Below, one piece after another: positions 1-58,097 of a stretch of 58,097 bases of DNA. The notes below the pieces were generated by a model, which was not told the origin of the DNA, did not search any database, and worked only from the letters and a program-made list of their open reading frames with translations. The stretch is from NCBI GenBank assembly GCA_022071965.1, contig JAJVIQ010000029.1, forward strand, positions 1 to 58,097, given 5' to 3'. Source of the DNA: Gammaproteobacteria bacterium (lineage in GTDB: Bacteria > Pseudomonadota > Gammaproteobacteria > JAJPIJ01). The position numbers were made by a program, and so were the translations under genes. Every line of letters begins with the position of its first letter. Within the stretch, counting starts at the first letter, position 1.

Positions 1-1032
1 CGGCACGGCGACCGTGCCGGCCGGGACCGCCCCGGCTCCCGGACCGGCGGCCGCGCTCTCCGCGCCGGGGGTCGCGCCGGCCGAGGGTGACACGCCGCCT
101 TCGGTCTGCGCCGGCATGGCGGCGTCCCCGCGCCCCGCGTACAACCAGTACGACGTCCCGGCCGCCGCGAGCAGCAGGACGGCTGCCGCGGCCGTCGCGG
201 TCCACGCCGGGAATCGCCGCTGCGGGCGATATTCGCTGTCCTTGGCCGCCATGCGCACGTGCCTGGGGGTGACGGCCATCGCCTGCTCCGCGTAGGCGGC
301 CAGCATCGATTTGTCCGCGATGATGTTGATGCGACGCACCAGGCCCGCCGAATATTTTTCGATCGCCTTGACCGCCGACGGACCGAACACCTCCGCGCCG
401 CGGAACCCGCACGCCCGCAGGCGGCTGTTCAGATAATCCCGGATCTCCCAGTGCTGGAACGGCGTGAGCGGAAAGGTGTGCGTGATGCGTTCCTTGAGCT
501 GCCGGATCTCGTGCCGCGACAGGGTGTCCTCCAGTTCGGGCTGACCGAACAGCACGATCTGCATGAGCTTGTCCTGCCCGGTCTCGAGGTTGCTGAGCAG
601 GCGCACCTCCTCCAGGGTCGCCATCGGCATGCTCTGGGCCTCTTCGATGAACAGCACCACGCGGCGGTTCTCGGCGTGCTTGGCGAGCAGGAAATCCTGC
701 AGCGCACGCATCACCACCAGCCGGTCGTCTCCGGGGCTGACGTTGAGCTTCAGCTCGAAGACGATGGCGTGCAGGATGTGCTCGGGCGACAGGCTCGGAT
801 TGGCGATGTAGACGACGTCGACGTGCCGCGGCAGCTCGAGCTCCAGCATGCGGCAGAGCATGGTCTTGCCGCTGCCGACCTCGCCGACGACCTTGACGAT
901 CCCCTCGCCGCTGGTGATGGCGTACACGAGGGCCTCGAGCGCCGCGCCGCGATTGGCCCCGGGGAAGAACAGCCGGGTGTCGGGCGTGATCTTGAAGGGC
1001 GGCTGATCGAGACCGAAGAACTTGTAGTACAT
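1..1032 (-). CDS. ExeA/GspA-like AAA ATPase (C-terminus cut by window edge)
   Basis: This is the first 344 codons of an ExeA/MshM-type secretion ATPase; the reading frame is still open at the left edge. The N-terminus MYYKFFGL is typical of the family. A Walker A motif (GEVGSGKT, residues 50-57) and a Walker B motif (VVLFIEEAQ, about 125-133) are intact, so ATP binding is likely. A single hydrophobic segment at about 276-298 should anchor the protein in the inner membrane. After it the sequence becomes Ala/Pro/Gly-rich, probably a periplasmic linker. It starts 20 bases after the sigma-54 regulator ends, which suggests one operon. Relatives serve type II secretion, MSHA pili or PEP-CTERM/exosortase loci; the sequence here does not decide which. 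Confidence 0.8.
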   Translation of the reverse strand, partial: MYYKFFGLDQPPFKITPDTRLFFPGANRGAALEALVYAITSGEGIVKVVGEVGSGKTMLCRMLELELPRHVDVVYIANPSLSPEHILHAIVFELKLNVSPGDDRLVVMRALQDFLLAKHAENRRVVLFIEEAQSMPMATLEEVRLLSNLETGQDKLMQIVLFGQPELEDTLSRHEIRQLKERITHTFPLTPFQHWEIRDYLNSRLRACGFRGAEVFGPSAVKAIEKYSAGLVRRINIIADKSMLAAYAEQAMAVTPRHVRMAAKDSEYRPQRRFPAWTATAAAAVLLLAAAGTSYWLYAGRGDAAMPAQTEGGVSPSAGATPGAESAAAGPGAGAVPAGTVAVP

Positions 1033-1051
1033 GTTTCCCCTGGGTCGTTTG

Positions 1052-2527
1052 CTATTCGGAGAACTGTATCGAGAGGCGCTGCAGACGGCTGTAGAGCGTG
1101 GTGCGATTCATGCCGAGCATGCGCGCGGCCTTGCTCAGGTTGCCACCGGCGATGCGCAGGGCGGCGTTGATGTAGCGTCGCTCCCACTCCGCCAGCGCCG
1201 CTTCGAGCGCGAATCCGTGCGCACGCATCTCCTGCTCGGCCAGCGTGCCGAGGTCCCCGCGTTCCTCACGCCCTCCCCCCACGACCGCGTCGGTCTCGAG
1301 CTCCGCCGCGAGCTCGCGGGCGCTCACCGTGCGGCCCGCGTACTTGGCCCCGAGACGGATGACGATGTTGCGCAGCTCCCGGACGTTGCCCGGGAAGCTG
1401 TATTTCCGCAGCTGTTCCTCCGCGTCCGCGGAGAGGGTGAACGGCGCGGAATGCGCAGCGTACAGCCGCCGGAACCCCTCCAGCAGCAGCAGGCAGTCGT
1501 CATCGCGCTCGCGCAGCGGCGGCACGCGCACGCTCAACACGCTCAGGCGATGAAAGAGATCTTGGCGGAAGCGCCCCACGCGCACCTCCTCGCGCAGGTC
1601 GCGATTGGTGGCCGCGAGCACCCGTGCCTTCGAGGCGCGCGGTTCGGTTTCGCCGATGCGGTAGTACTCGCCGTTCTCGAGCACGCGCAGCAGCTTCGCC
1701 TGCAAGGGCAGCGGGAACTCCCCGATCTCGTCGAGCAGCAGGGTACCGGCGCCGGCCTGCTCGAAGAAGCCGCTCTTGCCGGAATCCGCGCCGGTGAAGG
1801 CGCCCTTGGCGTGTCCGAAGAGCTGCGATTCGAGCAGTTCGCTCGTGAAGGCGGCGCAGTTCACGGCCAGGAACGGCTTGTCGGCGCGCTCGCTCTCCGT
1901 GTGCAGGGCCCGGGCGATGAGCTCCTTGCCGCTGCCGGATTCACCCTCGATCAGCACGGGAAATGGCGTGCGGGCGAACTGCCGGACAAGGGCCCGCAAG
2001 GTCTGCATGGCGCCGCTGCGCCCGACGAGGGTGTCCGCGCTGGGCGTTTCCTCGATCGCGGGCCGCTCGGCCTCCAGCATCATCAGCTGGTGGTTGAGGC
2101 GCGATTTCAGCAGCAGCGCGTCGCACGGCTTGGGGATGAAGTCCACCGCGCCGAGCGTCAGCGCATGCTGGATGTTGCCGCGATTGCTCTGTCCGGAGAG
2201 GACCAGGATCTTCATCGAGGGATTGAATGCCAGCAGTTCCTCGATGAGCGCGAAGCCCTCCGCAGGCGTGTGCGGCGTGGGCGGCAGGCCCAGATCGACC
2301 AGCGCCAGCGCGGGCATCTGTGCGGTTCGCCGCAGCAGCGACTTTACCTCGGCGCGGGTCCCCGCCGTCTGCACCGCATAGGCATCCTCCAGCACGAAGC
2401 GCAGCGAGTCGACGATGAGCGGGTCATCGTCAACCAGCAGCAACGCCGTACGCGTCGTGACAGATGGGCTGGCGGATTCCGTGCGACTCACCCGATTCAC
2501 CTTACGCCGAACGCCGGGGCGCGGCAA
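1052..2527 (-). CDS. Sigma-54-dependent response regulator (PrsR/NtrC-like)
   Basis: A 491-residue three-domain regulator. The N-terminal receiver has the acidic DDD cluster (33-35), a phosphoacceptor Asp78 in LVDLGLPP and Lys133. The AAA+ domain has Walker A GESGSGKE (195-202), the sigma-54 contact loop GAFTGA (242-247) and DEIGE (266-270). A Fis-type helix-turn-helix lies in the last 40 residues (AARMLGMNRTTLYSRLQRL). The receiver's DLGLPP run followed by an insert and AEG recalls, from memory, the PrsR-type regulators of PEP-CTERM/exosortase loci. No histidine kinase is in the window. It would activate sigma-54 promoters, perhaps for extracellular polysaccharide or secretion genes; that target is inference. 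The first 25 residues may not be translated. Confidence 0.85.
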   Translation of the reverse strand: MPRPGVRRKVNRVSRTESASPSVTTRTALLLVDDDPLIVDSLRFVLEDAYAVQTAGTRAEVKSLLRRTAQMPALALVDLGLPPTPHTPAEGFALIEELLAFNPSMKILVLSGQSNRGNIQHALTLGAVDFIPKPCDALLLKSRLNHQLMMLEAERPAIEETPSADTLVGRSGAMQTLRALVRQFARTPFPVLIEGESGSGKELIARALHTESERADKPFLAVNCAAFTSELLESQLFGHAKGAFTGADSGKSGFFEQAGAGTLLLDEIGEFPLPLQAKLLRVLENGEYYRIGETEPRASKARVLAATNRDLREEVRVGRFRQDLFHRLSVLSVRVPPLRERDDDCLLLLEGFRRLYAAHSAPFTLSADAEEQLRKYSFPGNVRELRNIVIRLGAKYAGRTVSARELAAELETDAVVGGGREERGDLGTLAEQEMRAHGFALEAALAEWERRYINAALRIAGGNLSKAARMLGMNRTTLYSRLQRLSIQFSE

Positions 2528-2563
2528 CTTGCCGCGCCGCGGGCCGCAAAGGGCCGTGTGGCG

Positions 2564-3421
2564 CTACTGCGCGCGCAATCCGAGGTTCCCCCAGACGGCC
2601 TCCGCCGGTTCGTGCTGATTCATGGTGTAGATGTGCAGACCCGGGGCGCCGCGCTCCAGGAGTCGCCGGCACAATTCGGTGGTCACGTCGATGCCGAAAC
2701 GGCGGATGGAGACGCGGTCATCGCCGAAATCCCGCATGCGTTTCTGGATCCAGCGTGGGATCTCCGCGCCGCAGCCCTCCGAGAACCGCATCAGCTGGGT
2801 GAAATTGGTGATCGGCATGATGCCCGGCGTGATCGGGATGGTGATGCCGAGCCTCCGGCAGTCGTCCACGAACCGGAAATAGGCGTCGGGATTGAAGAAA
2901 TACTGGGTGATCGCCCCGTCGGCGCCGGCATCGACCTTGCGCTTGAAGTTCCTGAGGTCCTCCTGGGCCGACCCGGCCTGCGGATGCACCTCCGGGTAGG
3001 CCGCCACCTCGATGTGGAACCAGTCCCCGGACTCGCGTCGGATGAACTCCACGAGCTCGTTGGCGTAACGCAACTCGCCCCAGCCTACGGTGCCGGAGGG
3101 CATGTCGCCGCGCAAGGCGACGACCTGGCGGATCCCCGCGTCCCTGTAGCGGCCGAGCACCTCCCGGATCGTCGTCACCGGCGTACCGATGCATGAGAGA
3201 TGCGGTGCGGCATCGATTCCCGTCGCCCGCTTGATCTCCTGCACCGTCTCGAATGTCAGGTCGCGGGTGCCGCCGCCGGCGCCGAAGGTGACGGAGAAGA
3301 AATCCGGCTTCAGCTTTGCGAGCCGATCGCGGGTGGTCTGCAGCTTGCCCACCGCCTCGGGCGTGCGCGGCGGAAAAAATTCGAAGCTGTAAGTCGGCCG
3401 AGTAGTAGTCTGCGTCCCCAT
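2564..3421 (-). CDS. metF: 5,10-methylenetetrahydrofolate reductase
   Basis: MetF reduces methylene-THF to methyl-THF, the methyl donor for methionine synthesis. The 285-residue product begins MGTQTTTRPTYSFEFFPPRT, with the family's SFEFFPP signature, and contains FGAGGGTRDLTFETV, HLSCIG and ITPGIMPI. I chose the start at 3421 because the upstream 60 in-frame codons are low-complexity Arg/Ala/Gly sequence outside the family. It lies downstream of ahcY on the same strand, separated by 112 bases that hold a very strong hairpin. Together with ahcY and metK it forms a methyl-cycle cluster. No methionine synthase is visible here. Confidence 0.95.
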   Translation of the reverse strand: MGTQTTTRPTYSFEFFPPRTPEAVGKLQTTRDRLAKLKPDFFSVTFGAGGGTRDLTFETVQEIKRATGIDAAPHLSCIGTPVTTIREVLGRYRDAGIRQVVALRGDMPSGTVGWGELRYANELVEFIRRESGDWFHIEVAAYPEVHPQAGSAQEDLRNFKRKVDAGADGAITQYFFNPDAYFRFVDDCRRLGITIPITPGIMPITNFTQLMRFSEGCGAEIPRWIQKRMRDFGDDRVSIRRFGIDVTTELCRRLLERGAPGLHIYTMNQHEPAEAVWGNLGLRAQ

Positions 3422-3452
3422 AAGCCCTGCCTGGAAAACCGGTGTACGAGAC

Positions 3453-3496
3453 CCCGGCGAGCCGCGCGGGCTGGCGCCCGCCCGCGGCTCGCCGGG
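3453..3496. repeat. Strong inverted repeat between ahcY and metF
   Basis: The arms CCCGGCGAGCCGCG and CGCGGCTCGCCGGG are nearly perfect complements around a short GC-rich loop. No T-tract follows in either direction, so this is not a standard intrinsic terminator. It lies in the 112 bases between the ahcY stop and the metF start, and could reduce read-through or stabilise the ahcY mRNA 3' end; both roles are inference. Confidence 0.6.
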
Positions 3497-3533
3497 CTGT
3501 TTCGCGGCGCGCGGCGCGCGCGCATCCAGCCGA

Positions 3534-4961
<1,428 letters not shown>

Positions 4962-5000
4962 CTCGCGCCCTCCTTTCTCTGGTCGAACAAGAAAAAAGTT

Positions 5001-5080
5001 TGCGAGCGCCGTTCCGAACACCAATGACGGGAATGCCCTGAGCCTGACGTCCGGTGGATCGCTGCAGCGCTCCTCAAGGC
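5001..5080 (-). promoter_or_regulatory. S-adenosylhomocysteine (SAH) riboswitch
   Basis: In the ahcY leader the minus strand reads CCTTGAG, GAGCGCTGC, a variable loop, CAGG, then CTCAGGG. The 7-base arms pair (one G-U) to form stem P1, with the conserved GAGCGCTGC and AGG inside. Downstream, ACGGCGCTC can pair with the GAGCGC of the loop, giving the pseudoknot characteristic of this class. The layout agrees with the Ralstonia SAH aptamer as I remember it. It ends about 40 bases before the ahcY start codon, immediately after a promoter. High SAH would be expected to raise ahcY expression. The match is by eye, not by covariance model. Confidence 0.9.
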
Positions 5081-5088
5081 AGGCCGCG

Positions 5089-5117
5089 AGTATAGACGCG
5101 CCGCGCCGCGCAGAAAA
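5089..5117 (-). promoter_or_regulatory. Promoter of ahcY (sigma-70 type)
   Basis: A TATACT -10 hexamer lies at 5094-5089 on the minus strand, with a weak TTTTCT -35 element 17 bases upstream. The predicted transcription start, about 5082, falls directly at the 5' edge of the riboswitch, which supports the assignment. Confidence 0.6.
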
Positions 5118-5225
5118 GCTCGATCTTTGAATCGCCAGTGGCGGGCGGTCGGACCGCGCCGGCCGCCCCGGGGCGCCGGGCGGGCGCAGGCAGCCATATG
5201 GCTGCGCCGTCAACGGCGGCGCGCT

Positions 5226-6392
5226 TCAGCGGATGCCCGCTGCCGAGCGCAGGATCTCGGCCTTGTCGGTACGCTCCCAGGTGAAGTCGGCGTCGCCGCG
5301 GCCGAAGTGCCCGTACGCGGCGGTCTGCCTGTAGATGGGGCGCAGCAGGTCGAGCATCTGCACGATGCCCTTGGGGCGCAGGTCGAAGTGCTGCAGCACC
5401 AGCTCCGCGAGCTGCTCGTCCGAGACCTTGCCGGTGCCGAAGGTCGTCACCGTCACGGAGGTCGGGCGGGCCACGCCGATGGCGTAGGACACCTGCACCT
5501 GGCACTTCGACGCCAGACCCGCGGCGACGACATTCTTTGCCACGTAGCGCGCCGCGTAGGCGGCCGAACGATCGACCTTCGAGGGGTCCTTGCCGGAGAA
5601 CGCGCCGCCGCCGTGCGGGGCCGCGCCGCCATAGGTGTCGACGATGATCTTCCGCCCGGTCAGGCCGCAGTCGCCCTGCGGGCCGCCGACGACAAACCGC
5701 CCGGTCGGATTGATGAGGTACTTCACCTCGCCCTTGATGAGTTCCCTGGGCAGCACCGGTTTGACGATCTCCTCGATGACCGCCTCCGTCAGGGTGGCGT
5801 GATCGATCTCCGGCGCATGCTGGGTGGAGAGTACCACGGTGTCGATGGAGTCCGGGCGGTTGTCCACGTAGCGCAGGGTCACCTGCGACTTGGCATCCGG
5901 CCGCAGCCAGGAGAGCCTGCCGCTCTTGCGCAGGATCGACTGCCGTTCCACCAGCCGGTGCGCGTAATAGATGGCCGCCGGCATCAACTCGGGCGTCTCC
6001 TCGCAGGCATATCCGAACATGAGTCCCTGATCGCCGGCGCCCTGCTCGAGATCCAGGCCGCGGCCTTCATCGACGCCCTGCGCGATATCGGGCGACTGCT
6101 TGTCGTAGGCGACGAGAACCGCACAGCCCCTGTAGTCGATGCCGTACTCGGTGTTGTCGTAACCGATTTCCTTGATCGCCTCACGCGCAACCTGGTTGTA
6201 GTCGATGGTCGCGTTGGTCGTGATCTCGCCGGCCAGGACCACGAGACCGGTGTTGCACAGGGTCTCGGCGGCGACGCGCGCGTACTTGTCCTTGGCAAGG
6301 ATTGCGTCGAGAATCGCATCGGAGATCTGGTCGGCCACCTTGTCGGGATGTCCTTCGGAGACCGACTCGGAGGTGAATAGGTGACTGGACAT
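5226..6392 (-). CDS. metK: S-adenosylmethionine synthetase
   Basis: MetK makes S-adenosylmethionine from methionine and ATP in the cytoplasm. The 388-residue product carries [10 protein letters not shown] near the N-terminus, the [12 protein letters not shown] hexapeptide region, and the phosphate-binding [16 protein letters not shown], all as in the family. The start at 6392 ([18 protein letters not shown]) is the normal family start; the 46 in-frame codons upstream are unrelated. It is read towards ahcY, about 145 bases from that gene's promoter, and is divergent from the thioredoxin-like gene at 6529. I see no SAM riboswitch in its leader. Confidence 0.97.
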
Positions 6393-6528
6393 TGGCTGAA
6401 ATCCTTGCTGGCACGGTCTTGAGGCCGAAAAAAAGGCTGCCAAGTGTAGCCGCAACCCCGGCCTTTTGGTATCCGGCCGGGCGGGCTGTCGCACCCTGGT
6501 TTTCACGCCCCGGCCGGATCGAGCCCCC

Positions 6529-7083
6529 ATGGCGCTGACTCACACGCCCGTCTGCGATTTCGGCCGCCCGGCCGTCGATTTTTCGTTGCCCGACGTCGAT
6601 GGCAGGCTCTGGAGTCTCACCGACTGCCGCGGCGAGCGCGCGACGTTGGTCATGTTCATCTGCAATCACTGCCCGTACGTCAAGGCGATCTGCGATGCGT
6701 TGGTGCAGGACATGCAGGCGCTCGCCGGGCTCGGCGTGCGGGCCGTGGGCATCATGCCCAACGACTACTCGAGCTACCCGGAAGACGCGCCGGAGAGGAT
6801 GCGCGAGTTCGCGCGCGCGCACGGATTCGGCTTCCCCTATCTGATCGATGATACGCAGGCGGTGGCGCGCGCCTACGGCGCGGTGTGCACCCCGGATTTC
6901 TTCGGCTACGGCCGCGACCTGCGCCTGCAATACCGCGGCCGGCTGGATGCGACCACGCCGGGCAGGCCGGCGCCGGAGGGCTCCCCGCGCGAGTTGCTGG
7001 AAGCGATGACGCTCATCGCGCAGACCGGCCGCGGACCGCGGCAACAGACCCCCAGCATGGGGTGTTCGATCAAGTGGCGCTGA
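6529..7083 (+). CDS. Thioredoxin-fold protein (AhpC/TSA, TlpA-like)
   Basis: A 184-residue predicted redox protein. The thioredoxin fold is indicated by [13 protein letters not shown] followed by [14 protein letters not shown]; the CNHC motif (residues 45-48) gives two redox-active cysteines. CTPDFF provides the conserved cis-proline region. No signal peptide is apparent, so a cytoplasmic location is likely. It belongs to the widespread thioredoxin-family proteins that act as peroxiredoxin-like reductases; the exact substrate cannot be told. It is divergent from metK with 136 bases between, and convergent with the Sel1 gene, whose stop is 30 bases away. Confidence 0.85.
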
Positions 7084-7113
7084 GACACGCCGCGCCCCGG
7101 GACCTCGCCAACC

Positions 7114-8604
7114 TCACATCAAAGGGCGCCGGCCCTCGCCGCCGGAATCGTTGAGGATCGCGCCGATGTCGATGTCCTGCACCCACAGCGGCTGCGGGTC
7201 GTCGTGCACGCTCGTATCGCCGTCCTCGACCTTCACTGGGGAAGGCTCCTGCGACTCGGGCAACTCGATGACGTCTTCCAGGTCTTCGGTAGTGCGCGCC
7301 TCCTCGTCGCCCGGTTTCCCGGCGGCGGCCCTGCGCGCCTTCGTACCTATCTCCTGCCAGGTCCGGCGCGCCAGTTCCTTGGCCGCCTCGAGCTCCTCGG
7401 CCGTCAACAGGCCGCCCACCGCCTCGGCAAGCTTCAGTGCCCGCTCGTCGCCGGTGATCGCGGCAGCGACATAGAACCAGGTGTAGGCGGCAACGAAATC
7501 CTTGGCCCCGGCCATGCCGCGCGCGCAAACCACGCCCAGCCGGTAGGGCGCCCGAGGATGCCCGCCGCGCGCCGCCACCTCCAGCCAGTACCGCGCCTCG
7601 TGCATCATCGGCTTCTCGCTGTAGGCGCCGGCGGCGTAGAGTCGGCCGAGGCGGTAGGCCGCCCTGACGCTGCCGTTGGCGGCCGCCCGGCTCAGCCACA
7701 GAAATGCCTTGGCCTGGTCCCGCTCGACGCCGAGTCCGTTCAGGTAGAAGGATCCGAGGGCATACTGCGAGTCGGCATGCCTGCGGCGCGCCGCCTTGCG
7801 ATACCAGCCTATCGCCTCGACGTCGCTCTTCTCCACGCCCACGCCGTAGGCGTAGACATAACCGAGGTTGTATTGGGCCTCGAGATGCCCGCGCTCGGCG
7901 GCGCACCGCAGCCATTGTGCGGCCTCGCCGGAATGCTTCTGGATACCGACACCGGTGAGCAATGCCTTGGCGAGGCGGAACTGGGCGCCGGCGTGCCCCT
8001 GCCGGGCGGCGCGATCGAACCAGATCACGGCCTGCATGGGGTCCCGCTCACAGCCCTGTCCACGCAGATAGGCCAGCCCGAGCCGGAACTGCGCCGGCGC
8101 GTACCCGTTGCGGGCGGCGCGACGATACCATTCCACGGCCAGGGATCGGTCGCGCAGGATGCCGCGTCCCAGTGCATAGGCCCGCGCGAGCAGGTAGCGC
8201 GCCCGGGCGTGGCCCTTCTCGGCGGCCAGCCGGTACCACTGCACGGCCTTGGCGGGGTCGCGCGCAACGCCACGTCCCAACCGGTAACAATCCCCGATCA
8301 GGACCATGGCCGCGGCATGCTGCCCGCTGGCCGCGGCCCGCGTGAGCCAATCCAGATGCTGCAGCTGATCATGGGCGACGCCATCGCCATCGCGGTAGAC
8401 GAGGGCCAGCTGATACTGCGCCGGCGCGTATTCGGCCTCGGCGGCGCGCAACAGCCACTGCAGGGATTCCTGCGTGTCCCGGTCCATGCCGATCCCGTGC
8501 CGCAGATGCTCGGCCAGTTGTGTGGCCGCCGCCGGGTCTCCGGCGCGGGCCCGGTCCATCAGCGACTCCAGGTCCCCGTTGAATGCCAACGCCATGGCAG
8601 ACAT
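7114..8604 (-). CDS. Sel1-repeat (TPR-like) protein
   Basis: The 496-residue product is built from about ten Sel1-like repeats of 36 residues, recognisable by units such as [18 protein letters not shown] and [19 protein letters not shown], from about residue 45 to 370. These alpha-solenoids bind partner proteins. The C-terminal 120 residues are acidic and repeat-free ([21 protein letters not shown]). No signal peptide is seen with the start at 8604; an ATG at 8595 is an alternative. No partner is suggested by the neighbours, so the role is unknown. A 346-base gap separates it from the divergent transketolase gene. Confidence 0.85.
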
Positions 8605-8950
8605 CCCCTGCCGCGCCCCAACGCGACGCGGCGATACGGTTGCGCCGCCGGCGTGGCGAACCGCGGCGTGTACCGCCGCCCCCACCCGCCACGCCCCGGC
8701 GGTCCCGGCAACCGCCGATGCGAGTTGCCGCGAGCGCGATCGGCGACCTTGGCACGATATTGCGAATCATCCGCCGCCGCAAGGCGCGGCGAAATCCGGG
8801 CGTCCCGCGCCCCCGGATCGCATGGGCGCATTCCTCCTCGCAAAAGACCCGGAGGCGGGGCGTTCACTTGCCGTTAGGGGTCTGCTGCGGGAGAATGTCG
8901 CCCCTTCTTATCGGGCTGCCGTTCGGGCCGTTCGATACGTCAAAACAATC
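8605..8950. other. Intergenic region between Sel1 gene and tkt
   Basis: This divergent gap of 346 bases is GC-rich and shows no convincing gene. It holds the likely tkt promoter at 8868-8896. The transketolase frame extends back through it, but that sequence is Arg/Ala/Pro-rich and unlike the family, so I treat it as non-coding. Confidence 0.5.
8868..8896 (+). promoter_or_regulatory. Possible tkt promoter
   Basis: TTGCCG and GAGAAT are separated by 17 bases, placing a transcription start near 8903, about 48 bases before the tkt start codon. The -10 element is poor, so this is tentative. Confidence 0.35.
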
Positions 8951-10993
8951 ATGAACCGGCCCCAACCCCTGATGGAAACGTCCCCGCCGTCCAGCCGCCG
9001 CGAACTGGCCAATGCAATCCGTGCCCTGAGCATGGATGCGGTGCAGCAAGCCAACTCCGGACACCCCGGCGCACCCATGGGTATGGCCGACATCGCCGAG
9101 GTACTCTGGAACGACTTTCTCCGCCACAACCCGGCCAATCCGAGATGGCCCGACCGCGATCGGTTCATCATGTCGAACGGCCACGGGTCGATGCTGCTGT
9201 ACAGCCTCCTGCACTTGACGGGCTATGCGGTAACCATCGATGACTTGAAGAATTTCCGCCAACTGCACTCCAAGACGCCGGGCCACCCGGAGTACGGCTC
9301 GGCTCCGGGCGTGGAGACGACCACGGGGCCGCTCGGTCAGGGGCTTGCCAATGCCGTGGGCATGGCCATCGCGGAGAAGCAGCTGGCCGCCCACTTCAAC
9401 CGCGACGGCTTCGAGGTGGTCGACCATCACACCTATGTCTTTGTCGGGGACGGCTGCCTGATGGAGGGCATCTCGCACGAGGCCTGTTCGCTGGCCGGGA
9501 CGCTGGGGCTCGGCAAGCTCATCGCGGTCTACGACGACAACGGCATCTCGATCGACGGCGAGGTGCACCGCTGGTTCACCGATGACACCCCCCAGCGCTT
9601 CGAGGCCTACCACTGGCGGGTGATACGCGGCGTCAACGGCCACGACGCCGAGGCGGTTCTCGCCGCCTTCGCCGAGGCGCGGCGCGACGTCGGCCGCCCC
9701 ACGCTCATCTGCTGCAAGACGGTGATCGGATACGGCGCCCCCGGCAAACAGGGTACCGAGGGCTGCCACGGCGCGGCGCTCGGTACCGAGGAGATCGCCC
9801 GTGCCCGCGCCTACCTGAAGTGGGAGCACGCCCCGTTCGTGATTCCGCCCCCAATCTATGCGGCCTACGACGCCCGCCCGAAGGGCGCGGCCGCCGAGGC
9901 CGCGTGGCGGCAGACCTTCGAGGCCTACCGCGGCGCGTATCCGGAGCTGGCGGCGGAATTCGAGCGGCGCACGGCAGGCAGGCTGTCGGCGGGGTGGGAT
10001 CAGACCGCGCGCAGCTACATCGCCGCCATCGCCGCCAGGGACGAGGCGGTCGCCAGCCGCAAGGCCTCGCAGAACGTCCTGAACGCCTACGCGCCGGTAC
10101 TGCCCGAGCTGCTCGGCGGGTCCGCGGACCTCACCGGCTCCAACCTGACGTGGTGGTCCGGCTCCAGGGCCGTATCAGCGGCCAACGAGGACGCGAACTA
10201 CATACACTACGGCGTGCGCGAGTTCGCGATGTCGGCGGTGATGAGCGGCATCAGCCTGCACGGCGGATTCATCCCTTACGGGGGCACCTTTCTCGTCTTC
10301 TCGGATTACGCGCGCAACGCCGTGCGTCTGGCCGCACTCATGAAGGTGCGCTGTGTGTACGTCTACACGCACGACTCCATCGGTCTGGGCGAGGACGGCC
10401 CGACGCACCAGCCCGTGGAACACGCCGCGAGCCTCCGCCTCATCCCGAACATGAGCATCTGGCGCCCCTGCGACGCGGTGGAGACCGCCGTCGCCTGGAA
10501 GGCGGCCGTCGAACGCACGGGCGGCCCGACCTGCCTGCTGCTCAGCCGCCAGAACCTGCCCGCCATGCCCCGTACGGAGACCCAGATCGAGGCCATCGCG
10601 CGGGGCGGATACGTGCTGATCGACACGGGCGGCCAACCGGACGCGATCGTCATCGCCACCGGCTCGGAGGTGTCGCTGGCCGCCGCCGCCGCGCGGCTGC
10701 TCGCGTCCGAGCAGATCGCCGTCCGCGTCGTGTCGATGCCCTCGACCGATCGCTTCGACGCGCAGGATGCGGCCTACCGCGCGCAGGTCCTGCCTGCCCG
10801 CGTGCGCGCGCGCGTTGCCGTCGAGGCCGGCGTCACGGACTACTGGCGCAAGTATGTCGGGCTCGACGGCGGGGTCGTGGGCATCGACAGTTTCGGGGAA
10901 TCGGCGCCGGGCGATCTGCTGATGAAGCATTTCGGCTTCACCGTCGAGAACGTGGTTCGCGCGATCCGGCAGGTCCTGCAGCGGCAATCGTGA
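8951..10993 (+). CDS. tkt: Transketolase
   Basis: Transketolase moves two-carbon units between sugar phosphates in the pentose phosphate and Calvin cycles. The 680-residue product is full length. It has the N-terminal [25 protein letters not shown] split here as [14 protein letters not shown] and [10 protein letters not shown], the thiamine-diphosphate motif [13 protein letters not shown], and the central [14 protein letters not shown] region. The start at 8951 is a choice; an ATG at 8972 also fits and neither has a good ribosome-binding site. It heads a same-strand series tkt-gap-pgk-pyk-fba, an arrangement common in autotrophic proteobacteria, which suggests dual use in glycolysis and CO2 fixation. 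No RuBisCO is visible in the window. Confidence 0.96.
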
Positions 10994-11147
10994 GGCGTCG
11001 GCAATTCCGCGGGCTGACACTTTCGTCGCGGCCCGCACGCGTGCTTTCATTCGCGATTGCCTCGCGAGCGAGCGTGTGGCAGCAAGATGTACAGGGCGCG
11101 CCCCGGCGAGGGGGCGCACGTTTGGAATCAATGCGGAGAATATGTGC

Positions 11148-12161
11148 ATGGCCATCAAGATCGGCATCAACGGATACGGACGTATCGGACGCAACGTGCT
11201 GCGCGCCCTTTTCGAGGCGAAGCGGAACGACGAAATCAAGATCGTCGCCATCAATGATCTCGGCGACGCCAGGACCAATGCCCATCTGACCCGCTACGAC
11301 AGCGCGCACGGCCGGTTTCCCGGCGAGGTGGTCGTCGACGGCGATTGCATGGTCGTCAACGGTGAGCGCATCCGCGTGTTTGCCGAGCGCGATCCGGCCA
11401 AGCTGCCCTGGGGCGAGCTCGGCGCGGACATCGTGCTGGAGTCCACGGGCCTGTTCACGACCCGCGAGAAGGCCGGCCTGCACCTGAAGGGTGGCGCCAG
11501 GAAGGTCATTATCTCCGCGCCTGCCAGCGACCAGGTCGACGCGACGGTGGTCTACGGCGTCAACCACGACGTGCTGCGGTCCTCGCACACGATCATCTCC
11601 AACGCCTCGTGCACGACCAACTGTCTGGCGCCGCTGGTCAAGCCGCTGCAGGAGAAGATCGGCGTGGTCGCCGGGCTGATGACCACCATACATGCGTACA
11701 CCAACGACCAGGTGCTCACCGACGTCTATCACAAGGACCTGCGACGCGCCCGCTCGGCGACCCAGTCCATGATCCCCACCAAGACGGGCGCCGCGGCGGC
11801 GGTGGGCCTGGTGCTGCCCGCGCTCGCCGGCAAGCTCGACGGGCTGGCGGTGCGCGTCCCGATCATCAACGTCTCGATGGTCGACCTCACCTTCACAGCG
11901 GTGCGCGATACCAGCAAGGAGGAGATCGACGCCATCATGAAGGATGCCGCGACCGGCGCACTGAAGGGCGTGCTCGCCTACAACAAGGAGCCGCTGGTGT
12001 CCATCGACTTCAATCACGACCCGCACTCCTCCGTTTACGAGGCGTCCGAGACCAAGGTCATCGGAGGCCGGCTGTGCAAGGTGATGTCCTGGTACGACAA
12101 CGAGTGGGGATTTTCCAACCGGATTCTCGATGTCGCGGTGGCCTGGTCGAAGGCGAAATAG
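11148..12161 (+). CDS. gap: Glyceraldehyde-3-phosphate dehydrogenase, type I
   Basis: A 337-residue enzyme converting glyceraldehyde-3-phosphate to 1,3-bisphosphoglycerate with NAD(P). The Rossmann start [19 protein letters not shown], the catalytic-cysteine block [13 protein letters not shown] and the C-terminal [13 protein letters not shown] are all present. The start at 11148 has GGAG about 10 bases upstream; 24 in-frame codons further upstream are not family-like. It lies 154 bases after tkt and 49 bases before pgk. The Asp or other residue that would set NAD versus NADP preference was not resolved. Confidence 0.97.
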
Positions 12162-12210
12162 GCGCGCGACGCGTCAGCAGCAGCCGTCGTCATAGCGTGA
12201 GGGTGCAGCC

Positions 12211-13419
12211 ATGTTGACCATGTCCGAAGTCAAGCTCGCCGGGCGCCGCATCCTGATCCGCGAGGATCTGAACGTGCCGCTGGAAGGCGGTCGCATCACC
12301 GAGGACACGCGCATTCGTGCCGCGCTGCCCACGATCGAGCGTGCCTCGGCGGCCGGTGCCAAGGTGATGGTGATGTCCCACCTCGGCCGTCCCGCGGAGG
12401 GCAAGCACGATCCTGCCCTGTCGCTCGAACCGGTCGCCGCGCGCCTCGCGGAGCTGCTCGGCAAACCGGTGCGGCTGATCAGGGACTGGCCGAACGGCGG
12501 CTTCGGAGTCGACAACGGCGAGGTGGTGCTGCTCGAGAACGTCCGGTTCGAGATCGGCGAGAAAAAGGACGACGACAGCCTCGCGCGCAAGATGGCGCGG
12601 CTTTGCGACGTGTATGTCAACGACGCGTTCGCCACCGCGCATCGCGCGGAATCCTCGACTCACGGTGTGGCCAAGTACGCCCCGACCGCGTGCGCCGGCC
12701 CGTTGCTGGAGGCGGAGATCAACGCGCTGCGCCAGGTCCGCGACAATCCCACGCGACCGCTCGTGGCCATCGTCGGCGGCTCCAAGGTCTCCACGAAGCT
12801 CGAGGTGCTGACCTCGCTGGTGGAGGTCGTCGATCAGCTCATCGTCGGCGGCGGCATCGCCAACACCTTCATGAAGGCCGCGGGCCTTCCGATCGGGAAG
12901 TCGCTGTGCGAGGACGACCTGCTCGATACCGCGCGCCAGCTCATGCAGCGGTCCGCGGCGCGCGGCGCCTCCATTCCCATCCCGACCGACGTGGTCTGCG
13001 CCAAAGAGTTCTCCGCGAGCGCCGCGGCCACCGGCAAGCAGGCAACCGAGGTCGCCGACGACGATCTCATCCTCGACATCGGGCCGGTGACGGCGGCCGC
13101 CTACGTCAGCCTGCTGAAACGCGCCTGCACCATCGTGTGGAACGGGCCGCTCGGCGTCTTCGAGTTCGACCAGTTCGGCAACGGCACCAGGGCGCTCGCC
13201 GAGGGGATCGCCGACAGCACGGCATTCTCCGTCGCCGGCGGCGGGGATACATTGGCCGCAATCGCGAAGTATCGCGTCGGCGGCCGGATCTCCTACATCT
13301 CCACCGGCGGCGGCGCATTCCTGGAGTATCTCGAAGGCAGGACGCTGCCGGCCGTCGCCATTCTTCAGGAACGCGCGCGCGCCATGCCGGGCCGCCTGCA
13401 TCCCAGCGAGGGGTATTGA
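12211..13419 (+). CDS. pgk: Phosphoglycerate kinase
   Basis: Pgk transfers the acyl phosphate of 1,3-bisphosphoglycerate to ADP, or the reverse in gluconeogenesis and the Calvin cycle. The 402-residue product has the signature region [30 protein letters not shown], the hinge-region [13 protein letters not shown], and the C-terminal nucleotide loop [10 protein letters not shown]. Length is normal. It starts [11 protein letters not shown]; the second Met is an alternative start. It sits between gap and pyk, only 8 bases ahead of the pyk start codon, so the two are almost certainly co-transcribed. Confidence 0.97.
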
Positions 13420-13427
13420 GCAACCAG

Positions 13428-14876
13428 ATGGCATTACGCCGAACCAAGATTGTCGGCACGCTCGGCCCTGCCACGGACGACCCGAACGTGATGCGATCGC
13501 TCATCCGCGCCGGGATGGACGTCGCCAGAATCAACTATTCTCATCAGACGCACGAACACCACGAGCGCCGATTCCGGCTGATCCGCGAGCAGGCCACGGC
13601 GCTCGGCACCGAGGTCGGCATCATCGCCGACCTGCAGGGGCCGAAAATCCGCATCGAGCGGTTTCGCGACGGTCCGATCTTCCTCGAGGAGGGCGACGCG
13701 TTCACCATCGACACGGCGCTCGGCCCCGATGACGGCGACGAACAGCGTGTTGGCGTCACCTACAGGAACCTGTCGAAGGACGTGAAGTTCGGGGACAAGC
13801 TCCTCATCGACGACGGCCGCATCATCCTCAAGGTCGAATGCGTCAGGGGCACGGCCATCGAATGCACCGTGCTTCTGGGGGGACAGCTCTCCGACAACAA
13901 GGGCATCAATCGCGAGGGCGGCGGGCTTTCCGCCGTGTCGCTCACCGACAAGGACAGGGAGGACCTGCGGCACGCCGTTTACATGGGCGCCGATTACATC
14001 GCAATCTCCTTCGTCGAGAGTCCGGAGGACATCGCCGAGGCGCGTGATCTCATCAAGCTCGCCAACGGCAACTGCGGAGTCATCGCGAAGATCGAGCGGG
14101 CCGAGGCGCTCGAGCACGCCGAGGGCATCATCGAGGCCGCCGACGGCATCATGGTCGCGCGAGGTGATCTCGGTGTGGAGATCGGCGACGCCTACCTGGT
14201 TCCCGTGCAGAAGCGCCTCGTGCGCATGGCCAGGCAGATGAAGCGGTTCGTGATCGTCGCCACCCAGATGATGGAATCGATGATCGACAAGCCGCTGCCC
14301 ACGCGCGCCGAGGTCTTCGACGTGGCCAACGCCGTGCTCGACGGGACCGACGCGGTGATGCTTTCGGCGGAAACCAGCGTCGGCAAGCGTCCGATGCAGG
14401 CGGTGCAGGCCATGGCGCGCATCTGTCTCGGTTCCGAGCGCCAGTGGGAGGAGCAGGACTCGCAGGTGAGACTGGACATCCATTTCGACCGGGTGGACGA
14501 CTGTATTGCGATGTCGGCCATGTATGCCGCCAACCGGATCGAGGCCAAGGCCATCGCCGCGCTCACCGAGACCGGCAACACCTGCATCACCATGTCGCGC
14601 ATGAACTCGGCCATCCCCATCTTCGCCTTCACGCGGCACGTGCATTCGCAGCGCAAGGTCACGATCTACCGCGGCGTGTATCCAATCAATTTCGACGTCA
14701 TGCACACGGAATCCGCCGAGGTCAATCGGGAACTGGTCAACATCCTCTCGTATCGCAAGGTCGTCGAGCAGGGCGATCTCATCATCATCACCAAGGGCGA
14801 CTCCCGCGGAACCACCGGCGGTACCAACTCGATGAAGATCGTGCGCACGGGGGATTACATCGAGCAGCTGTTCTGA
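13428..14876 (+). CDS. pyk: Pyruvate kinase
   Basis: A 482-residue pyruvate kinase making pyruvate and ATP from phosphoenolpyruvate. The N-terminal RRTKIVGTLGPAT, substrate-domain ARINYSHQTHEHH, ADLQGPKIRIERF, the catalytic lysine block VIAKIERAEALE and metal site MVARGDLGVEIG are clear, followed by ATQMMESMI. The usual Asn-Phe-Ser-His is here NYSH, a common variant. The C-terminal regulatory domain ends with GTTGGTNSMKIV. The start ATG at 13428 lies 8 bases after the pgk stop. No terminator is obvious before the fba promoter about 60 bases downstream. Confidence 0.96.
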   Translation: MALRRTKIVGTLGPATDDPNVMRSLIRAGMDVARINYSHQTHEHHERRFRLIREQATALGTEVGIIADLQGPKIRIERFRDGPIFLEEGDAFTIDTALGPDDGDEQRVGVTYRNLSKDVKFGDKLLIDDGRIILKVECVRGTAIECTVLLGGQLSDNKGINREGGGLSAVSLTDKDREDLRHAVYMGADYIAISFVESPEDIAEARDLIKLANGNCGVIAKIERAEALEHAEGIIEAADGIMVARGDLGVEIGDAYLVPVQKRLVRMARQMKRFVIVATQMMESMIDKPLPTRAEVFDVANAVLDGTDAVMLSAETSVGKRPMQAVQAMARICLGSERQWEEQDSQVRLDIHFDRVDDCIAMSAMYAANRIEAKAIAALTETGNTCITMSRMNSAIPIFAFTRHVHSQRKVTIYRGVYPINFDVMHTESAEVNRELVNILSYRKVVEQGDLIIITKGDSRGTTGGTNSMKIVRTGDYIEQLF

Positions 14877-14931
14877 GGCCGCATGACGCGGGAAAGGGGC
14901 GACGCGCATCGTGTTTTCCGCGGCCTTGCCT

Positions 14932-14959
14932 TTGCGCGGGAAATGCCCCGTGCTATAAG
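14932..14959 (+). promoter_or_regulatory. Promoter of the aldolase gene
   Basis: TTGCGC at 14932-14937 and TATAAG at 14954-14959 are spaced by 16 bases, predicting a start near 14966 and a leader of about 130 bases before the aldolase ATG. This would allow expression independent of pyk. Confidence 0.5.
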
Positions 14960-15096
14960 AGCGCGCACATGCTGGCTGGCGCAGCCGGCGGGTTCCGTGG
15001 CCTCCCGGGACCAGTCCCGGCCATCGCGTCACACCCCTCCCGGCCGGCGCTGATCGACAACCCTTAAGTCACATCTGGTAAACGAGGACGTATTCC

Positions 15097-16125
15097 ATGT
15101 CAGCAAAAAGTCAGGAAATGGCCACTGTCGCCAAGGCAATGGTCGCGCCCGGCAAGGGCATACTCGCGGCCGATGAGAGTTTCCCCAGTATCAAGAAGCG
15201 CTTCGACTCGATAGGCACCGAGTCAACCGAGGAGACGCGGCGGACGTACCGGGAGATGCTGGTCACGGCGCCGGGTTCGCAGGAATTCATCAGCGGCGTC
15301 ATTTTCTTCGACGAGACGCTGCGGCAGGCCACCGCCAAGGGCGAGCGCTTCGTCGACGTCCTCGCCCGCGCCGGCATCATCCCGGGCATCAAGGTCGACA
15401 CCGGCTCGAAGGCGATGGCCGGTTTTCCGGGCGAAGAGGTCACGGAGGGACTCGACGGCCTGCGCGGCCGCCTGGAGGAGTACGTCAGGCTGGGCGCCAG
15501 GTTCTGCAAGTGGCGCGCCGTCATCAACATCGGCGCGGAAGTGCCCACCCCGGCCGGTATACACGCCAACGCCCATGCGCTTGCCCGCTACGCCGCGCTG
15601 TGCCAGGAGCAGGGGTTGATCCCGATGGTGGAGCCGGAGGTCATGATGGAGGGGGACCACGGCATCGAGCGCTGCTACGAGGTGACGGTGGCAACGCTCC
15701 GCGAGGTCTTCCATGAGCTCGCCGAGCAGCGCGTCGTGTTCGAGAACATGATCCTGAAGACCAACATGGTCGTGCCGGGCAAGAAGTGCGCCGACCAGGC
15801 CAGTCCGAAGCGCGTGGCCGAGATGACGATTCAGGCGCTGCGCACGGCGGTACCGGCAAGCGTGGCCGGCGTCGTGTTCCTGTCCGGCGGACAGAAGCCG
15901 GAGCCCTCGACGGCCCACCTCAACCTGATGAACTCGATGGCCGTCACCCATCCCTGGCCGCTGTCGTTTTCCTACGGCCGGGCGCTGCAGGACTCCGCAT
16001 TGAAGACGTGGGGGGGCAGGGCGGAGAATCTTCCCGCCGCCCAGAAGGCCTTCCTGCATCGGGCCAGATTGAATGGCCTGGCTACCCTCGGCAGGTACAG
16101 TGAAAGCATGGAGGCGGCCGCCTAG
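15097..16125 (+). CDS. Fructose-bisphosphate aldolase, class I
   Basis: A 342-residue Schiff-base (metal-independent) aldolase of the class long thought typical of animals and plants. Recognisable blocks are APGKGILAADESFPSIKKRF, KWRAVI and ILKTNMVVPG, where Lys221 should form the Schiff base (the usual motif is ILKPNMV). GVVFLSGGQ and LSFSYGRALQ follow. It cleaves fructose-1,6-bisphosphate and may work on sedoheptulose-1,7-bisphosphate in a Calvin cycle. It has its own promoter and ends in a strong terminator, closing the tkt-gap-pgk-pyk-fba series. No class II aldolase is present in the window. Confidence 0.95.
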   Translation: MSAKSQEMATVAKAMVAPGKGILAADESFPSIKKRFDSIGTESTEETRRTYREMLVTAPGSQEFISGVIFFDETLRQATAKGERFVDVLARAGIIPGIKVDTGSKAMAGFPGEEVTEGLDGLRGRLEEYVRLGARFCKWRAVINIGAEVPTPAGIHANAHALARYAALCQEQGLIPMVEPEVMMEGDHGIERCYEVTVATLREVFHELAEQRVVFENMILKTNMVVPGKKCADQASPKRVAEMTIQALRTAVPASVAGVVFLSGGQKPEPSTAHLNLMNSMAVTHPWPLSFSYGRALQDSALKTWGGRAENLPAAQKAFLHRARLNGLATLGRYSESMEAAA

Positions 16126-16163
16126 GACCCGCGCCGCCACCCGCGGACGGGACCCTGCGAGAC

Positions 16164-16196
16164 GAGAAAGGCGGGCAATGCCCGCCTTTCTCTTTC
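16164..16196 (+). terminator. Intrinsic terminator after the aldolase gene
   Basis: A perfect 13-base-pair stem (GAGAAAGGCGGGC with its complement, loop AAT) is followed by TTTCT. The reverse strand also ends the stem with a T-containing run, so it may serve the convergent lipoprotein gene at 16242 as well. Confidence 0.85.
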
Positions 16197-16241
16197 TGCC
16201 CGCGGACGCATGTCCAGCGACGGGCCTGCCTGCCGGACCGA

Positions 16242-16430
16242 TTATTGCTGCGCCGGAGCCTCGGCAGGCGCTTCAGCCGGTTGTTCGGCGGAGCCGGCGG
16301 CCTCGGTGGTCGCCGTGGCGGCCTGCTCGGCCGGAGCGGCGGCCTCGGTGGCCGGCTCGGCGGCCTCTTTCTTCTGGCAGCCGCCCAGTGTCAGGCCCAG
16401 CAGCGCGAGGGCGATGGCAAGGTATTTCAT
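16242..16430 (-). CDS. Small Ala/Glu/Pro-rich lipoprotein
   Basis: A 62-residue predicted lipoprotein. MKYLAIALALLGLTLGGC is a compact type II signal peptide with lipobox LGGC, giving a mature protein that starts at Cys18. The rest is low-complexity (QKKEAAEPATEAAAPAEQ and similar Ala/Glu/Pro runs) and is probably unfolded. The start at 16430 has an AGGAGG ribosome-binding site 8 bases upstream, good evidence that it is real. Function is unknown; a flexible periplasmic spacer is a guess. Confidence 0.75.
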   Translation of the reverse strand: MKYLAIALALLGLTLGGCQKKEAAEPATEAAAPAEQAATATTEAAGSAEQPAEAPAEAPAQQ

Positions 16431-16582
16431 GACCGTTTCCTCCTGAGTGGGATCTCGAGTATTGGGATGTCGCGCGGCATTCATGCGAACCGGGTCCGCG
16501 CGATGAGTGAAGTGTACTGCAGGAGGGGAGTCGCCCGCACGCAAAATGGGCGCGTGCCTCCAGGTGGTTCGGACCGGGTACG

Positions 16583-17476
16583 TCAACCCACCAGGCGCCG
16601 CTGCGCTTCGCGGTATTTCTCCGCCGTCTCCCGCAGGACCTCCGGCGGCAGTCGCGGGCCCGGCGCTTTCTTGTTCCATACCAGGGTCTCCAGATAGTCG
16701 CGGACGAACTGTTTGTCGAAGCTCGGCGGACTGACGCCCACCGCGTAGGATTCCGCGGGCCAGAAACGCGAGGAATCCGGCGTGAGGATCTCATCAATCA
16801 GGACCAGGCTTCCCGCCGCATCGATGCCGAACTCGAACTTGGTGTCCGCGATGATGATGCCTCGCCGACGCGCATACGCCGCCGCCTCCTCATAGACACG
16901 CAGACTCACATCGCGCACCTGTTCGGCCAGCTTGACGCCCAGGACGGCTGCGGCCTGAGCGAACCCGATATTCTCATCGTGCTCACCCGAGGCCGCCTTG
17001 GTCGCCGGCGTGAAGATGGGTCGCCGGAGCTGTTCGGCCTGCCGCAGGCCCTTCGGCAGGGCGATCCCGCAGACCGCGCCGGAGCGCTGGTAATCCTTCC
17101 ATCCCGATCCGATCAGATACCCGCGCACCACCGCCTCGACCGGCAAGGCCTTCAGTCGGCGGGCGATGACCGCTCGTCCCGCGACCTGCGCGCGTTCGCC
17201 AGCCTCGGGCAGCACCTCCTCCAGGGGGCGATCCACCAGATGGTTCGGGATGATGTGCCGCATGCGCCCGAACCAGAAATTCGACACGGCGGTGAGCACC
17301 GCCCCCTTGCCCGGGATCGGATCCGGCAGGACGACGTCGAAGGCGGACAGCCTGTCGGTGGCAATGATGAGGAGCTGATCGTCGCCGACCGCGTAGATGT
17401 CTCGGACCTTGCCACGGTAGAGAAGCGGCAAGGAGGTCAACGAGGATTCGAACAGCGCGGCGGGGGTCTCGGTCAT
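16583..17476 (-). CDS. purC: SAICAR synthetase
   Basis: PurC joins CAIR with aspartate in purine synthesis. The 297-residue product is of the longer bacterial/yeast-like type. Blocks visible are [29 protein letters not shown] (split as YRGKVRDIY and ATDRLSAFD), [23 protein letters not shown] and [14 protein letters not shown]. The start at 17476 ([13 protein letters not shown]) fits the family; 54 upstream in-frame codons are low-complexity. It follows the ubiquinone genes on the same strand with a 35-base gap and may be co-transcribed with them. Confidence 0.96.
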
Positions 17477-17511
17477 CTCTCTCCGGGCTCCGGATGCTGC
17501 CCACGAGGGGC

Positions 17512-18756
17512 TCAGCCGATGCTGCGCATGCGGGCGGCCGCCGGCAAGTCGCCGCTCAGTCCCATTGCCAGGCGCATGATCAGCTCCTTGGCGGGATCGC
17601 AGCGATCGGTGAGCGACAGCCCGGCCCCGCGCAGCCAACGGACCGCGTCCAGCTCGCTTCCGAACAGGTGCTTGAAACCGTCCATCGTCGCCTGCATGAC
17701 CCGATTCTCGCCCGAGCGCCAGCGTTCATAACGGCGCAGCGTGCGGATCGCTCCGATGTCCATGTCCGCCGCCGCAGCCTCCCCGACGACCTCGGCCAGC
17801 GCCGCCGCATCGAGGAGTCCGAGGTTGGCGCCCTGCCCGGCGAGCGGATGTATCGAGTGCGCGGCGTCGCCGGCGAGCGCGATTCGCGGCAATACGTACC
17901 GCTCGGCGCGCGCCTTGGCGAGCTCGAATGCGGCGCGCGCGCCCACCTCCAGCACGCGGCCGAGCCGGTGCTCGAAGGCGGTTGCAAGCTCGCTGCCGAA
18001 ATCCTCGGCGGCGAGTGCCAGCAGGTGCCGCGCGTGTGCCGGGGTCGTCGACCACACGATGGAGGACTTGTGGGCGTCATCCAGCGGCAGAAAGGCCAAC
18101 GGGCCCTCCGGCAGGAAGCGCTGACGCGCGGTGTCGTCATGCGGTCGCTCCGTGCGCACGTTGCAGACGACGGCTTCCTGATTGTAGCCGCGACGTTCGT
18201 AGCGTATCCCCGCCAGGGCACGAACGCGGGAGGTCGCGCCGTCGGCGCCGACCAGCAGCCGCGCCGAGAACGGCCTGCCTTCCGCGAGCGTGACCTCGAG
18301 GCGATCGGCCATGCTCTCCCAGGACTGCAGCGAGGCCGGCCGCATGACGGTCACGTTCGGCAGCTGCCGCAGCCGCTCACCGAGCGCGTCGCACAGTACC
18401 CGCTGCTCGACGATATATCCGAGGGTCGGTTCGGCCAGCGCCGCGCTGTCGAAACTTATCCGGCCGCGGCTATGGGCATCCCAGACCTCCATGCGCCGGA
18501 AACAGCCGCGGCGGCGGCGCTCGACCGCCTGCCAGGCGCCGGCGTGGGCGAGGATGCACGCCGAGGCGCGCGTGACGGCGAACACGCGCAGATCATGGTC
18601 TGCGGGCTCGGGTGCCGGCGCGGCGGCACTCGCCTCCACCGCCGCCACGCGCAAGGCCCGACCTCCGAGCAGGGCGGCGGCCGCCAGACCGACTACGCCG
18701 CCGCCGACGACGGCAACGTCGAATTCAGGGGATTCCGTACGGCGCGGCTTGATCAC
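17512..18756 (-). CDS. UbiI/VisC-type FAD monooxygenase (ubiquinone biosynthesis)
   Basis: A 414-residue FAD-dependent aromatic hydroxylase of the UbiH/UbiF/UbiI family. It has the dinucleotide motif [19 protein letters not shown] near the start, the DG motif [15 protein letters not shown], and the second FAD motif [22 protein letters not shown]. It probably hydroxylates the benzoquinone ring at C5 or C6 during aerobic ubiquinone synthesis; family members cannot be told apart securely by eye. The start is a GTG at 18756 that overlaps the ubiH stop by four bases (GTGA), implying translational coupling. In Escherichia coli ubiI likewise follows pepP-ubiH. Confidence 0.88.
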
Positions 18757-19970
18757 AGGGGGCGCCCCTGCAACAGCCGCGACCGCACCCCACGCAGGCC
18801 GCTGCCCTGCACCACCAGCCGCCGCTTCAGCGGCGGCACCAGTTCCACCCCCAGCATTACGGCCTGCCTGGCAACGGCGTGCGGCCACGACTCGTTGCAG
18901 AACAGCCGCACGAGTCCATCGGTGAACCGGACCGTGCGTCGATGATCCGCGCGGCAGCGCTCGGCATAGCAATCCGTCACCGAACCCTCGCCGATGTCCC
19001 GTCCCGCCCGCATCGCGTCGATGATGCATTCCGCGGCCACCGCGGCGTCGCGCACGCCGAGATTGAATCCCTGCGCTCCGTTCGGATGCACGCCGTGAGC
19101 CGCATTGCCGACGACGATGTGGCGATCGCCGGAAACCCGGTCGGCGACGGCGAGGCGCAACGGATACATGCTGCGCCGGCCGAGTCCCGAGAGTTCCCCG
19201 AGCCGCCGGCCGAGCCGATCCTGCGCCTGCGCCAGGAAGGCGCCATCCGGAAGGGATGCGGCCGCGGTTGCCGCCGCGGTCGGAGCCACGTAGACCAGGC
19301 CGCAACGCCCGGCCTGCTGCGGCAGCACCGCGGCGGGGCCGTCGGGCGTGAATCTCTCGTAGGCCACGTTGTCGTGCGGGCGGTCGGTTCGCAGATTGGC
19401 GATGATCGCGGCCTGGCCGTAGTCACGCTGCCGAACCTTGATATTCAGCAGGCCGCGTGTGGGCGACTGCGCGCCATCGGCCACGATCAGGAGGCGCGCT
19501 TCCAGCGAATAGCGCTCCTCGCCCCGCTGCACCGTCACTCCGATTGCGGCGCGATCGTGGCGTACGCCCACCACGCGCGCTGGACAGTGCAGCTCGCAGT
19601 TTGGCCGCTGCTGCATACACCGCAACAGGCTGGAGCCGAGGTCTCGCGCAAGACTCACGTGCGCGAGCGCCTCGAGATCGAATTCCTCCGCGTAAAGCCG
19701 CACCGCGCCGAATCGACCCCGCTCGGAGATGTGTATGGCCCGCACGGGCGTGGCATCGGGCGCGAGGCTCGGCCATATACCTATGCCGCTCAGCACCCGT
19801 TGCGTCGCCGGCGACAGGGCCAGCGCGCGGTCATCGAAGCTTGGCGGCGTATCGACGTCGAACGGCACGGCCTCGAGGAGCGCCACCGACAGCGGCGCAT
19901 CGCGCAGCGCGCACGCGAGCGTGACCCCCACCAGGCCGCCCCCAACGATGACGACGTCGTACCGGTTCAT
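18753..19970 (-). CDS. ubiH: 2-polyprenyl-6-methoxyphenol hydroxylase
   Basis: A 405-residue FAD monooxygenase hydroxylating the C4 position of the ubiquinone ring precursor. The N-terminal YDVVIVGGGLVGVTLACAL binds FAD, LIVADGAQSPTR is the DG motif, and IVVGNAAHGVHPNGAQGFNLG matches the GNAA variant typical of UbiH rather than UbiI. The gene starts 7 bases after pepP ends and overlaps the next monooxygenase by four bases, so pepP-ubiH-ubiI is one transcription unit as in enterobacteria. Confidence 0.92.
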   Translation of the reverse strand: MNRYDVVIVGGGLVGVTLACALRDAPLSVALLEAVPFDVDTPPSFDDRALALSPATQRVLSGIGIWPSLAPDATPVRAIHISERGRFGAVRLYAEEFDLEALAHVSLARDLGSSLLRCMQQRPNCELHCPARVVGVRHDRAAIGVTVQRGEERYSLEARLLIVADGAQSPTRGLLNIKVRQRDYGQAAIIANLRTDRPHDNVAYERFTPDGPAAVLPQQAGRCGLVYVAPTAAATAAASLPDGAFLAQAQDRLGRRLGELSGLGRRSMYPLRLAVADRVSGDRHIVVGNAAHGVHPNGAQGFNLGVRDAAVAAECIIDAMRAGRDIGEGSVTDCYAERCRADHRRTVRFTDGLVRLFCNESWPHAVARQAVMLGVELVPPLKRRLVVQGSGLRGVRSRLLQGRPL

Positions 19971-19977
19971 TGCCGGG

Positions 19978-21297
19978 TCAGGCGGCGTGTGCCAGCGACA
20001 TCAGCGACTCTATCTGTTCGACGGTCTTGGGCGCCTCGACGGTCAGCACCTCGTTGCCATTGCGAGTCACCAGCACGTCGTCCTCGATGCGTATGCCGAT
20101 GTTCCACCAGCGCTTGGCCAGGCCGCGGGTGCCGGCCCTGAAGTACAGGCCGGGCTCGACCGTCAGGGTCATGCCCGGTTCCAGGACGCGCCACTCGCCC
20201 CCGACCTTGTAGTCGCCTACGTCGTGAACGTCCATGCCGAGCCAGTGTCCGGTCCGGTGCATGTAGTACGGACGGTACGCCTCTGCCTTGATCAGGGCCG
20301 GAAGCTTGCCCTTGAGGATCCCGAGTTCCAGGAGCCCCTTGGTGATGACGCGGATAGCCGCCTCGTGCGGCTCATTCCAGTGGTTGCCGGGCTTCACCTT
20401 TTCGATAGCGGCGAGCTGCGCCTCGAGCACCAGCTCGTAGGCCTCTCGCTGTGCCGCGGAGAACCGGCCGCCCACCGGGAACGTACGGGTCACGTCCGCC
20501 GCGTAGCATTCGTACTCCGCGCCGGCGTCGATCAACAGCAGATCGCCGTCCTTGAGCAGCGCGGAATTCTCGCGGTAGTGCAGGATGCAGCCATTGCCAC
20601 CGCTGCCGACGATCGGAGGATAGGCGGTCGCGCGCGCACCGCCGAACATGAACGCGTGCTGCAGTTCTGCCTCGATCTGGTATTCGTGCATGCCCGGGCG
20701 GCACACACGCATCGCGCGCCGATGCCCCTCCACCGTGATCTGGGCGGCCTGACGCATCGCGGTTATTTCCGCCTTGCTCTTGAACAGGCGCATGTCGTGC
20801 AGGACGTGTCCAAGCGCGATGAACTCCTCCGGCGCCCGTACGCCCGCGCGGCCACGGCCACGGACCTGGGTCACCCAGGCGACCACCCGGTGGTCGAAAT
20901 CGGCGTCATGCCCCATCGTGTAGTAGACCCGCGCCTTGTTCTCGAGCAGCCCCGGCAGTATGTCGTCCATGTCCGAGAACGGGAATGCGTCGTCGGCGCC
21001 ATACAGCTCCGTGGCGCCCTCGAGACCGGCGCGCAATCCGTCCCACGCCTCCCGCTCCGGGTCCCGCTCGCGACAGAAAAGCAGGTACTCCCCCTGCGGG
21101 CGATTCGGCACGAGAACGGCCACCGCTTCGGGCTCGGCATAGCCGGTCAGGTAAAAAAAATCGCTGTCCGCTCGGAATGGGAACTCGACGTCCCGATTGC
21201 GGATCCGTACCTGCGCTGTCGGGATGATGGCGATAGCGCGACTGCCCATGGTCTCCATGAGCTGCTTGCGGCGGCGCGCAAACTCCTGCTTCAGCAT
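19978..21297 (-). CDS. pepP: Xaa-Pro aminopeptidase (aminopeptidase P)
   Basis: A 439-residue M24B metallopeptidase that removes N-terminal residues preceding proline. The creatinase-type N-domain (DSDFFYLTGYAEPEAV) is followed by the pita-bread catalytic domain. The metal ligands are visible in order: Asp in LLIDAGAEYECYAADVTRTFPVGG (two), His in HRTGHWLGMDVHD, Glu in LTVEPGLYF and Glu in IRIEDDVLV. It is first in the pepP-ubiH-ubiI operon and faces zapB across 202 bases. The small ygfB gene that precedes pepP in enterobacteria is missing. Confidence 0.96.
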   Translation of the reverse strand: MLKQEFARRRKQLMETMGSRAIAIIPTAQVRIRNRDVEFPFRADSDFFYLTGYAEPEAVAVLVPNRPQGEYLLFCRERDPEREAWDGLRAGLEGATELYGADDAFPFSDMDDILPGLLENKARVYYTMGHDADFDHRVVAWVTQVRGRGRAGVRAPEEFIALGHVLHDMRLFKSKAEITAMRQAAQITVEGHRRAMRVCRPGMHEYQIEAELQHAFMFGGARATAYPPIVGSGGNGCILHYRENSALLKDGDLLLIDAGAEYECYAADVTRTFPVGGRFSAAQREAYELVLEAQLAAIEKVKPGNHWNEPHEAAIRVITKGLLELGILKGKLPALIKAEAYRPYYMHRTGHWLGMDVHDVGDYKVGGEWRVLEPGMTLTVEPGLYFRAGTRGLAKRWWNIGIRIEDDVLVTRNGNEVLTVEAPKTVEQIESLMSLAHAA

Positions 21298-21413
21298 GCT
21301 GGCAATTGTCTCGACGTGTACGGGTTGGACCAGAGTCCGGAAAAATGCAAGGTACGGACGCTCATAATTTTCATCGACAATTTATCACAACTGCGAGTGC
21401 CCGATCGGCGCTG

Positions 21414-21442
21414 TTGACCCCCTCCTATGGCCGCTCTATATT
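21414..21442 (+). promoter_or_regulatory. Promoter of zapB-zapA
   Basis: TTGACC at 21414-21419 and TATATT at 21437-21442 are spaced by exactly 17 bases, one of the best sigma-70 matches in the window. It predicts a start near 21449, about 50 bases ahead of the zapB-like gene. Confidence 0.75.
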
Positions 21443-21499
21443 GGCCGAAACCGGGCGAGGACCCGGCGTTCCGGTCCGCACCCTACGTGCACCACGCAG

Positions 21500-21724
21500 A
21501 TGAACGAGCAGGAGACTGAATCGCTGGATCTGGCGGCGCTCGAAGCGCGTGTCGACGAGCTCATTCGCACGATCGACAAGCTTTCGAACGAGAATCGCGC
21601 GCTGAAGTCGCAGCAGGCCACCCTGTCGGCGGAGCGTTCGCTGCTGATCGAGAAGACCGAGATGGCCCGCACGCGGGTGGAATCGATGATCGCCCGCCTC
21701 AAGGCCATGGAAACTCGCCAATGA
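21500..21724 (+). CDS. ZapB-like coiled-coil protein (TIGR02449-type)
   Basis: A 74-residue protein that is nearly all heptad coiled coil (LAALEARVDELIRTIDKL, then ENRALKSQQATLSAERSLLIEK). Proteins of this size and pattern precede zapA in many Gammaproteobacteria and are thought to take part in the cell-division ring. It overlaps zapA by four bases (ATGA), so the two are translationally coupled. No good ribosome-binding site precedes the ATG, but the strong promoter at 21414 supports expression. Confidence 0.8.
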   Translation: MNEQETESLDLAALEARVDELIRTIDKLSNENRALKSQQATLSAERSLLIEKTEMARTRVESMIARLKAMETRQ

Positions 21725-22053
21725 GTGACGCACCAAAGCCCGTACCCGTGACCATACTCGACAAGGAATATCTCGTCGCCTGCGCCGAGAACGAGCGCGA
21801 GTCGCTTTTCCAGGCGGCGGAGTTCCTCAACAAGCGCATGAAGCAGTTGCGCGACTCCGGAAAGATCATCGGTGCGGAACGAATCGCCGTGATGGCGGCC
21901 CTGAATATCGCGCACGAGTATCAGGACTACCGCAACCAGAACGAGGGCTATACTCTCAACATCGGCGCCAGCCTGAAGCGGATTCAGAGCAAGATCGCCG
22001 GCGCGCTCAGCCGGGAGGAACAACTGGAGCTCACCGACGCCTCATCGGGCTGA
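21721..22053 (+). CDS. zapA: Cell division protein ZapA
   Basis: ZapA cross-links FtsZ filaments at mid-cell. The 110-residue product has the family N-terminus PVPVTILDKEYLVACAENER followed by a long coiled coil (FLNKRMKQLRDSGKIIGAERIAVMAALNIAHE). It overlaps the upstream coiled-coil gene by four bases and is followed directly by 6S RNA, the same neighbourhood as in Escherichia coli and Pseudomonas. Confidence 0.93.
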   Translation: MSDAPKPVPVTILDKEYLVACAENERESLFQAAEFLNKRMKQLRDSGKIIGAERIAVMAALNIAHEYQDYRNQNEGYTLNIGASLKRIQSKIAGALSREEQLELTDASSG

Positions 22054-22116
22054 AGGTCGGTGATCGATATTGGACGGCCGCGCGACGCCCAACTGCGGCG
22101 CGGAGTCAGTAAGAGA

Positions 22117-22304
22117 ATTCTCTGGGGTGTGCGTCAGCAGGCCGGGTATTCTTGAGCCTATACGTTACACCTGCCTGGAGTCGACCGAAAAACGGCGATG
22201 TTGAGCTATGCCGTCACGAGCGGAAAGCCTGATTCGCCCGGAACGACTCCAATCTTGAACCTGCGGTTCAAGTCGATGGTCGGCAACGGCATCCCGGAGA
22301 TCCA
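22117..22304 (+). ncRNA. ssrS: 6S RNA
   Basis: A roughly 188-base RNA that should bind the sigma-70 RNA polymerase holoenzyme in stationary phase. The ends pair: TTCTCTGGGGTG near 22118 with CATCCCGGAGA near 22290-22300. The 3' half contains TTGAACC-TGCG-GGTTCAAG and then CGGCATCCCGGAGAT, closely matching the corresponding block of Escherichia coli 6S RNA, and the central region has the large bubble expected. A run of six T follows at about 22306-22312, acting as terminator. It lies directly downstream of zapA, the conserved position of ssrS. Ends are estimated to within a few bases. Confidence 0.92.
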
Positions 22305-22396
22305 TCTTTTTTCCGCCTGGCGCGCCCCTGCGGACCGGTCCGCCGACCGAGTTGCCCGGCGCCCGGACACGCAGAGATACCCCCTGGCGCATACCG

Positions 22397-22855
22397 ATGA
22401 ACCACTGGCTGATGAAATCCGAGCCGTCGGCCTTCAGCATCGATGACCTCGCTGCGAGCCCCGGGAAGACCACGGTCTGGGAGGGGATCCGCAACTATCA
22501 GGCCCGCAACCTGCTGCGCGACGAAATCCAGGTGGGCGATCTCGCCTACCTTTACCATTCGAGCTGCCAACTGCCGGGGGTGGTCGGGGTCATGGAGGTG
22601 ACCCGGGGCGGCTACGCCGATCCTTCGCAGTTCGACCCCGCGAGCAGATACTTCGACCCCCGCAGCGACCGGCATGCTCCGCGCTGGTTCTGCGTGGACG
22701 TGAAGCTGAATCGCAGGCTCGGGCGCGTCATCGGACTGCAGGAGATGCGCACGCACGAGCCGCTGCGCGATTTGGCGCTGCTTCAGCGCGGCAACCGGCT
22801 GTCCGTCATGCCGGTGACCAAGCCGGAATGGGATTTCATCCTGTCGCTGGAATGA
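22397..22855 (+). CDS. EVE-domain protein
   Basis: A 152-residue protein starting MNHWLMKSEPSAFSIDDL, with TVWEGIRNYQARNLLRD, VGDLAYLYHSSC and the C-terminal LSVMPVTKPEWDFIL, all typical of EVE (PUA-like) domain proteins. These bind modified nucleotides or RNA; the cellular role of the bacterial family is poorly known. It lies in the place where fau (ygfA) normally follows 6S RNA, and only about 90 bases after the 6S terminator. It is convergent with ychF. Confidence 0.9.
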   Translation: MNHWLMKSEPSAFSIDDLAASPGKTTVWEGIRNYQARNLLRDEIQVGDLAYLYHSSCQLPGVVGVMEVTRGGYADPSQFDPASRYFDPRSDRHAPRWFCVDVKLNRRLGRVIGLQEMRTHEPLRDLALLQRGNRLSVMPVTKPEWDFILSLE

Positions 22856-22942
22856 ACCATCCGCTCGCAATCACGCGAATCGCCTCCGGCTCTCATGCCG
22901 CGTGCCGCGGTGCACGCAGCCGACACCTGCGGACGCGCCGCG

Positions 22943-24040
22943 TCAGACGTTGAACCTGAAGTGGACGATATCGCCGTCCTGCATGACGTAGTCCTTGCCT
23001 TCCAGCCGCCATTTTCCCTTTTCTTTCGCGATCTGTTCACCGCCACAGTCGATGAAATCCTGGTAGGCGACGACCTCGGCGCGGATGAACCCATGCTCGA
23101 AATCGGTGTGGATGACGCCTGCAGCCTGTGGCGCCGTGGCCCCGACCGGGATTGTCCAGGCACGCGTCTCCTTCGGGCCGGTCGTAAAGAACGTCTGCAG
23201 GCCGAGCAGCTCATATCCCGCGCGGATGAGGCGATTGAGACCCGGCTCGTCCAGTCCGAGCTCGATCAGGAATTCACGGCGGTCCGGCTCGCTGAGCTGC
23301 GAGAGCTCGGCTTCGATGGCTGCACAGATGGGCACGCACGCCGCCCCCTCCGCGGCGGCAAGCTGCTCGACCTTGCGCAGATGGGGGTTGCCGCCCTTCA
23401 CTCCGCTCTCATCGAGGTTGGCCACGTACAGGACCGGCTTCATGCTCAGCAGGTTGAATTCCTTCAGCCGCGCCTTGTCCTCACCGGGAAGCTCCAGGGT
23501 GCGTGCCGCCCGCCCCTCGTTCAGATGCCCGACCAGGCGCTCGAGGACCTGTCTTTTCGCCAGCAGCTCCTTGTCGGCTCCCGCCTTCGCCTGCTTCCCG
23601 AGCCGGTCCGCCGCGCGCGTCATGACCTCCAGGTCCGCCAGCGCCAGCTCGATGTTTACGGTTTCGATGTCGGAGAGGGGATCGACGCGCCCCGCGACGT
23701 GTATGACATTCTCGTTCTCGAAGCACCTGACCACGTGCGCGATGGCCTGGGTTTCGCGGATATGCGAGAGAAACTGGTTGCCGAGACCCTCTCCCTTGGA
23801 CGCGCCGGCCACCAGCCCGGCGATATCGACGAACTCCATGTAGGTCTGCACGATCTTCTGCGGCTTGGTGATCGCGGCGATGCGATCGAGCCTGGGATCC
23901 GGCATGGCTACAACGCCGACGTTCGGATCGATGGTGCAGAAGGGATAATTCTCGGCTGCGATGCCGGCGCTGGTCAGGGCGTTGAACAGCGAGGACTTGC
24001 CAACGTTCGGCAGCCCGACGATACCGCATCTGAATCCCAT
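22943..24040 (-). CDS. ychF: Redox-regulated ATPase/GTPase YchF
   Basis: A 365-residue Obg-family P-loop NTPase that binds ribosomes and prefers ATP. G1 GLPNVGKSS (about 9-17), G3 [16 protein letters not shown], and G4 NLDE instead of NKxD agree with the ATP preference known for YchF. A coiled-coil arm follows, and a TGS domain closes the protein ([52 protein letters not shown] in parts). It comes 41 bases after pth, the order found in Escherichia coli and many relatives. Confidence 0.97.
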
Positions 24041-24081
24041 TTGATCTCCGCGGAGCCAATCCCGACGCGTCAGCGTCCGGG

Positions 24082-24696
24082 CTACCGTGTGGTGGTGGTG
24101 CTGCTGCTGGCAGCCGGCGACCGGCGATTGAGATGCGTCATCGCCTTGTTGATCTGCCCGCCGAGCACGAGCGGCAGCACCGCCAATGCCTCATCGATGG
24201 AGGCGAGGATCTCGTCCTCCTCGCTCGCAGGAGGCCGTCCGAGGACGAAGGGCGTCACCAGTTCCCGGGAGCCAGGATGGCCTATCCCTATCCGGAAGCG
24301 GAAGAATTCGCGGCTCGCCAGCTTCTCGATGATATCGCCGAGACCGTTGTGCCCGCCCGCACCGCCGTCCTTCTTCAGGCGCGTGATGCCCGGCGGCAGA
24401 TCGAGCTCGTCATGTGCAACGATGATCTGCTCCGCCGCGAGGCGGTAGAAGCGCGTGAAGGCGGCGACGGCGTCGCCGCTCAGGTTCATGTATGTGGCGG
24501 GCTTGAGCAGCCACAGCTCGTTGTCCTCGATGCTCACCCGGCAGATCTCGCCATGAAACTTCGATTCCCGACGGAAGCTTCCGCCCCGCCCTGCAGCCAG
24601 ACGATCGACCAGCCAAAAACCGGCGTTGTGCCGCGTACGCGCGTGATCCGTGCCCGGATTGCCCAGGCCCACGACAGCTGCGATCGACGCGGCCAA
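24082..24696 (-). CDS. pth: Peptidyl-tRNA hydrolase
   Basis: Pth frees tRNAs from prematurely released peptidyl-tRNA. The 204-residue product has [24 protein letters not shown] (with the conserved Asn and catalytic His in RHNAGF), [10 protein letters not shown] and the HDELDLPPG block. The Ser/Thr-rich tail ([12 protein letters not shown]) is a short extension. It is 24 bases downstream of rplY and 41 bases upstream of ychF on the same strand. Confidence 0.96.
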
Positions 24697-24720
24697 TCCG
24701 CCGGGCCCGCTGATCGACGA

Positions 24721-25407
24721 CTACTTCTTGGCTTCGGCCTTCGCCGCGGGAGCGGCAGCGGCCGCTGTGGCGGCCGGAGCCCCGGCCGGCGCGGTGGCGA
24801 CGGCAGCGCCGGCCTCGGCCTCCACGGGCGCCTCCTCCACGACCACCTTGGGCAGGTGGCAGGAGACCACGCCCTGCTCGGCGTCTCCGACGGGCTCCAC
24901 GCCATCGGGAAGTCTCAGATCCGAGATGTGCAGGGTATCGCCGACGTTCATGGCACCGAGGTCCACCGCGATGAACTCCGGGAGGTCCTTGGGCAAACAT
25001 GAGATCTCGATATCCGTCATCAGGTGACTGATGACCCCGCCGCCGGTCTTCACGCCCGCGCAGGTCGACCCGTTGAGGAAGTGCAGGGGCACGCGCATCG
25101 TGAGTTTTTTCCTCTCGTCCACGCGCATCAGGTCCACGTGCAGCACCATGGGCTTGAACGGGTGACGCTGCAGATCCTTCAGAACCACCCTCTCGGCGGC
25201 GCCATCCAGTTTCAGCGTCAGGATGCGGGAATAAAACGCCTCGTGGGCGAGGTGCAACATCATCTGGTTGTTGCTGACCGCGATGGACTGCGGTTCCCCG
25301 CCGCCTCCATAAAGTATGCCCGGGGCCTTGCCGGCGCGACGCAGGCGGCGGCTCGCACCCTTGCCCTGATCAGCGCGCTTCTCGGCGATGATTTCAAACT
25401 GCTGCAT
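24721..25407 (-). CDS. rplY: Ribosomal protein L25 (CTC-type, long form)
   Basis: A 228-residue two-domain L25 that binds 5S rRNA. The N-terminal L25 domain (FEIIAEKRADQGKGASRRLRRAGKAPGILYGGG in parts) is followed by the CTC beta domain (ISCLPKDLPEFIAVDLGAMNVGDTLHISDL). The last 40 residues are Ala-rich with a Lys-rich end, a common extension in long-form L25. It sits between prs and pth in the usual order; about 100 bases separate it from prs. Confidence 0.96.
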   Translation of the reverse strand: MQQFEIIAEKRADQGKGASRRLRRAGKAPGILYGGGGEPQSIAVSNNQMMLHLAHEAFYSRILTLKLDGAAERVVLKDLQRHPFKPMVLHVDLMRVDERKKLTMRVPLHFLNGSTCAGVKTGGGVISHLMTDIEISCLPKDLPEFIAVDLGAMNVGDTLHISDLRLPDGVEPVGDAEQGVVSCHLPKVVVEEAPVEAEAGAAVATAPAGAPAATAAAAAPAAKAEAKK

Positions 25408-25507
25408 GACATCTTCTCCTGTGCTTACGCGATTGAATTCGCGACCGCCCGCGACCAGGCGATCGCTCCGAAAGCGGCCCGGCCGCGCGCGACCGGACCA
25501 GCTACCA

Positions 25508-26464
25508 CTAATCCATGAACAGCGTGCTCAACGATTCGCCGCTGGCGATGCGGCGCAGGCTCTCGGCAAGAAGTCCAGCCACGCTCACCTGCCGGATGCG
25601 CGCGCACCTCTCGGCGTCCGGCTTCAGCGGGATGGTGTCGGTCACCACCAGTTCGTCGAGCTCGGAGTCCTCGATATTCGCGCTCGCCTTGCCCGAGAGC
25701 ACCGCGTGGGTGCAATAGGCCGACACCCGCCGGGCGCCGCTTCGTTTCAGCGCCGCAGCCGCCTGGCACAGTGTGCCGGCGGTGTCGACGATGTCGTCGA
25801 CTATGACGCAGCTGCGATCCTTCACGTCGCCGATGATGTTCATGATCTCGGCGACGTTGGCGCGCGGGCGACGTTTGTCTATGATCGCCAGATCGGCGTC
25901 GTCCAGCCGCTTGGCCAGGGCACGCGCGCGAACCACGCCACCCACGTCGGGTGAGACCACCATCAGATCCGAGCGGCTGACCTTCTTCCACACGTCGCCG
26001 AGCAGCACCGGCGAGGCATAAATATTGTCGACCGGTATGTCAAAGAATCCCTGTACCTGGTCGGCGTGCACGTCGACGGTCAGCACCCGGCTCACTCCGG
26101 CGGCCTGGATCATGTTCGCCACCAGGCGCGCGGAGATCGGCACGCGCGCCGATCGCGGCCGACGGTCCTGGCGCGCATATCCCATGTAGGGGATCACGGC
26201 GGTCACCCGGGCCGCCGAGGCGCGGCGGATGGCGTCGGTCATCACCAGCAGCTCCATCAGGTTGTCGTTCGTCGGCGCGCAGGTCGGCTGCATGATGTAG
26301 ACGTCCCGACCGCGCACGTTCTCGATGATCTCCACCTGAATCTCGCCGTCGCTGAAGCGGTCGACGGCGGCCTTGCCGAGCGGCAGGTACAGATGCCCGG
26401 CCACCGCCTCTGCCAGGCGGCGATTGGCGTTGCCGGTGAACAGCGTAAACTGATCGAGCGCCAC
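25508..26464 (-). CDS. prs: Ribose-phosphate pyrophosphokinase
   Basis: Prs makes phosphoribosyl pyrophosphate from ribose-5-phosphate and ATP for nucleotide, His and Trp synthesis. The product has [14 protein letters not shown] at the N-terminus, the catalytic [12 protein letters not shown], the flexible-loop KRRP and the PRPP-binding [13 protein letters not shown] place the start at a GTG (26464), giving 318 residues, with GGAG about 9 bases upstream; the next in-frame ATG at 26524 lies eight bases from the tRNA-Gln 3' end and would add residues unlike the family. The gene follows tRNA-Gln and may share its transcript. Confidence 0.94.
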
Positions 26465-26531
26465 GCAGCTGCACTCCAGTAATTGGTAACGTTGGGGCCC
26501 GTGCCGTGGCGGCACGGTCCGCACTGCCTGT

Positions 26532-26606
26532 TGGCTGGGGCGCCAGGATTCGAACCTGGGAATGCCGGAATCAAAATCCGGTGCCTTACCACTTGGCGAC
26601 GCCCCA
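26532..26606 (-). tRNA. tRNA-Gln (UUG)
   Basis: The minus strand folds as a complete 75-base tRNA with an encoded CCA end. The acceptor stem is TGGGGCG paired with CGCCCCA, the anticodon loop is TTTTGAT with anticodon TTG, and the T arm contains GGTTCGAATCC. It begins with T, as enterobacterial tRNA-Gln genes do. It lies between ispE and prs, a conserved position in Gammaproteobacteria. Confidence 0.97.
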
Positions 26607-26641
26607 AGAAATCGTGTCGGCCGCGGTCGGCACCCCCCCTG

Positions 26642-27550
26642 CTAGTCGATCGACTCGTCCCGCGCGAACTTCGCGCTCGCCCCGCCTGCGCCGCGCGCCC
26701 GTGCCAGGCGATCCAGGAGCGGTGATCGATTCAGCCCGCGCACCGCGTAGGCCTGCCAGGGGGACGGCACCTCGGCGACGATGGATGTGGCCTGGGCCTC
26801 GCCGGCGCAGATCGCGTATACGCAGGCCCCGGTTCCGGTCAGCCGCGATGGCGCCCGCGCCGACAACCAGTCCAGCGCTGCGTTCACCGCCGGGAAGCGG
26901 CGCCGCACCACCGGCTCGCAGTCGTTCCGCCCCGCCCCCTGGAGAAAGTCGCGAATTGTGATGGGCGGTGTATCACGTGTCAAATCCGGGTCCGCGAACA
27001 CGGCCGCCGTGGGAACGGCGCAATCCGGCTTCAGCAGTACATACCACGGCTCGGCCGGCGCCACTGCGGTCAGGACCTCACCCACTCCCTCGGCGAAGGA
27101 GGCCTCGCCGGCGATGAAAACGGGCACATCGGCCCCCAGGTGCAGGCCGATCCTCGCCAAATCCTGCGAAGACAGGCCCAGGCCCCAGAGGATGTTGAGC
27201 GCCACCAGGGTCGTCGCGGCATCCGAACTGCCGCCGCCTATGCCGCCCCCGACCGGCAGGTGCTTGTCGATGTTCAGTGAGGCCCCGCACTTTGCACCGC
27301 TTTGCGCCTGCAGGGCGCGCGCAGCCCGCACGATCAGGTCCTGCTCGGGGGGAATGCCGTCCACCGCCGTGGTGCGCACGATCCTGCCATCCTCGCGCCG
27401 CTCGAAATCCAGCCAGTCGCACAGGTCGAGGAACTGAAAGACCGTCTGCAGGGTGTGATAGCCGTCGGGGCGGCGGCCGGTGACGTGCAGGAAGAGGTTG
27501 ATCTTGGCCGGGGCCGGCCAGCGCAGCGTCTTCTCTAGGGCAGCTGCCAT
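26642..27550 (-). CDS. ispE: 4-diphosphocytidyl-2-C-methyl-D-erythritol kinase
   Basis: IspE phosphorylates CDP-methylerythritol in the MEP isoprenoid pathway. The 302-residue product shows the GHMP-kinase blocks WPAPAKINLFLHVTGRRPDGYH, LPVGGGIGGGSSDAATTL and, near the C-terminus, APSRLTGTGACVYA. The start at 27550 is the family start and overlaps the lolB stop by 16 bases, so the genes are coupled. The C-terminus is about 20 residues longer than usual. The frame remains open upstream through lolB but that part is a shadow. Confidence 0.95.
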   Translation of the reverse strand: MAAALEKTLRWPAPAKINLFLHVTGRRPDGYHTLQTVFQFLDLCDWLDFERREDGRIVRTTAVDGIPPEQDLIVRAARALQAQSGAKCGASLNIDKHLPVGGGIGGGSSDAATTLVALNILWGLGLSSQDLARIGLHLGADVPVFIAGEASFAEGVGEVLTAVAPAEPWYVLLKPDCAVPTAAVFADPDLTRDTPPITIRDFLQGAGRNDCEPVVRRRFPAVNAALDWLSARAPSRLTGTGACVYAICAGEAQATSIVAEVPSPWQAYAVRGLNRSPLLDRLARARGAGGASAKFARDESID

Positions 27551-28176
27551 TCGCCGATGACCACGCGCATCTTCAGGGGTGCGTTTTCCATGAAGATCTT
27601 GTCCGGCAGTTCCTCCTCGCCCACCGTCTGGTACCGCTGCACGCTGACGCGCCAGCCGTCCTGTTCCAGGTCGGTCAGGCGCCCGGCATCGTCCAGGTGC
27701 ACCGCTGTCACGGGCCGGTTGGGCATGGGTATTCCGCGGATCCAGTATTTCAGGCCCGCCACCGGCAGGCTCCAGCCCAGCTGCTCCTGCATCAGCGCCT
27801 GGGGATCCGGGGCGGAGACCTGCCGGTTGTCGGGCCCGCGCAGTGTCACTCCCTGTGCACTCCCCTTCAATTCGAAGGTGCCCTGGGACATCGGGGCGGA
27901 GATGCGTATCGCGTAGTCCTCTCCATTCTGCTCCCAGCGCATGCTCGCATTGCCGCTGTCCTTGCCGGTCTCGATCCCGACCCGCCCCTGAAGCGACCAA
28001 TGCACCAGCGCCGCGAGCCGCTGTTGCCGATCCAGCCACCGGCCCGGCGCGCTACCCGCCTCTCCGCGCGGCGGCGCACTCGGCGCGGTGGCACAGGCGC
28101 CGATCGCCAGCGTCACCGCCAGCAGTGCAACCCGTACGATGCTCGGGCCGGCAGCCCGCGGCAGCGAGGCTCTCAC
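27535..28176 (-). CDS. lolB: Outer-membrane lipoprotein receptor LolB
   Basis: LolB accepts lipoproteins from the periplasmic carrier LolA and inserts them in the outer membrane. The 213-residue product has a signal peptide with lipobox AIGAC (cysteine about residue 28), then LVHWSLQGRVGIETGKDSGNASMRW (in parts), a half-barrel beta pattern and WIRGIPMPN, which corresponds to the family's WLRGLP region. It overlaps the upstream TPR gene by four bases and ispE by 16 bases: a tightly coupled TPR-lolB-ispE unit. Confidence 0.92.
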   Translation of the reverse strand: MRASLPRAAGPSIVRVALLAVTLAIGACATAPSAPPRGEAGSAPGRWLDRQQRLAALVHWSLQGRVGIETGKDSGNASMRWEQNGEDYAIRISAPMSQGTFELKGSAQGVTLRGPDNRQVSAPDPQALMQEQLGWSLPVAGLKYWIRGIPMPNRPVTAVHLDDAGRLTDLEQDGWRVSVQRYQTVGEEELPDKIFMENAPLKMRVVIGEWQLP

Positions 28177-29954
28177 AGGCCGAACTTCTCCTTGACCTTC
28201 TTCAGGCGCCCATCGTCCGGGTGGTTCTTCTGCGCCTCCGCCAGGAGCTTCCTCGCCTGGCTCCGCTCGCCCTTGGCCACCAGCACCTCGATCATGTGCG
28301 CCACGACCTCCGGGTCATCGCGCTGCGCGCGCGCCTGCTCGAGATAGTTCATGGCCTCGTCGAGTTTGCCTTGCTTGAAGAGCACCCAGCCCATGCTGTC
28401 GAGTATGTAGAAGTCGTTGGGCGCGAGTTCGAGCGCGCGCCTGATGAGGGCATAGGCCTCGTCGTACCGGGTAGTGCGATCCGCAAGCGTGTAACCGAGC
28501 GCATTCAGTGCCTGGGAGTTGTCGGGGTCGCGCTCCAGCAGCTGACGCAGGTCGCGCTCCAGTATGTCCAGCCTGTTCATTTTCTCCGCCAGCATGGCGC
28601 GGGTATAAAGAAGCTCCGAGTCGTAGGTGTCCTTCAACGCCCGGTCGTAGACATCCATGGCCGCCTGCAATTCCCCTGCATCGGCGAGGATCTCGCCCTC
28701 GGCGCGAATCAGGCGGATGCGCTCGGCCTCGGATTCCGGTGCGATGCCCTGCAGATACGTCTGTGCCTCCCCGGTCCTGCCCTGCCTCGCCATGATCAGT
28801 GCGACCCGCAGGCGCGACTCCAGCCGCAGCTCGCCCTCTTTCACCGCCTCGAACCATTTGCGCGCCAGCGCGTCGTCCTTCTCCGATTCGGCGATCTGGC
28901 CGAGGTAAAAGCGCCCCTCGTCGGCGTGCTCGCCCATTTTCACCAACTCTTCGAAATAGGGTCGCGCCTTGCGGCTGTTCTGCCGCTGCAGCTCCAGCAG
29001 TCCAAGGGCATATTTGACGTCGGCGTTCGCAGGCTGTTGCCTCTCCAGCGCCTTGAACTCCTTGTACGCGCTGTCGTATTGCTTGTCGTCCGCCAGCAGA
29101 CGCGCATAGATGAGCCGCATGTTCTGCTGCTCGGGATGCTTCCTGAGCACGGACTCCAGCCACGCGATGGCCGCCTTGGTCTCGCCCTGCTTTTGCAGCA
29201 CGCCGATATAGGCTATCGCCACACCCTCGTTCGTCGGCTTCAGCTCCGCCACCTGATCCATCGCCTTGCGCGCCTTGTCCATCTGCTCGGCACGGATGGC
29301 GAGCAAGGCGTACGCGAACAGCGACTCGGGCGTGCGCCCATGCTGATCGATGAGCTTCTCCATCACCTCGACCGCCGCCTTCTTGTCCTGTTCCCGGCTG
29401 AGGAGATTGGCCACGGCCCACATGCGCTCGGCGGGCTCGCCGGCAGCGGAGTTAAGGATGTAATCGAGTTGAACCAGGGCCTCGTCGCGCCGGCCAGTCC
29501 TGAGCAACTCGCCGGCCAGCATCTGGCGTGCCTCGAGATCCTTCGGCTGCAACTGAACCCAGCGCTCGACGGCCTCCATCGTCTCCGGTTCGCGCTGCGC
29601 GAAGGCTGCCACCCGCGCGGCACGTTCGGCGATCTGCGGATCGGGGATTGCGCGCATCAGCCTCATGTAATTGTCCAGCGCTATGTCGATCTCGCCGCGC
29701 TGACCGGCAAGCTCGGCGACCAGCAGCGTGTACAACGCATCGGCACTCATGCCATCCCGTGAAACGCTCAGGTCCTCGCCATATGTCGGGACAGGCGCCT
29801 TCGCGGCGCCGGAAGGCGCGGGACCCCCGGCCGCGCCGGGGCCGACAGGGCGCGGCGCGGCGCATCCGTAAAGCATCAGGGTTGGCAGCAGCGCCGCCAT
29901 GGCCGCGGCGCGGCGGCCCTGCCGACGGGGAAGATGAACGGATGTTTCGGCCAT
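28173..29954 (-). CDS. TPR-repeat lipoprotein
   Basis: A 593-residue protein with a probable lipoprotein signal (MAALLPTLMLYGC inside residues 19-31) and an array of tetratricopeptide repeats from about residue 65 to the end, for example ALNALGYTLADRTTRYDEAYALIRRALELAP (in parts) and ILDSMGWVLFKQGKLDEAMNYLEQA. Large TPR proteins directly upstream of lolB are common in Gammaproteobacteria; they are presumed periplasmic scaffolds, with no defined activity. It is the first gene of the unit, divergent from hemA across 305 bases. Confidence 0.88.
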   Translation of the reverse strand: MAETSVHLPRRQGRRAAAMAALLPTLMLYGCAAPRPVGPGAAGGPAPSGAAKAPVPTYGEDLSVSRDGMSADALYTLLVAELAGQRGEIDIALDNYMRLMRAIPDPQIAERAARVAAFAQREPETMEAVERWVQLQPKDLEARQMLAGELLRTGRRDEALVQLDYILNSAAGEPAERMWAVANLLSREQDKKAAVEVMEKLIDQHGRTPESLFAYALLAIRAEQMDKARKAMDQVAELKPTNEGVAIAYIGVLQKQGETKAAIAWLESVLRKHPEQQNMRLIYARLLADDKQYDSAYKEFKALERQQPANADVKYALGLLELQRQNSRKARPYFEELVKMGEHADEGRFYLGQIAESEKDDALARKWFEAVKEGELRLESRLRVALIMARQGRTGEAQTYLQGIAPESEAERIRLIRAEGEILADAGELQAAMDVYDRALKDTYDSELLYTRAMLAEKMNRLDILERDLRQLLERDPDNSQALNALGYTLADRTTRYDEAYALIRRALELAPNDFYILDSMGWVLFKQGKLDEAMNYLEQARAQRDDPEVVAHMIEVLVAKGERSQARKLLAEAQKNHPDDGRLKKVKEKFGL

Positions 29955-30259
29955 TTACGGGGGGCCGCCCTGGCGGCGGGAACGGTTTGGTTTGCGCAAG
30001 AGACGGTGTCAACGCGGGAATGGTTCAACTATAACGCACTTATGCAGGCGTGGTCAGCATAGTGCGGCGCGGTCGCCGCAGCAGGCGTGCAGCCCGTCCG
30101 GTACCGGGATCGCTGCCCGGCACCGGCAGGCGTTCCCGCCCGGATGCCGGCCGATGCGCTCGCTTGTGCTGGCCGCGGCGCATCGCGGAGAATGCGAACG
30201 TTCGTGGACATGCAACGCCCGGTCGTAAACACTGCTCCTCGCAATAGCAACACGCGCTC
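29955..30259. other. Divergent intergenic region between TPR gene and hemA
   Basis: These 305 bases must carry both promoters. A weak candidate for hemA is TTGTGC at 30164 with GAGAAT at 30188, spaced by 18. I see no small gene or strong hairpin. Confidence 0.4.
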
Positions 30260-31519
30260 ATGCCGCTGACCGTTATTGGCGTCAACCACAAACATGCACC
30301 CGTCGCCGTGCGCGAGCGGGTGGCATTCAGTCCGGAGCAGTTGCCCCAGGCACTCGAAACGCTACGCGGCTGCGCGGGAGTGCTCGAGGCGGCCATCCTG
30401 TCCACGTGCAACCGCACCGAGGTCTACTGCCACACGGAGAATGATGCCCGGGAAGGGGTCATCGCCTGGCTCGCCACGCAGCCTGGCCTCGGCGACACCG
30501 ACCTGCGGCCCTACCTCTATTGCCACGATCAACCCGAAACCGTACGCCATCTGCTGCGGGTTGCCTCGGGCCTGGACTCCATGGTCCTGGGCGAACCGCA
30601 GATCCTCGGCCAGCTCAAGGAGGCCTACCAGGCGGCCATCGACCACGGCAGCATCGGGCGACTGCTCAACCGGCTTTTTCAGCACAGCTTCCACATCGCC
30701 AAGAAGGTGCGTACGGACACGGCCATCGGCTCCAGCCCGGTGTCCATCGCGTTCGCCGCAGTGCGGCTGGCGCAGCAGATACACGGCGATCTGGCCGGCA
30801 CGACCGCGATGCTCATCGGCGCCGGCGACATGATCGAGCTCGCCGCCAATCACCTGTACGCGAATCGCCTGAGAAACCTTCTGGTCGCGAATCGCTCTGT
30901 GGAGCGCGCGCAAACCATTGCCTCGCGCTTCGGTGGCTACGCATTGCCCCTTCATGACCTGCCGGCGCATCTGGCCGACGCGGACATCGTCATCTCCTCC
31001 ACGGCCTCCCGCACGCCGATACTCATGGCCGCCACGGTCGCGCGGGCCTTGCAGGCTCGCCGGCGTAAGCCGATGTTTCTCGTCGACATCGCCGTGCCGC
31101 GTGACATCGATCCGGCCGTCGGCGAACTGGAGGACGTATACCTTTACACGATCGACGACCTGCAGGCCGTCATCGAGGAAAATCTGCGGTCGCGCGAGGC
31201 GGCGGCCTCGCAGGCCGAGGAGATGATCGACACGGCGGCACTGCAGTTCCTCGAGTGGATGCAACAAGGCGATGCCGTGGACATGCTGCGCACGCTGCGC
31301 GGCCACGCCGAAGCAGCCCGCGACGAGGTGCTGCAGCGTGCGCTGAAACAACTGGAATGCGGGATGCCGCCGCAGGAAGCGCTGCAGTTCCTCGCCAATA
31401 CCCTCACCAACAAGCTGATACACGCGCCGACGGTGAGAATAAAGGCCGCGGCGACCGAAGGTCGCGACGACATCGTCGCAACGGCAGCCGAACTGTTCGA
31501 ACTGAAGCCCGGCGGCTGA
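30260..31519 (+). CDS. hemA: Glutamyl-tRNA reductase
   Basis: HemA reduces glutamyl-tRNA to glutamate-1-semialdehyde, the first committed step of C5 haem synthesis. The 419-residue product has MPLTVIGVNHKHAPVAVRERVAF, the catalytic-cysteine block LSTCNRTEVYC, SGLDSMVLGEPQILGQLK, a Rossmann domain (AMLIGAGDMIELAANHL) and the C-terminal dimerisation helix. The order hemA-prfA-prmC, divergent from lolB, is that of Escherichia coli. Confidence 0.97.
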   Translation: MPLTVIGVNHKHAPVAVRERVAFSPEQLPQALETLRGCAGVLEAAILSTCNRTEVYCHTENDAREGVIAWLATQPGLGDTDLRPYLYCHDQPETVRHLLRVASGLDSMVLGEPQILGQLKEAYQAAIDHGSIGRLLNRLFQHSFHIAKKVRTDTAIGSSPVSIAFAAVRLAQQIHGDLAGTTAMLIGAGDMIELAANHLYANRLRNLLVANRSVERAQTIASRFGGYALPLHDLPAHLADADIVISSTASRTPILMAATVARALQARRRKPMFLVDIAVPRDIDPAVGELEDVYLYTIDDLQAVIEENLRSREAAASQAEEMIDTAALQFLEWMQQGDAVDMLRTLRGHAEAARDEVLQRALKQLECGMPPQEALQFLANTLTNKLIHAPTVRIKAAATEGRDDIVATAAELFELKPGG

Positions 31520-31630
31520 CGGCCGCGAGGCTTTTGCCCCGAGGCCCGCCCTGTGGCACCCGGGGAATCGGGAGAGGGTGCCGGCGCGGTACAATTGCAC
31601 GCCTGGCCGCCGGGCTCCGACATTTTGAAC

Positions 31631-32719
31631 ATGAAGGTCTCTTTGCTGAACAAACTGCAGGCACTTGCCGAACGGCAGGAGGAACTCGGCGCGTTGCTCG
31701 CCGATCCTCAGATCATCGGGGATCAGAACCGCTTCCGTTCGCTGTCGCGCGAATACGCCGAGTTGACCCCGGTGGTCGACTGCTTCTCGCGATTTCGCCG
31801 CAACGAAGCGGCGATCGCCGAGTCGCGGGCCATGATGCGGGAGAGCGACGAGGAGATGCAGGCACTGGCCGGGGAGGAGATGGCACGGGCGAGGGAGGAA
31901 AACGGGCGCCTGGCCGCGTACATGCAGAAGCTGCTGTTGCCGAAGGATCCTGCGGACAGCAGCAATATCTTTCTCGAGGTGCGGGCCGGTACCGGCGGCG
32001 ATGAGGCCGCGCTTTTCGGCGCGGATCTGTTCCGGATGTATTCGCGCTACGCGGAGGCCCGCGGCTGGCAGGTCGAGATCGTCAGCAGCAGCGAAAGCGG
32101 GCTGGGCGGTTACAGGGAGATTATCGCCCGGATCGTCGGGCACGGGGCCTATTCCCGGCTGAAATTCGAGTCCGGAACGCATCGCGTCCAACGGATCCCG
32201 CAGACCGAGGCCCAGGGCCGAATACATACCTCCGCGTGCACGGTGGCGATCCTGCCGGAGGTCGACGAGGTCGGCGAGATCGAGATCAACCCCGCCGACC
32301 TGAAAGTGGATACTTACAGGTCCTCGGGCGCCGGCGGCCAGCACGTGAACAAGACCGACTCGGCGATACGCATTACCCATCTGCCGACCGGCGTGGTCGT
32401 GGAGTGCCAGGAGGAACGATCGCAGCACAAGAATCGCGCCAGGGCCATGAGCCTCCTGAAGGCACGACTGCTGGCGGCGCAGCGGGAGAAGCGGCAGGCG
32501 GAGCAGGCGGAGACGCGACGTAATCTGGTCGGTAGCGGCGACCGCTCGGAGCGCATTCGCACATATAATTTCCCACAGGGCCGCATCACCGATCACCGTA
32601 TCAATTTGACGGTCTACCGACTGACCGACGTGCTGGAAGGCGATCTCGACACCATCATCGAGCCACTCATCGCCGAGCACCAGGCCGATCAGCTGGCGGC
32701 CATGGGGATGGAGCCGTGA
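31631..32719 (+). CDS. prfA: Peptide chain release factor 1
   Basis: RF1 ends translation at UAG and UAA. The 362-residue product carries the GGQ motif at 235-237 ([17 protein letters not shown]) and a PxT anticodon tripeptide at 190-192, here PQT in [16 protein letters not shown] where Escherichia coli has PAT. The start at 31631 fits the family; the 26 codons upstream are unrelated. The stop overlaps the GTG start of prmC by four bases, coupling the release factor to the enzyme that methylates its GGQ glutamine. Confidence 0.96.
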
Positions 32720-33591
32720 GCGCCGCCGTTGGGACAGCGGCTGAACCGACGGTCGGCGAGCTGCTGCGGCGGGGAGAGGCAGGGTTGCAGGGCGGTGATT
32801 CGCCGCGCCTCGATGCGGAGGTGCTGTTGGCCGGGGCTCGCCGGTGCTCGCGGGCGGCCCTGTTTCGGGATCGCGACGAAGCCCCGGGAGCCGCGGTCGC
32901 GGACGTCTTCCTGCGTTGGGTAGCTGAGCGGGCGCGCGGGGTTCCGGTGGCCTACCTCCTGGGGCGCCGGGAGTTCTGGTCGCTCGGCCTGGAGGTCACG
33001 CCTGCCACCTTGATCCCAAGGCCGGAGACGGAACTGCTCGTCGAGCGCGTGCTGGAATTGATGCCGTTTGGCGCGTCGACCCGCGTCGCGGACCTCGGCA
33101 CCGGCAGCGGGGCGATCGCCATCGCGATAGCGAGCGAGCGGCCATCGGCGGCCGTGGTGGCCACCGACAGGTGCGAGGCCGCGCTCGCCGTCGCCGTCCG
33201 CAATGCCGCAAGGCTGGGAGTTCGCAACGTGACATTTCGCAGGGGCGACTGGTTTGAGCCTCTGGCGGGGGGGAGCGTCGACGTCATCGTCTCGAATCCG
33301 CCCTATGTGGTGGCCGGCGATCCTCGACTGGAGGAAGGCGACCTGCGATTCGAACCGCCATCGGCGTTGGTGGGCGGCCGCACCGGGCTCGAGGCGATCG
33401 GACTGCTCGTCCGGAACGGTTACTCCCACCTGACCCCCGGCGGCTGCCTGGCGCTCGAACATGGGCAGGATCAGGGGGCCGCGGTGCGCGGGTTGTTTAT
33501 CGCTGCGGGCTATGGCGGCGTAGTCACCTATCGCGATCTCGCCGGCAGGGAACGGGCCACCCTTGGGCGGCGTGGGCGCAGCGATGGTTGA
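32716..33591 (+). CDS. prmC: Release factor glutamine N5-methyltransferase
   Basis: PrmC methylates the glutamine of the GGQ motif in RF1 and RF2. The 291-residue product has the SAM-binding [16 protein letters not shown] (about 124-139) and the catalytic NPPY (194-197). [27 protein letters not shown] (in parts) is the characteristic N-terminal half. The start is GTG at 32716, overlapping the prfA stop (GTGA). It overlaps the following unknown gene by eight bases. Confidence 0.95.
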
Positions 33592-33991
33592 GATCGCGCT
33601 GCGTAGCCGGGTGCTCAGGGCCGCCACCCCCGCCGAGGGCTCGGTGCTGCAGGGATTGCGCCAGGTGCCCGGCGTTGAGGCGGCCGAAAACGCGGGAAGC
33701 TGCGGTATCCATTTGCAATACGACGTGCGGAGAACCGGCATGAGCACGCTGCTTGCGTGGCTGGCCGTTCGCGGCGTTCATGCCGACAGGGGCTGGCGCA
33801 CGCGGCTGCGCCATGGATGGATGGTCTATATGGATGCCGTTGCGCGGGAGGCGCTGGCCGCCGATGTCGGATGGGAATCGTCGCTGCGAGAACTCTACGG
33901 GGGCAGGGCGCCGGCTCGAGAACCTGCGCGGAGCGACGAACACGCGCATCATTGGCGCAGATACCTGGCGCGCACGGAGAGCCAGCCATGA
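33584..33991 (+). CDS. Uncharacterised protein, coupled between prmC and the MoeB-like gene
   Basis: I do not recognise this 135-residue protein. It starts at 33584 inside the end of prmC (eight-base overlap) and its stop overlaps the MoeB-like start by four bases (ATGA), so it is almost certainly translated with both. The N-terminal 75 residues (AEGSVLQGLRQVPGVEAAE, then IHLQYDVRRTGMSTLLAWLAVRGV) have the length and alternation of a ferredoxin-like fold resembling heavy-metal-associated domains, but lack the CxxC metal site. The C-terminal part contains WMVYMDAVAREAL. Codon use is like its neighbours. The position suggests a link to sulfur-carrier chemistry or nothing specific. Confidence 0.7.
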   Translation: MVEIALRSRVLRAATPAEGSVLQGLRQVPGVEAAENAGSCGIHLQYDVRRTGMSTLLAWLAVRGVHADRGWRTRLRHGWMVYMDAVAREALAADVGWESSLRELYGGRAPAREPARSDEHAHHWRRYLARTESQP

Positions 33992-34770
33992 CGGCCAGCA
34001 AGCCTGCACTGAGTCGCGATCAGCTTGTCCGTTACAGCCGTCACATCATGCTGAAGGAATTCGGCGTGGGCGGCCAGGAGCGGCTGCTCGCCTCGCGCGT
34101 GCTGTTGATCGGCCTCGGCGGCCTCGGTTCGCCGGCCTCGATGTACCTCGCTGCCGCCGGGGTTGGCGAGATGGTTCTCGTCGATTTCGACCGTGTCGAG
34201 CTCTCGAACCTGCAGCGGCAGATCGTGCATGGCACCTCGGATATCAAGCGTCCGAAGGTGCAGAGTGCGCGCGACCGGCTGCTGGCGATGAATCCGGACG
34301 TGCGACTGACGACCTGGGAAAAGGCACTCGACGAACGGGAGCTCATCGATCAGGCGGCCGCGGCGGACGTCGTCGTCGACTGCAGCGACAATTTCGCCAC
34401 GCGGTTCGCGATCAACGCCGCCTGCGTGCAGACCGGGACGCCGCTGGTATCGGCGGCCGCGATCCGCTTTGACGCGCAGGTTGCCGTCTTCATGAACAGG
34501 GGCGATGGCGGGTGTTACCGCTGCCTCTACGACGACGCCGCGACCGGCCAGGAGACCTGCGCCGCCAACGGAGTGGCCTCACCCCTGCTCGGCATCATCG
34601 GCTCGGTTCAGGCCATGGAGGCCATGAAAATCCTCGCAGGCGTCGGGCCGGGGCTGGACGGCCGGCTGCTGATCCTCGACGGACTGCGCATGGAGTGGAA
34701 CGCCATACATCTGCGGCGCGACCCTGGCTGCCCGGTCTGCGGAGACCGGCCGTCCGCACACGCCTCCTGA
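33988..34770 (+). CDS. MoeB/ThiF-family adenylyltransferase
   Basis: A 260-residue E1-like enzyme that adenylates the C-terminal glycine of a ubiquitin-like sulfur carrier such as MoaD or ThiS. Visible are RYSRHIMLKEFGVGGQERLLASRVLLIGLGGLGSPA (in parts; ATP loop GLGGLGSP), DFDRVELSNLQRQIVH, the DCSDNFATRF metal/ATP block, and two zinc-binding pairs CYRC and CPVC. A cysteine in QETCAANGVASPL lies where ThiF has its active cysteine. thiS is present at 56018 in this window without a thiF beside it, so this gene could activate ThiS, MoaD or both; that is inference. Confidence 0.9.
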   Translation: MTASKPALSRDQLVRYSRHIMLKEFGVGGQERLLASRVLLIGLGGLGSPASMYLAAAGVGEMVLVDFDRVELSNLQRQIVHGTSDIKRPKVQSARDRLLAMNPDVRLTTWEKALDERELIDQAAAADVVVDCSDNFATRFAINAACVQTGTPLVSAAAIRFDAQVAVFMNRGDGGCYRCLYDDAATGQETCAANGVASPLLGIIGSVQAMEAMKILAGVGPGLDGRLLILDGLRMEWNAIHLRRDPGCPVCGDRPSAHAS

Positions 34771-34901
34771 GGGATGCCAGAGCACCGCATTGCGCCCCGC
34801 GCGGACCGAGGCGGGGTTCGGGCCCGCGGGGCGGGCGGCGTCCGCCAGCACGAGGGCCTCAGCAAGCCAGGGTCACGATCCCTCTCGCCGACACCGGGGC
34901 A

Positions 34902-34934
34902 TTGCCGGCATTGATGCGAATGATTATCATTGCG
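34902..34934 (+). promoter_or_regulatory. Promoter overlapped by a Fur-box core
   Basis: TTGCCG at 34902-34907 and TATCAT at 34925-34930 have a 17-base spacer. The 13-base palindrome AATGATTATCATT at 34919-34931 sits over the -10 element and equals the centre of the classic Fur box (AATGATAATCATT) but for the central base. Iron-loaded Fur bound here would block polymerase. The outer three bases on each side do not match the 19-base consensus. Confidence 0.7.
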
Positions 34935-34973
34935 GATAGTCGAACCGACCGGATCCTGGGAGAACATTTGCAG

Positions 34974-35258
34974 ATGCGGTTTTCCATCCAGGCGCGCTGG
35001 GTCAATGGCGCTCCCCACTTGGAGGTGACGGAGCTCGAGACGGGAGAACTGCGCATGCAATGGCGGCTCGTACGAGCATGGCCTCCCCCCGGCGGGGGGT
35101 GCGGTATCGGGACGCTCACCAGGGCGCCAGACAGCGCGGGCACGCTACCGGCCCTCATCCGTCAATTGCTGCTGGTGGCGTGCACCGAGGAACTCGCACG
35201 GCCCAACCCGGCAGTCGAGGTCAAGAAAAACGGGGCCTGGTCGAACCGGAAACGCTGA
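34974..35258 (+). CDS. Small protein of unknown function, probably iron-regulated
   Basis: A 94-residue ORF starting MRFSIQARWVNGAPHLEV. I do not recognise it. It has the alternating pattern of a beta-rich N-terminal half (ELETGELRMQWRLVRAW), a Pro/Gly turn (PPPGGGCG), and a C-terminal helix (LPALIRQLLLVACTEEL). There is no signal peptide. GGGAG lies 11 bases before this ATG but 5 bases before an in-frame TTG at 34968, which may be the true start. It begins just downstream of a promoter covered by a Fur-box core and is convergent with bfd, so a role in iron metabolism is likely. Expression is not proven. Confidence 0.55.
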   Translation: MRFSIQARWVNGAPHLEVTELETGELRMQWRLVRAWPPPGGGCGIGTLTRAPDSAGTLPALIRQLLLVACTEELARPNPAVEVKKNGAWSNRKR

Positions 35259-35330
35259 AAACGGGCAGGGCCGCTACGCGACACCGATGGGCGTCGCTCC
35301 GGCTCTGGATCGCCACGGCGTTAGGGGGCG

Positions 35331-35576
35331 TTAGGCGATGCAGGACTCGACGGAGTCCACCCGCGTGCTGGCGCGGCCCTTCGCGAAAGTCCGGAGGTGG
35401 GACGACTCGCCGGGGCTGACGTGCTGGGACAGGCAGGCGTTCGCCGTGTCTTCGCAGGCGCCGCAGCAGGTGGCGACCCGGAGGCGGTCGCGGAGGTCCT
35501 CCAGGCCGCGCGCACCACCCTCGACGGCGTCGCGGATGTCATGGTCAGTAACTGCGTTGCAGATGCAGACGTACAC
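35331..35576 (-). CDS. bfd: Bacterioferritin-associated ferredoxin
   Basis: Bfd is a [2Fe-2S] protein that passes electrons to bacterioferritin to release stored iron. The 81-residue product has the four cluster cysteines at exactly the positions known from Escherichia coli Bfd: C4, C6, C38 and C41 (MYVCICNAVT and TCCGAC). The last 30 residues (SPGESSHLRTFAKGRASTRVD) are an extension without obvious motif. It is expressed when iron is low; a matching promoter with Fur-like sequence lies just upstream. bfr is 186 bases further upstream on the same strand. Confidence 0.94.
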   Translation of the reverse strand: MYVCICNAVTDHDIRDAVEGGARGLEDLRDRLRVATCCGACEDTANACLSQHVSPGESSHLRTFAKGRASTRVDSVESCIA

Positions 35577-35620
35577 GCTTTAAGGCCCTGAGTGCAGTAA
35601 AGTTGGGATAGCTGGTATCA

Positions 35621-35649
35621 ATGATAGTACAAATGAGAGACATTCGCAA
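35621..35649 (-). promoter_or_regulatory. bfd promoter with Fur-like sequence in the spacer
   Basis: On the minus strand TTGCGA (35649-35644) and TATCAT (35626-35621) are spaced by 17 bases. The spacer reads AATG-TCTC-TCATT, an imperfect palindrome centred near 35638 and matching about ten of nineteen Fur-consensus positions. Both halves resemble the promoter at 34902, which supports joint iron control. Confidence 0.5.
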
Positions 35650-35762
35650 CTGACCCTATGCGTGCCCCGCGCCCAGCGCCAGGCACCATGGGTCAAATGG
35701 GGACGGGTCGATGCTACGGCACCGGCCAGTCGTTCACCGCCCGCCGACCGCGAGCCGCGCAG

Positions 35763-36227
35763 TCACATCATGGACTGTTGGTAGTTCTCCAGGCCAACGC
35801 GCTCGATCAGATCCAGCTGCGTCTCCAGCCAGTCGATATGGCCCTCCTCATCCTCGAGTATGTCCTCGAACAACTCGCGGCTGACATAATCACCGGCATC
35901 TTCACAAGCGGCTATGGCCTCCTTGAGCATTGGAATCGCCTCCATCTCCGAGGTGAGATCGGCCTGCAGCATCTCCAGGGTGTTCTCGCCGATGCGCAGC
36001 TTGCCAAGCTCCTGAAGGTTGGGGAGTCCCTCGAGGAACAGGATACGCTCGATCAATCTGTCGGCATGCTTCATCTCGTCCACGGATTCCTTGTACTCGT
36101 ACTCGTCCAGTTTCTTAAGCCCGAAATTCCGGAACATGCGCGCATGGAGGAAATACTGGTTGATGGACGTAAGCTCGTTCTTCAAGGCCTTGTTGAGGTG
36201 CGCGATGATCTTCTTGTCACCCTTCAT
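35763..36227 (-). CDS. bfr: Bacterioferritin
   Basis: A 154-residue haem-containing ferritin that stores iron in a 24-subunit shell. The ferroxidase ligands fall at their canonical numbers: E18, E51, H54, E94, E127 and H130. The haem ligand M52 is present in [12 protein letters not shown]. The start at 36227 gives the family N-terminus [19 protein letters not shown]; 54 upstream codons in frame are not coding. The companion gene bfd lies downstream on the same strand with its own promoter. Confidence 0.97.
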
Positions 36228-36269
36228 GATCGGAGCCCTCGTTGCATGGATGGATGCTCTTGAATGCGC

Positions 36270-36275
36270 ACTATA
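36270..36275 (-). promoter_or_regulatory. -10 element upstream of bfr
   Basis: TATAGT on the minus strand, about 43 bases ahead of the bfr start codon, is a good -10 hexamer. No convincing -35 hexamer is found at 16-18 bases. Confidence 0.4.
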
Positions 36276-36501
36276 GCAAGTGATCGCGGCCCATGGTTGA
36301 CCCCTGGGCCCGAGCCTGGTTTCGCAACGCCCCGCACGACCTCCGAACGCCGTGCGCGCTCGACCGGAAACATTGCGATCTCCATGCACCAGAACGGCCC
36401 GCCGAGGCCGGGTCCAGCCTCGTGTCCACGTGCAGTCATGTTAAATTCCCGATCCGGGAACCTCTGATCCGCGGATACCGCGCAAGAACCGAGCCGCCAC
36501 C

Positions 36502-38538
36502 ATGGATACCAACCCGTTGCTCGATGACCGCCCGCTGCCGGGCTTCGCCCGGATCGAGCCGGCCCACGCCGCGCCCGCGATCGATCATCTGCTCGGCGAG
36601 ATCGAGGCGCAGATCGGGACGCTCCTGAATGGCCCTGCGCCGGGCTGGGCCAATGCGCTCGCGCCCATCGAAGATCTCGATGATCGCCTGAACCGGGCGT
36701 GGTCCCCGATCAGCCATCTCCACAACGTGGCGGACACCGAGGAATTGCGCGCGGCCTACAACAAATGCCTGCCGAAGCTGACCGCCTACGCGACGGACAA
36801 ATATCAATGCGAGCCGTTGTACGACACCTACCGGCGCGTCCGAGATGGAGAGGAATATGCTCGGCTCGGCGCGGCGGAACGCAGGATAATCGATAACGCA
36901 TTGCGTGATTTCCGGCTCTCCGGCATCGAGCTTTCTCCGGACGGCCGTGCCCGCTTCAAGGAACTGAAACAGGCGCTGGCTCGCCTGCAGACCAAGTTCG
37001 AGGAAAATGTGCTCGATGCCACGCATGCGTGGAAGAAGCACCTCACGGACGCAGCGGACTTGGACGGCCTGCCGGCAGCAGCGCTCGCGCTGGCCCGGCA
37101 GACGGCGCAGCGCGAGGGCATGGACGGCCTGATGCTGACGCTGGACATGCCCTGTTACCGCCCCGTCATGGCGTATTGCGCCAATCGCGAGTTGCGGGAG
37201 GAGGTTTATCGGGCCTACGTGACCCGGGCCTCGGAGTTGGGGGCCGGTGCCGGGAAATTCGACAACCGCGCGATCATGGAGGAAATCCTGCAGTCGCGCC
37301 GCGCCCTCGCGGAGCTGCTCGGCTTCGGGAATTTCGCGGAGTATTCACTCGCGACCAAGATGGCAAAATCGACGGCGGAGGTGATCGACTTTCTCGAGGA
37401 TCTCGCGCGGCGATCCAGGCCGGCCGCGCAGAAGGAACTGCAGGAGTTGCGTGACTTCGCGTCCGCACGCTACCAGGCGCGCGACCTGCAGTCGTGGGAC
37501 ATTGCCTACTATAGTGAACGGCTGCGCGAGGAGCGCTACCGCATCTCGCAAGAGGACTTGCGACCATATTTTCCGCTTCACCGGGTACTCGATGGCCTGT
37601 TCGACATCACGCGACGGCTCTATGGCATGCGCATGGAGCCGGCCGACGCGGAAACCTGGCATCCGGACGTCAGGTTCTTCCGGATCATCGACGAGAGCGG
37701 GAATGGGCGTGGGATGTTCTACCTCGACCTTTACGCGCGTCCGCTGAAGAGAGGCGGCGCATGGATGGACGATTGCGTGGCGCGGCGCAGGCGCGCGGAT
37801 GGCAGCGTGCAGATCCCCGTGGCCTATCTGAACGCAAATTTCAGTCCGCCGATCGGGGATAGCCCCTCGCTGCTCACGCACGATGAGGTGCTCACGCTGT
37901 TCCACGAGTTCGGCCACGGCCTGCACCACATGCTGACCTGCATCGATCGGCCAAGCGTTGCAGGTATCAACGGCGTGGCGTGGGACGCCGTGGAACTGCC
38001 CAGCCAGTTCATGGAGAACTGGTGTTGGGAGCGGGACGCGCTCGAACTGCTGTCGGGCCATTTCCAGACCGGCGCGCCGCTCGATTCCTCGCTGCTGGAG
38101 AGGCTGCGCGCCGCACGCAATTTTCAGTCGGGCATGCAGATGGTGCGACAGTTGGAATTCGCGCTGTTCGACTTCCGCCTGCACATGCAGTACCAGCCAT
38201 CACGCGGCCGCACCATCGAGGCCATCATGGAGGACGTGCGCCGTGAAGTCGCTGTCTTGCGACCGCCAGCCTTCAACCGGTTTCAGAACAGCTTCACGCA
38301 CGTTTTCGCAGGGGGCTACGCGGCCGGCTACTACAGCTACAAGTGGGCCGAAGTGCTTTCCGCGGACGCCTATTCGAAGTTCGAGGAGCGGGGCATTTTC
38401 GATCTGCAGACCGGCCGCGAATTCCTGCATCATGTACTGGAAATGGGAGGTTCCCTCGATGCCATGGAGCTTTTCATGCGGTTCCGCGGTCGCCCGCCGC
38501 AGGTCGACGCCCTGCTGCGCCACAGTGGCATAGCCTGA
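36502..38538 (+). CDS. prlC: Oligopeptidase A (M3 family)
   Basis: A 678-residue cytoplasmic zinc metallopeptidase that degrades oligopeptides, including cleaved signal peptides. The zinc-binding motif HEFGH starts at residue 468 (LFHEFGHGLHHMLT), with the third ligand expected in the following ELPSQFMENW. The N-terminus LPGFARIEPAHAAPAIDHLL and C-terminal AGYYSYKWAEVLSADAYSKF are typical. Length matches Escherichia coli PrlC. The preceding 274-base gap shows no clear promoter for this gene. Confidence 0.96.
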   Translation: MDTNPLLDDRPLPGFARIEPAHAAPAIDHLLGEIEAQIGTLLNGPAPGWANALAPIEDLDDRLNRAWSPISHLHNVADTEELRAAYNKCLPKLTAYATDKYQCEPLYDTYRRVRDGEEYARLGAAERRIIDNALRDFRLSGIELSPDGRARFKELKQALARLQTKFEENVLDATHAWKKHLTDAADLDGLPAAALALARQTAQREGMDGLMLTLDMPCYRPVMAYCANRELREEVYRAYVTRASELGAGAGKFDNRAIMEEILQSRRALAELLGFGNFAEYSLATKMAKSTAEVIDFLEDLARRSRPAAQKELQELRDFASARYQARDLQSWDIAYYSERLREERYRISQEDLRPYFPLHRVLDGLFDITRRLYGMRMEPADAETWHPDVRFFRIIDESGNGRGMFYLDLYARPLKRGGAWMDDCVARRRRADGSVQIPVAYLNANFSPPIGDSPSLLTHDEVLTLFHEFGHGLHHMLTCIDRPSVAGINGVAWDAVELPSQFMENWCWERDALELLSGHFQTGAPLDSSLLERLRAARNFQSGMQMVRQLEFALFDFRLHMQYQPSRGRTIEAIMEDVRREVAVLRPPAFNRFQNSFTHVFAGGYAAGYYSYKWAEVLSADAYSKFEERGIFDLQTGREFLHHVLEMGGSLDAMELFMRFRGRPPQVDALLRHSGIA

Positions 38539-38562
38539 CTGCCACGTTGAGAGGGTCTGTCG

Positions 38563-39366
38563 ATGCGCCGAGAACGGAAGCACTCAACCGCAGCGCTCGC
38601 GGCCGGTCTTGCGATCGCCTGTGCGCCGGCCTGCGCGGAGACGGTCTATGTCATCGACAGACTGCTGGTCGGCGTGCATTCGGAGGAATCGCTGGAATCC
38701 CCGATTATCAAGGCGCTTCCCACCGGCACCCCACTCGAGGTGCTCAGGCGGAAAGGCGATCTCGCACAGATAAAGGGGCCCGAGGGCGTGACCGGCTGGG
38801 TCGACGCGGTTTATCTGACCAAGGAGCAGCCGGCTGCCATGCTGTTGGAAAGCCTCGAAGCGCAGAACCGCGAGCTGACCGAGGATCTGAGAACGGCGCA
38901 GGCCAGGATCGGGGAACTGACAGCAGAAGACCGGGCCGCGGCGCAACCGTCCGAATCGGGCAAGGTCGCCGAACTCGCGCAGCAGCTCGACGACGCCCGC
39001 AGGCAGCTGGAGGCCGAACATACTCGCGCCGGCGAGTTGCAGTCCAAGTTGGCGGCGGTCCCGAGCACACCGCCGGCCGATGCCAAGGCGCTGGCCGACC
39101 TGACCCAGGAGAACGCCGCCTTGAAGCGCGAGCTGGAAGAGGCACAGATCAAGGCCATAGGCGCCGCGGAGACCGCACAGGCGCCGGCGCAGCCGGCGGC
39201 CCGTGCGAATACGAGCGCGGGCGTGAGCTTCCTGGTCGGTCGGTGGAACATATCCGCCACGGCAGTCATAGGCGTGCTTTTCGGCGCGTTGCTGGTCGGG
39301 TTGATGGCGGGCATCTGGTTGATGGACACGCGTCAACGCCGCAGGATGGGCGGATTTCGGATCTAG
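38563..39366 (+). CDS. SH3-domain/coiled-coil membrane protein (TIGR04211, YgiM-like)
   Basis: A 267-residue protein with a signal peptide (ALAAGLAIACAPACAET), a bacterial SH3 domain at about 27-90 (VYVIDRLLVGVHSEESLESPIIKALPTGTPLEVL in parts, GVTGWVDAVYLT), a long coiled coil (LESLEAQNRELTEDLRTAQ onwards) and a C-terminal membrane anchor (ISATAVIGVLFGALLVGLMAG) with a basic cytoplasmic tail. This architecture matches the YgiM/TIGR04211 family, whose role is unclear. It lies 24 bases after prlC and just before xth. Confidence 0.87.
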   Translation: MRRERKHSTAALAAGLAIACAPACAETVYVIDRLLVGVHSEESLESPIIKALPTGTPLEVLRRKGDLAQIKGPEGVTGWVDAVYLTKEQPAAMLLESLEAQNRELTEDLRTAQARIGELTAEDRAAAQPSESGKVAELAQQLDDARRQLEAEHTRAGELQSKLAAVPSTPPADAKALADLTQENAALKRELEEAQIKAIGAAETAQAPAQPAARANTSAGVSFLVGRWNISATAVIGVLFGALLVGLMAGIWLMDTRQRRRMGGFRI

Positions 39367-39401
39367 ACGACCACCGGGCCCGCGCGCCACGCCTGTTCAT
39401 C

Positions 39402-40175
39402 GTGAAGATTGCGACCTGGAACGTGAACTCCCTGAAGGCGAGGCTGCCGCACTTGCTGCGATGGCTCGCGACGGCACGCCCGGACATCGTCGCCCTGCAG
39501 GAGACCAAGACCCAGGACGCGGTTTTCCCGGTCGCGGAGATCCTCTCGGCCGGATACGAGGCGGCCTTCAGCGGCCAGAAGACCTACAACGGCGTTGCCA
39601 CCCTCAGCCGCCGCCAGTTGGAAATCATCGACAGGGAATTGCCGGCCTACGAGGACCCGCAGCGCCGTATGCTCGCGACGCGGCATGGCCCGCTGCGGGT
39701 GGTGAACGTCTATGTTCCGAACGGGGCATCGCTGGATTCCGACAAGTACCGGTACAAGCTCGATTGGCTGGCAAGGCTGCGCGACTACATGGGCGGACTG
39801 TTACAGGCAGGGGACCCGCTCATACTACTGGGAGATTTCAATATCGCGCCCGAGGACCGCGACGTGCATGACCCGCAGGCATGGTCCGGACAGGTACTCG
39901 TGAGCGAGCCGGAACGCGCGCGCTTTCGCGAACTCGAGGCGCTGGGACTTCGCGATTGCCTGCGGGCTGTCGATTCGCGTCCCGGCATCTATTCCTGGTG
40001 GGACTATCGGGCGGCCGCATACCGCCGCAATCTCGGGCTGCGTATCGATCTCATCCTGGCCGACGGCGACAGCACGTCGCGGTGCCGGAACTGCTTCGTC
40101 GATGTCGCGCCGCGCAAATGGGAGCGCCCTTCGGATCATGCGCCGGTAATCGCGGAATTGGACCTGCCTTCCTGA
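39402..40175 (+). CDS. xth: Exodeoxyribonuclease III
   Basis: A 257-residue AP endonuclease/3'-5' exonuclease for base-excision repair. Catalytic blocks are KIATWNVNSLKARLPHLL, ALQETKTQD (metal Glu), NVYVPNGASLDSDKY, LILLGDFNIAPEDRDV and the C-terminal PSDHAPVIAEL with the catalytic Asp-His. The start is GTG at 39402; the frame runs far upstream but only as a shadow of the SH3 gene. Thirty-five bases separate it from that gene. Confidence 0.95.
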   Translation: MKIATWNVNSLKARLPHLLRWLATARPDIVALQETKTQDAVFPVAEILSAGYEAAFSGQKTYNGVATLSRRQLEIIDRELPAYEDPQRRMLATRHGPLRVVNVYVPNGASLDSDKYRYKLDWLARLRDYMGGLLQAGDPLILLGDFNIAPEDRDVHDPQAWSGQVLVSEPERARFRELEALGLRDCLRAVDSRPGIYSWWDYRAAAYRRNLGLRIDLILADGDSTSRCRNCFVDVAPRKWERPSDHAPVIAELDLPS

Positions 40176-40307
40176 TGTGACGCAGTGGTCATCGACGAGG
40201 CATTCGGGGCGCGCAGCGGTGATTGGGTGCGCATTCCGCGACACCATTCGCTTCCAGACACATCGTCCGCTGGGCAATATGACCGCAGCCCCTGGCGGTG
40301 AACGGCC

Positions 40308-40688
40308 ATGACCACTGAAGAAGAAAAGAAGCGATTCAACTTCGAATACTGGCGTGAACTGGCGGCCACCGACTCGGCCGCGTTCGAAACGGCGCGCGAC
40401 CGGGCCATCGCCGAACTCATAGCGTCGGTGCCTGAGGAGCGTCAGCGCCGCCGCATGCGAGGCCTGCAATGGCGCATCGATCGCATTCGTGACACCGCGC
40501 CCAACGCCATGGACGCCTGCCTGAAGATTTCGGGCATGATGTGGGACAGTTTGCTCGGGGACGACGGGCTGCTGGAGCGATTGCGGGCGTTGGAAGGCAG
40601 GATGCCGACGCAGGTCAGGCCGCGTTTGCCCGCCAAAGTCGTACCGCTGGCCCCGAACGCCGGTAGGGACGGTCCGTCAAAGTCCTGA
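40308..40688 (+). CDS. DUF3135-family protein
   Basis: A 126-residue protein whose N-terminal part (KRFNFEYWRELAATDSAAFETARDRAIAELI in parts) matches the DUF3135 pattern of an aromatic-rich helix followed by a basic region RRRMRGLQWRIDRIR. No function is known for the family. The C-terminal 30 residues are Pro/Arg-rich and variable. It lies between xth and rpmE on the same strand, 132 bases after xth. Confidence 0.8.
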   Translation: MTTEEEKKRFNFEYWRELAATDSAAFETARDRAIAELIASVPEERQRRRMRGLQWRIDRIRDTAPNAMDACLKISGMMWDSLLGDDGLLERLRALEGRMPTQVRPRLPAKVVPLAPNAGRDGPSKS

Positions 40689-40811
40689 GAGCGCACGGGC
40701 GCGCCCATTGCGCTTGCGCCACCGGAAGCCAAGGCGGTAGAATCGCGGCCCCCGTTTTTTTCGCCCGGGCACCAGTGGCCCCGGGCGGTGCAAACTATCA
40801 GGACCGCTTTC

Positions 40812-41015
40812 ATGAAAGAGAACATCCATCCGGCCTACAGCGAAATCACCGTCACCTGCAGCTGTGGCAACACGTTCCAGACCCGCTCGACCGCCGGCAA
40901 GGCCCTGCACGTGGATGTCTGCTCCGCCTGCCACCCTTTCTACACCGGCCGACAGAAGCTCGTGGATACGGCGGGCCGCGTCGACAAATTCCGCCGCAAG
41001 TACGGCATGCGTTGA
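40812..41015 (+). CDS. rpmE: Ribosomal protein L31 (zinc form)
   Basis: A 67-residue large-subunit protein beginning [20 protein letters not shown]. It has the four zinc cysteine positions (CSC, then VCSACHPF), so this is the C+ zinc-containing paralogue rather than the zinc-free type that replaces it when zinc is short. [20 protein letters not shown] is the family signature. A clear terminator follows 28 bases after the stop. Confidence 0.97.
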
Positions 41016-41043
41016 CCATCCTGTCATTCTGGGAGGCAGGAGG

Positions 41044-41068
41044 AAAGGCGCGCGCAGCGCCTTTTTTG
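41044..41068 (+). terminator. Intrinsic terminator after rpmE
   Basis: The stem AAAGGCGC/GCGCCTTT with loop GCGCA is followed by a T-run, a standard intrinsic terminator. It overlaps the most likely start codon of the next gene. Confidence 0.85.
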
Positions 41069-41836
41069 TTTGACCCATCCGCCGGCATCTGGCTGGCGAT
41101 CCTGCTCGTGACGGCGAGTCCCGTTGCGGCCGATGCCTGCCACGCCGCCCGCTACGACCGGAGCGGGATCATTGCCACCGTGATCGATGGTGACACTGTG
41201 CGGCTGCGCGACGGGTCGGCAGTGCGCCTGGTCGGGATCAATGCCCCGGAACTGGCCCACGAAGATCGCAGGCCCGAGGCGTTCGCTGTCCTTAGCCGAG
41301 GGCATCTGCGCCGCTACCTGCCGGCAGGCAGTGGCGTCGGGCTGGTCTTCGACGAGCAGCGTCGCGACCGGCACCACCGCTTGCTGGCGCATCTCTTCCG
41401 CATCTCCGACGATGAGAACATCCAGGCGCTGATGCTCTCGAGCGGGATGGCCGCGCGGTTCACGGTGCCACCGAACGAACGATTCATCGAATGTTACGGA
41501 TTGCGGGAGGAGGATGCGCGCCAGACCGGTGCCGGAATCTGGAAAGAGTTTCGAGCGCAGCCTGCCCGGCGTTTACCATACCGCAGGGGCACCTTCGTGC
41601 AGTTGGTGGACGACATCCGCCTCGTGCGTGAGTCCCGGCGTGGCATCTGGCTGGAGATGGCCTCGGGACTGACAGTCTTTATCGACCGGCGCGATCTGCG
41701 CTATTTTCGTGGCCTCGAGCCCGGAAGCTGGCAGGGCCGACGCGCGCACGTGCGCGGCTATCTCGGGAAACGCGAGCGTCGCCCTGGCATGCGACTGCGG
41801 CATCCGTCCAACATCAGGTTCATCGAGCGACTGTAA
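41066..41836 (+). CDS. Thermonuclease (SNase)-like protein, secreted
   Basis: A staphylococcal-nuclease-like OB-fold protein, up to 256 residues. The core blocks are GIIATVIDGDTVRLRDGSAVRLVGINAPEL (in parts), where Asp-Gly-Asp and Arg-Leu-x-Gly-Ile are typical, and LVFDEQRRDRHHRLLAHLF, which keeps the usual Asp and Arg. The last 80 residues (DIRLVRESRRGIWLEMASGLTVFI) form an additional beta-rich part. GIWLAILLVTASPVAADA is a signal peptide. The start is uncertain: a TTG at 41066, inside the rpmE terminator, keeps the whole signal peptide; a GTG at 41108 would cut it short. It overlaps the lead-in of the M48 peptidase gene. Confidence 0.8.
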   Translation: MFDPSAGIWLAILLVTASPVAADACHAARYDRSGIIATVIDGDTVRLRDGSAVRLVGINAPELAHEDRRPEAFAVLSRGHLRRYLPAGSGVGLVFDEQRRDRHHRLLAHLFRISDDENIQALMLSSGMAARFTVPPNERFIECYGLREEDARQTGAGIWKEFRAQPARRLPYRRGTFVQLVDDIRLVRESRRGIWLEMASGLTVFIDRRDLRYFRGLEPGSWQGRRAHVRGYLGKRERRPGMRLRHPSNIRFIERL

Positions 41837-41850
41837 TGGGAGCCATCATC

Positions 41851-43323
41851 ATGAGACGCACTGCTCGCGTGCTCGCAATCCTCGGCGTCGCCGCCGCCTT
41901 CCTCGCCAGCGGCTGCGCCACCAACCCGGTCAGCAAACGCTCCGAGTTCGTCCTGATGTCCGAGGAACAGGAACTGGCCCTTGGTCGCCAGATGCACGCG
42001 GAGGTATTGCAGGAGTATGGGGAATACAAGGACCCGAAACTGCAGGCCTATGTCCAACAGGTCGGTGAGCGGGTGGCGGCGCTGAGCGACCGGCCCCAGC
42101 TCATCTACCGCTTCACGATCCTCGACAGCCCGGAGGTCAACGCCTTCGCGCTGCCCGGCGGCTACATCTATATCACCCGCGGGATCATGGCCTACTTCAA
42201 CTCGGAGGCTGAGTTGGCCGCGGTCCTCGGCCACGAAATCGGACACGTCACGGCGCGCCACGCCGTGCGCCAGTACACCGCCGCGCAGGCCACGGGAATA
42301 ATCGCGACCATCGGCTCCATTTTCGTGCCCGGGCTCGGCTCCTACGGTGGCAGCCAGCTCATCAATGTCCTGGGAACGGCGATGCTTCGCGGCTACGGGC
42401 GCGAACACGAACTGGAAGCCGACGGGCTGGGCGCGAAGTACATGGCCAAAGAAGGCTATGACCCGATGGCGATGCTCAACGTGCTCGGCACACTGAAAAA
42501 TCAGGAGATCCTCGAGAACCGGATCGCCAGGCAGGAGGGGCGCGAGCCGCGTGTCTACCACGGCGTGTTCTCCACCCACCCGGACAACGACACGCGCCTG
42601 CAGGAACTCGTCGGAGAGGCGCGGCAATTGCAGGCCGGCGGCGCCAAGCGGCTCGATCGCGAGCGCTACTACTCCTACATCGACGGCATGATCGTCGGCG
42701 ACAGTCCGCGCGAAGGGTTCGTGCGCGGCAATGCCTTTTACCACCCGGATCTCGGTTTCGGGCTGCACTTTCCCAAGGGGTGGAGCGTGAAGAATTACCC
42801 GGATCGCATCCTGTTCGTCGCCCCGGGCGGCAAGGCTATGATGCAGATGGGGGCGGAGGACCTGAACAAGCGCATGTCGCCGAAGCAATTCATGACGGAA
42901 AAGATGGGACTGAAAAAGCTGTCCTACGACGGGGCGATAAGCCCGGCAGGGCTCGACGGCTACACGGCGGTGGCGCCGGCACGTACCAGCAAAGGGACGC
43001 GCGAGGCGCGCTTCTCGGTCGTCTTCTTCGACAAGAAGGCCTATCTGTTCGCCGGGTTGGTTGACGCTGGCGGCAGTGTCGCCGTTTACGATAACGCCTT
43101 CCTCGATACCGTCAGTTCCTTTCATCCGCTGACGACGCGGGAGCGCGAATCGCTGAAGCCACTGCATCTGCGGATTACACCCGCCGCGCCCGGAGATTCG
43201 TTCGGAAGACTGGCAAGTCGTTCGCCCTATGAAACCAATGCCGAGGCGAGATTGCGTCTGCTCAACGGCTACTTCCGCGGTGGGGAGGTACCGGCCGGGG
43301 ACCTGATGAAGGTCGTCGAGTAG
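41851..43323 (+). CDS. M48-family metallopeptidase lipoprotein
   Basis: A 490-residue predicted outer-membrane or periplasmic lipoprotein protease related to BepA/LoiP. The signal ends in the lipobox LASGC, the zinc motif HEIGH lies near residue 128, and the third ligand is in REHELEADGLGAKYM. The C-terminal 200 residues have a separate beta-rich domain (GFGLHFPKGWSVKNYPDRILF in parts) seen in the long members of the family. The start at 41851 has GGGAG eight bases upstream; ATG at 41836, overlapping the previous stop, is the alternative. It likely degrades misfolded envelope proteins. Confidence 0.9.
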   Translation: MRRTARVLAILGVAAAFLASGCATNPVSKRSEFVLMSEEQELALGRQMHAEVLQEYGEYKDPKLQAYVQQVGERVAALSDRPQLIYRFTILDSPEVNAFALPGGYIYITRGIMAYFNSEAELAAVLGHEIGHVTARHAVRQYTAAQATGIIATIGSIFVPGLGSYGGSQLINVLGTAMLRGYGREHELEADGLGAKYMAKEGYDPMAMLNVLGTLKNQEILENRIARQEGREPRVYHGVFSTHPDNDTRLQELVGEARQLQAGGAKRLDRERYYSYIDGMIVGDSPREGFVRGNAFYHPDLGFGLHFPKGWSVKNYPDRILFVAPGGKAMMQMGAEDLNKRMSPKQFMTEKMGLKKLSYDGAISPAGLDGYTAVAPARTSKGTREARFSVVFFDKKAYLFAGLVDAGGSVAVYDNAFLDTVSSFHPLTTRERESLKPLHLRITPAAPGDSFGRLASRSPYETNAEARLRLLNGYFRGGEVPAGDLMKVVE

Positions 43324-43634
43324 AAGGCGTCGGACCACGCGCAGCAGCATCCGGCAGCGATGCACGGTCTTGACAATTCCCTGGCCGCAAGGATCTGTGG
43401 ATAACTCTGTTGAAATCCTGCAGCTATCGGGCTCGAGGCACTGCTGCGCCACGAGTTTTCTTGTTGCTGGCGAGATCATGGCACAATTTGTCATTAGAAA
43501 ACAACCACTTAAATTTTGAGCCCTCTACTCTTGCGAGGAATTTCGCTAACTCATTCTCCCACCAAGAGAATTTTCTCGATGTGCATAACTGGGCGGGAAG
43601 CGGAACTAACCCGACCCGCCCGGGTCTCATCTGG
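43324..43634. other. AT-richer intergenic stretch after the M48 gene
   Basis: No gene is convincing here; the 118-codon plus-strand frame at 43410-43766 has no domain-like sequence and no ribosome-binding site. The stretch is visibly richer in A+T than the genes around it. It contains a perfect DnaA-box sequence TGTGGATAA at 43396-43404 and an inverted repeat GGGCGGG/CCCGCCC at 43591-43597 and 43615-43621. The likely promoter of the RNA at 43635 should lie in it; TTGTCA at 43488 with an A+T-rich -10 near 43511 is a weak candidate. Confidence 0.5.
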
Positions 43635-43764
43635 CACGTTCCTCATGAACGTGTTCCGCTCAATATCCTCCCAGAGCGGAACGTAAGCCCGGTCTCCCCA
43701 GCCGGGCGGATTGGCCCCGGGACGAAAAAATTCCCCCTATGTGATTTCTCCCGGGGCCTTCTTT
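43635..43764 (+). ncRNA. Candidate small RNA with C-rich hairpin loops (sX13-like)
   Basis: Four consecutive hairpins lie between the M48 gene and cytochrome c4. H1 is CACGTTC/GAACGTG (43635-43653). H2 is TTCCGCTC/GAGCGGAA (43654-43681) with CCTCCC in its loop. H3 is GCCCGG/CCGGGC (43687-43707) with loop TCTCCCCAG. H4 is GGCCCCGGG/CCCGGGGCC (43713-43758) with CCCCC in its loop and TTCTTT after it, like a terminator. C-rich single-stranded loops on a GC-rich scaffold recall the Xanthomonas sRNA sX13, as I remember it, which acts on G-rich sites in mRNAs. In Pseudomonas the ErsA RNA lies by polA in the neighbourhood of cytochrome c4 and dsbA. Family membership and expression are inference. Confidence 0.6.
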
Positions 43765-43940
43765 AATTTCCTCACGTTCCGATTGCCGCGGCCTGTCGCC
43801 TCATTGACCTGACTCAAGCGCGGGCCCCGACCAGCGCGCCCAGCTCATCGTGGTCGGGGATCCGCATCCCAATACGCGGGCTCATGGTGTATGCTGCTGA
43901 TTCTAACGGCTACTCAACGAGAACACTCCGGAATTCCAGC

Positions 43941-44540
43941 ATGCATCGGTCTTTCCTCGCGTGGATTATTCTCCCGGCACTGGCAGTGAACCTTCCGGCG
44001 GCGAAGGCCCAAGGGGGCAGGGAAAAGGCGGCTGTCTGCGCCGCGTGTCACGGCGCCGACGGTAACAGCGCAAACGCCGAGTGGCCGAAGCTGGCGGCCC
44101 AGCACGCGAGCTACATCCGCTCGCAGCTTGCCGCGTTCAAGTCGGGCTCGCGGCAGAACGCGCTGATGAGCCCCATGGCAACCGGCCTGAGCGACGAGGA
44201 CATGAACCTGTTGGGCGAATTCTTCGCCAGCCAGAAGATCCAGCTCGGCACGGCGAAAAAGGAGTTGCTGGGCGCCGGACAGAAGATCTACCGTGGCGGC
44301 AATGCAGCGACTGGAGTTCCGGCATGCATGGCTTGCCATGGTCCGCGCGGGTCGGGAAACCCGGCGGCCGCGTATCCCGCCCTTCACGGGCAGCACGCCG
44401 TCTACACGGCGAACCAGCTGAAGGCCTACAAGAACGGCGACCGCACCACGGATGCCAATTCCGTCATGCGCACCATCGCCGGGCGTATGAGCAGCGCAGA
44501 GATCGAAGCGGTCGCCTCCTATCTGGAAGGCCTGCACTAG
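43941..44540 (+). CDS. Dihaem cytochrome c4
   Basis: A 199-residue periplasmic electron carrier with two CxxCH haem sites, CAACH (33-37) and CMACH in the second half, in two similar domains. A signal peptide precedes them (FLAWIILPALAVNLPAAKAQ). The start at 43941 gives this clean signal; 19 upstream in-frame codons are not needed. It probably passes electrons to a terminal oxidase. dsbA follows 123 bases downstream, the pairing seen in Pseudomonas. Confidence 0.95.
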   Translation: MHRSFLAWIILPALAVNLPAAKAQGGREKAAVCAACHGADGNSANAEWPKLAAQHASYIRSQLAAFKSGSRQNALMSPMATGLSDEDMNLLGEFFASQKIQLGTAKKELLGAGQKIYRGGNAATGVPACMACHGPRGSGNPAAAYPALHGQHAVYTANQLKAYKNGDRTTDANSVMRTIAGRMSSAEIEAVASYLEGLH

Positions 44541-44663
44541 CGGCCGGATGCCGGCACCTCCGCCCGCGGTGCCTCAGGCATTGCGAAGGCAGAACGCAAA
44601 CGCCGGTTCAACCGGTGGGTGGCCGGAAACTTTCGTTCGCAGCCCCATCTCCAAGGAACCACT

Positions 44664-45371
44664 ATGAAGAGACTCCTCGCTGCCCTGACCGCCGTTGCTG
44701 GTGTTGGCATTCTGACCGTATCGCTGTGGACCGGCGCCGAAGAAACGGGGCCGGACACGGGGGCTGCAACTCCCGCACCCAATACGGTGATCGTCCTGGA
44801 GGAGGGCAAGAATTTCCGAACCGTGAGCCCTCCACAACCCACCCAGTCGGGGGACCAGATCGAGGTCATGGAAATATTCTGGTACGGGTGTCCCCATTGT
44901 CACGATTTTGAGCCATACCTGCTCAAGTGGCTCGAGAACAAGCCGGCGGATGTCGCATTCCGCCGGATGCCCGGCATATTCCGTCAGTCGTGGATACCCG
45001 CGGCCAGAGCCTTTTACACGGCCGAGACGCTGGGCGTGCTGGACCGGATGCACCCCGCGCTGTTCAAGGCCATACACGAGGAGCAGCGCGGACCTTCGAC
45101 GAACGAAGAGTGGAGCAAGTTCTTTGGCGAACTGGGTGTCTCGGAGACCGAATTCGCTCAGGCGTGGGATTCCGTAGAGGTAGCGAAAAAGGTCCGCGAG
45201 GCCATGGCCCAGGTTCAGAATTACGGCATCGAGGGCGTTCCGGCCATGGTTGTCGCCGGCAAGTACCAGACCTCCGCGGGCATGGAGGGAGTGGGCAGCT
45301 TCGATGCCATGCTTAAAGTTGTCGATGCGCTGGTCGATAAGGTCCGTACAGAGACCAAGCCGGCCGATTAG
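44664..45371 (+). CDS. dsbA: Thiol:disulfide oxidoreductase DsbA
   Basis: A 235-residue periplasmic oxidase that introduces disulfide bonds. The catalytic site is CPHC in IFWYGCPHCHDFEPYL, with the cis-proline in EGVPAMVVAGKY. An N-terminal hydrophobic signal (LLAALTAVAGVGILTVSLW) exports or anchors it, and an Ala/Thr/Pro linker follows. AAGGA lies 7 bases ahead of the start at 44664. It sits between cytochrome c4 and a diguanylate cyclase. Confidence 0.95.
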   Translation: MKRLLAALTAVAGVGILTVSLWTGAEETGPDTGAATPAPNTVIVLEEGKNFRTVSPPQPTQSGDQIEVMEIFWYGCPHCHDFEPYLLKWLENKPADVAFRRMPGIFRQSWIPAARAFYTAETLGVLDRMHPALFKAIHEEQRGPSTNEEWSKFFGELGVSETEFAQAWDSVEVAKKVREAMAQVQNYGIEGVPAMVVAGKYQTSAGMEGVGSFDAMLKVVDALVDKVRTETKPAD

Positions 45372-45518
45372 TGGTACGGCGCGATCGCCAGTCCTTACCG
45401 GGGCAGTCCTTCAGCTCTGCGCGATGCTGGGGAAGTTCGACGCATTCATGCTCGGTTAGGCCGTCGTCGCGCCCGGACGCCGCGACGGCTGATTCGCCAC
45501 AGGCTTGGAGGAGTCATT

Positions 45519-45584
45519 ATGGCTCAGCTACCAGGCCAGAACGCGACATGGAACCGACAACATCACGCCTCGGGGCGCTATTGA
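45519..45584 (+). CDS. Possible 21-codon leader ORF overlapping the diguanylate cyclase start
   Basis: An ATG at 45519 has the best ribosome-binding site in the area (GGAGGAG, spacing about 5) and opens a 21-codon frame ending at 45584. The diguanylate cyclase ATG at 45548 lies inside it in another frame and has no clear ribosome-binding site of its own. It could be a coupling leader peptide, or the sign of a frameshift at the true start of the cyclase gene. Confidence 0.35.
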   Translation: MAQLPGQNATWNRQHHASGRY

Positions 45585-47086
45585 GAGACGGTCGCACCGA
45601 CCCAGCGACGGAGCTCGCGCGCGTGCAGCGCTCCCTGCTGAAGCTCGCGTTCGCGCTGAGCGGCCGCAGCACGGAACTTGACCGGGTCCTCGCGAAACTC
45701 ACAAACGCGCTGCGCAACGGTGAGCGCAACGTCAGCGTGACGGGTACCGTTGACGAGATTATCGCCACGATCGGGCAGGTGGATCTCGCCGCCACACCGA
45801 AGAACGTCTCCCTGGCTACCGCGCGCTCGGTTGCCGCGCAGTTCATCGATGCCTTGTCCGCCGCGATGGCGCCCCCCGTTCCAGAGGCAATCGCCGACGG
45901 CAAGACCCGGCTCGAGCACGCCGACAACGACCGCGCGTTACTCGCCCTGACCTCGATCATGGCGCAAGCGCTCGCCGGGAGTCTCGGCCAGGTCCAGAGC
46001 GATCCGGCCAGCGGCGGTAGCGGGGTTTCCCTGCTGTTGCAGACCTTGAATCAACTCCACTTCCCCGAGTCTCTGACCGGCGGCGTGCGCGCGGTGCGCA
46101 CACGCCTGACGGAGCCACCGCGCCCGACAGATGCGGAGGCAACGCGCGCCGTGGTCGAGCTCATCACCGCGGCGCAGGCCGAAGCGCAGCAGGAATCGGA
46201 TCGCCTGAGCTCGTTCCTGCGGCAGGTCGCAGTCAAGATTGCACACCTTCAGCAGCAGCTTCACTACGTGAACGAGTCGCGCTGCGCGTCGATTCGTGAA
46301 AGCGAGGCGATGACGGATAATGTCGTGGGATGCGTGAACGACATACGCAGCAGCGTCGAGGTCGCCGACGACATTCACTCGCTGAAAGCCAGCATTGCCG
46401 GCAACCTGGAATCGCTGCACAAGGGGGTGGATGAATTCATGTCCTCGGCGCGGCAGCGCAGCGAGCAGACCGAGGAATTGCTGACCCTCCTCAACGGGCA
46501 GCTGCAGACGCTCGAGGGGGAAACCAAGAAACTCCGAGAGGGGATCGAACACGAGCGCGAACGCGCCAGCACCGATGCCCTGACCGGGGTGGCGAACCGG
46601 CTGGGATTCGAGGCATTCCATGGGCACGAATTCGCGCGCTGGCAGCGTTACGGCGGGGATCTCTCGCTCATCATTGGTGACATCGACCATTTCAAGCTCA
46701 TCAACGACGAGCACGGGCATCTGACCGGGGACAAGGTGCTGAAAACGGTCGCAGACCAGTTGCGCTCTCAGCTTCGCGAATCCGACCTGATGGCCCGCTA
46801 CGGTGGGGAGGAGTTCGTCGTGCTGCTCCCCAACACCAGCCTCGAACAAGCCAACGCCGTTGCCGAGAAGCTGCGTCACCATCTCCAGTGCTGTCGCTTT
46901 CATTCGGGCGAGAAGATCGTTCCGGTGACCATGTCGGTAGGCGTTGCCACCTACCGCAAGGGAGATGGCAAGGACGCCGCGCTCGAGCGGGCAGACCGCG
47001 CGCTGTACCTCGCCAAACGCATGGGGAGGAACCGCGTTGCCAACGAGGGGGACCTCCAGACACGCGACCAGACGGTCGCAGGCTGA
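45548..47086 (+). CDS. Diguanylate cyclase (GGDEF, DgcH-like)
   Basis: A 512-residue soluble protein that should make cyclic di-GMP from two GTP. The C-terminal GGDEF domain (about 340-500) has an intact active site YGGEEFVVL near residue 418 and an RxxD inhibitory site (RESD) five residues before it. LTGVANRLGFEAF opens the domain. The N-terminal 330 residues are helical without recognised domain, ending in a coiled coil (LLTLLNGQLQTLEGETKKLREG). In Pseudomonas the cyclase DgcH is also encoded close to dsbA, from memory. The start is uncertain because of the overlapping small ORF at 45519. Confidence 0.88.
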   Translation: MEPTTSRLGALLRDGRTDPATELARVQRSLLKLAFALSGRSTELDRVLAKLTNALRNGERNVSVTGTVDEIIATIGQVDLAATPKNVSLATARSVAAQFIDALSAAMAPPVPEAIADGKTRLEHADNDRALLALTSIMAQALAGSLGQVQSDPASGGSGVSLLLQTLNQLHFPESLTGGVRAVRTRLTEPPRPTDAEATRAVVELITAAQAEAQQESDRLSSFLRQVAVKIAHLQQQLHYVNESRCASIRESEAMTDNVVGCVNDIRSSVEVADDIHSLKASIAGNLESLHKGVDEFMSSARQRSEQTEELLTLLNGQLQTLEGETKKLREGIEHERERASTDALTGVANRLGFEAFHGHEFARWQRYGGDLSLIIGDIDHFKLINDEHGHLTGDKVLKTVADQLRSQLRESDLMARYGGEEFVVLLPNTSLEQANAVAEKLRHHLQCCRFHSGEKIVPVTMSVGVATYRKGDGKDAALERADRALYLAKRMGRNRVANEGDLQTRDQTVAG

Positions 47087-47093
47087 CGGCCGG

Positions 47094-48524
47094 TCACCCC
47101 CCGGCGTCGCGTCGCCACGCCAGCGCGTAACGCCACAGGAACGTCTCCTCGCCATCCCCAAGCCTCACGACGATGCGGTAGTCGTGCCCCGGGGTGAGCT
47201 CGAGCCGGATGGTCTCGGTGTTCTCCGCCCAACTCGCTGACACGGCGACCCGCCGCGCCTCCGTGTCGTCGAAAAGCTCGAGATCCAGATCCACGAGTTC
47301 CGGCACCCCCGCAAAGGCCGCAGCGGAGTCGGTCGAGATGCGGACATTCCACGCCAGCGTCGCCGTTAACCAGCGATGCCGCCGGTCGGCACGGAAATGA
47401 TAGTTGGCCACCTCGTTGCTTCCGGCCTCACCGCCGAATGCATCGTCAAAATCGTACCCGTAGGGTTTGATGATCCCACCACGGCGACGATCGTCCTCGG
47501 CGCTGCGCTGCTCCCCGCCGCTCAGGATGGCGTAGCTGTTGAGAACGTTGAGCTGCCCCGCACCATAGATTCGATCCAGGCCGTTGGCACTGCGGCGGAC
47601 GAGCTCCCGGCGATAGTCACTTGCTCCGTTCCCGGCCCGGAACTCGCGGTTCGCCCCGGCCATCAGCAGGGCCTTGATCACCTCCGGGCGCGCCCCGTCA
47701 GGCAGCGCTGCGCCGTCCAGCGTTCGCACCGTGTTCCGCGAGAATGTCGCCCAGCGCTGCGCCGTCTGCACGAGAGCGGCCGCGGCGGCGGCAACCACGG
47801 GGGTCGCGGCGCTGGTGGTATCCATCGGCGCCACGAGCAGGGGCATGGTTCTTTCTTCTCGATAGACACTGTCGATCTCCGCGGTTCCGGAACCGTGCCG
47901 GCCATCGCTGCGCCCAACCGAAATCACGTTGAACGCATTGCCGAGCAGAGGCGGCGAGGGATTCCCGTTGCCGATGCCGACAACGTGCAGATTGCGGTCG
48001 GCATTGACGCTCCAGTCCAGACGCCGCAGCACCTCGCTGTCGTAGACGGGACTGCCCGTGGAACCCACCCAGCTGTGATTGACGACCCGCGCGCTCATCT
48101 GTGCCGGGAAGAACATCGAGCCGGTGCGCAGCACATCCCGCATCCAGTTGGTGGCGCTGTAGACGTCGATATCGGTTGCCGCCGAGGCCATGGAACCGGA
48201 CGCCCCGTAAAGCAGCCGGCCGACAGCCGTCGCATGGCCCGAGATTCCACCCTCGCCCGTCGCAGTCGAGAGGTGGAGGCGCTTGCCCGCGAAGTCACCA
48301 TCATCGATATCCGGCCGCCATGCGCCTGCCGCGGCAAACTGCCACAGGCCTGGTCTGCTCAGCAGGGGCGCCTCGACCTGCGCAATGCGTACGCCTCTGC
48401 CGTTCGGCACGTAGATCCCCAGCACCTCCACGAGACGGCGGTAGCCGATGATTTCACGATAGTCCGCGGCCAGCGCGCCACGAACGCCGCTGAGCAGCAA
48501 GAGGAGCGCCGCAATTGCGTTCAG
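47094..48524 (-). CDS. Secreted subtilase (S8)-like protein with altered Asp site
   Basis: About 476 residues with a signal peptide (NAIAALLLLLSGVRGALAAD). The S8 pattern is visible: SGHATAVGRLLYG contains the His, VVGIGNGNPSP the oxyanion Asn, and DTTSAATPVVAAAAAAL the Ser. At the usual catalytic Asp the sequence is GVRIAQVEAPLL, with Glu in its place. The last 120 residues form a beta-rich domain (VDLDLELFDDTEARRVAVSASWAENTETIRLEL in parts). No ATG lies near the signal peptide; I use a CTG at 48524 but this is a guess. It faces the zinc peptidase gene across about 115 bases. It may be an atypical or inactive protease. Confidence 0.7.
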   Translation of the reverse strand: MNAIAALLLLLSGVRGALAADYREIIGYRRLVEVLGIYVPNGRGVRIAQVEAPLLSRPGLWQFAAAGAWRPDIDDGDFAGKRLHLSTATGEGGISGHATAVGRLLYGASGSMASAATDIDVYSATNWMRDVLRTGSMFFPAQMSARVVNHSWVGSTGSPVYDSEVLRRLDWSVNADRNLHVVGIGNGNPSPPLLGNAFNVISVGRSDGRHGSGTAEIDSVYREERTMPLLVAPMDTTSAATPVVAAAAAALVQTAQRWATFSRNTVRTLDGAALPDGARPEVIKALLMAGANREFRAGNGASDYRRELVRRSANGLDRIYGAGQLNVLNSYAILSGGEQRSAEDDRRRGGIIKPYGYDFDDAFGGEAGSNEVANYHFRADRRHRWLTATLAWNVRISTDSAAAFAGVPELVDLDLELFDDTEARRVAVSASWAENTETIRLELTPGHDYRIVVRLGDGEETFLWRYALAWRRDAGG

Positions 48525-48639
48525 CCGCCGCCGACACCCGCGCCGGCGTAGCGCCGCCCGCGGTCGCTCCGCGAGTTCCCCTCCGCGTCGCCGTTGGCGG
48601 TAAGATAACCGGAGCCAGTCGGATCGGGAGCGGCGGAGA

Positions 48640-49536
48640 ATGCGTTGGGAACGGGGTACCAGTCGCGGCAACATCGAGGACAGGCGCAGCGGCGGCATCA
48701 GCCTTGGCGGCGGGGGAATCCGGCTGGGATTGGGGGGCATGGCCATACTGCTGGTCCTAAGCCTGCTCACCGGCAGAAATTTCTTTGCCATCCTCGGTCC
48801 AGGCGGAGGACCGGGCGGTCCCACGGAGCAGGCTGGCGAACCATACCAGCCCACGCCGCAAGAAGAGGAGATGGTGGATTTCGTCAGTTTCGTGCTCAAT
48901 GACGTGCAGGATGTGTGGGGTACTGTGTTGCCGCGCGCCGTGGCACGCCAGTACCTGGATGCCCGTCTCGTTCTGTTCAACGGGTCCGTGCAGTCCGGAT
49001 GCGGCTATGCCCAGGCCCAGATGGGTCCGTTCTACTGCCCGCTCGATCAACGCGTGTACATCGATCTCGGCTTTTACCAGGAACTGAAGGACCGTTTTGG
49101 CGCGCCGGGCGATTTCGCGCAGGCCTACGTACTGGCGCACGAGGTCGGACATCACGTTCAGAATCTGCTCGGCATTGCCGAAAAGGTCCACGAGCTTCGT
49201 CAGAGCAATCCCGAGGCGTCCAACGCCCTGTCGGTGCGCATGGAGTTGCAGGCCGACTGCCTGGCAGGCATATGGGCGAATTCCACCCGGCAGCGCAACC
49301 TGCTGGAGGCCGGCGACGTCGAAGAGGGCATGAACGCCGCCGCCGCAGTGGGCGATGACCGCATCCAGAGACAGGCAACCGGAACGGTCAGCCCGGAGGG
49401 CTGGACACACGGCTCCTCGAAACAGCGGGTCGCGTGGTTCATGCAAGGTTACCAATCCGGCGACGTCAACAGCTGCGACACGTTCAACTCCGAGTTGGCT
49501 GCTGATCGCGAAAACACCGGCGGCCACCCCTTCTGA
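48640..49536 (+). CDS. Neutral zinc metallopeptidase (YpfJ-like)
   Basis: A 298-residue protein with one membrane segment at about 31-53 (GLGGMAILLVLSLLTGRNFF), a Gly-rich linker, and a metallopeptidase domain whose zinc motif is HEVGHH near residue 167. The conserved cysteine pair SGCGYAQAQMGPFYCPLDQ and ELQADCLAGIWA complete the family pattern. The N-terminus MRWERGTSRGNIEDRR is typical. The protease is probably membrane-anchored with its domain in the periplasm; substrates are unknown. It ends 74 bases before the convergent DAHP synthase gene. Confidence 0.92.
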   Translation: MRWERGTSRGNIEDRRSGGISLGGGGIRLGLGGMAILLVLSLLTGRNFFAILGPGGGPGGPTEQAGEPYQPTPQEEEMVDFVSFVLNDVQDVWGTVLPRAVARQYLDARLVLFNGSVQSGCGYAQAQMGPFYCPLDQRVYIDLGFYQELKDRFGAPGDFAQAYVLAHEVGHHVQNLLGIAEKVHELRQSNPEASNALSVRMELQADCLAGIWANSTRQRNLLEAGDVEEGMNAAAAVGDDRIQRQATGTVSPEGWTHGSSKQRVAWFMQGYQSGDVNSCDTFNSELAADRENTGGHPF

Positions 49537-49610
49537 CCGGCACCTGCGGCTGCCAAGGCCCGCTGCTGCCGCCAGTGCGCAGGCTGGCGGCGACGGGTGG
49601 CGGAATCTGA

Positions 49611-50693
49611 CTACCCGGTCGCGGACTGCATTTGCGCCTGCAGGCGGCGCGCCCGCGCCGCCGAGGCGAACTCCCGCAAAAGCGGATCGGTTTCTGTCCA
49701 GCTCATGCATGCGTCCGTTATGCTCTGCCCGTAGGCAAGCGGCTTGCCGAGCTTGAGGTCCTGGCGGCCGCCTACCAGATGGCTCTCCAGCATGACGCCG
49801 AAAATGCGCGCATCGCCGGCAGCCACCTGTCGCGCCACATCGTGACCGACCTCGACTTGGCGTTCATGGCTTTTCTCGCTGTTGGCATGACTGCAGTCGA
49901 TGCAGAGCAGTGGCCTGGCGCCGGCCTTGGCCAGCTTGCCGGCGGCATCATCGACGCTCGCCGCATCGAAGTTCGGCCGGCGACTGCCGCCGCGTAGGAT
50001 CACGTGGCAATCGGGATTGCCGGAAGTCGCCAGGATCGCAGAGTGCCCCTGCTTCGTCACGCCGAGAAAGTGATGCGGGTGAGATGCGGCCTTTACCGCG
50101 TCGATTGCCACCTGTAGACCGCCGTCGGTGGAATTCTTGAAGCCTATGGGACAGGAAAGACCGGAGGCCAGCTCACGGTGCACCTGACTCTCGGTGGTGC
50201 GTGCGCCAATGGCGCCCCATGCGACGAGGTCTGCTATGTACTGGGGACTGATCGGATCCAGGAACTCGGTGCCGGCCGCAACGCCCATCTCGTTGAGATC
50301 AACGAGCAAGCGACGTGCGATCCGCAATCCGTCGTTGATCCGGAAGCTCTCGTCGAGACCCGGGTCATTGATGAGTCCCTTCCAGCCCACCGTCGTACGC
50401 GGCTTCTCGAAATAAACGCGCATGACGATGAGCAGATCCTCGGACAGCTCGTTGATCAGCGTCTTGAGTTTGCCGGCGTATTCGCGTGCCGCCTCGGTGT
50501 CGTGGATAGAACACGGCCCGGTGATCACCAGGAGCCGGTCATCGACGCCGTTGAGGATGCCTTGTATGGCGACGCGGGTGCCCGCGACCGTCCGCGCCGC
50601 GCGCTCGCTAATCGGCACCTCGGCGCAGAGCTGCGCGGGCGGAATCACTTCCTGAGTGGATCGAATTCTGAGATCGTCTGTTCTGGTTGACAT
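49611..50693 (-). CDS. 3-deoxy-7-phosphoheptulonate synthase (class I)
   Basis: A 360-residue enzyme joining erythrose-4-phosphate and phosphoenolpyruvate, the first step of aromatic amino-acid synthesis. Visible blocks are LLVITGPCSIHDTEAAREYA (metal Cys), MRVYFEKPRTTVGWKGLINDP (in parts), GARTTESQVHRELASGLSCPIGFKN and CIDCSHANSEK. It belongs to the AroF/AroG/AroH group; which amino acid inhibits it cannot be decided by eye. TACAAT at 50722-50717 is a good -10 element just ahead of it. The product uses erythrose-4-phosphate supplied by transketolase. Confidence 0.94.
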   Translation of the reverse strand: MSTRTDDLRIRSTQEVIPPAQLCAEVPISERAARTVAGTRVAIQGILNGVDDRLLVITGPCSIHDTEAAREYAGKLKTLINELSEDLLIVMRVYFEKPRTTVGWKGLINDPGLDESFRINDGLRIARRLLVDLNEMGVAAGTEFLDPISPQYIADLVAWGAIGARTTESQVHRELASGLSCPIGFKNSTDGGLQVAIDAVKAASHPHHFLGVTKQGHSAILATSGNPDCHVILRGGSRRPNFDAASVDDAAGKLAKAGARPLLCIDCSHANSEKSHERQVEVGHDVARQVAAGDARIFGVMLESHLVGGRQDLKLGKPLAYGQSITDACMSWTETDPLLREFASAARARRLQAQMQSATG

Positions 50694-50752
50694 GACAGTG
50701 TCCTCGACAAACTGCTATTGTACGCGAGCGTCTCCTCGCCCCGCACCTGAAA

Positions 50753-51469
50753 ATGCGCATCTTCGCCCCTTGCCGGCCGGCCATCCTCCTGATGCTTGTA
50801 TTGCCTGGTTCTCTCGGCGCATGCGGCCGGGCGATGCCCGCCTATTATCCGCTCGAGGAGGGCCTGCGATGGCAGTACGACATCCACGTCATGACGATGG
50901 ATGGTCCCCAGAGGAAGAAGTATCTCGTCTCGAACTTGCCACCAGTGCAGTATGGTGGTCAACCGCTGAACGTGCGTGCGAGCGCCGATGGCCGCCGCAT
51001 GTACTACCGCGTCGAGCCCGCCGGCGTCGTGCGCATAGGCGAATCCGCCCCTGACTCGCCTCCGCAGCTATACACCACCCCGCGTCTCGTGTTCCCCGCA
51101 AGAACCGATACGCACGTCACCTGGACCGACACCGAGTTCACGGTGACCCTCGAGCATACCGGCCCGCCGGAGCACTCCCTGAATCGAATCACCGTCCCGG
51201 TGGTTCTTCAGTATCGAATCGAGGCCACCGATGTGGAGATCACCGTTCCGGCCGGGACATTCAGGAACTGCGTGCGTATTCGGGGCGTGGGAACGACATC
51301 GAAAAATGTCGGATTCTACGTCGGCCATACGAACATTCGTGTGGAGAACACCGAGTGGTACGCACCAGGCGTCGGTCTCGTGAAGGCCGTGCGCGAGGAA
51401 ACGACCACCAGCACCGTGCTGCCCCGCGGGTCCTACGAGCTCGCCCTGACCGCCTTCACTCGCGACTGA
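50753..51469 (+). CDS. Putative lipoprotein, unknown function
   Basis: A 238-residue predicted lipoprotein with lipobox SLGAC (Cys about residue 24). The mature part is beta-rich: YYPLEEGLRWQYDIHVMT opens it, and ITVPAGTFRNCVRIRG with TEWYAPGVGLVKAVREE near the end repeat a motif often seen in envelope lipoproteins that end in strands of the kind YAPGVGLVK. No catalytic residues are apparent. It is divergent from the DAHP synthase gene with only 59 bases between, and overlaps the convergent dmeF end by 14 bases. Confidence 0.75.
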   Translation: MRIFAPCRPAILLMLVLPGSLGACGRAMPAYYPLEEGLRWQYDIHVMTMDGPQRKKYLVSNLPPVQYGGQPLNVRASADGRRMYYRVEPAGVVRIGESAPDSPPQLYTTPRLVFPARTDTHVTWTDTEFTVTLEHTGPPEHSLNRITVPVVLQYRIEATDVEITVPAGTFRNCVRIRGVGTTSKNVGFYVGHTNIRVENTEWYAPGVGLVKAVREETTTSTVLPRGSYELALTAFTRD

Positions 51470-52424
51470 CCTGCACGACCCGACCGCCGGGCGCCTGGCT
51501 GACCTGCACGGTCACGTGAACGAGACGGACCACGCCTTCCAGCAACCGTCGATAGTAATCGGGTGGCTGTGGGGACGTGCTCTCAACCTCGACGATGGCG
51601 GCCATCTGGTTCGGCGCGATGTGCCAGATGTGCAGGTCGGCGATGCGATGAGTGCCGTCACGCTCAACCGCATCCCGCATCGCCCGTTCGGTCGCCTCGT
51701 CGGCGCGCCTGTCGAGCAGTACCCCGGCGCTGTCACGCAGCAGGCCGTGGCACCAGCGTGCTATCACCAGCCCCCCGACGATGCCCATGAGCGAATCCAT
51801 CCATATCCAGCCCAACAGCTTGCCGCAACCCAGCGCGACCAGGGCCAGCACGGACGTCAGCGCATCCGCGAGCACGTGCAGATACGCGGCACGAAGGTTG
51901 TGATCATGTCCATGCCTGTGCGGATCGTGGGTCCCGCGCTGCTGCGGAGCGCCATCGGGGTGGGAGTCCGATCCGCCGTGATCGTGCAGCCACCAGGCGC
52001 TGAGCAGATTGACGAGCAGCCCGAGCAGGGCTATCGCGATTGCCTCATTGAACTCGATACGCCCGGGTTTGAACAGGCGGGCGGCGGACTCCACAGCCAT
52101 GAAGGCGGCGACCACCATCAATGCGACGCCGCTGGCGAAGCCGCCCAGCACCCCGATCTTTCCCGTACCGAAGGTATAGGCCGGATTGTCCGCATGTATG
52201 CGCGCATATCGATAGGCGAGCGCGGTGATACCCAATGCGGCCACGTGGGTCGCCATGTGCCACCCGTCGGCCAGCAAGGCCATGGAACCAAAGACGATGC
52301 CGCCGACTATCTCGGCAAGCATCATGACCGCGGTGAGCGCGATTACGCGTATTGTGCTGCGCTCGGCGCTGGCGTGCAGCGTCTCGGCATCGAATCGATA
52401 GTAGCACTGACGATCGGCTTTCAT
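51456..52424 (-). CDS. Cation diffusion facilitator, DmeF-type Co/Ni exporter
   Basis: A 322-residue inner-membrane metal/proton antiporter with six predicted membrane segments. LLADGWHMATHVAALGITALAY holds the first metal-site half, with His-Asp residues as in DmeF rather than the zinc exporters, and ADALTSVLALVALGCG the second. A His-rich cytoplasmic loop (HDPHRHGHDHN and HDHGGSDSH) lies between segments four and five. The C-terminal domain is of the usual ferredoxin-like type (LHIWHIAPNQMAAIVEV). Cobalt or nickel export is the likely role. No DmeR-type regulator gene precedes it. Confidence 0.88.
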   Translation of the reverse strand: MKADRQCYYRFDAETLHASAERSTIRVIALTAVMMLAEIVGGIVFGSMALLADGWHMATHVAALGITALAYRYARIHADNPAYTFGTGKIGVLGGFASGVALMVVAAFMAVESAARLFKPGRIEFNEAIAIALLGLLVNLLSAWWLHDHGGSDSHPDGAPQQRGTHDPHRHGHDHNLRAAYLHVLADALTSVLALVALGCGKLLGWIWMDSLMGIVGGLVIARWCHGLLRDSAGVLLDRRADEATERAMRDAVERDGTHRIADLHIWHIAPNQMAAIVEVESTSPQPPDYYRRLLEGVVRLVHVTVQVSQAPGGRVVQVSRE

Positions 52425-52469
52425 CGCGGTGCGGATGGAGCACGGCCGGAGCCGCAGGCATTCCCCCGC

Positions 52470-52865
52470 TTACAGCGCAGCTGCGCCGGCGGCCGCGATC
52501 TGGCCGTCCTCGGAAGACTTCACGCCGCTGATCCCGATGGCGCCGACGATCTCGTCTTCGAACATCAGCGGCACTCCGCCTTCCAGCGGCAGCATTCCGG
52601 GCATGGCAAGGTAGCCGTAGCGGCCGTCGGCGACCATCTCCTCCCAGATCCGCGTCGGCCGGCGAAACATCAGCGCAACCTTGGCCTTGGTTATCGCGAC
52701 CTCGACGGAACCGAGCTGAACCTTTTCGCGCTGCAGATACATCAGGTGACCTCCGTCGTCGACTATCGCGATGACCACGTTCCAGTTGTTGCGCCGGGCC
52801 TCGCCCTCGGCCGCGGCGGCGACGCGCTTGGCATCGTCCAGACCCAGGATTTTCTTCTCGTACAT
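52470..52865 (-). CDS. GlcG/HbpS-family protein
   Basis: A 131-residue protein of the GlcG/HbpS fold: LGLDDAKRVAAAAEGEARRNNW, VVIAIVDDGGHLMYLQRE, ITKAKVALMFRRPT and the C-terminal VGAIGISGVKSSEDGQIAAAGAAAL. Family members bind haem or assist catabolic enzymes. There is no signal peptide, so this is a cytoplasmic form. It lies 45 bases upstream of dmeF on the same strand, with which it may be co-transcribed, and is separated by 179 bases from the next gene. Confidence 0.87.
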   Translation of the reverse strand: MYEKKILGLDDAKRVAAAAEGEARRNNWNVVIAIVDDGGHLMYLQREKVQLGSVEVAITKAKVALMFRRPTRIWEEMVADGRYGYLAMPGMLPLEGGVPLMFEDEIVGAIGISGVKSSEDGQIAAAGAAAL

Positions 52866-53044
52866 GGCAGTCTTCTCCAGCCGGTTGCGCACCTCGAAGG
52901 CGTATTCTCGCACAAACAGAGATGCGCGTAGGCGCGTCGATTGATGCCCGCAGGCACACTCGAGGTTCCGCGCCGAGCGCCCGTCCGTGTATTGCCGCGA
53001 ACCCTTGGCGGCGGCTATTCATCGCCGGGGGCGTCCCCGCCGGG

Positions 53045-53371
53045 CTAACGACCGAGCTCGGCGGCAAGCTGCTGCACCGCCCGGAAAAAACTCTCCTCGC
53101 GATTCTTGCTGCAATGATCGGTGAGCCAGTACTGCAGACCCGAAGGGTCGATCGCGACGTCCCGGCCTTCGGGATTGGTCGCGTTGTAGGCGCTGAGATA
53201 GCCTTGTGCCCAGGAGACGAAGCCATTGATGGCGACGTCGGACTTCAGCGTCACGGCCTGAATGAAATCACCGCACTGCTTGGCGCCGCCGCCGGAAATC
53301 GTCTGTGCCGATGCGGGCACGGCCAGGGCGAGCCACACGCAAGCAGCCGAACAGCAGGTCTTCGAAACCAT
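53045..53371 (-). CDS. Small secreted HdeA/Rap1a-like protein
   Basis: A 108-residue protein with a clear signal peptide (MVSKTCCSAACVWLALAVPASAQ) and a small helical mature domain holding two cysteines (KQCGDF and TDHCSKN) likely to form a disulfide. SWAQGYLSAYNATNPEG and LQYWLTDHCSKN follow the pattern of HdeA-like or Rap1a/Tai-type periplasmic proteins. That resemblance is loose; no effector gene is nearby, so an immunity role is not supported. Start at 53371 chosen because it begins the signal peptide. Confidence 0.65.
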   Translation of the reverse strand: MVSKTCCSAACVWLALAVPASAQTISGGGAKQCGDFIQAVTLKSDVAINGFVSWAQGYLSAYNATNPEGRDVAIDPSGLQYWLTDHCSKNREESFFRAVQQLAAELGR

Positions 53372-53736
53372 CGTTTCGTATCTCCCCGGATCCAATTCTC
53401 GATTCTACATTGTGCGACGGCCCCCTCGTCGCCCATTCCGGGCGCCGGTGCCTAGTTCTGGGACACGCACAGGAGGCGGTCGTTTCGCGGCGGCTGAATC
53501 GAGAGGAGATCAGGGGCGAAATGCGCCCGCCGACCGACATGAACCGCGCGAGGCGGGCGAACCTGCGCCCCCGCAACCGCGACATCGGGCAAGAGAATAC
53601 CTCCATACCGGCCCGCGGTCGCAAGGCCGGTCCGCTCCCGCCTTCATACGGCCGCCGGCCGCGCTGCCGGTTCCGTTGCGCGCTCACAGTGCCTATACTC
53701 GCGCTCTCCGGTCCGGAGGTATCGACCCGAAAGCTC
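53372..53736. other. Divergent intergenic region before yrfG
   Basis: No gene is convincing in these 365 bases, although the yrfG frame stays open through it. TATACT at 53694-53699 is a likely -10 element for yrfG, predicting a start near 53706. GGAGG at about 53715 is too far (about 16 bases) from the yrfG ATG to be a normal ribosome-binding site. Confidence 0.4.
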
Positions 53737-54393
53737 ATGGTTGATTGGGAGCTCATCGACACCGTACTGCTCGACATGGACGGGACGCTGCTCGACCTGT
53801 ACTTCGACAGCTACCTTTGGAAGGAACACCTGCCCAGGCGTTATGCAGAACGACATGCGCTGGACATCGAAGCCGCCAAGCGCGCGGTTGGCCCGCGCAT
53901 CCGGGCGCGCGAAGGCACGCTGCAATGGTATTGCCTGGATCACTGGACGGCGGAACTGGGCATCGACATCTCCGCCCTGGAACTGGAAGTCGCTCACCTG
54001 ATCGCGCTGCGACCGCACGTTCCGGACTTCCTGCAGTTCCTGCGCAACCGCGGCATCGCGGTGGTTCTGACCACGAACGCGCACAGACGCAGCCTCTCCC
54101 ACAAACTCGATCGCACCGGCATTGGCGCCTTTTTCGATCATATCGTGAGCTCGCACGATTTTGGCGTACCGAAGGAGCAGACCGCCTTCTGGGGTCGCCT
54201 GCTTTCGGCCGTGCCCTACGCACCGGACCGAACGCTGCTGGTCGACGATAATCCCGCGGTACTGCGCTCCGCGCGCGACTTCGGCATACGTCATCTGCTC
54301 GCGATCCGGATGCCGGACAGCCGCGGCCAGCCGCGCACCCACGGCGATTTCGCGTCCGTCGACAGTTTTCTCGACTTGCTGCCCCCGGCCTGA
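53737..54393 (+). CDS. yrfG: HAD-family (d)GMP/IMP nucleotidase
   Basis: A 218-residue HAD phosphatase. Motif I is LLDMDGTLLDLYFD, motif II is VVLTTNAHRRSL, and motifs III-IV are KEQTAFW and LLVDDNPAVLRSA. LYFDSYLWKEHLPRRYAE after motif I is characteristic of YrfG, which dephosphorylates purine nucleotides. It is convergent with trmB; their ends are 10 bases apart. Confidence 0.88.
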   Translation: MVDWELIDTVLLDMDGTLLDLYFDSYLWKEHLPRRYAERHALDIEAAKRAVGPRIRAREGTLQWYCLDHWTAELGIDISALELEVAHLIALRPHVPDFLQFLRNRGIAVVLTTNAHRRSLSHKLDRTGIGAFFDHIVSSHDFGVPKEQTAFWGRLLSAVPYAPDRTLLVDDNPAVLRSARDFGIRHLLAIRMPDSRGQPRTHGDFASVDSFLDLLPPA

Positions 54394-54403
54394 ACACGCG
54401 CCC

Positions 54404-55063
54404 TCAGGCGCGGCCGTACACGAAATCCCGTACCACGTGCCCCAGTTGACCGCCGCGCCGCTCGTACCGCGTCGGCGGCCGCCATGCCGGACGCGGCGCG
54501 TACGCCGACGGCGCGGCCAGGTTGACCAGGCCGCCAACCTGCGCCATCACCTCGGCGATGTGATCCGCGTAACCCTGCCAGTCGGTCGCGATGAACAGCC
54601 TGCCGTTGGCGCGCAGATGATCGCGCAATGAGGCGATGAAGCTCGGCTGCAGCAGACGTCGTTTGTGGTGGCGCTTCTTCGGCCAGGGATCCGGGAAAAA
54701 GACGTAGATGTGGTCGACGCTGGCGACGGGGATCTGGATGGCCAGCGCCTCCATCGCATCCCGGTTGAGGATGCGCAGATTCCGCAGTCCGGCCGCAGCG
54801 GCGCGCCGCATCAGGCTGCCTACGCCCGGCCGATGCACCTCGATGCCGAGATAATTGTTGTCGGGGTTGGCCTGGGCAAGCGAGATAATGTAGTCGCCGT
54901 TGCCGCACCCGATCTCGAGATGACACGGGGCGCGGTTACCGAAAAGCGCGCAGAGATCGGTCGCGCCATCGGCGATCTGCACGCCGTACCGCGGTGACAA
55001 CTCGGCAATCGCGCGCGCCTGAGCCGCGGTCATGCGTCCCTCGCGGATTACGAAGCTCCGCAC
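54404..55063 (-). CDS. trmB: tRNA (guanine-N7)-methyltransferase
   Basis: TrmB methylates G46 in the variable loop of tRNAs. The 219-residue product has RSFVIREGRMTAAQARAI at the N-terminus, the SAM motif LEIGCGNGDYIISLA, GIEVHRPGVGSLMRRA and the signature VFFPDPWPKKRHHKRRLL. No ATG is in a good place; I use GTG at 55063 because residues before the first ATG (55033) are family-like. A CTG overlapping the thiG stop at 55102 is also possible and would couple the two genes. Confidence 0.92.
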   Translation of the reverse strand: MRSFVIREGRMTAAQARAIAELSPRYGVQIADGATDLCALFGNRAPCHLEIGCGNGDYIISLAQANPDNNYLGIEVHRPGVGSLMRRAAAAGLRNLRILNRDAMEALAIQIPVASVDHIYVFFPDPWPKKRHHKRRLLQPSFIASLRDHLRANGRLFIATDWQGYADHIAEVMAQVGGLVNLAAPSAYAPRPAWRPPTRYERRGGQLGHVVRDFVYGRA

Positions 55064-55098
55064 CCGCCGTTGTCGCGGCCATGCCGACGGTGATTCGA

Positions 55099-55896
55099 TC
55101 AGAAGAACAGCCCCTCTATCGGTGAGGAAGCCACGCCGTAAGGTCGCCGCGGCATCCGCCCGGCGAGGAACGCCTCGCGTCCCGCCTCGATGGCCTTGCG
55201 CATCGCCGAAGCCATCAGGACGGGATCGCGCGCCTGCGCTATGGCCGTGTTCATGAGTACGCCATCGCACCCCAGCTCCATGGCCACGGCGGCATCGGAC
55301 GCAGTGCCGACGCCGGCATCGACGATGATAGGCACCTGCGCGTTCTCGACGATGATGCGGATGTTGTAGGGATTTCTTATGCCCATCCCCGAACCGATTG
55401 GCGCCGCCAACGGCATGACCGCAACGCAACCCATCGCCTCGAAACGCCTGGCCATGACCGGATCGTCGTTCGTGTACACCATCACCCTGAAACCGTCGCG
55501 TATGAGCTCCTCGGCAGCGGCTGTCGTCGCCGGGATGTCAGGAAACAGTGTCTTCTCGTCGCCGAGGACCTCCAGCTTGACGAGACTGTGCCCGCCGAGC
55601 ATCTCCCGGGCGAGTCGACAGGTGCGAACGGCCGAGGCGACGTCGTAACAGCCCGCGGTGTTGGGGAGTATCGTGTAACGATCCGGCGGGAGAACATCGA
55701 GCAGATTCGCCGCACCCGGCTCCTGCCCGATGTTCGTGCGGCGAATAGCCACGGTCACGATCTGCGCGCCGCTCGACTGCACGGCGGCGAGTGTCTGCTC
55801 AAAATCGCGGTACTTGCCGGTCCCGACGAGCAGGCGCGAGCTGAAGGTGCGACCGTCGATAACGAGCGATTCCTGCCGGGGATTGTTCGCACTCAT
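55099..55896 (-). CDS. thiG: Thiazole synthase
   Basis: ThiG builds the thiazole phosphate of thiamine from deoxyxylulose phosphate, dehydroglycine and ThiS-thiocarboxylate. The 265-residue product shows [51 protein letters not shown] (Schiff-base lysine region), [16 protein letters not shown] and [27 protein letters not shown] (in parts). It lies 121 bases downstream of thiS and directly upstream of trmB on the same strand. Confidence 0.97.
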
Positions 55897-56017
55897 ATTT
55901 CCGTCGGGATACCACACCGGGAACGTGGCGTCAGTATAAGCCCGCGGACGCCCGGTTCAATTTCGCCGGCCACGCTGTCGCGCCCGGGTCCGGTGCAATC
56001 GGGGCGCCGAAACGGCC

Positions 56018-56233
56018 TCAGCCACCCCCGATCGCCTGCACAATCTCCACGCTGTCGCCCGCCTTCAGCAAGGTCAAGCGATGCTGGGAGCGCGGGACGA
56101 TCTGCCTGTTCACCTCGACGGCATACCGTCCGCCGACGCGGAGTTCTCCAATCAGGTCCGCGACGGTGGCGCCCTCAGACAGAGCCAGCGGACTGCCGTT
56201 GACGGTGATCTGCAATCCCGATTGTGCGTTCAT
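56018..56233 (-). CDS. thiS: Sulfur carrier protein ThiS
   Basis: A 71-residue ubiquitin-like protein ending in the obligatory Gly-Gly (VEIVQAIGGG), whose C-terminus is adenylated and thiocarboxylated. TVADLIGELRVGGRYAVEVNRQIVPRSQH is typical. No thiF or thiamine riboswitch adjoins it; the MoeB/ThiF-like gene at 33988 is a candidate activator. Only 37 bases separate it from the preceding gene. Confidence 0.93.
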   Translation of the reverse strand: MNAQSGLQITVNGSPLALSEGATVADLIGELRVGGRYAVEVNRQIVPRSQHRLTLLKAGDSVEIVQAIGGG

Positions 56234-56270
56234 GGCTGCGACAATATCCCCGCTGCCCCGAGGCTGCCGA

Positions 56271-57179
56271 TCAGATGGCGATGGTCAGCCCCTCGTGGGC
56301 GACATGACATTCCATCTTCGATCGTCTGTCCTGCGCTATGCCTACCGCGCTGCGGTGGATCATGGCGACCTCCTTGTCGTCGTACGTGGGGTCATGATGA
56401 TAAAGGTACAGACTCTTCACGCCTGCATCGATGGCCGAGTTGACGGTATCGATGTAGCAGGAGTGCCCCCAGCCGCGCTTCTTGTGGTAGTCCTCGGGCG
56501 TATACTGCGCGTCATGTATCAAAATGTCCGCGTTTCGAATCATGTTGAGCTCGGCATTGCGCTCTTCGTGCTTCATGCGCTCGAGCAGCACCTGCTCCTC
56601 ACGATTGAACTCCGAGTAGCGCATTTCTATCGATCTCTCCAGGAACATGAATTCATTGTCGGAAACGTAAACGATGACCTTGCCGTTGACCTCGATGCGG
56701 TAGCCGTAAGTCACGCCCGGATGATGCACGTTCTGGTAGTTGATGCGCATCGGCCCATGGGTGAACCCTGACTTGTTCGGGGCCGCATAGGAGATGTTCG
56801 CCGCCCACGTCTCCGTTTCCACGGGGAAGTAGGGCGCCTTCATCTGATCGGAGATGCGCTTTTCGATGTCGCGGGCGCTTTCCCCCGGCCCAAAGAACGC
56901 GATATTCCAGTCCCGCCGGAACGCCGGAGTGAAAAACGGCAGTCCGCAGATGTGGTCCCAGTGATAGTGCGTCAGCAGCACGAGCAGGTTGTGGGGAGTG
57001 CCGTCGGCAATCAGCCTTTCACCGAGCGGGATGATGCCCGTGCCGCCGTCGCAGATGAGTACGTGCTCGCCGACGCGGATCTCCACACAGGAGGTGTTGC
57101 CGCCAATCTGCATGTGGGTGGCGAACGGGGCGGCGTAGGATCCGCGCACGCCCCAGAACCGCACATATCCGGTACGCAT
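56271..57179 (-). CDS. Metallo-beta-lactamase-fold hydrolase
   Basis: A 302-residue protein with the metal motif HxHxDH in LLTHYHWDHICGLPFF, preceded by the family start FWGVRGSYAAP and DGGTGI. YVSDNEFM supplies the bridging Asp, and the late LYLYHHDPTYDD a further His. The form FWGVRGS with TGI is that of the cyclic-nucleotide phosphodiesterase-like or RNase Z-like branch; the substrate cannot be told. It lies about 50 bases downstream of a CheY-like regulator, so the two may act together in signalling. Confidence 0.85.
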   Translation of the reverse strand: MRTGYVRFWGVRGSYAAPFATHMQIGGNTSCVEIRVGEHVLICDGGTGIIPLGERLIADGTPHNLLVLLTHYHWDHICGLPFFTPAFRRDWNIAFFGPGESARDIEKRISDQMKAPYFPVETETWAANISYAAPNKSGFTHGPMRINYQNVHHPGVTYGYRIEVNGKVIVYVSDNEFMFLERSIEMRYSEFNREEQVLLERMKHEERNAELNMIRNADILIHDAQYTPEDYHKKRGWGHSCYIDTVNSAIDAGVKSLYLYHHDPTYDDKEVAMIHRSAVGIAQDRRSKMECHVAHEGLTIAI

Positions 57180-57230
57180 GTCCGCCTCGTGATTGCCGTC
57201 CGTCCCCCGTCCAGCGATCGCTCGGCCGCG

Positions 57231-57641
57231 TCAGCCGTTGGCCGTCCGGCTGGCGGATTTCTCCCGCGCCTGTGTGTATTTCACGATCAGTTCCCGGATC
57301 GTCTGCGTGCGCATGGGCTTGACCACGAAGTCGACCGCGCCCAGGTTCTTCGCGACCATGCGGTCCTGCGCGTAATCCTTCGAGGTAATCATGATGACCG
57401 GTGTCTCGGCCTGGAGAGGCATCCGGCGAAGCTCCTGCAGGAACGTCAGGCCGTCCTTGTCGGGCATGATGATGTCCAGGAACACCACATCGGGCCGATG
57501 GTCGCAGAGATAGGTGACGGCATCGGCAGTGGCGGCGAAGGCGTGATAATCGGCTTCGTAGTGCGACAGGCAGCGCTCGAAAAACGTGTGCACGCTGGCA
57601 CTGTCATCTATCACCACAACCGTCGGATTCGGCTTTTTCAT
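57231..57641 (-). CDS. CheY-like single-domain response regulator
   Basis: A 136-residue receiver domain. Acidic residues are in VVVIDDSASV, the phosphoacceptor Asp in VVFLDIIMPDKDG, Thr/Ser in VIMITSKD, and the conserved Lys in DFVVKPMRTQ. There is no output domain. The start at 57641 gives the minimal receiver; the frame is open upstream but not coding. It precedes the metallo-beta-lactamase-fold gene by about 50 bases on the same strand. No kinase is visible nearby. Confidence 0.92.
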   Translation of the reverse strand: MKKPNPTVVVIDDSASVHTFFERCLSHYEADYHAFAATADAVTYLCDHRPDVVFLDIIMPDKDGLTFLQELRRMPLQAETPVIMITSKDYAQDRMVAKNLGAVDFVVKPMRTQTIRELIVKYTQAREKSASRTANG

Positions 57642-57971
57642 CAGTTTCGAGGCGACCGGTCTGGTGAAACCCGAACCAGCGTGTCGGAGTGCGCGAGACA
57701 CCCGCCGCCCGCCATGCCGGCGGTCTCCGGCCTTCTGTCGGGGTACCTGCCGTCGGATCTTGACCGCACTACCGTTGTTTCCACTGTTTAGGCAGGTCAT
57801 CCTAGCACCAGTGCGCCGGGATGTCCTGCGGCCGGTATGCCAAATCTGTGAGCGTTCACCGGGTTGATATCGTCTGGCCGGACGGCTGCCGGGCCCGGTG
57901 GACCACCCGGGCCCCGGCGCCATGAGTTTCCCGGCGGCGGGGAATTTCATTAGAATTCTCACACCTCAATT
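57642..57971. other. Intergenic region before the interrupted tRNA
   Basis: I see no gene in these 330 bases. TAGAAT at about 57951-57956 is a plausible -10 element for the tRNA that follows, with TTTCCC 18 bases upstream. The rest is featureless. Confidence 0.4.
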
Positions 57972-58012
57972 GCGGGTGTAGTTCAATGGCAGAACTCCAG
58001 GTTCCCAACCTT
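57972..58012 (+). tRNA. tRNA-Gly (CCC), 5' half only, interrupted after the anticodon loop
   Basis: GCGGGTG, TAGTTCAATGGCAGAACT and CCAGGTTCCCAACCT correspond to the acceptor 5' strand, D arm and anticodon arm of tRNA-Gly with anticodon CCC at 58004-58006. After three bases of the 3' anticodon stem the sequence stops resembling a tRNA: the remaining GG of the stem, the variable loop and T arm are not found in the next 85 bases to the window edge. A promoter-like -10 lies upstream. This is either a pseudogene cut by an insertion or a tRNA carrying an intron. Confidence 0.75.
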
Positions 58013-58097
58013 AGGGCCGAGGTGAGGAATCTAGCCGCTACTTAGGTCTGTCCCCGTGGGGTTCTTCGAGCTGTCCATCAGATAGTGCGGCGCAGTA

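Follow-up and report, generated by a model that had tools for sequence, protein, structure and literature searches.

A four-hairpin RNA upstream of cytochrome c4

The window analyzed here is a 58,097-nucleotide stretch of gammaproteobacterial DNA (contig JAJVIQ010000029.1). Four adjacent hairpins with a U-rich tail after them occupy positions 43635-43758 of its + strand, as seen in the window sequence and its computed fold. On their 5' side is a Peptidase_M48 gene that ends at 43323; on their 3' side lies a gene for a two-domain cytochrome c4 (Pfam Cytochrom_C; 43941..44540, + strand), followed by genes for DsbA and a GGDEF protein (Pfam). The cytochrome c4 gene is also found 3' of the RNA in relatives and serves as our syntenic anchor; in the window, its match begins 172 nt from the RNA, on the same strand. 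A first-pass annotation of this DNA had described four back-to-back hairpins with a T-rich end between an M48 peptidase and cytochrome c4, and both the hairpins and their Pfam-assigned neighbors bear this out.

We place a putative small RNA gene of ~125-135 nt at 43635..43769 (+), a call that draws on fold stability and covariation. The minimum free energy of the RNA is -61.8 kcal/mol, as compared with -38.1 +/- 3.3 for dinucleotide-shuffled sequences (z -7.15; 0/200 shuffles as stable). The opposite strand folds as well (z -5.2); the U-tract, the promoter motif described below and the conserved C-rich loops all lie on the + strand.

All four hairpins are read from the + strand, and the modeled pairs of each covary in an alignment of 93 sequences. 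Hairpin 1 (43635..43653; CACGUUC-CUCAU-GAACGUG; 5/5 modeled pairs covary) carries a CUCAU loop that lacks a C run. Hairpin 2 (43654..43681; 8/8 pairs) has the stem UUCCGCUC/GAGCGGAA and the predicted loop AAUAUCCUCCCA, which contains CCUCCC and is anti-Shine-Dalgarno-like. Hairpin 3 (43687..43707; 7/7 pairs) has the stem GCCCGGU/GCCGGGC and a CUCCCCA loop, within which lies CUCCCC. Hairpin 4 (43713..43758; 8/8 modeled pairs) is a terminator stem, GGCCCCGGGA/UCCCGGGGCC, with CCCCC in its loop at 43733-43737. Three of the four loops are thus C-rich, as had been noticed at first reading. Directly 3' of hairpin 4 is TTCTTTAATTT; the U-rich tail UUCUUUAAUUU (43759..43769, +) completes an intrinsic terminator, and the U-tract is kept in relatives. 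Hairpin 4 was missed by a simple terminator scan, which allows loops of 3-8 bases; its own loop is longer.

Two other readings of the site were rejected. A 118-amino-acid open reading frame with a TTG start (43410-43766) overlaps the RNA, and it is unconserved: relative to the sister genome, its gaps do not come in multiples of three. A riboswitch was set aside since zero Rfam families score over threshold at the RNA site.

Stems covary while C-rich loops are kept

The window RNA is present in the sister genome at 89% identity, and part of it can be aligned at 78% identity in two genomes from another genus of the family. An initial model (R1), used as a search lead only, matched 67 of 369 class genomes. 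A covariance model built after alignment of 32 relatives with a revised stem register (R2) found a recognizable relative in 183 of the same 369 sampled genomes, about half. Searching a phylum-wide sample of 398 genomes with R2 yielded 19 matches, 18 of them in the class of the window RNA. The single match outside the class (G702) scores 34.6 bits and has AhpC rather than polA nearby; we treat it as chance rather than as a member.

Covarying stems, which the first-pass annotation had suggested looking for among relatives, are found throughout. Every one of the 28 modeled pairs shows two-sided changes (489 cells; 93 distinct sequences), and 93% of cells pair versus 31-52% when partners are slid, in an alignment that was fitted to the model's structure. 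When 17 relatives were aligned with plain MAFFT, with no structure supplied and hairpins 1 and 2 out of place, 77% of cells paired versus 31-55% in controls, and the covariation score was 0.211 versus 0.05-0.08 with partners slid. The structure-free signal is weaker than that of the structure-fitted alignment, and still positive.

The loops behave differently from the stems. CUCCC occurs in loop 2 of 81/93 sequences, versus ~19 expected from shuffled loops; for CCCC, the corresponding counts are 61/93 in loop 3 and 65/93 in loop 4, each versus ~18 expected. Loops that are kept while stems drift form the pattern that pairing with mRNAs would require. Judged by these comparisons, the window RNA is a real, conserved small RNA.

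Conserved synteny at the polA-engB-cytochrome c4 locus

The position of the RNA is conserved together with its structure. At least one of polA, engB and cytochrome c4 is present in the examined stretch for 82 of 90 RNAs. The usual arrangement among relatives has polA upstream on the same strand, then the RNA, a convergent engB downstream and finally cytochrome c4. In a Pseudomonas relative the order reads polA, ErsA, engB, cytochrome c4, DsbA, consistent with the first-pass statement that the ErsA small RNA (sRNA) lies near cytochrome c4 and dsbA.

The window lineage departs from this arrangement. Neither polA nor engB is adjacent to the window RNA; the RNA, cytochrome c4, DsbA and GGDEF genes are kept. 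Using the curated family TIGR03598, we detected no engB over cut-off in the window genome or three other family members (G000-G003), nor in one further genome (G176); in another (G123), engB is present 36 nt from the RNA. The window lineage has lost engB, and its RNA sits directly next to cytochrome c4. Because this lineage keeps the RNA without engB, the RNA has been retained though its usual neighbors have left.

The number of copies also varies. One genome carries four tandem RNA copies between polA and engB (L157; G173:C33:13144-13901), and 2-4 copies occur in several others. No plasmid copies were found.

A putative sigmaE-type promoter precedes the RNA

Just 5' of the window RNA is the pair GGAACT-N16-GTCTCA, conserved in 4/4 family genomes. 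Its putative -35 element, GGAACT (43602..43607, +), falls in an aligned GAACT[TA] shared by the four genomes, and its -10 element, GTCTCA (43624..43629, +), was identified by alignment and motif scan. This pair matches the sigmaE/AlgU consensus pattern. A strict sigmaE-type motif lies upstream of 39/83 relatives, versus 0.38% of windows drawn at random from those loci, and each of the four tandem copies described above has its own such motif, GGAAC...GGTCTGACC. The window genome encodes an RpoE ortholog (294 bits; cut-off 236). Transcription would be expected to start at ~43635-43637.

Relationship to named sRNA families

None of the Rfam families reaches its cut-off on the window RNA. The only sub-threshold match of note is to anti-hemB (RF02837; Burkholderia RNA 7, or ncS04 of B. 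cenocepacia), at 26.7 of 49.5 bits (E 2.8e-4), a family unnamed in the first-pass annotation; whole genomes of the window family give RF02837 matches at E 1.3e-5 and 9.6e-5. The window RNA aligns over its full length to RF02837 positions 1-81, with the CUCCC hairpin, the second hairpin and the terminator hairpin in order. The two differ in that the Rfam model comprises 3 hairpins over 81 positions; the window RNA adds a further hairpin at its 5' end and carries CCCCC in the loop of its terminator hairpin. They also share a locus: anti-hemB members in our sample lie beside engB and cytochrome c4, and the window RNA lies beside the latter. Matches to R1 and R2 in Rhodocyclaceae (L101) and Amantichitinum (L082) are anti-hemB over the Rfam cut-off: at the exact places of the window-family model matches, the anti-hemB model scores 76.6 bits in L101 and 65.5 bits in L082. 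The window RNA shows the features of the superfamily defined below, namely covariation across four hairpins and C motifs in the second to fourth loops, but was itself in the R2 training set; independent support for its placement comes from the RF02837 match.

The first-pass annotation had likened the RNA to sX13 of Xanthomonas, and its author proposed a search with models of sX13, ErsA and Spot 42. Those three Rfam models leave the window RNA unmatched even at E=10; moreover, the sX13 model (RF02232, gathering score 50 bits) has no match in the entire window genome, and the RNA falls below the gathering scores of ErsA (RF01719, 50 bits) and of Betaproteobacteria toxic sRNA (RF02278; 18.0 bits, gathering 50). 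The likeness itself fares better. R2, trained on a set free of Rfam-called sX13 and ErsA loci, scores 32.8, 32.6 and 28.4 bits at three sX13 loci and 30.3 bits at ErsA, in each case at the known position. The annotation was correct about the object itself and, in broad terms, about the kind of RNA it is.

Both sX13 (Xanthomonadaceae) and the window RNA display C runs in apical loops on stable stems; sX13 consists of stem-loops with CCCC, CCCC and CCCCC loops and lies downstream of polA (PMC3771888). The window RNA differs in having an M48 peptidase gene upstream in place of an adjacent polA, and sX13 differs in its promoter region, since our scan found no match to the sigmaE-type motif 5' of three Xanthomonas-type sX13 genes. 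ErsA resembles the window RNA in its cytochrome c4-DsbA-GGDEF flank and sigmaE-type promoter motif; it is sigma22-dependent (PMC6321483, PMC8575079) and sits in the polA-engB gap (PMC8575079), whereas polA and engB are not adjacent to the window RNA. The published structure of ErsA, a pair of stem-loops with a U-rich linker (PMC8575079), makes it the weakest link among these families; its middle hairpins align poorly to R2.

We define here a polA-engB-cytochrome c4 superfamily of sRNAs in gammaproteobacteria (including betaproteobacteria), of which anti-hemB and sX13 appear to be members and ErsA a probable divergent member. The anti-hemB, sX13 and ErsA models converge with R2 on shared loci: L160 is a common target of the anti-hemB, sX13 and ar14 models; the L157 tandem array is matched by anti-hemB, sX13, ar14 and ErsA, with the ErsA model matching a copy also matched by anti-hemB; and the closest relative outside the family (L017) is matched by both sX13 (E 0.0014) and anti-hemB. 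The search outputs assign no clan to any of these Rfam families. Separately, the alphaproteobacterial ar14 and Atu_C7 give sub-threshold matches (E 0.0005-0.005) on L160, L157 and L153.

Unrelated C-loop sRNAs could instead have arisen separately between polA and engB, with the shared scores reflecting C-rich loops and GC-rich terminators. C-rich-loop sRNAs do exist in unrelated bacteria (PMC3771888), R2 gives sX13 and ErsA modest scores of 28-33 bits, and Spot 42 occupies the same gap at only 14.6 bits. We nonetheless consider convergence unlikely. Scores form a continuum from 36 to 107 bits through the intermediates matched by several family models, orientation and promoter motif being shared, and in 80 cytochrome c4 loci nearly all matches above 25 bits sit at the syntenic position.

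Two further sRNAs invite comparison. Spot 42, encoded by E. coli spf, regulates sugar metabolism in an Hfq-dependent manner (PMC3771888). It shares the polA-engB gap with the relatives of the window RNA and is the top R2 match in the 12-kb E. coli polA region (L197 7915-8012; E 0.007); we do not claim homology, its score being too weak. RF02278, with Bordetella S17, has CU-rich loops complementary to ribosome-binding sites and a terminator hairpin (PMC5688073, PMC11722255), as the window RNA does, but only two hairpins.

A proposed envelope-stress regulator

In our favored interpretation, which we regard as likely, the window RNA is a free-standing, trans-acting sRNA of this superfamily that is induced by envelope stress and whose C-rich loops pair with G-rich ribosome-binding sites. 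Under envelope stress, RpoE would start its transcription at ~43635, and hairpin 4 would end it. The CCUCCC, CUCCCC and CCCCC loops could then pair with G-rich ribosome-binding sites and block translation, by analogy with sX13 and with ErsA acting on algC. sX13 represses mRNAs with G motifs independently of Hfq. Its repression needs both its C-rich loops and G-rich motifs near target start codons (PMC3771888), and ErsA base-pairs at the ribosome-binding site of algC (PMC6321483). A crude scan of ribosome-binding sites for 43 window ORFs showed no excess over permuted loops, a result that is uninformative because the longest-ORF gene calls were unreliable in this GC-rich DNA.

A role in titrating an RNA-binding protein, rather than in pairing with mRNAs, strikes us as improbable. 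Repeated loops of a single type, along with tandem copies, do recall sponge RNAs, yet the loops differ from one another while all complement G-rich or Shine-Dalgarno-like sequence, and sX13 requires its own C motifs together with G motifs in the mRNA (PMC3771888). We also rejected a role in cis, as leader or attenuator of the cytochrome c4 gene, as very improbable: the window RNA does lie ~170 nt upstream of that gene on the same strand, but an opposite-strand engB intervenes in most relatives and a terminator closes the RNA. Least credible of all is that the hairpins are clustered terminators or inverted repeats with no regulatory role, a reading that would suit the intergenic position and the terminator at the end but not the conserved loops with covarying stems, the conserved promoter motif or the persistence of the RNA where polA and engB are no longer neighbors.

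For the free-standing sRNA that we prefer, a common origin is a reasonable proposal that we hold with less assurance: anti-hemB, sX13, ErsA and the window RNA may all descend from one sigmaE-type-controlled envelope-stress sRNA located between polA and engB in the gammaproteobacterial (including betaproteobacterial) ancestor, with Spot 42 and ar14/Atu_C7 perhaps as further branches. The authors of the sX13 study regarded that RNA as confined to Xanthomonadaceae and asked whether other polA loci encode sRNAs that act alike (PMC3771888). In the open-access literature that we searched, anti-hemB, sX13 and ErsA are not described as one polA-locus family with a sigmaE-type promoter, and linking them into a superfamily appears to be new. 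If correct, three families investigated separately, one in a lung pathogen, one in a plant pathogen and one in Burkholderia, would represent one regulator, and targets and mechanism would become transferable and testable across the three. In this superfamily the envelope-stress response would then have an sRNA arm, much like that formed by RybB and MicA in enterobacteria.

Other RNAs in the window genome

A second RNA with similar loops (CCCCTCCCCTCCCT and CTCCCCA) lies elsewhere in the window genome, flanked by parC and an M48 (htpX-like) gene (G000:C15:53430-53563, - strand; L168/L183). It scores 25.7 bits with R2 (E 0.004) and is 92% conserved in the sister genome; we did not find it in the family's other genus. 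Within the window, three other RNAs score over Rfam thresholds: a 6S RNA (22116-22304, +), an SAH riboswitch (4997-5081, -) and a tRNA (26535-26606, -).
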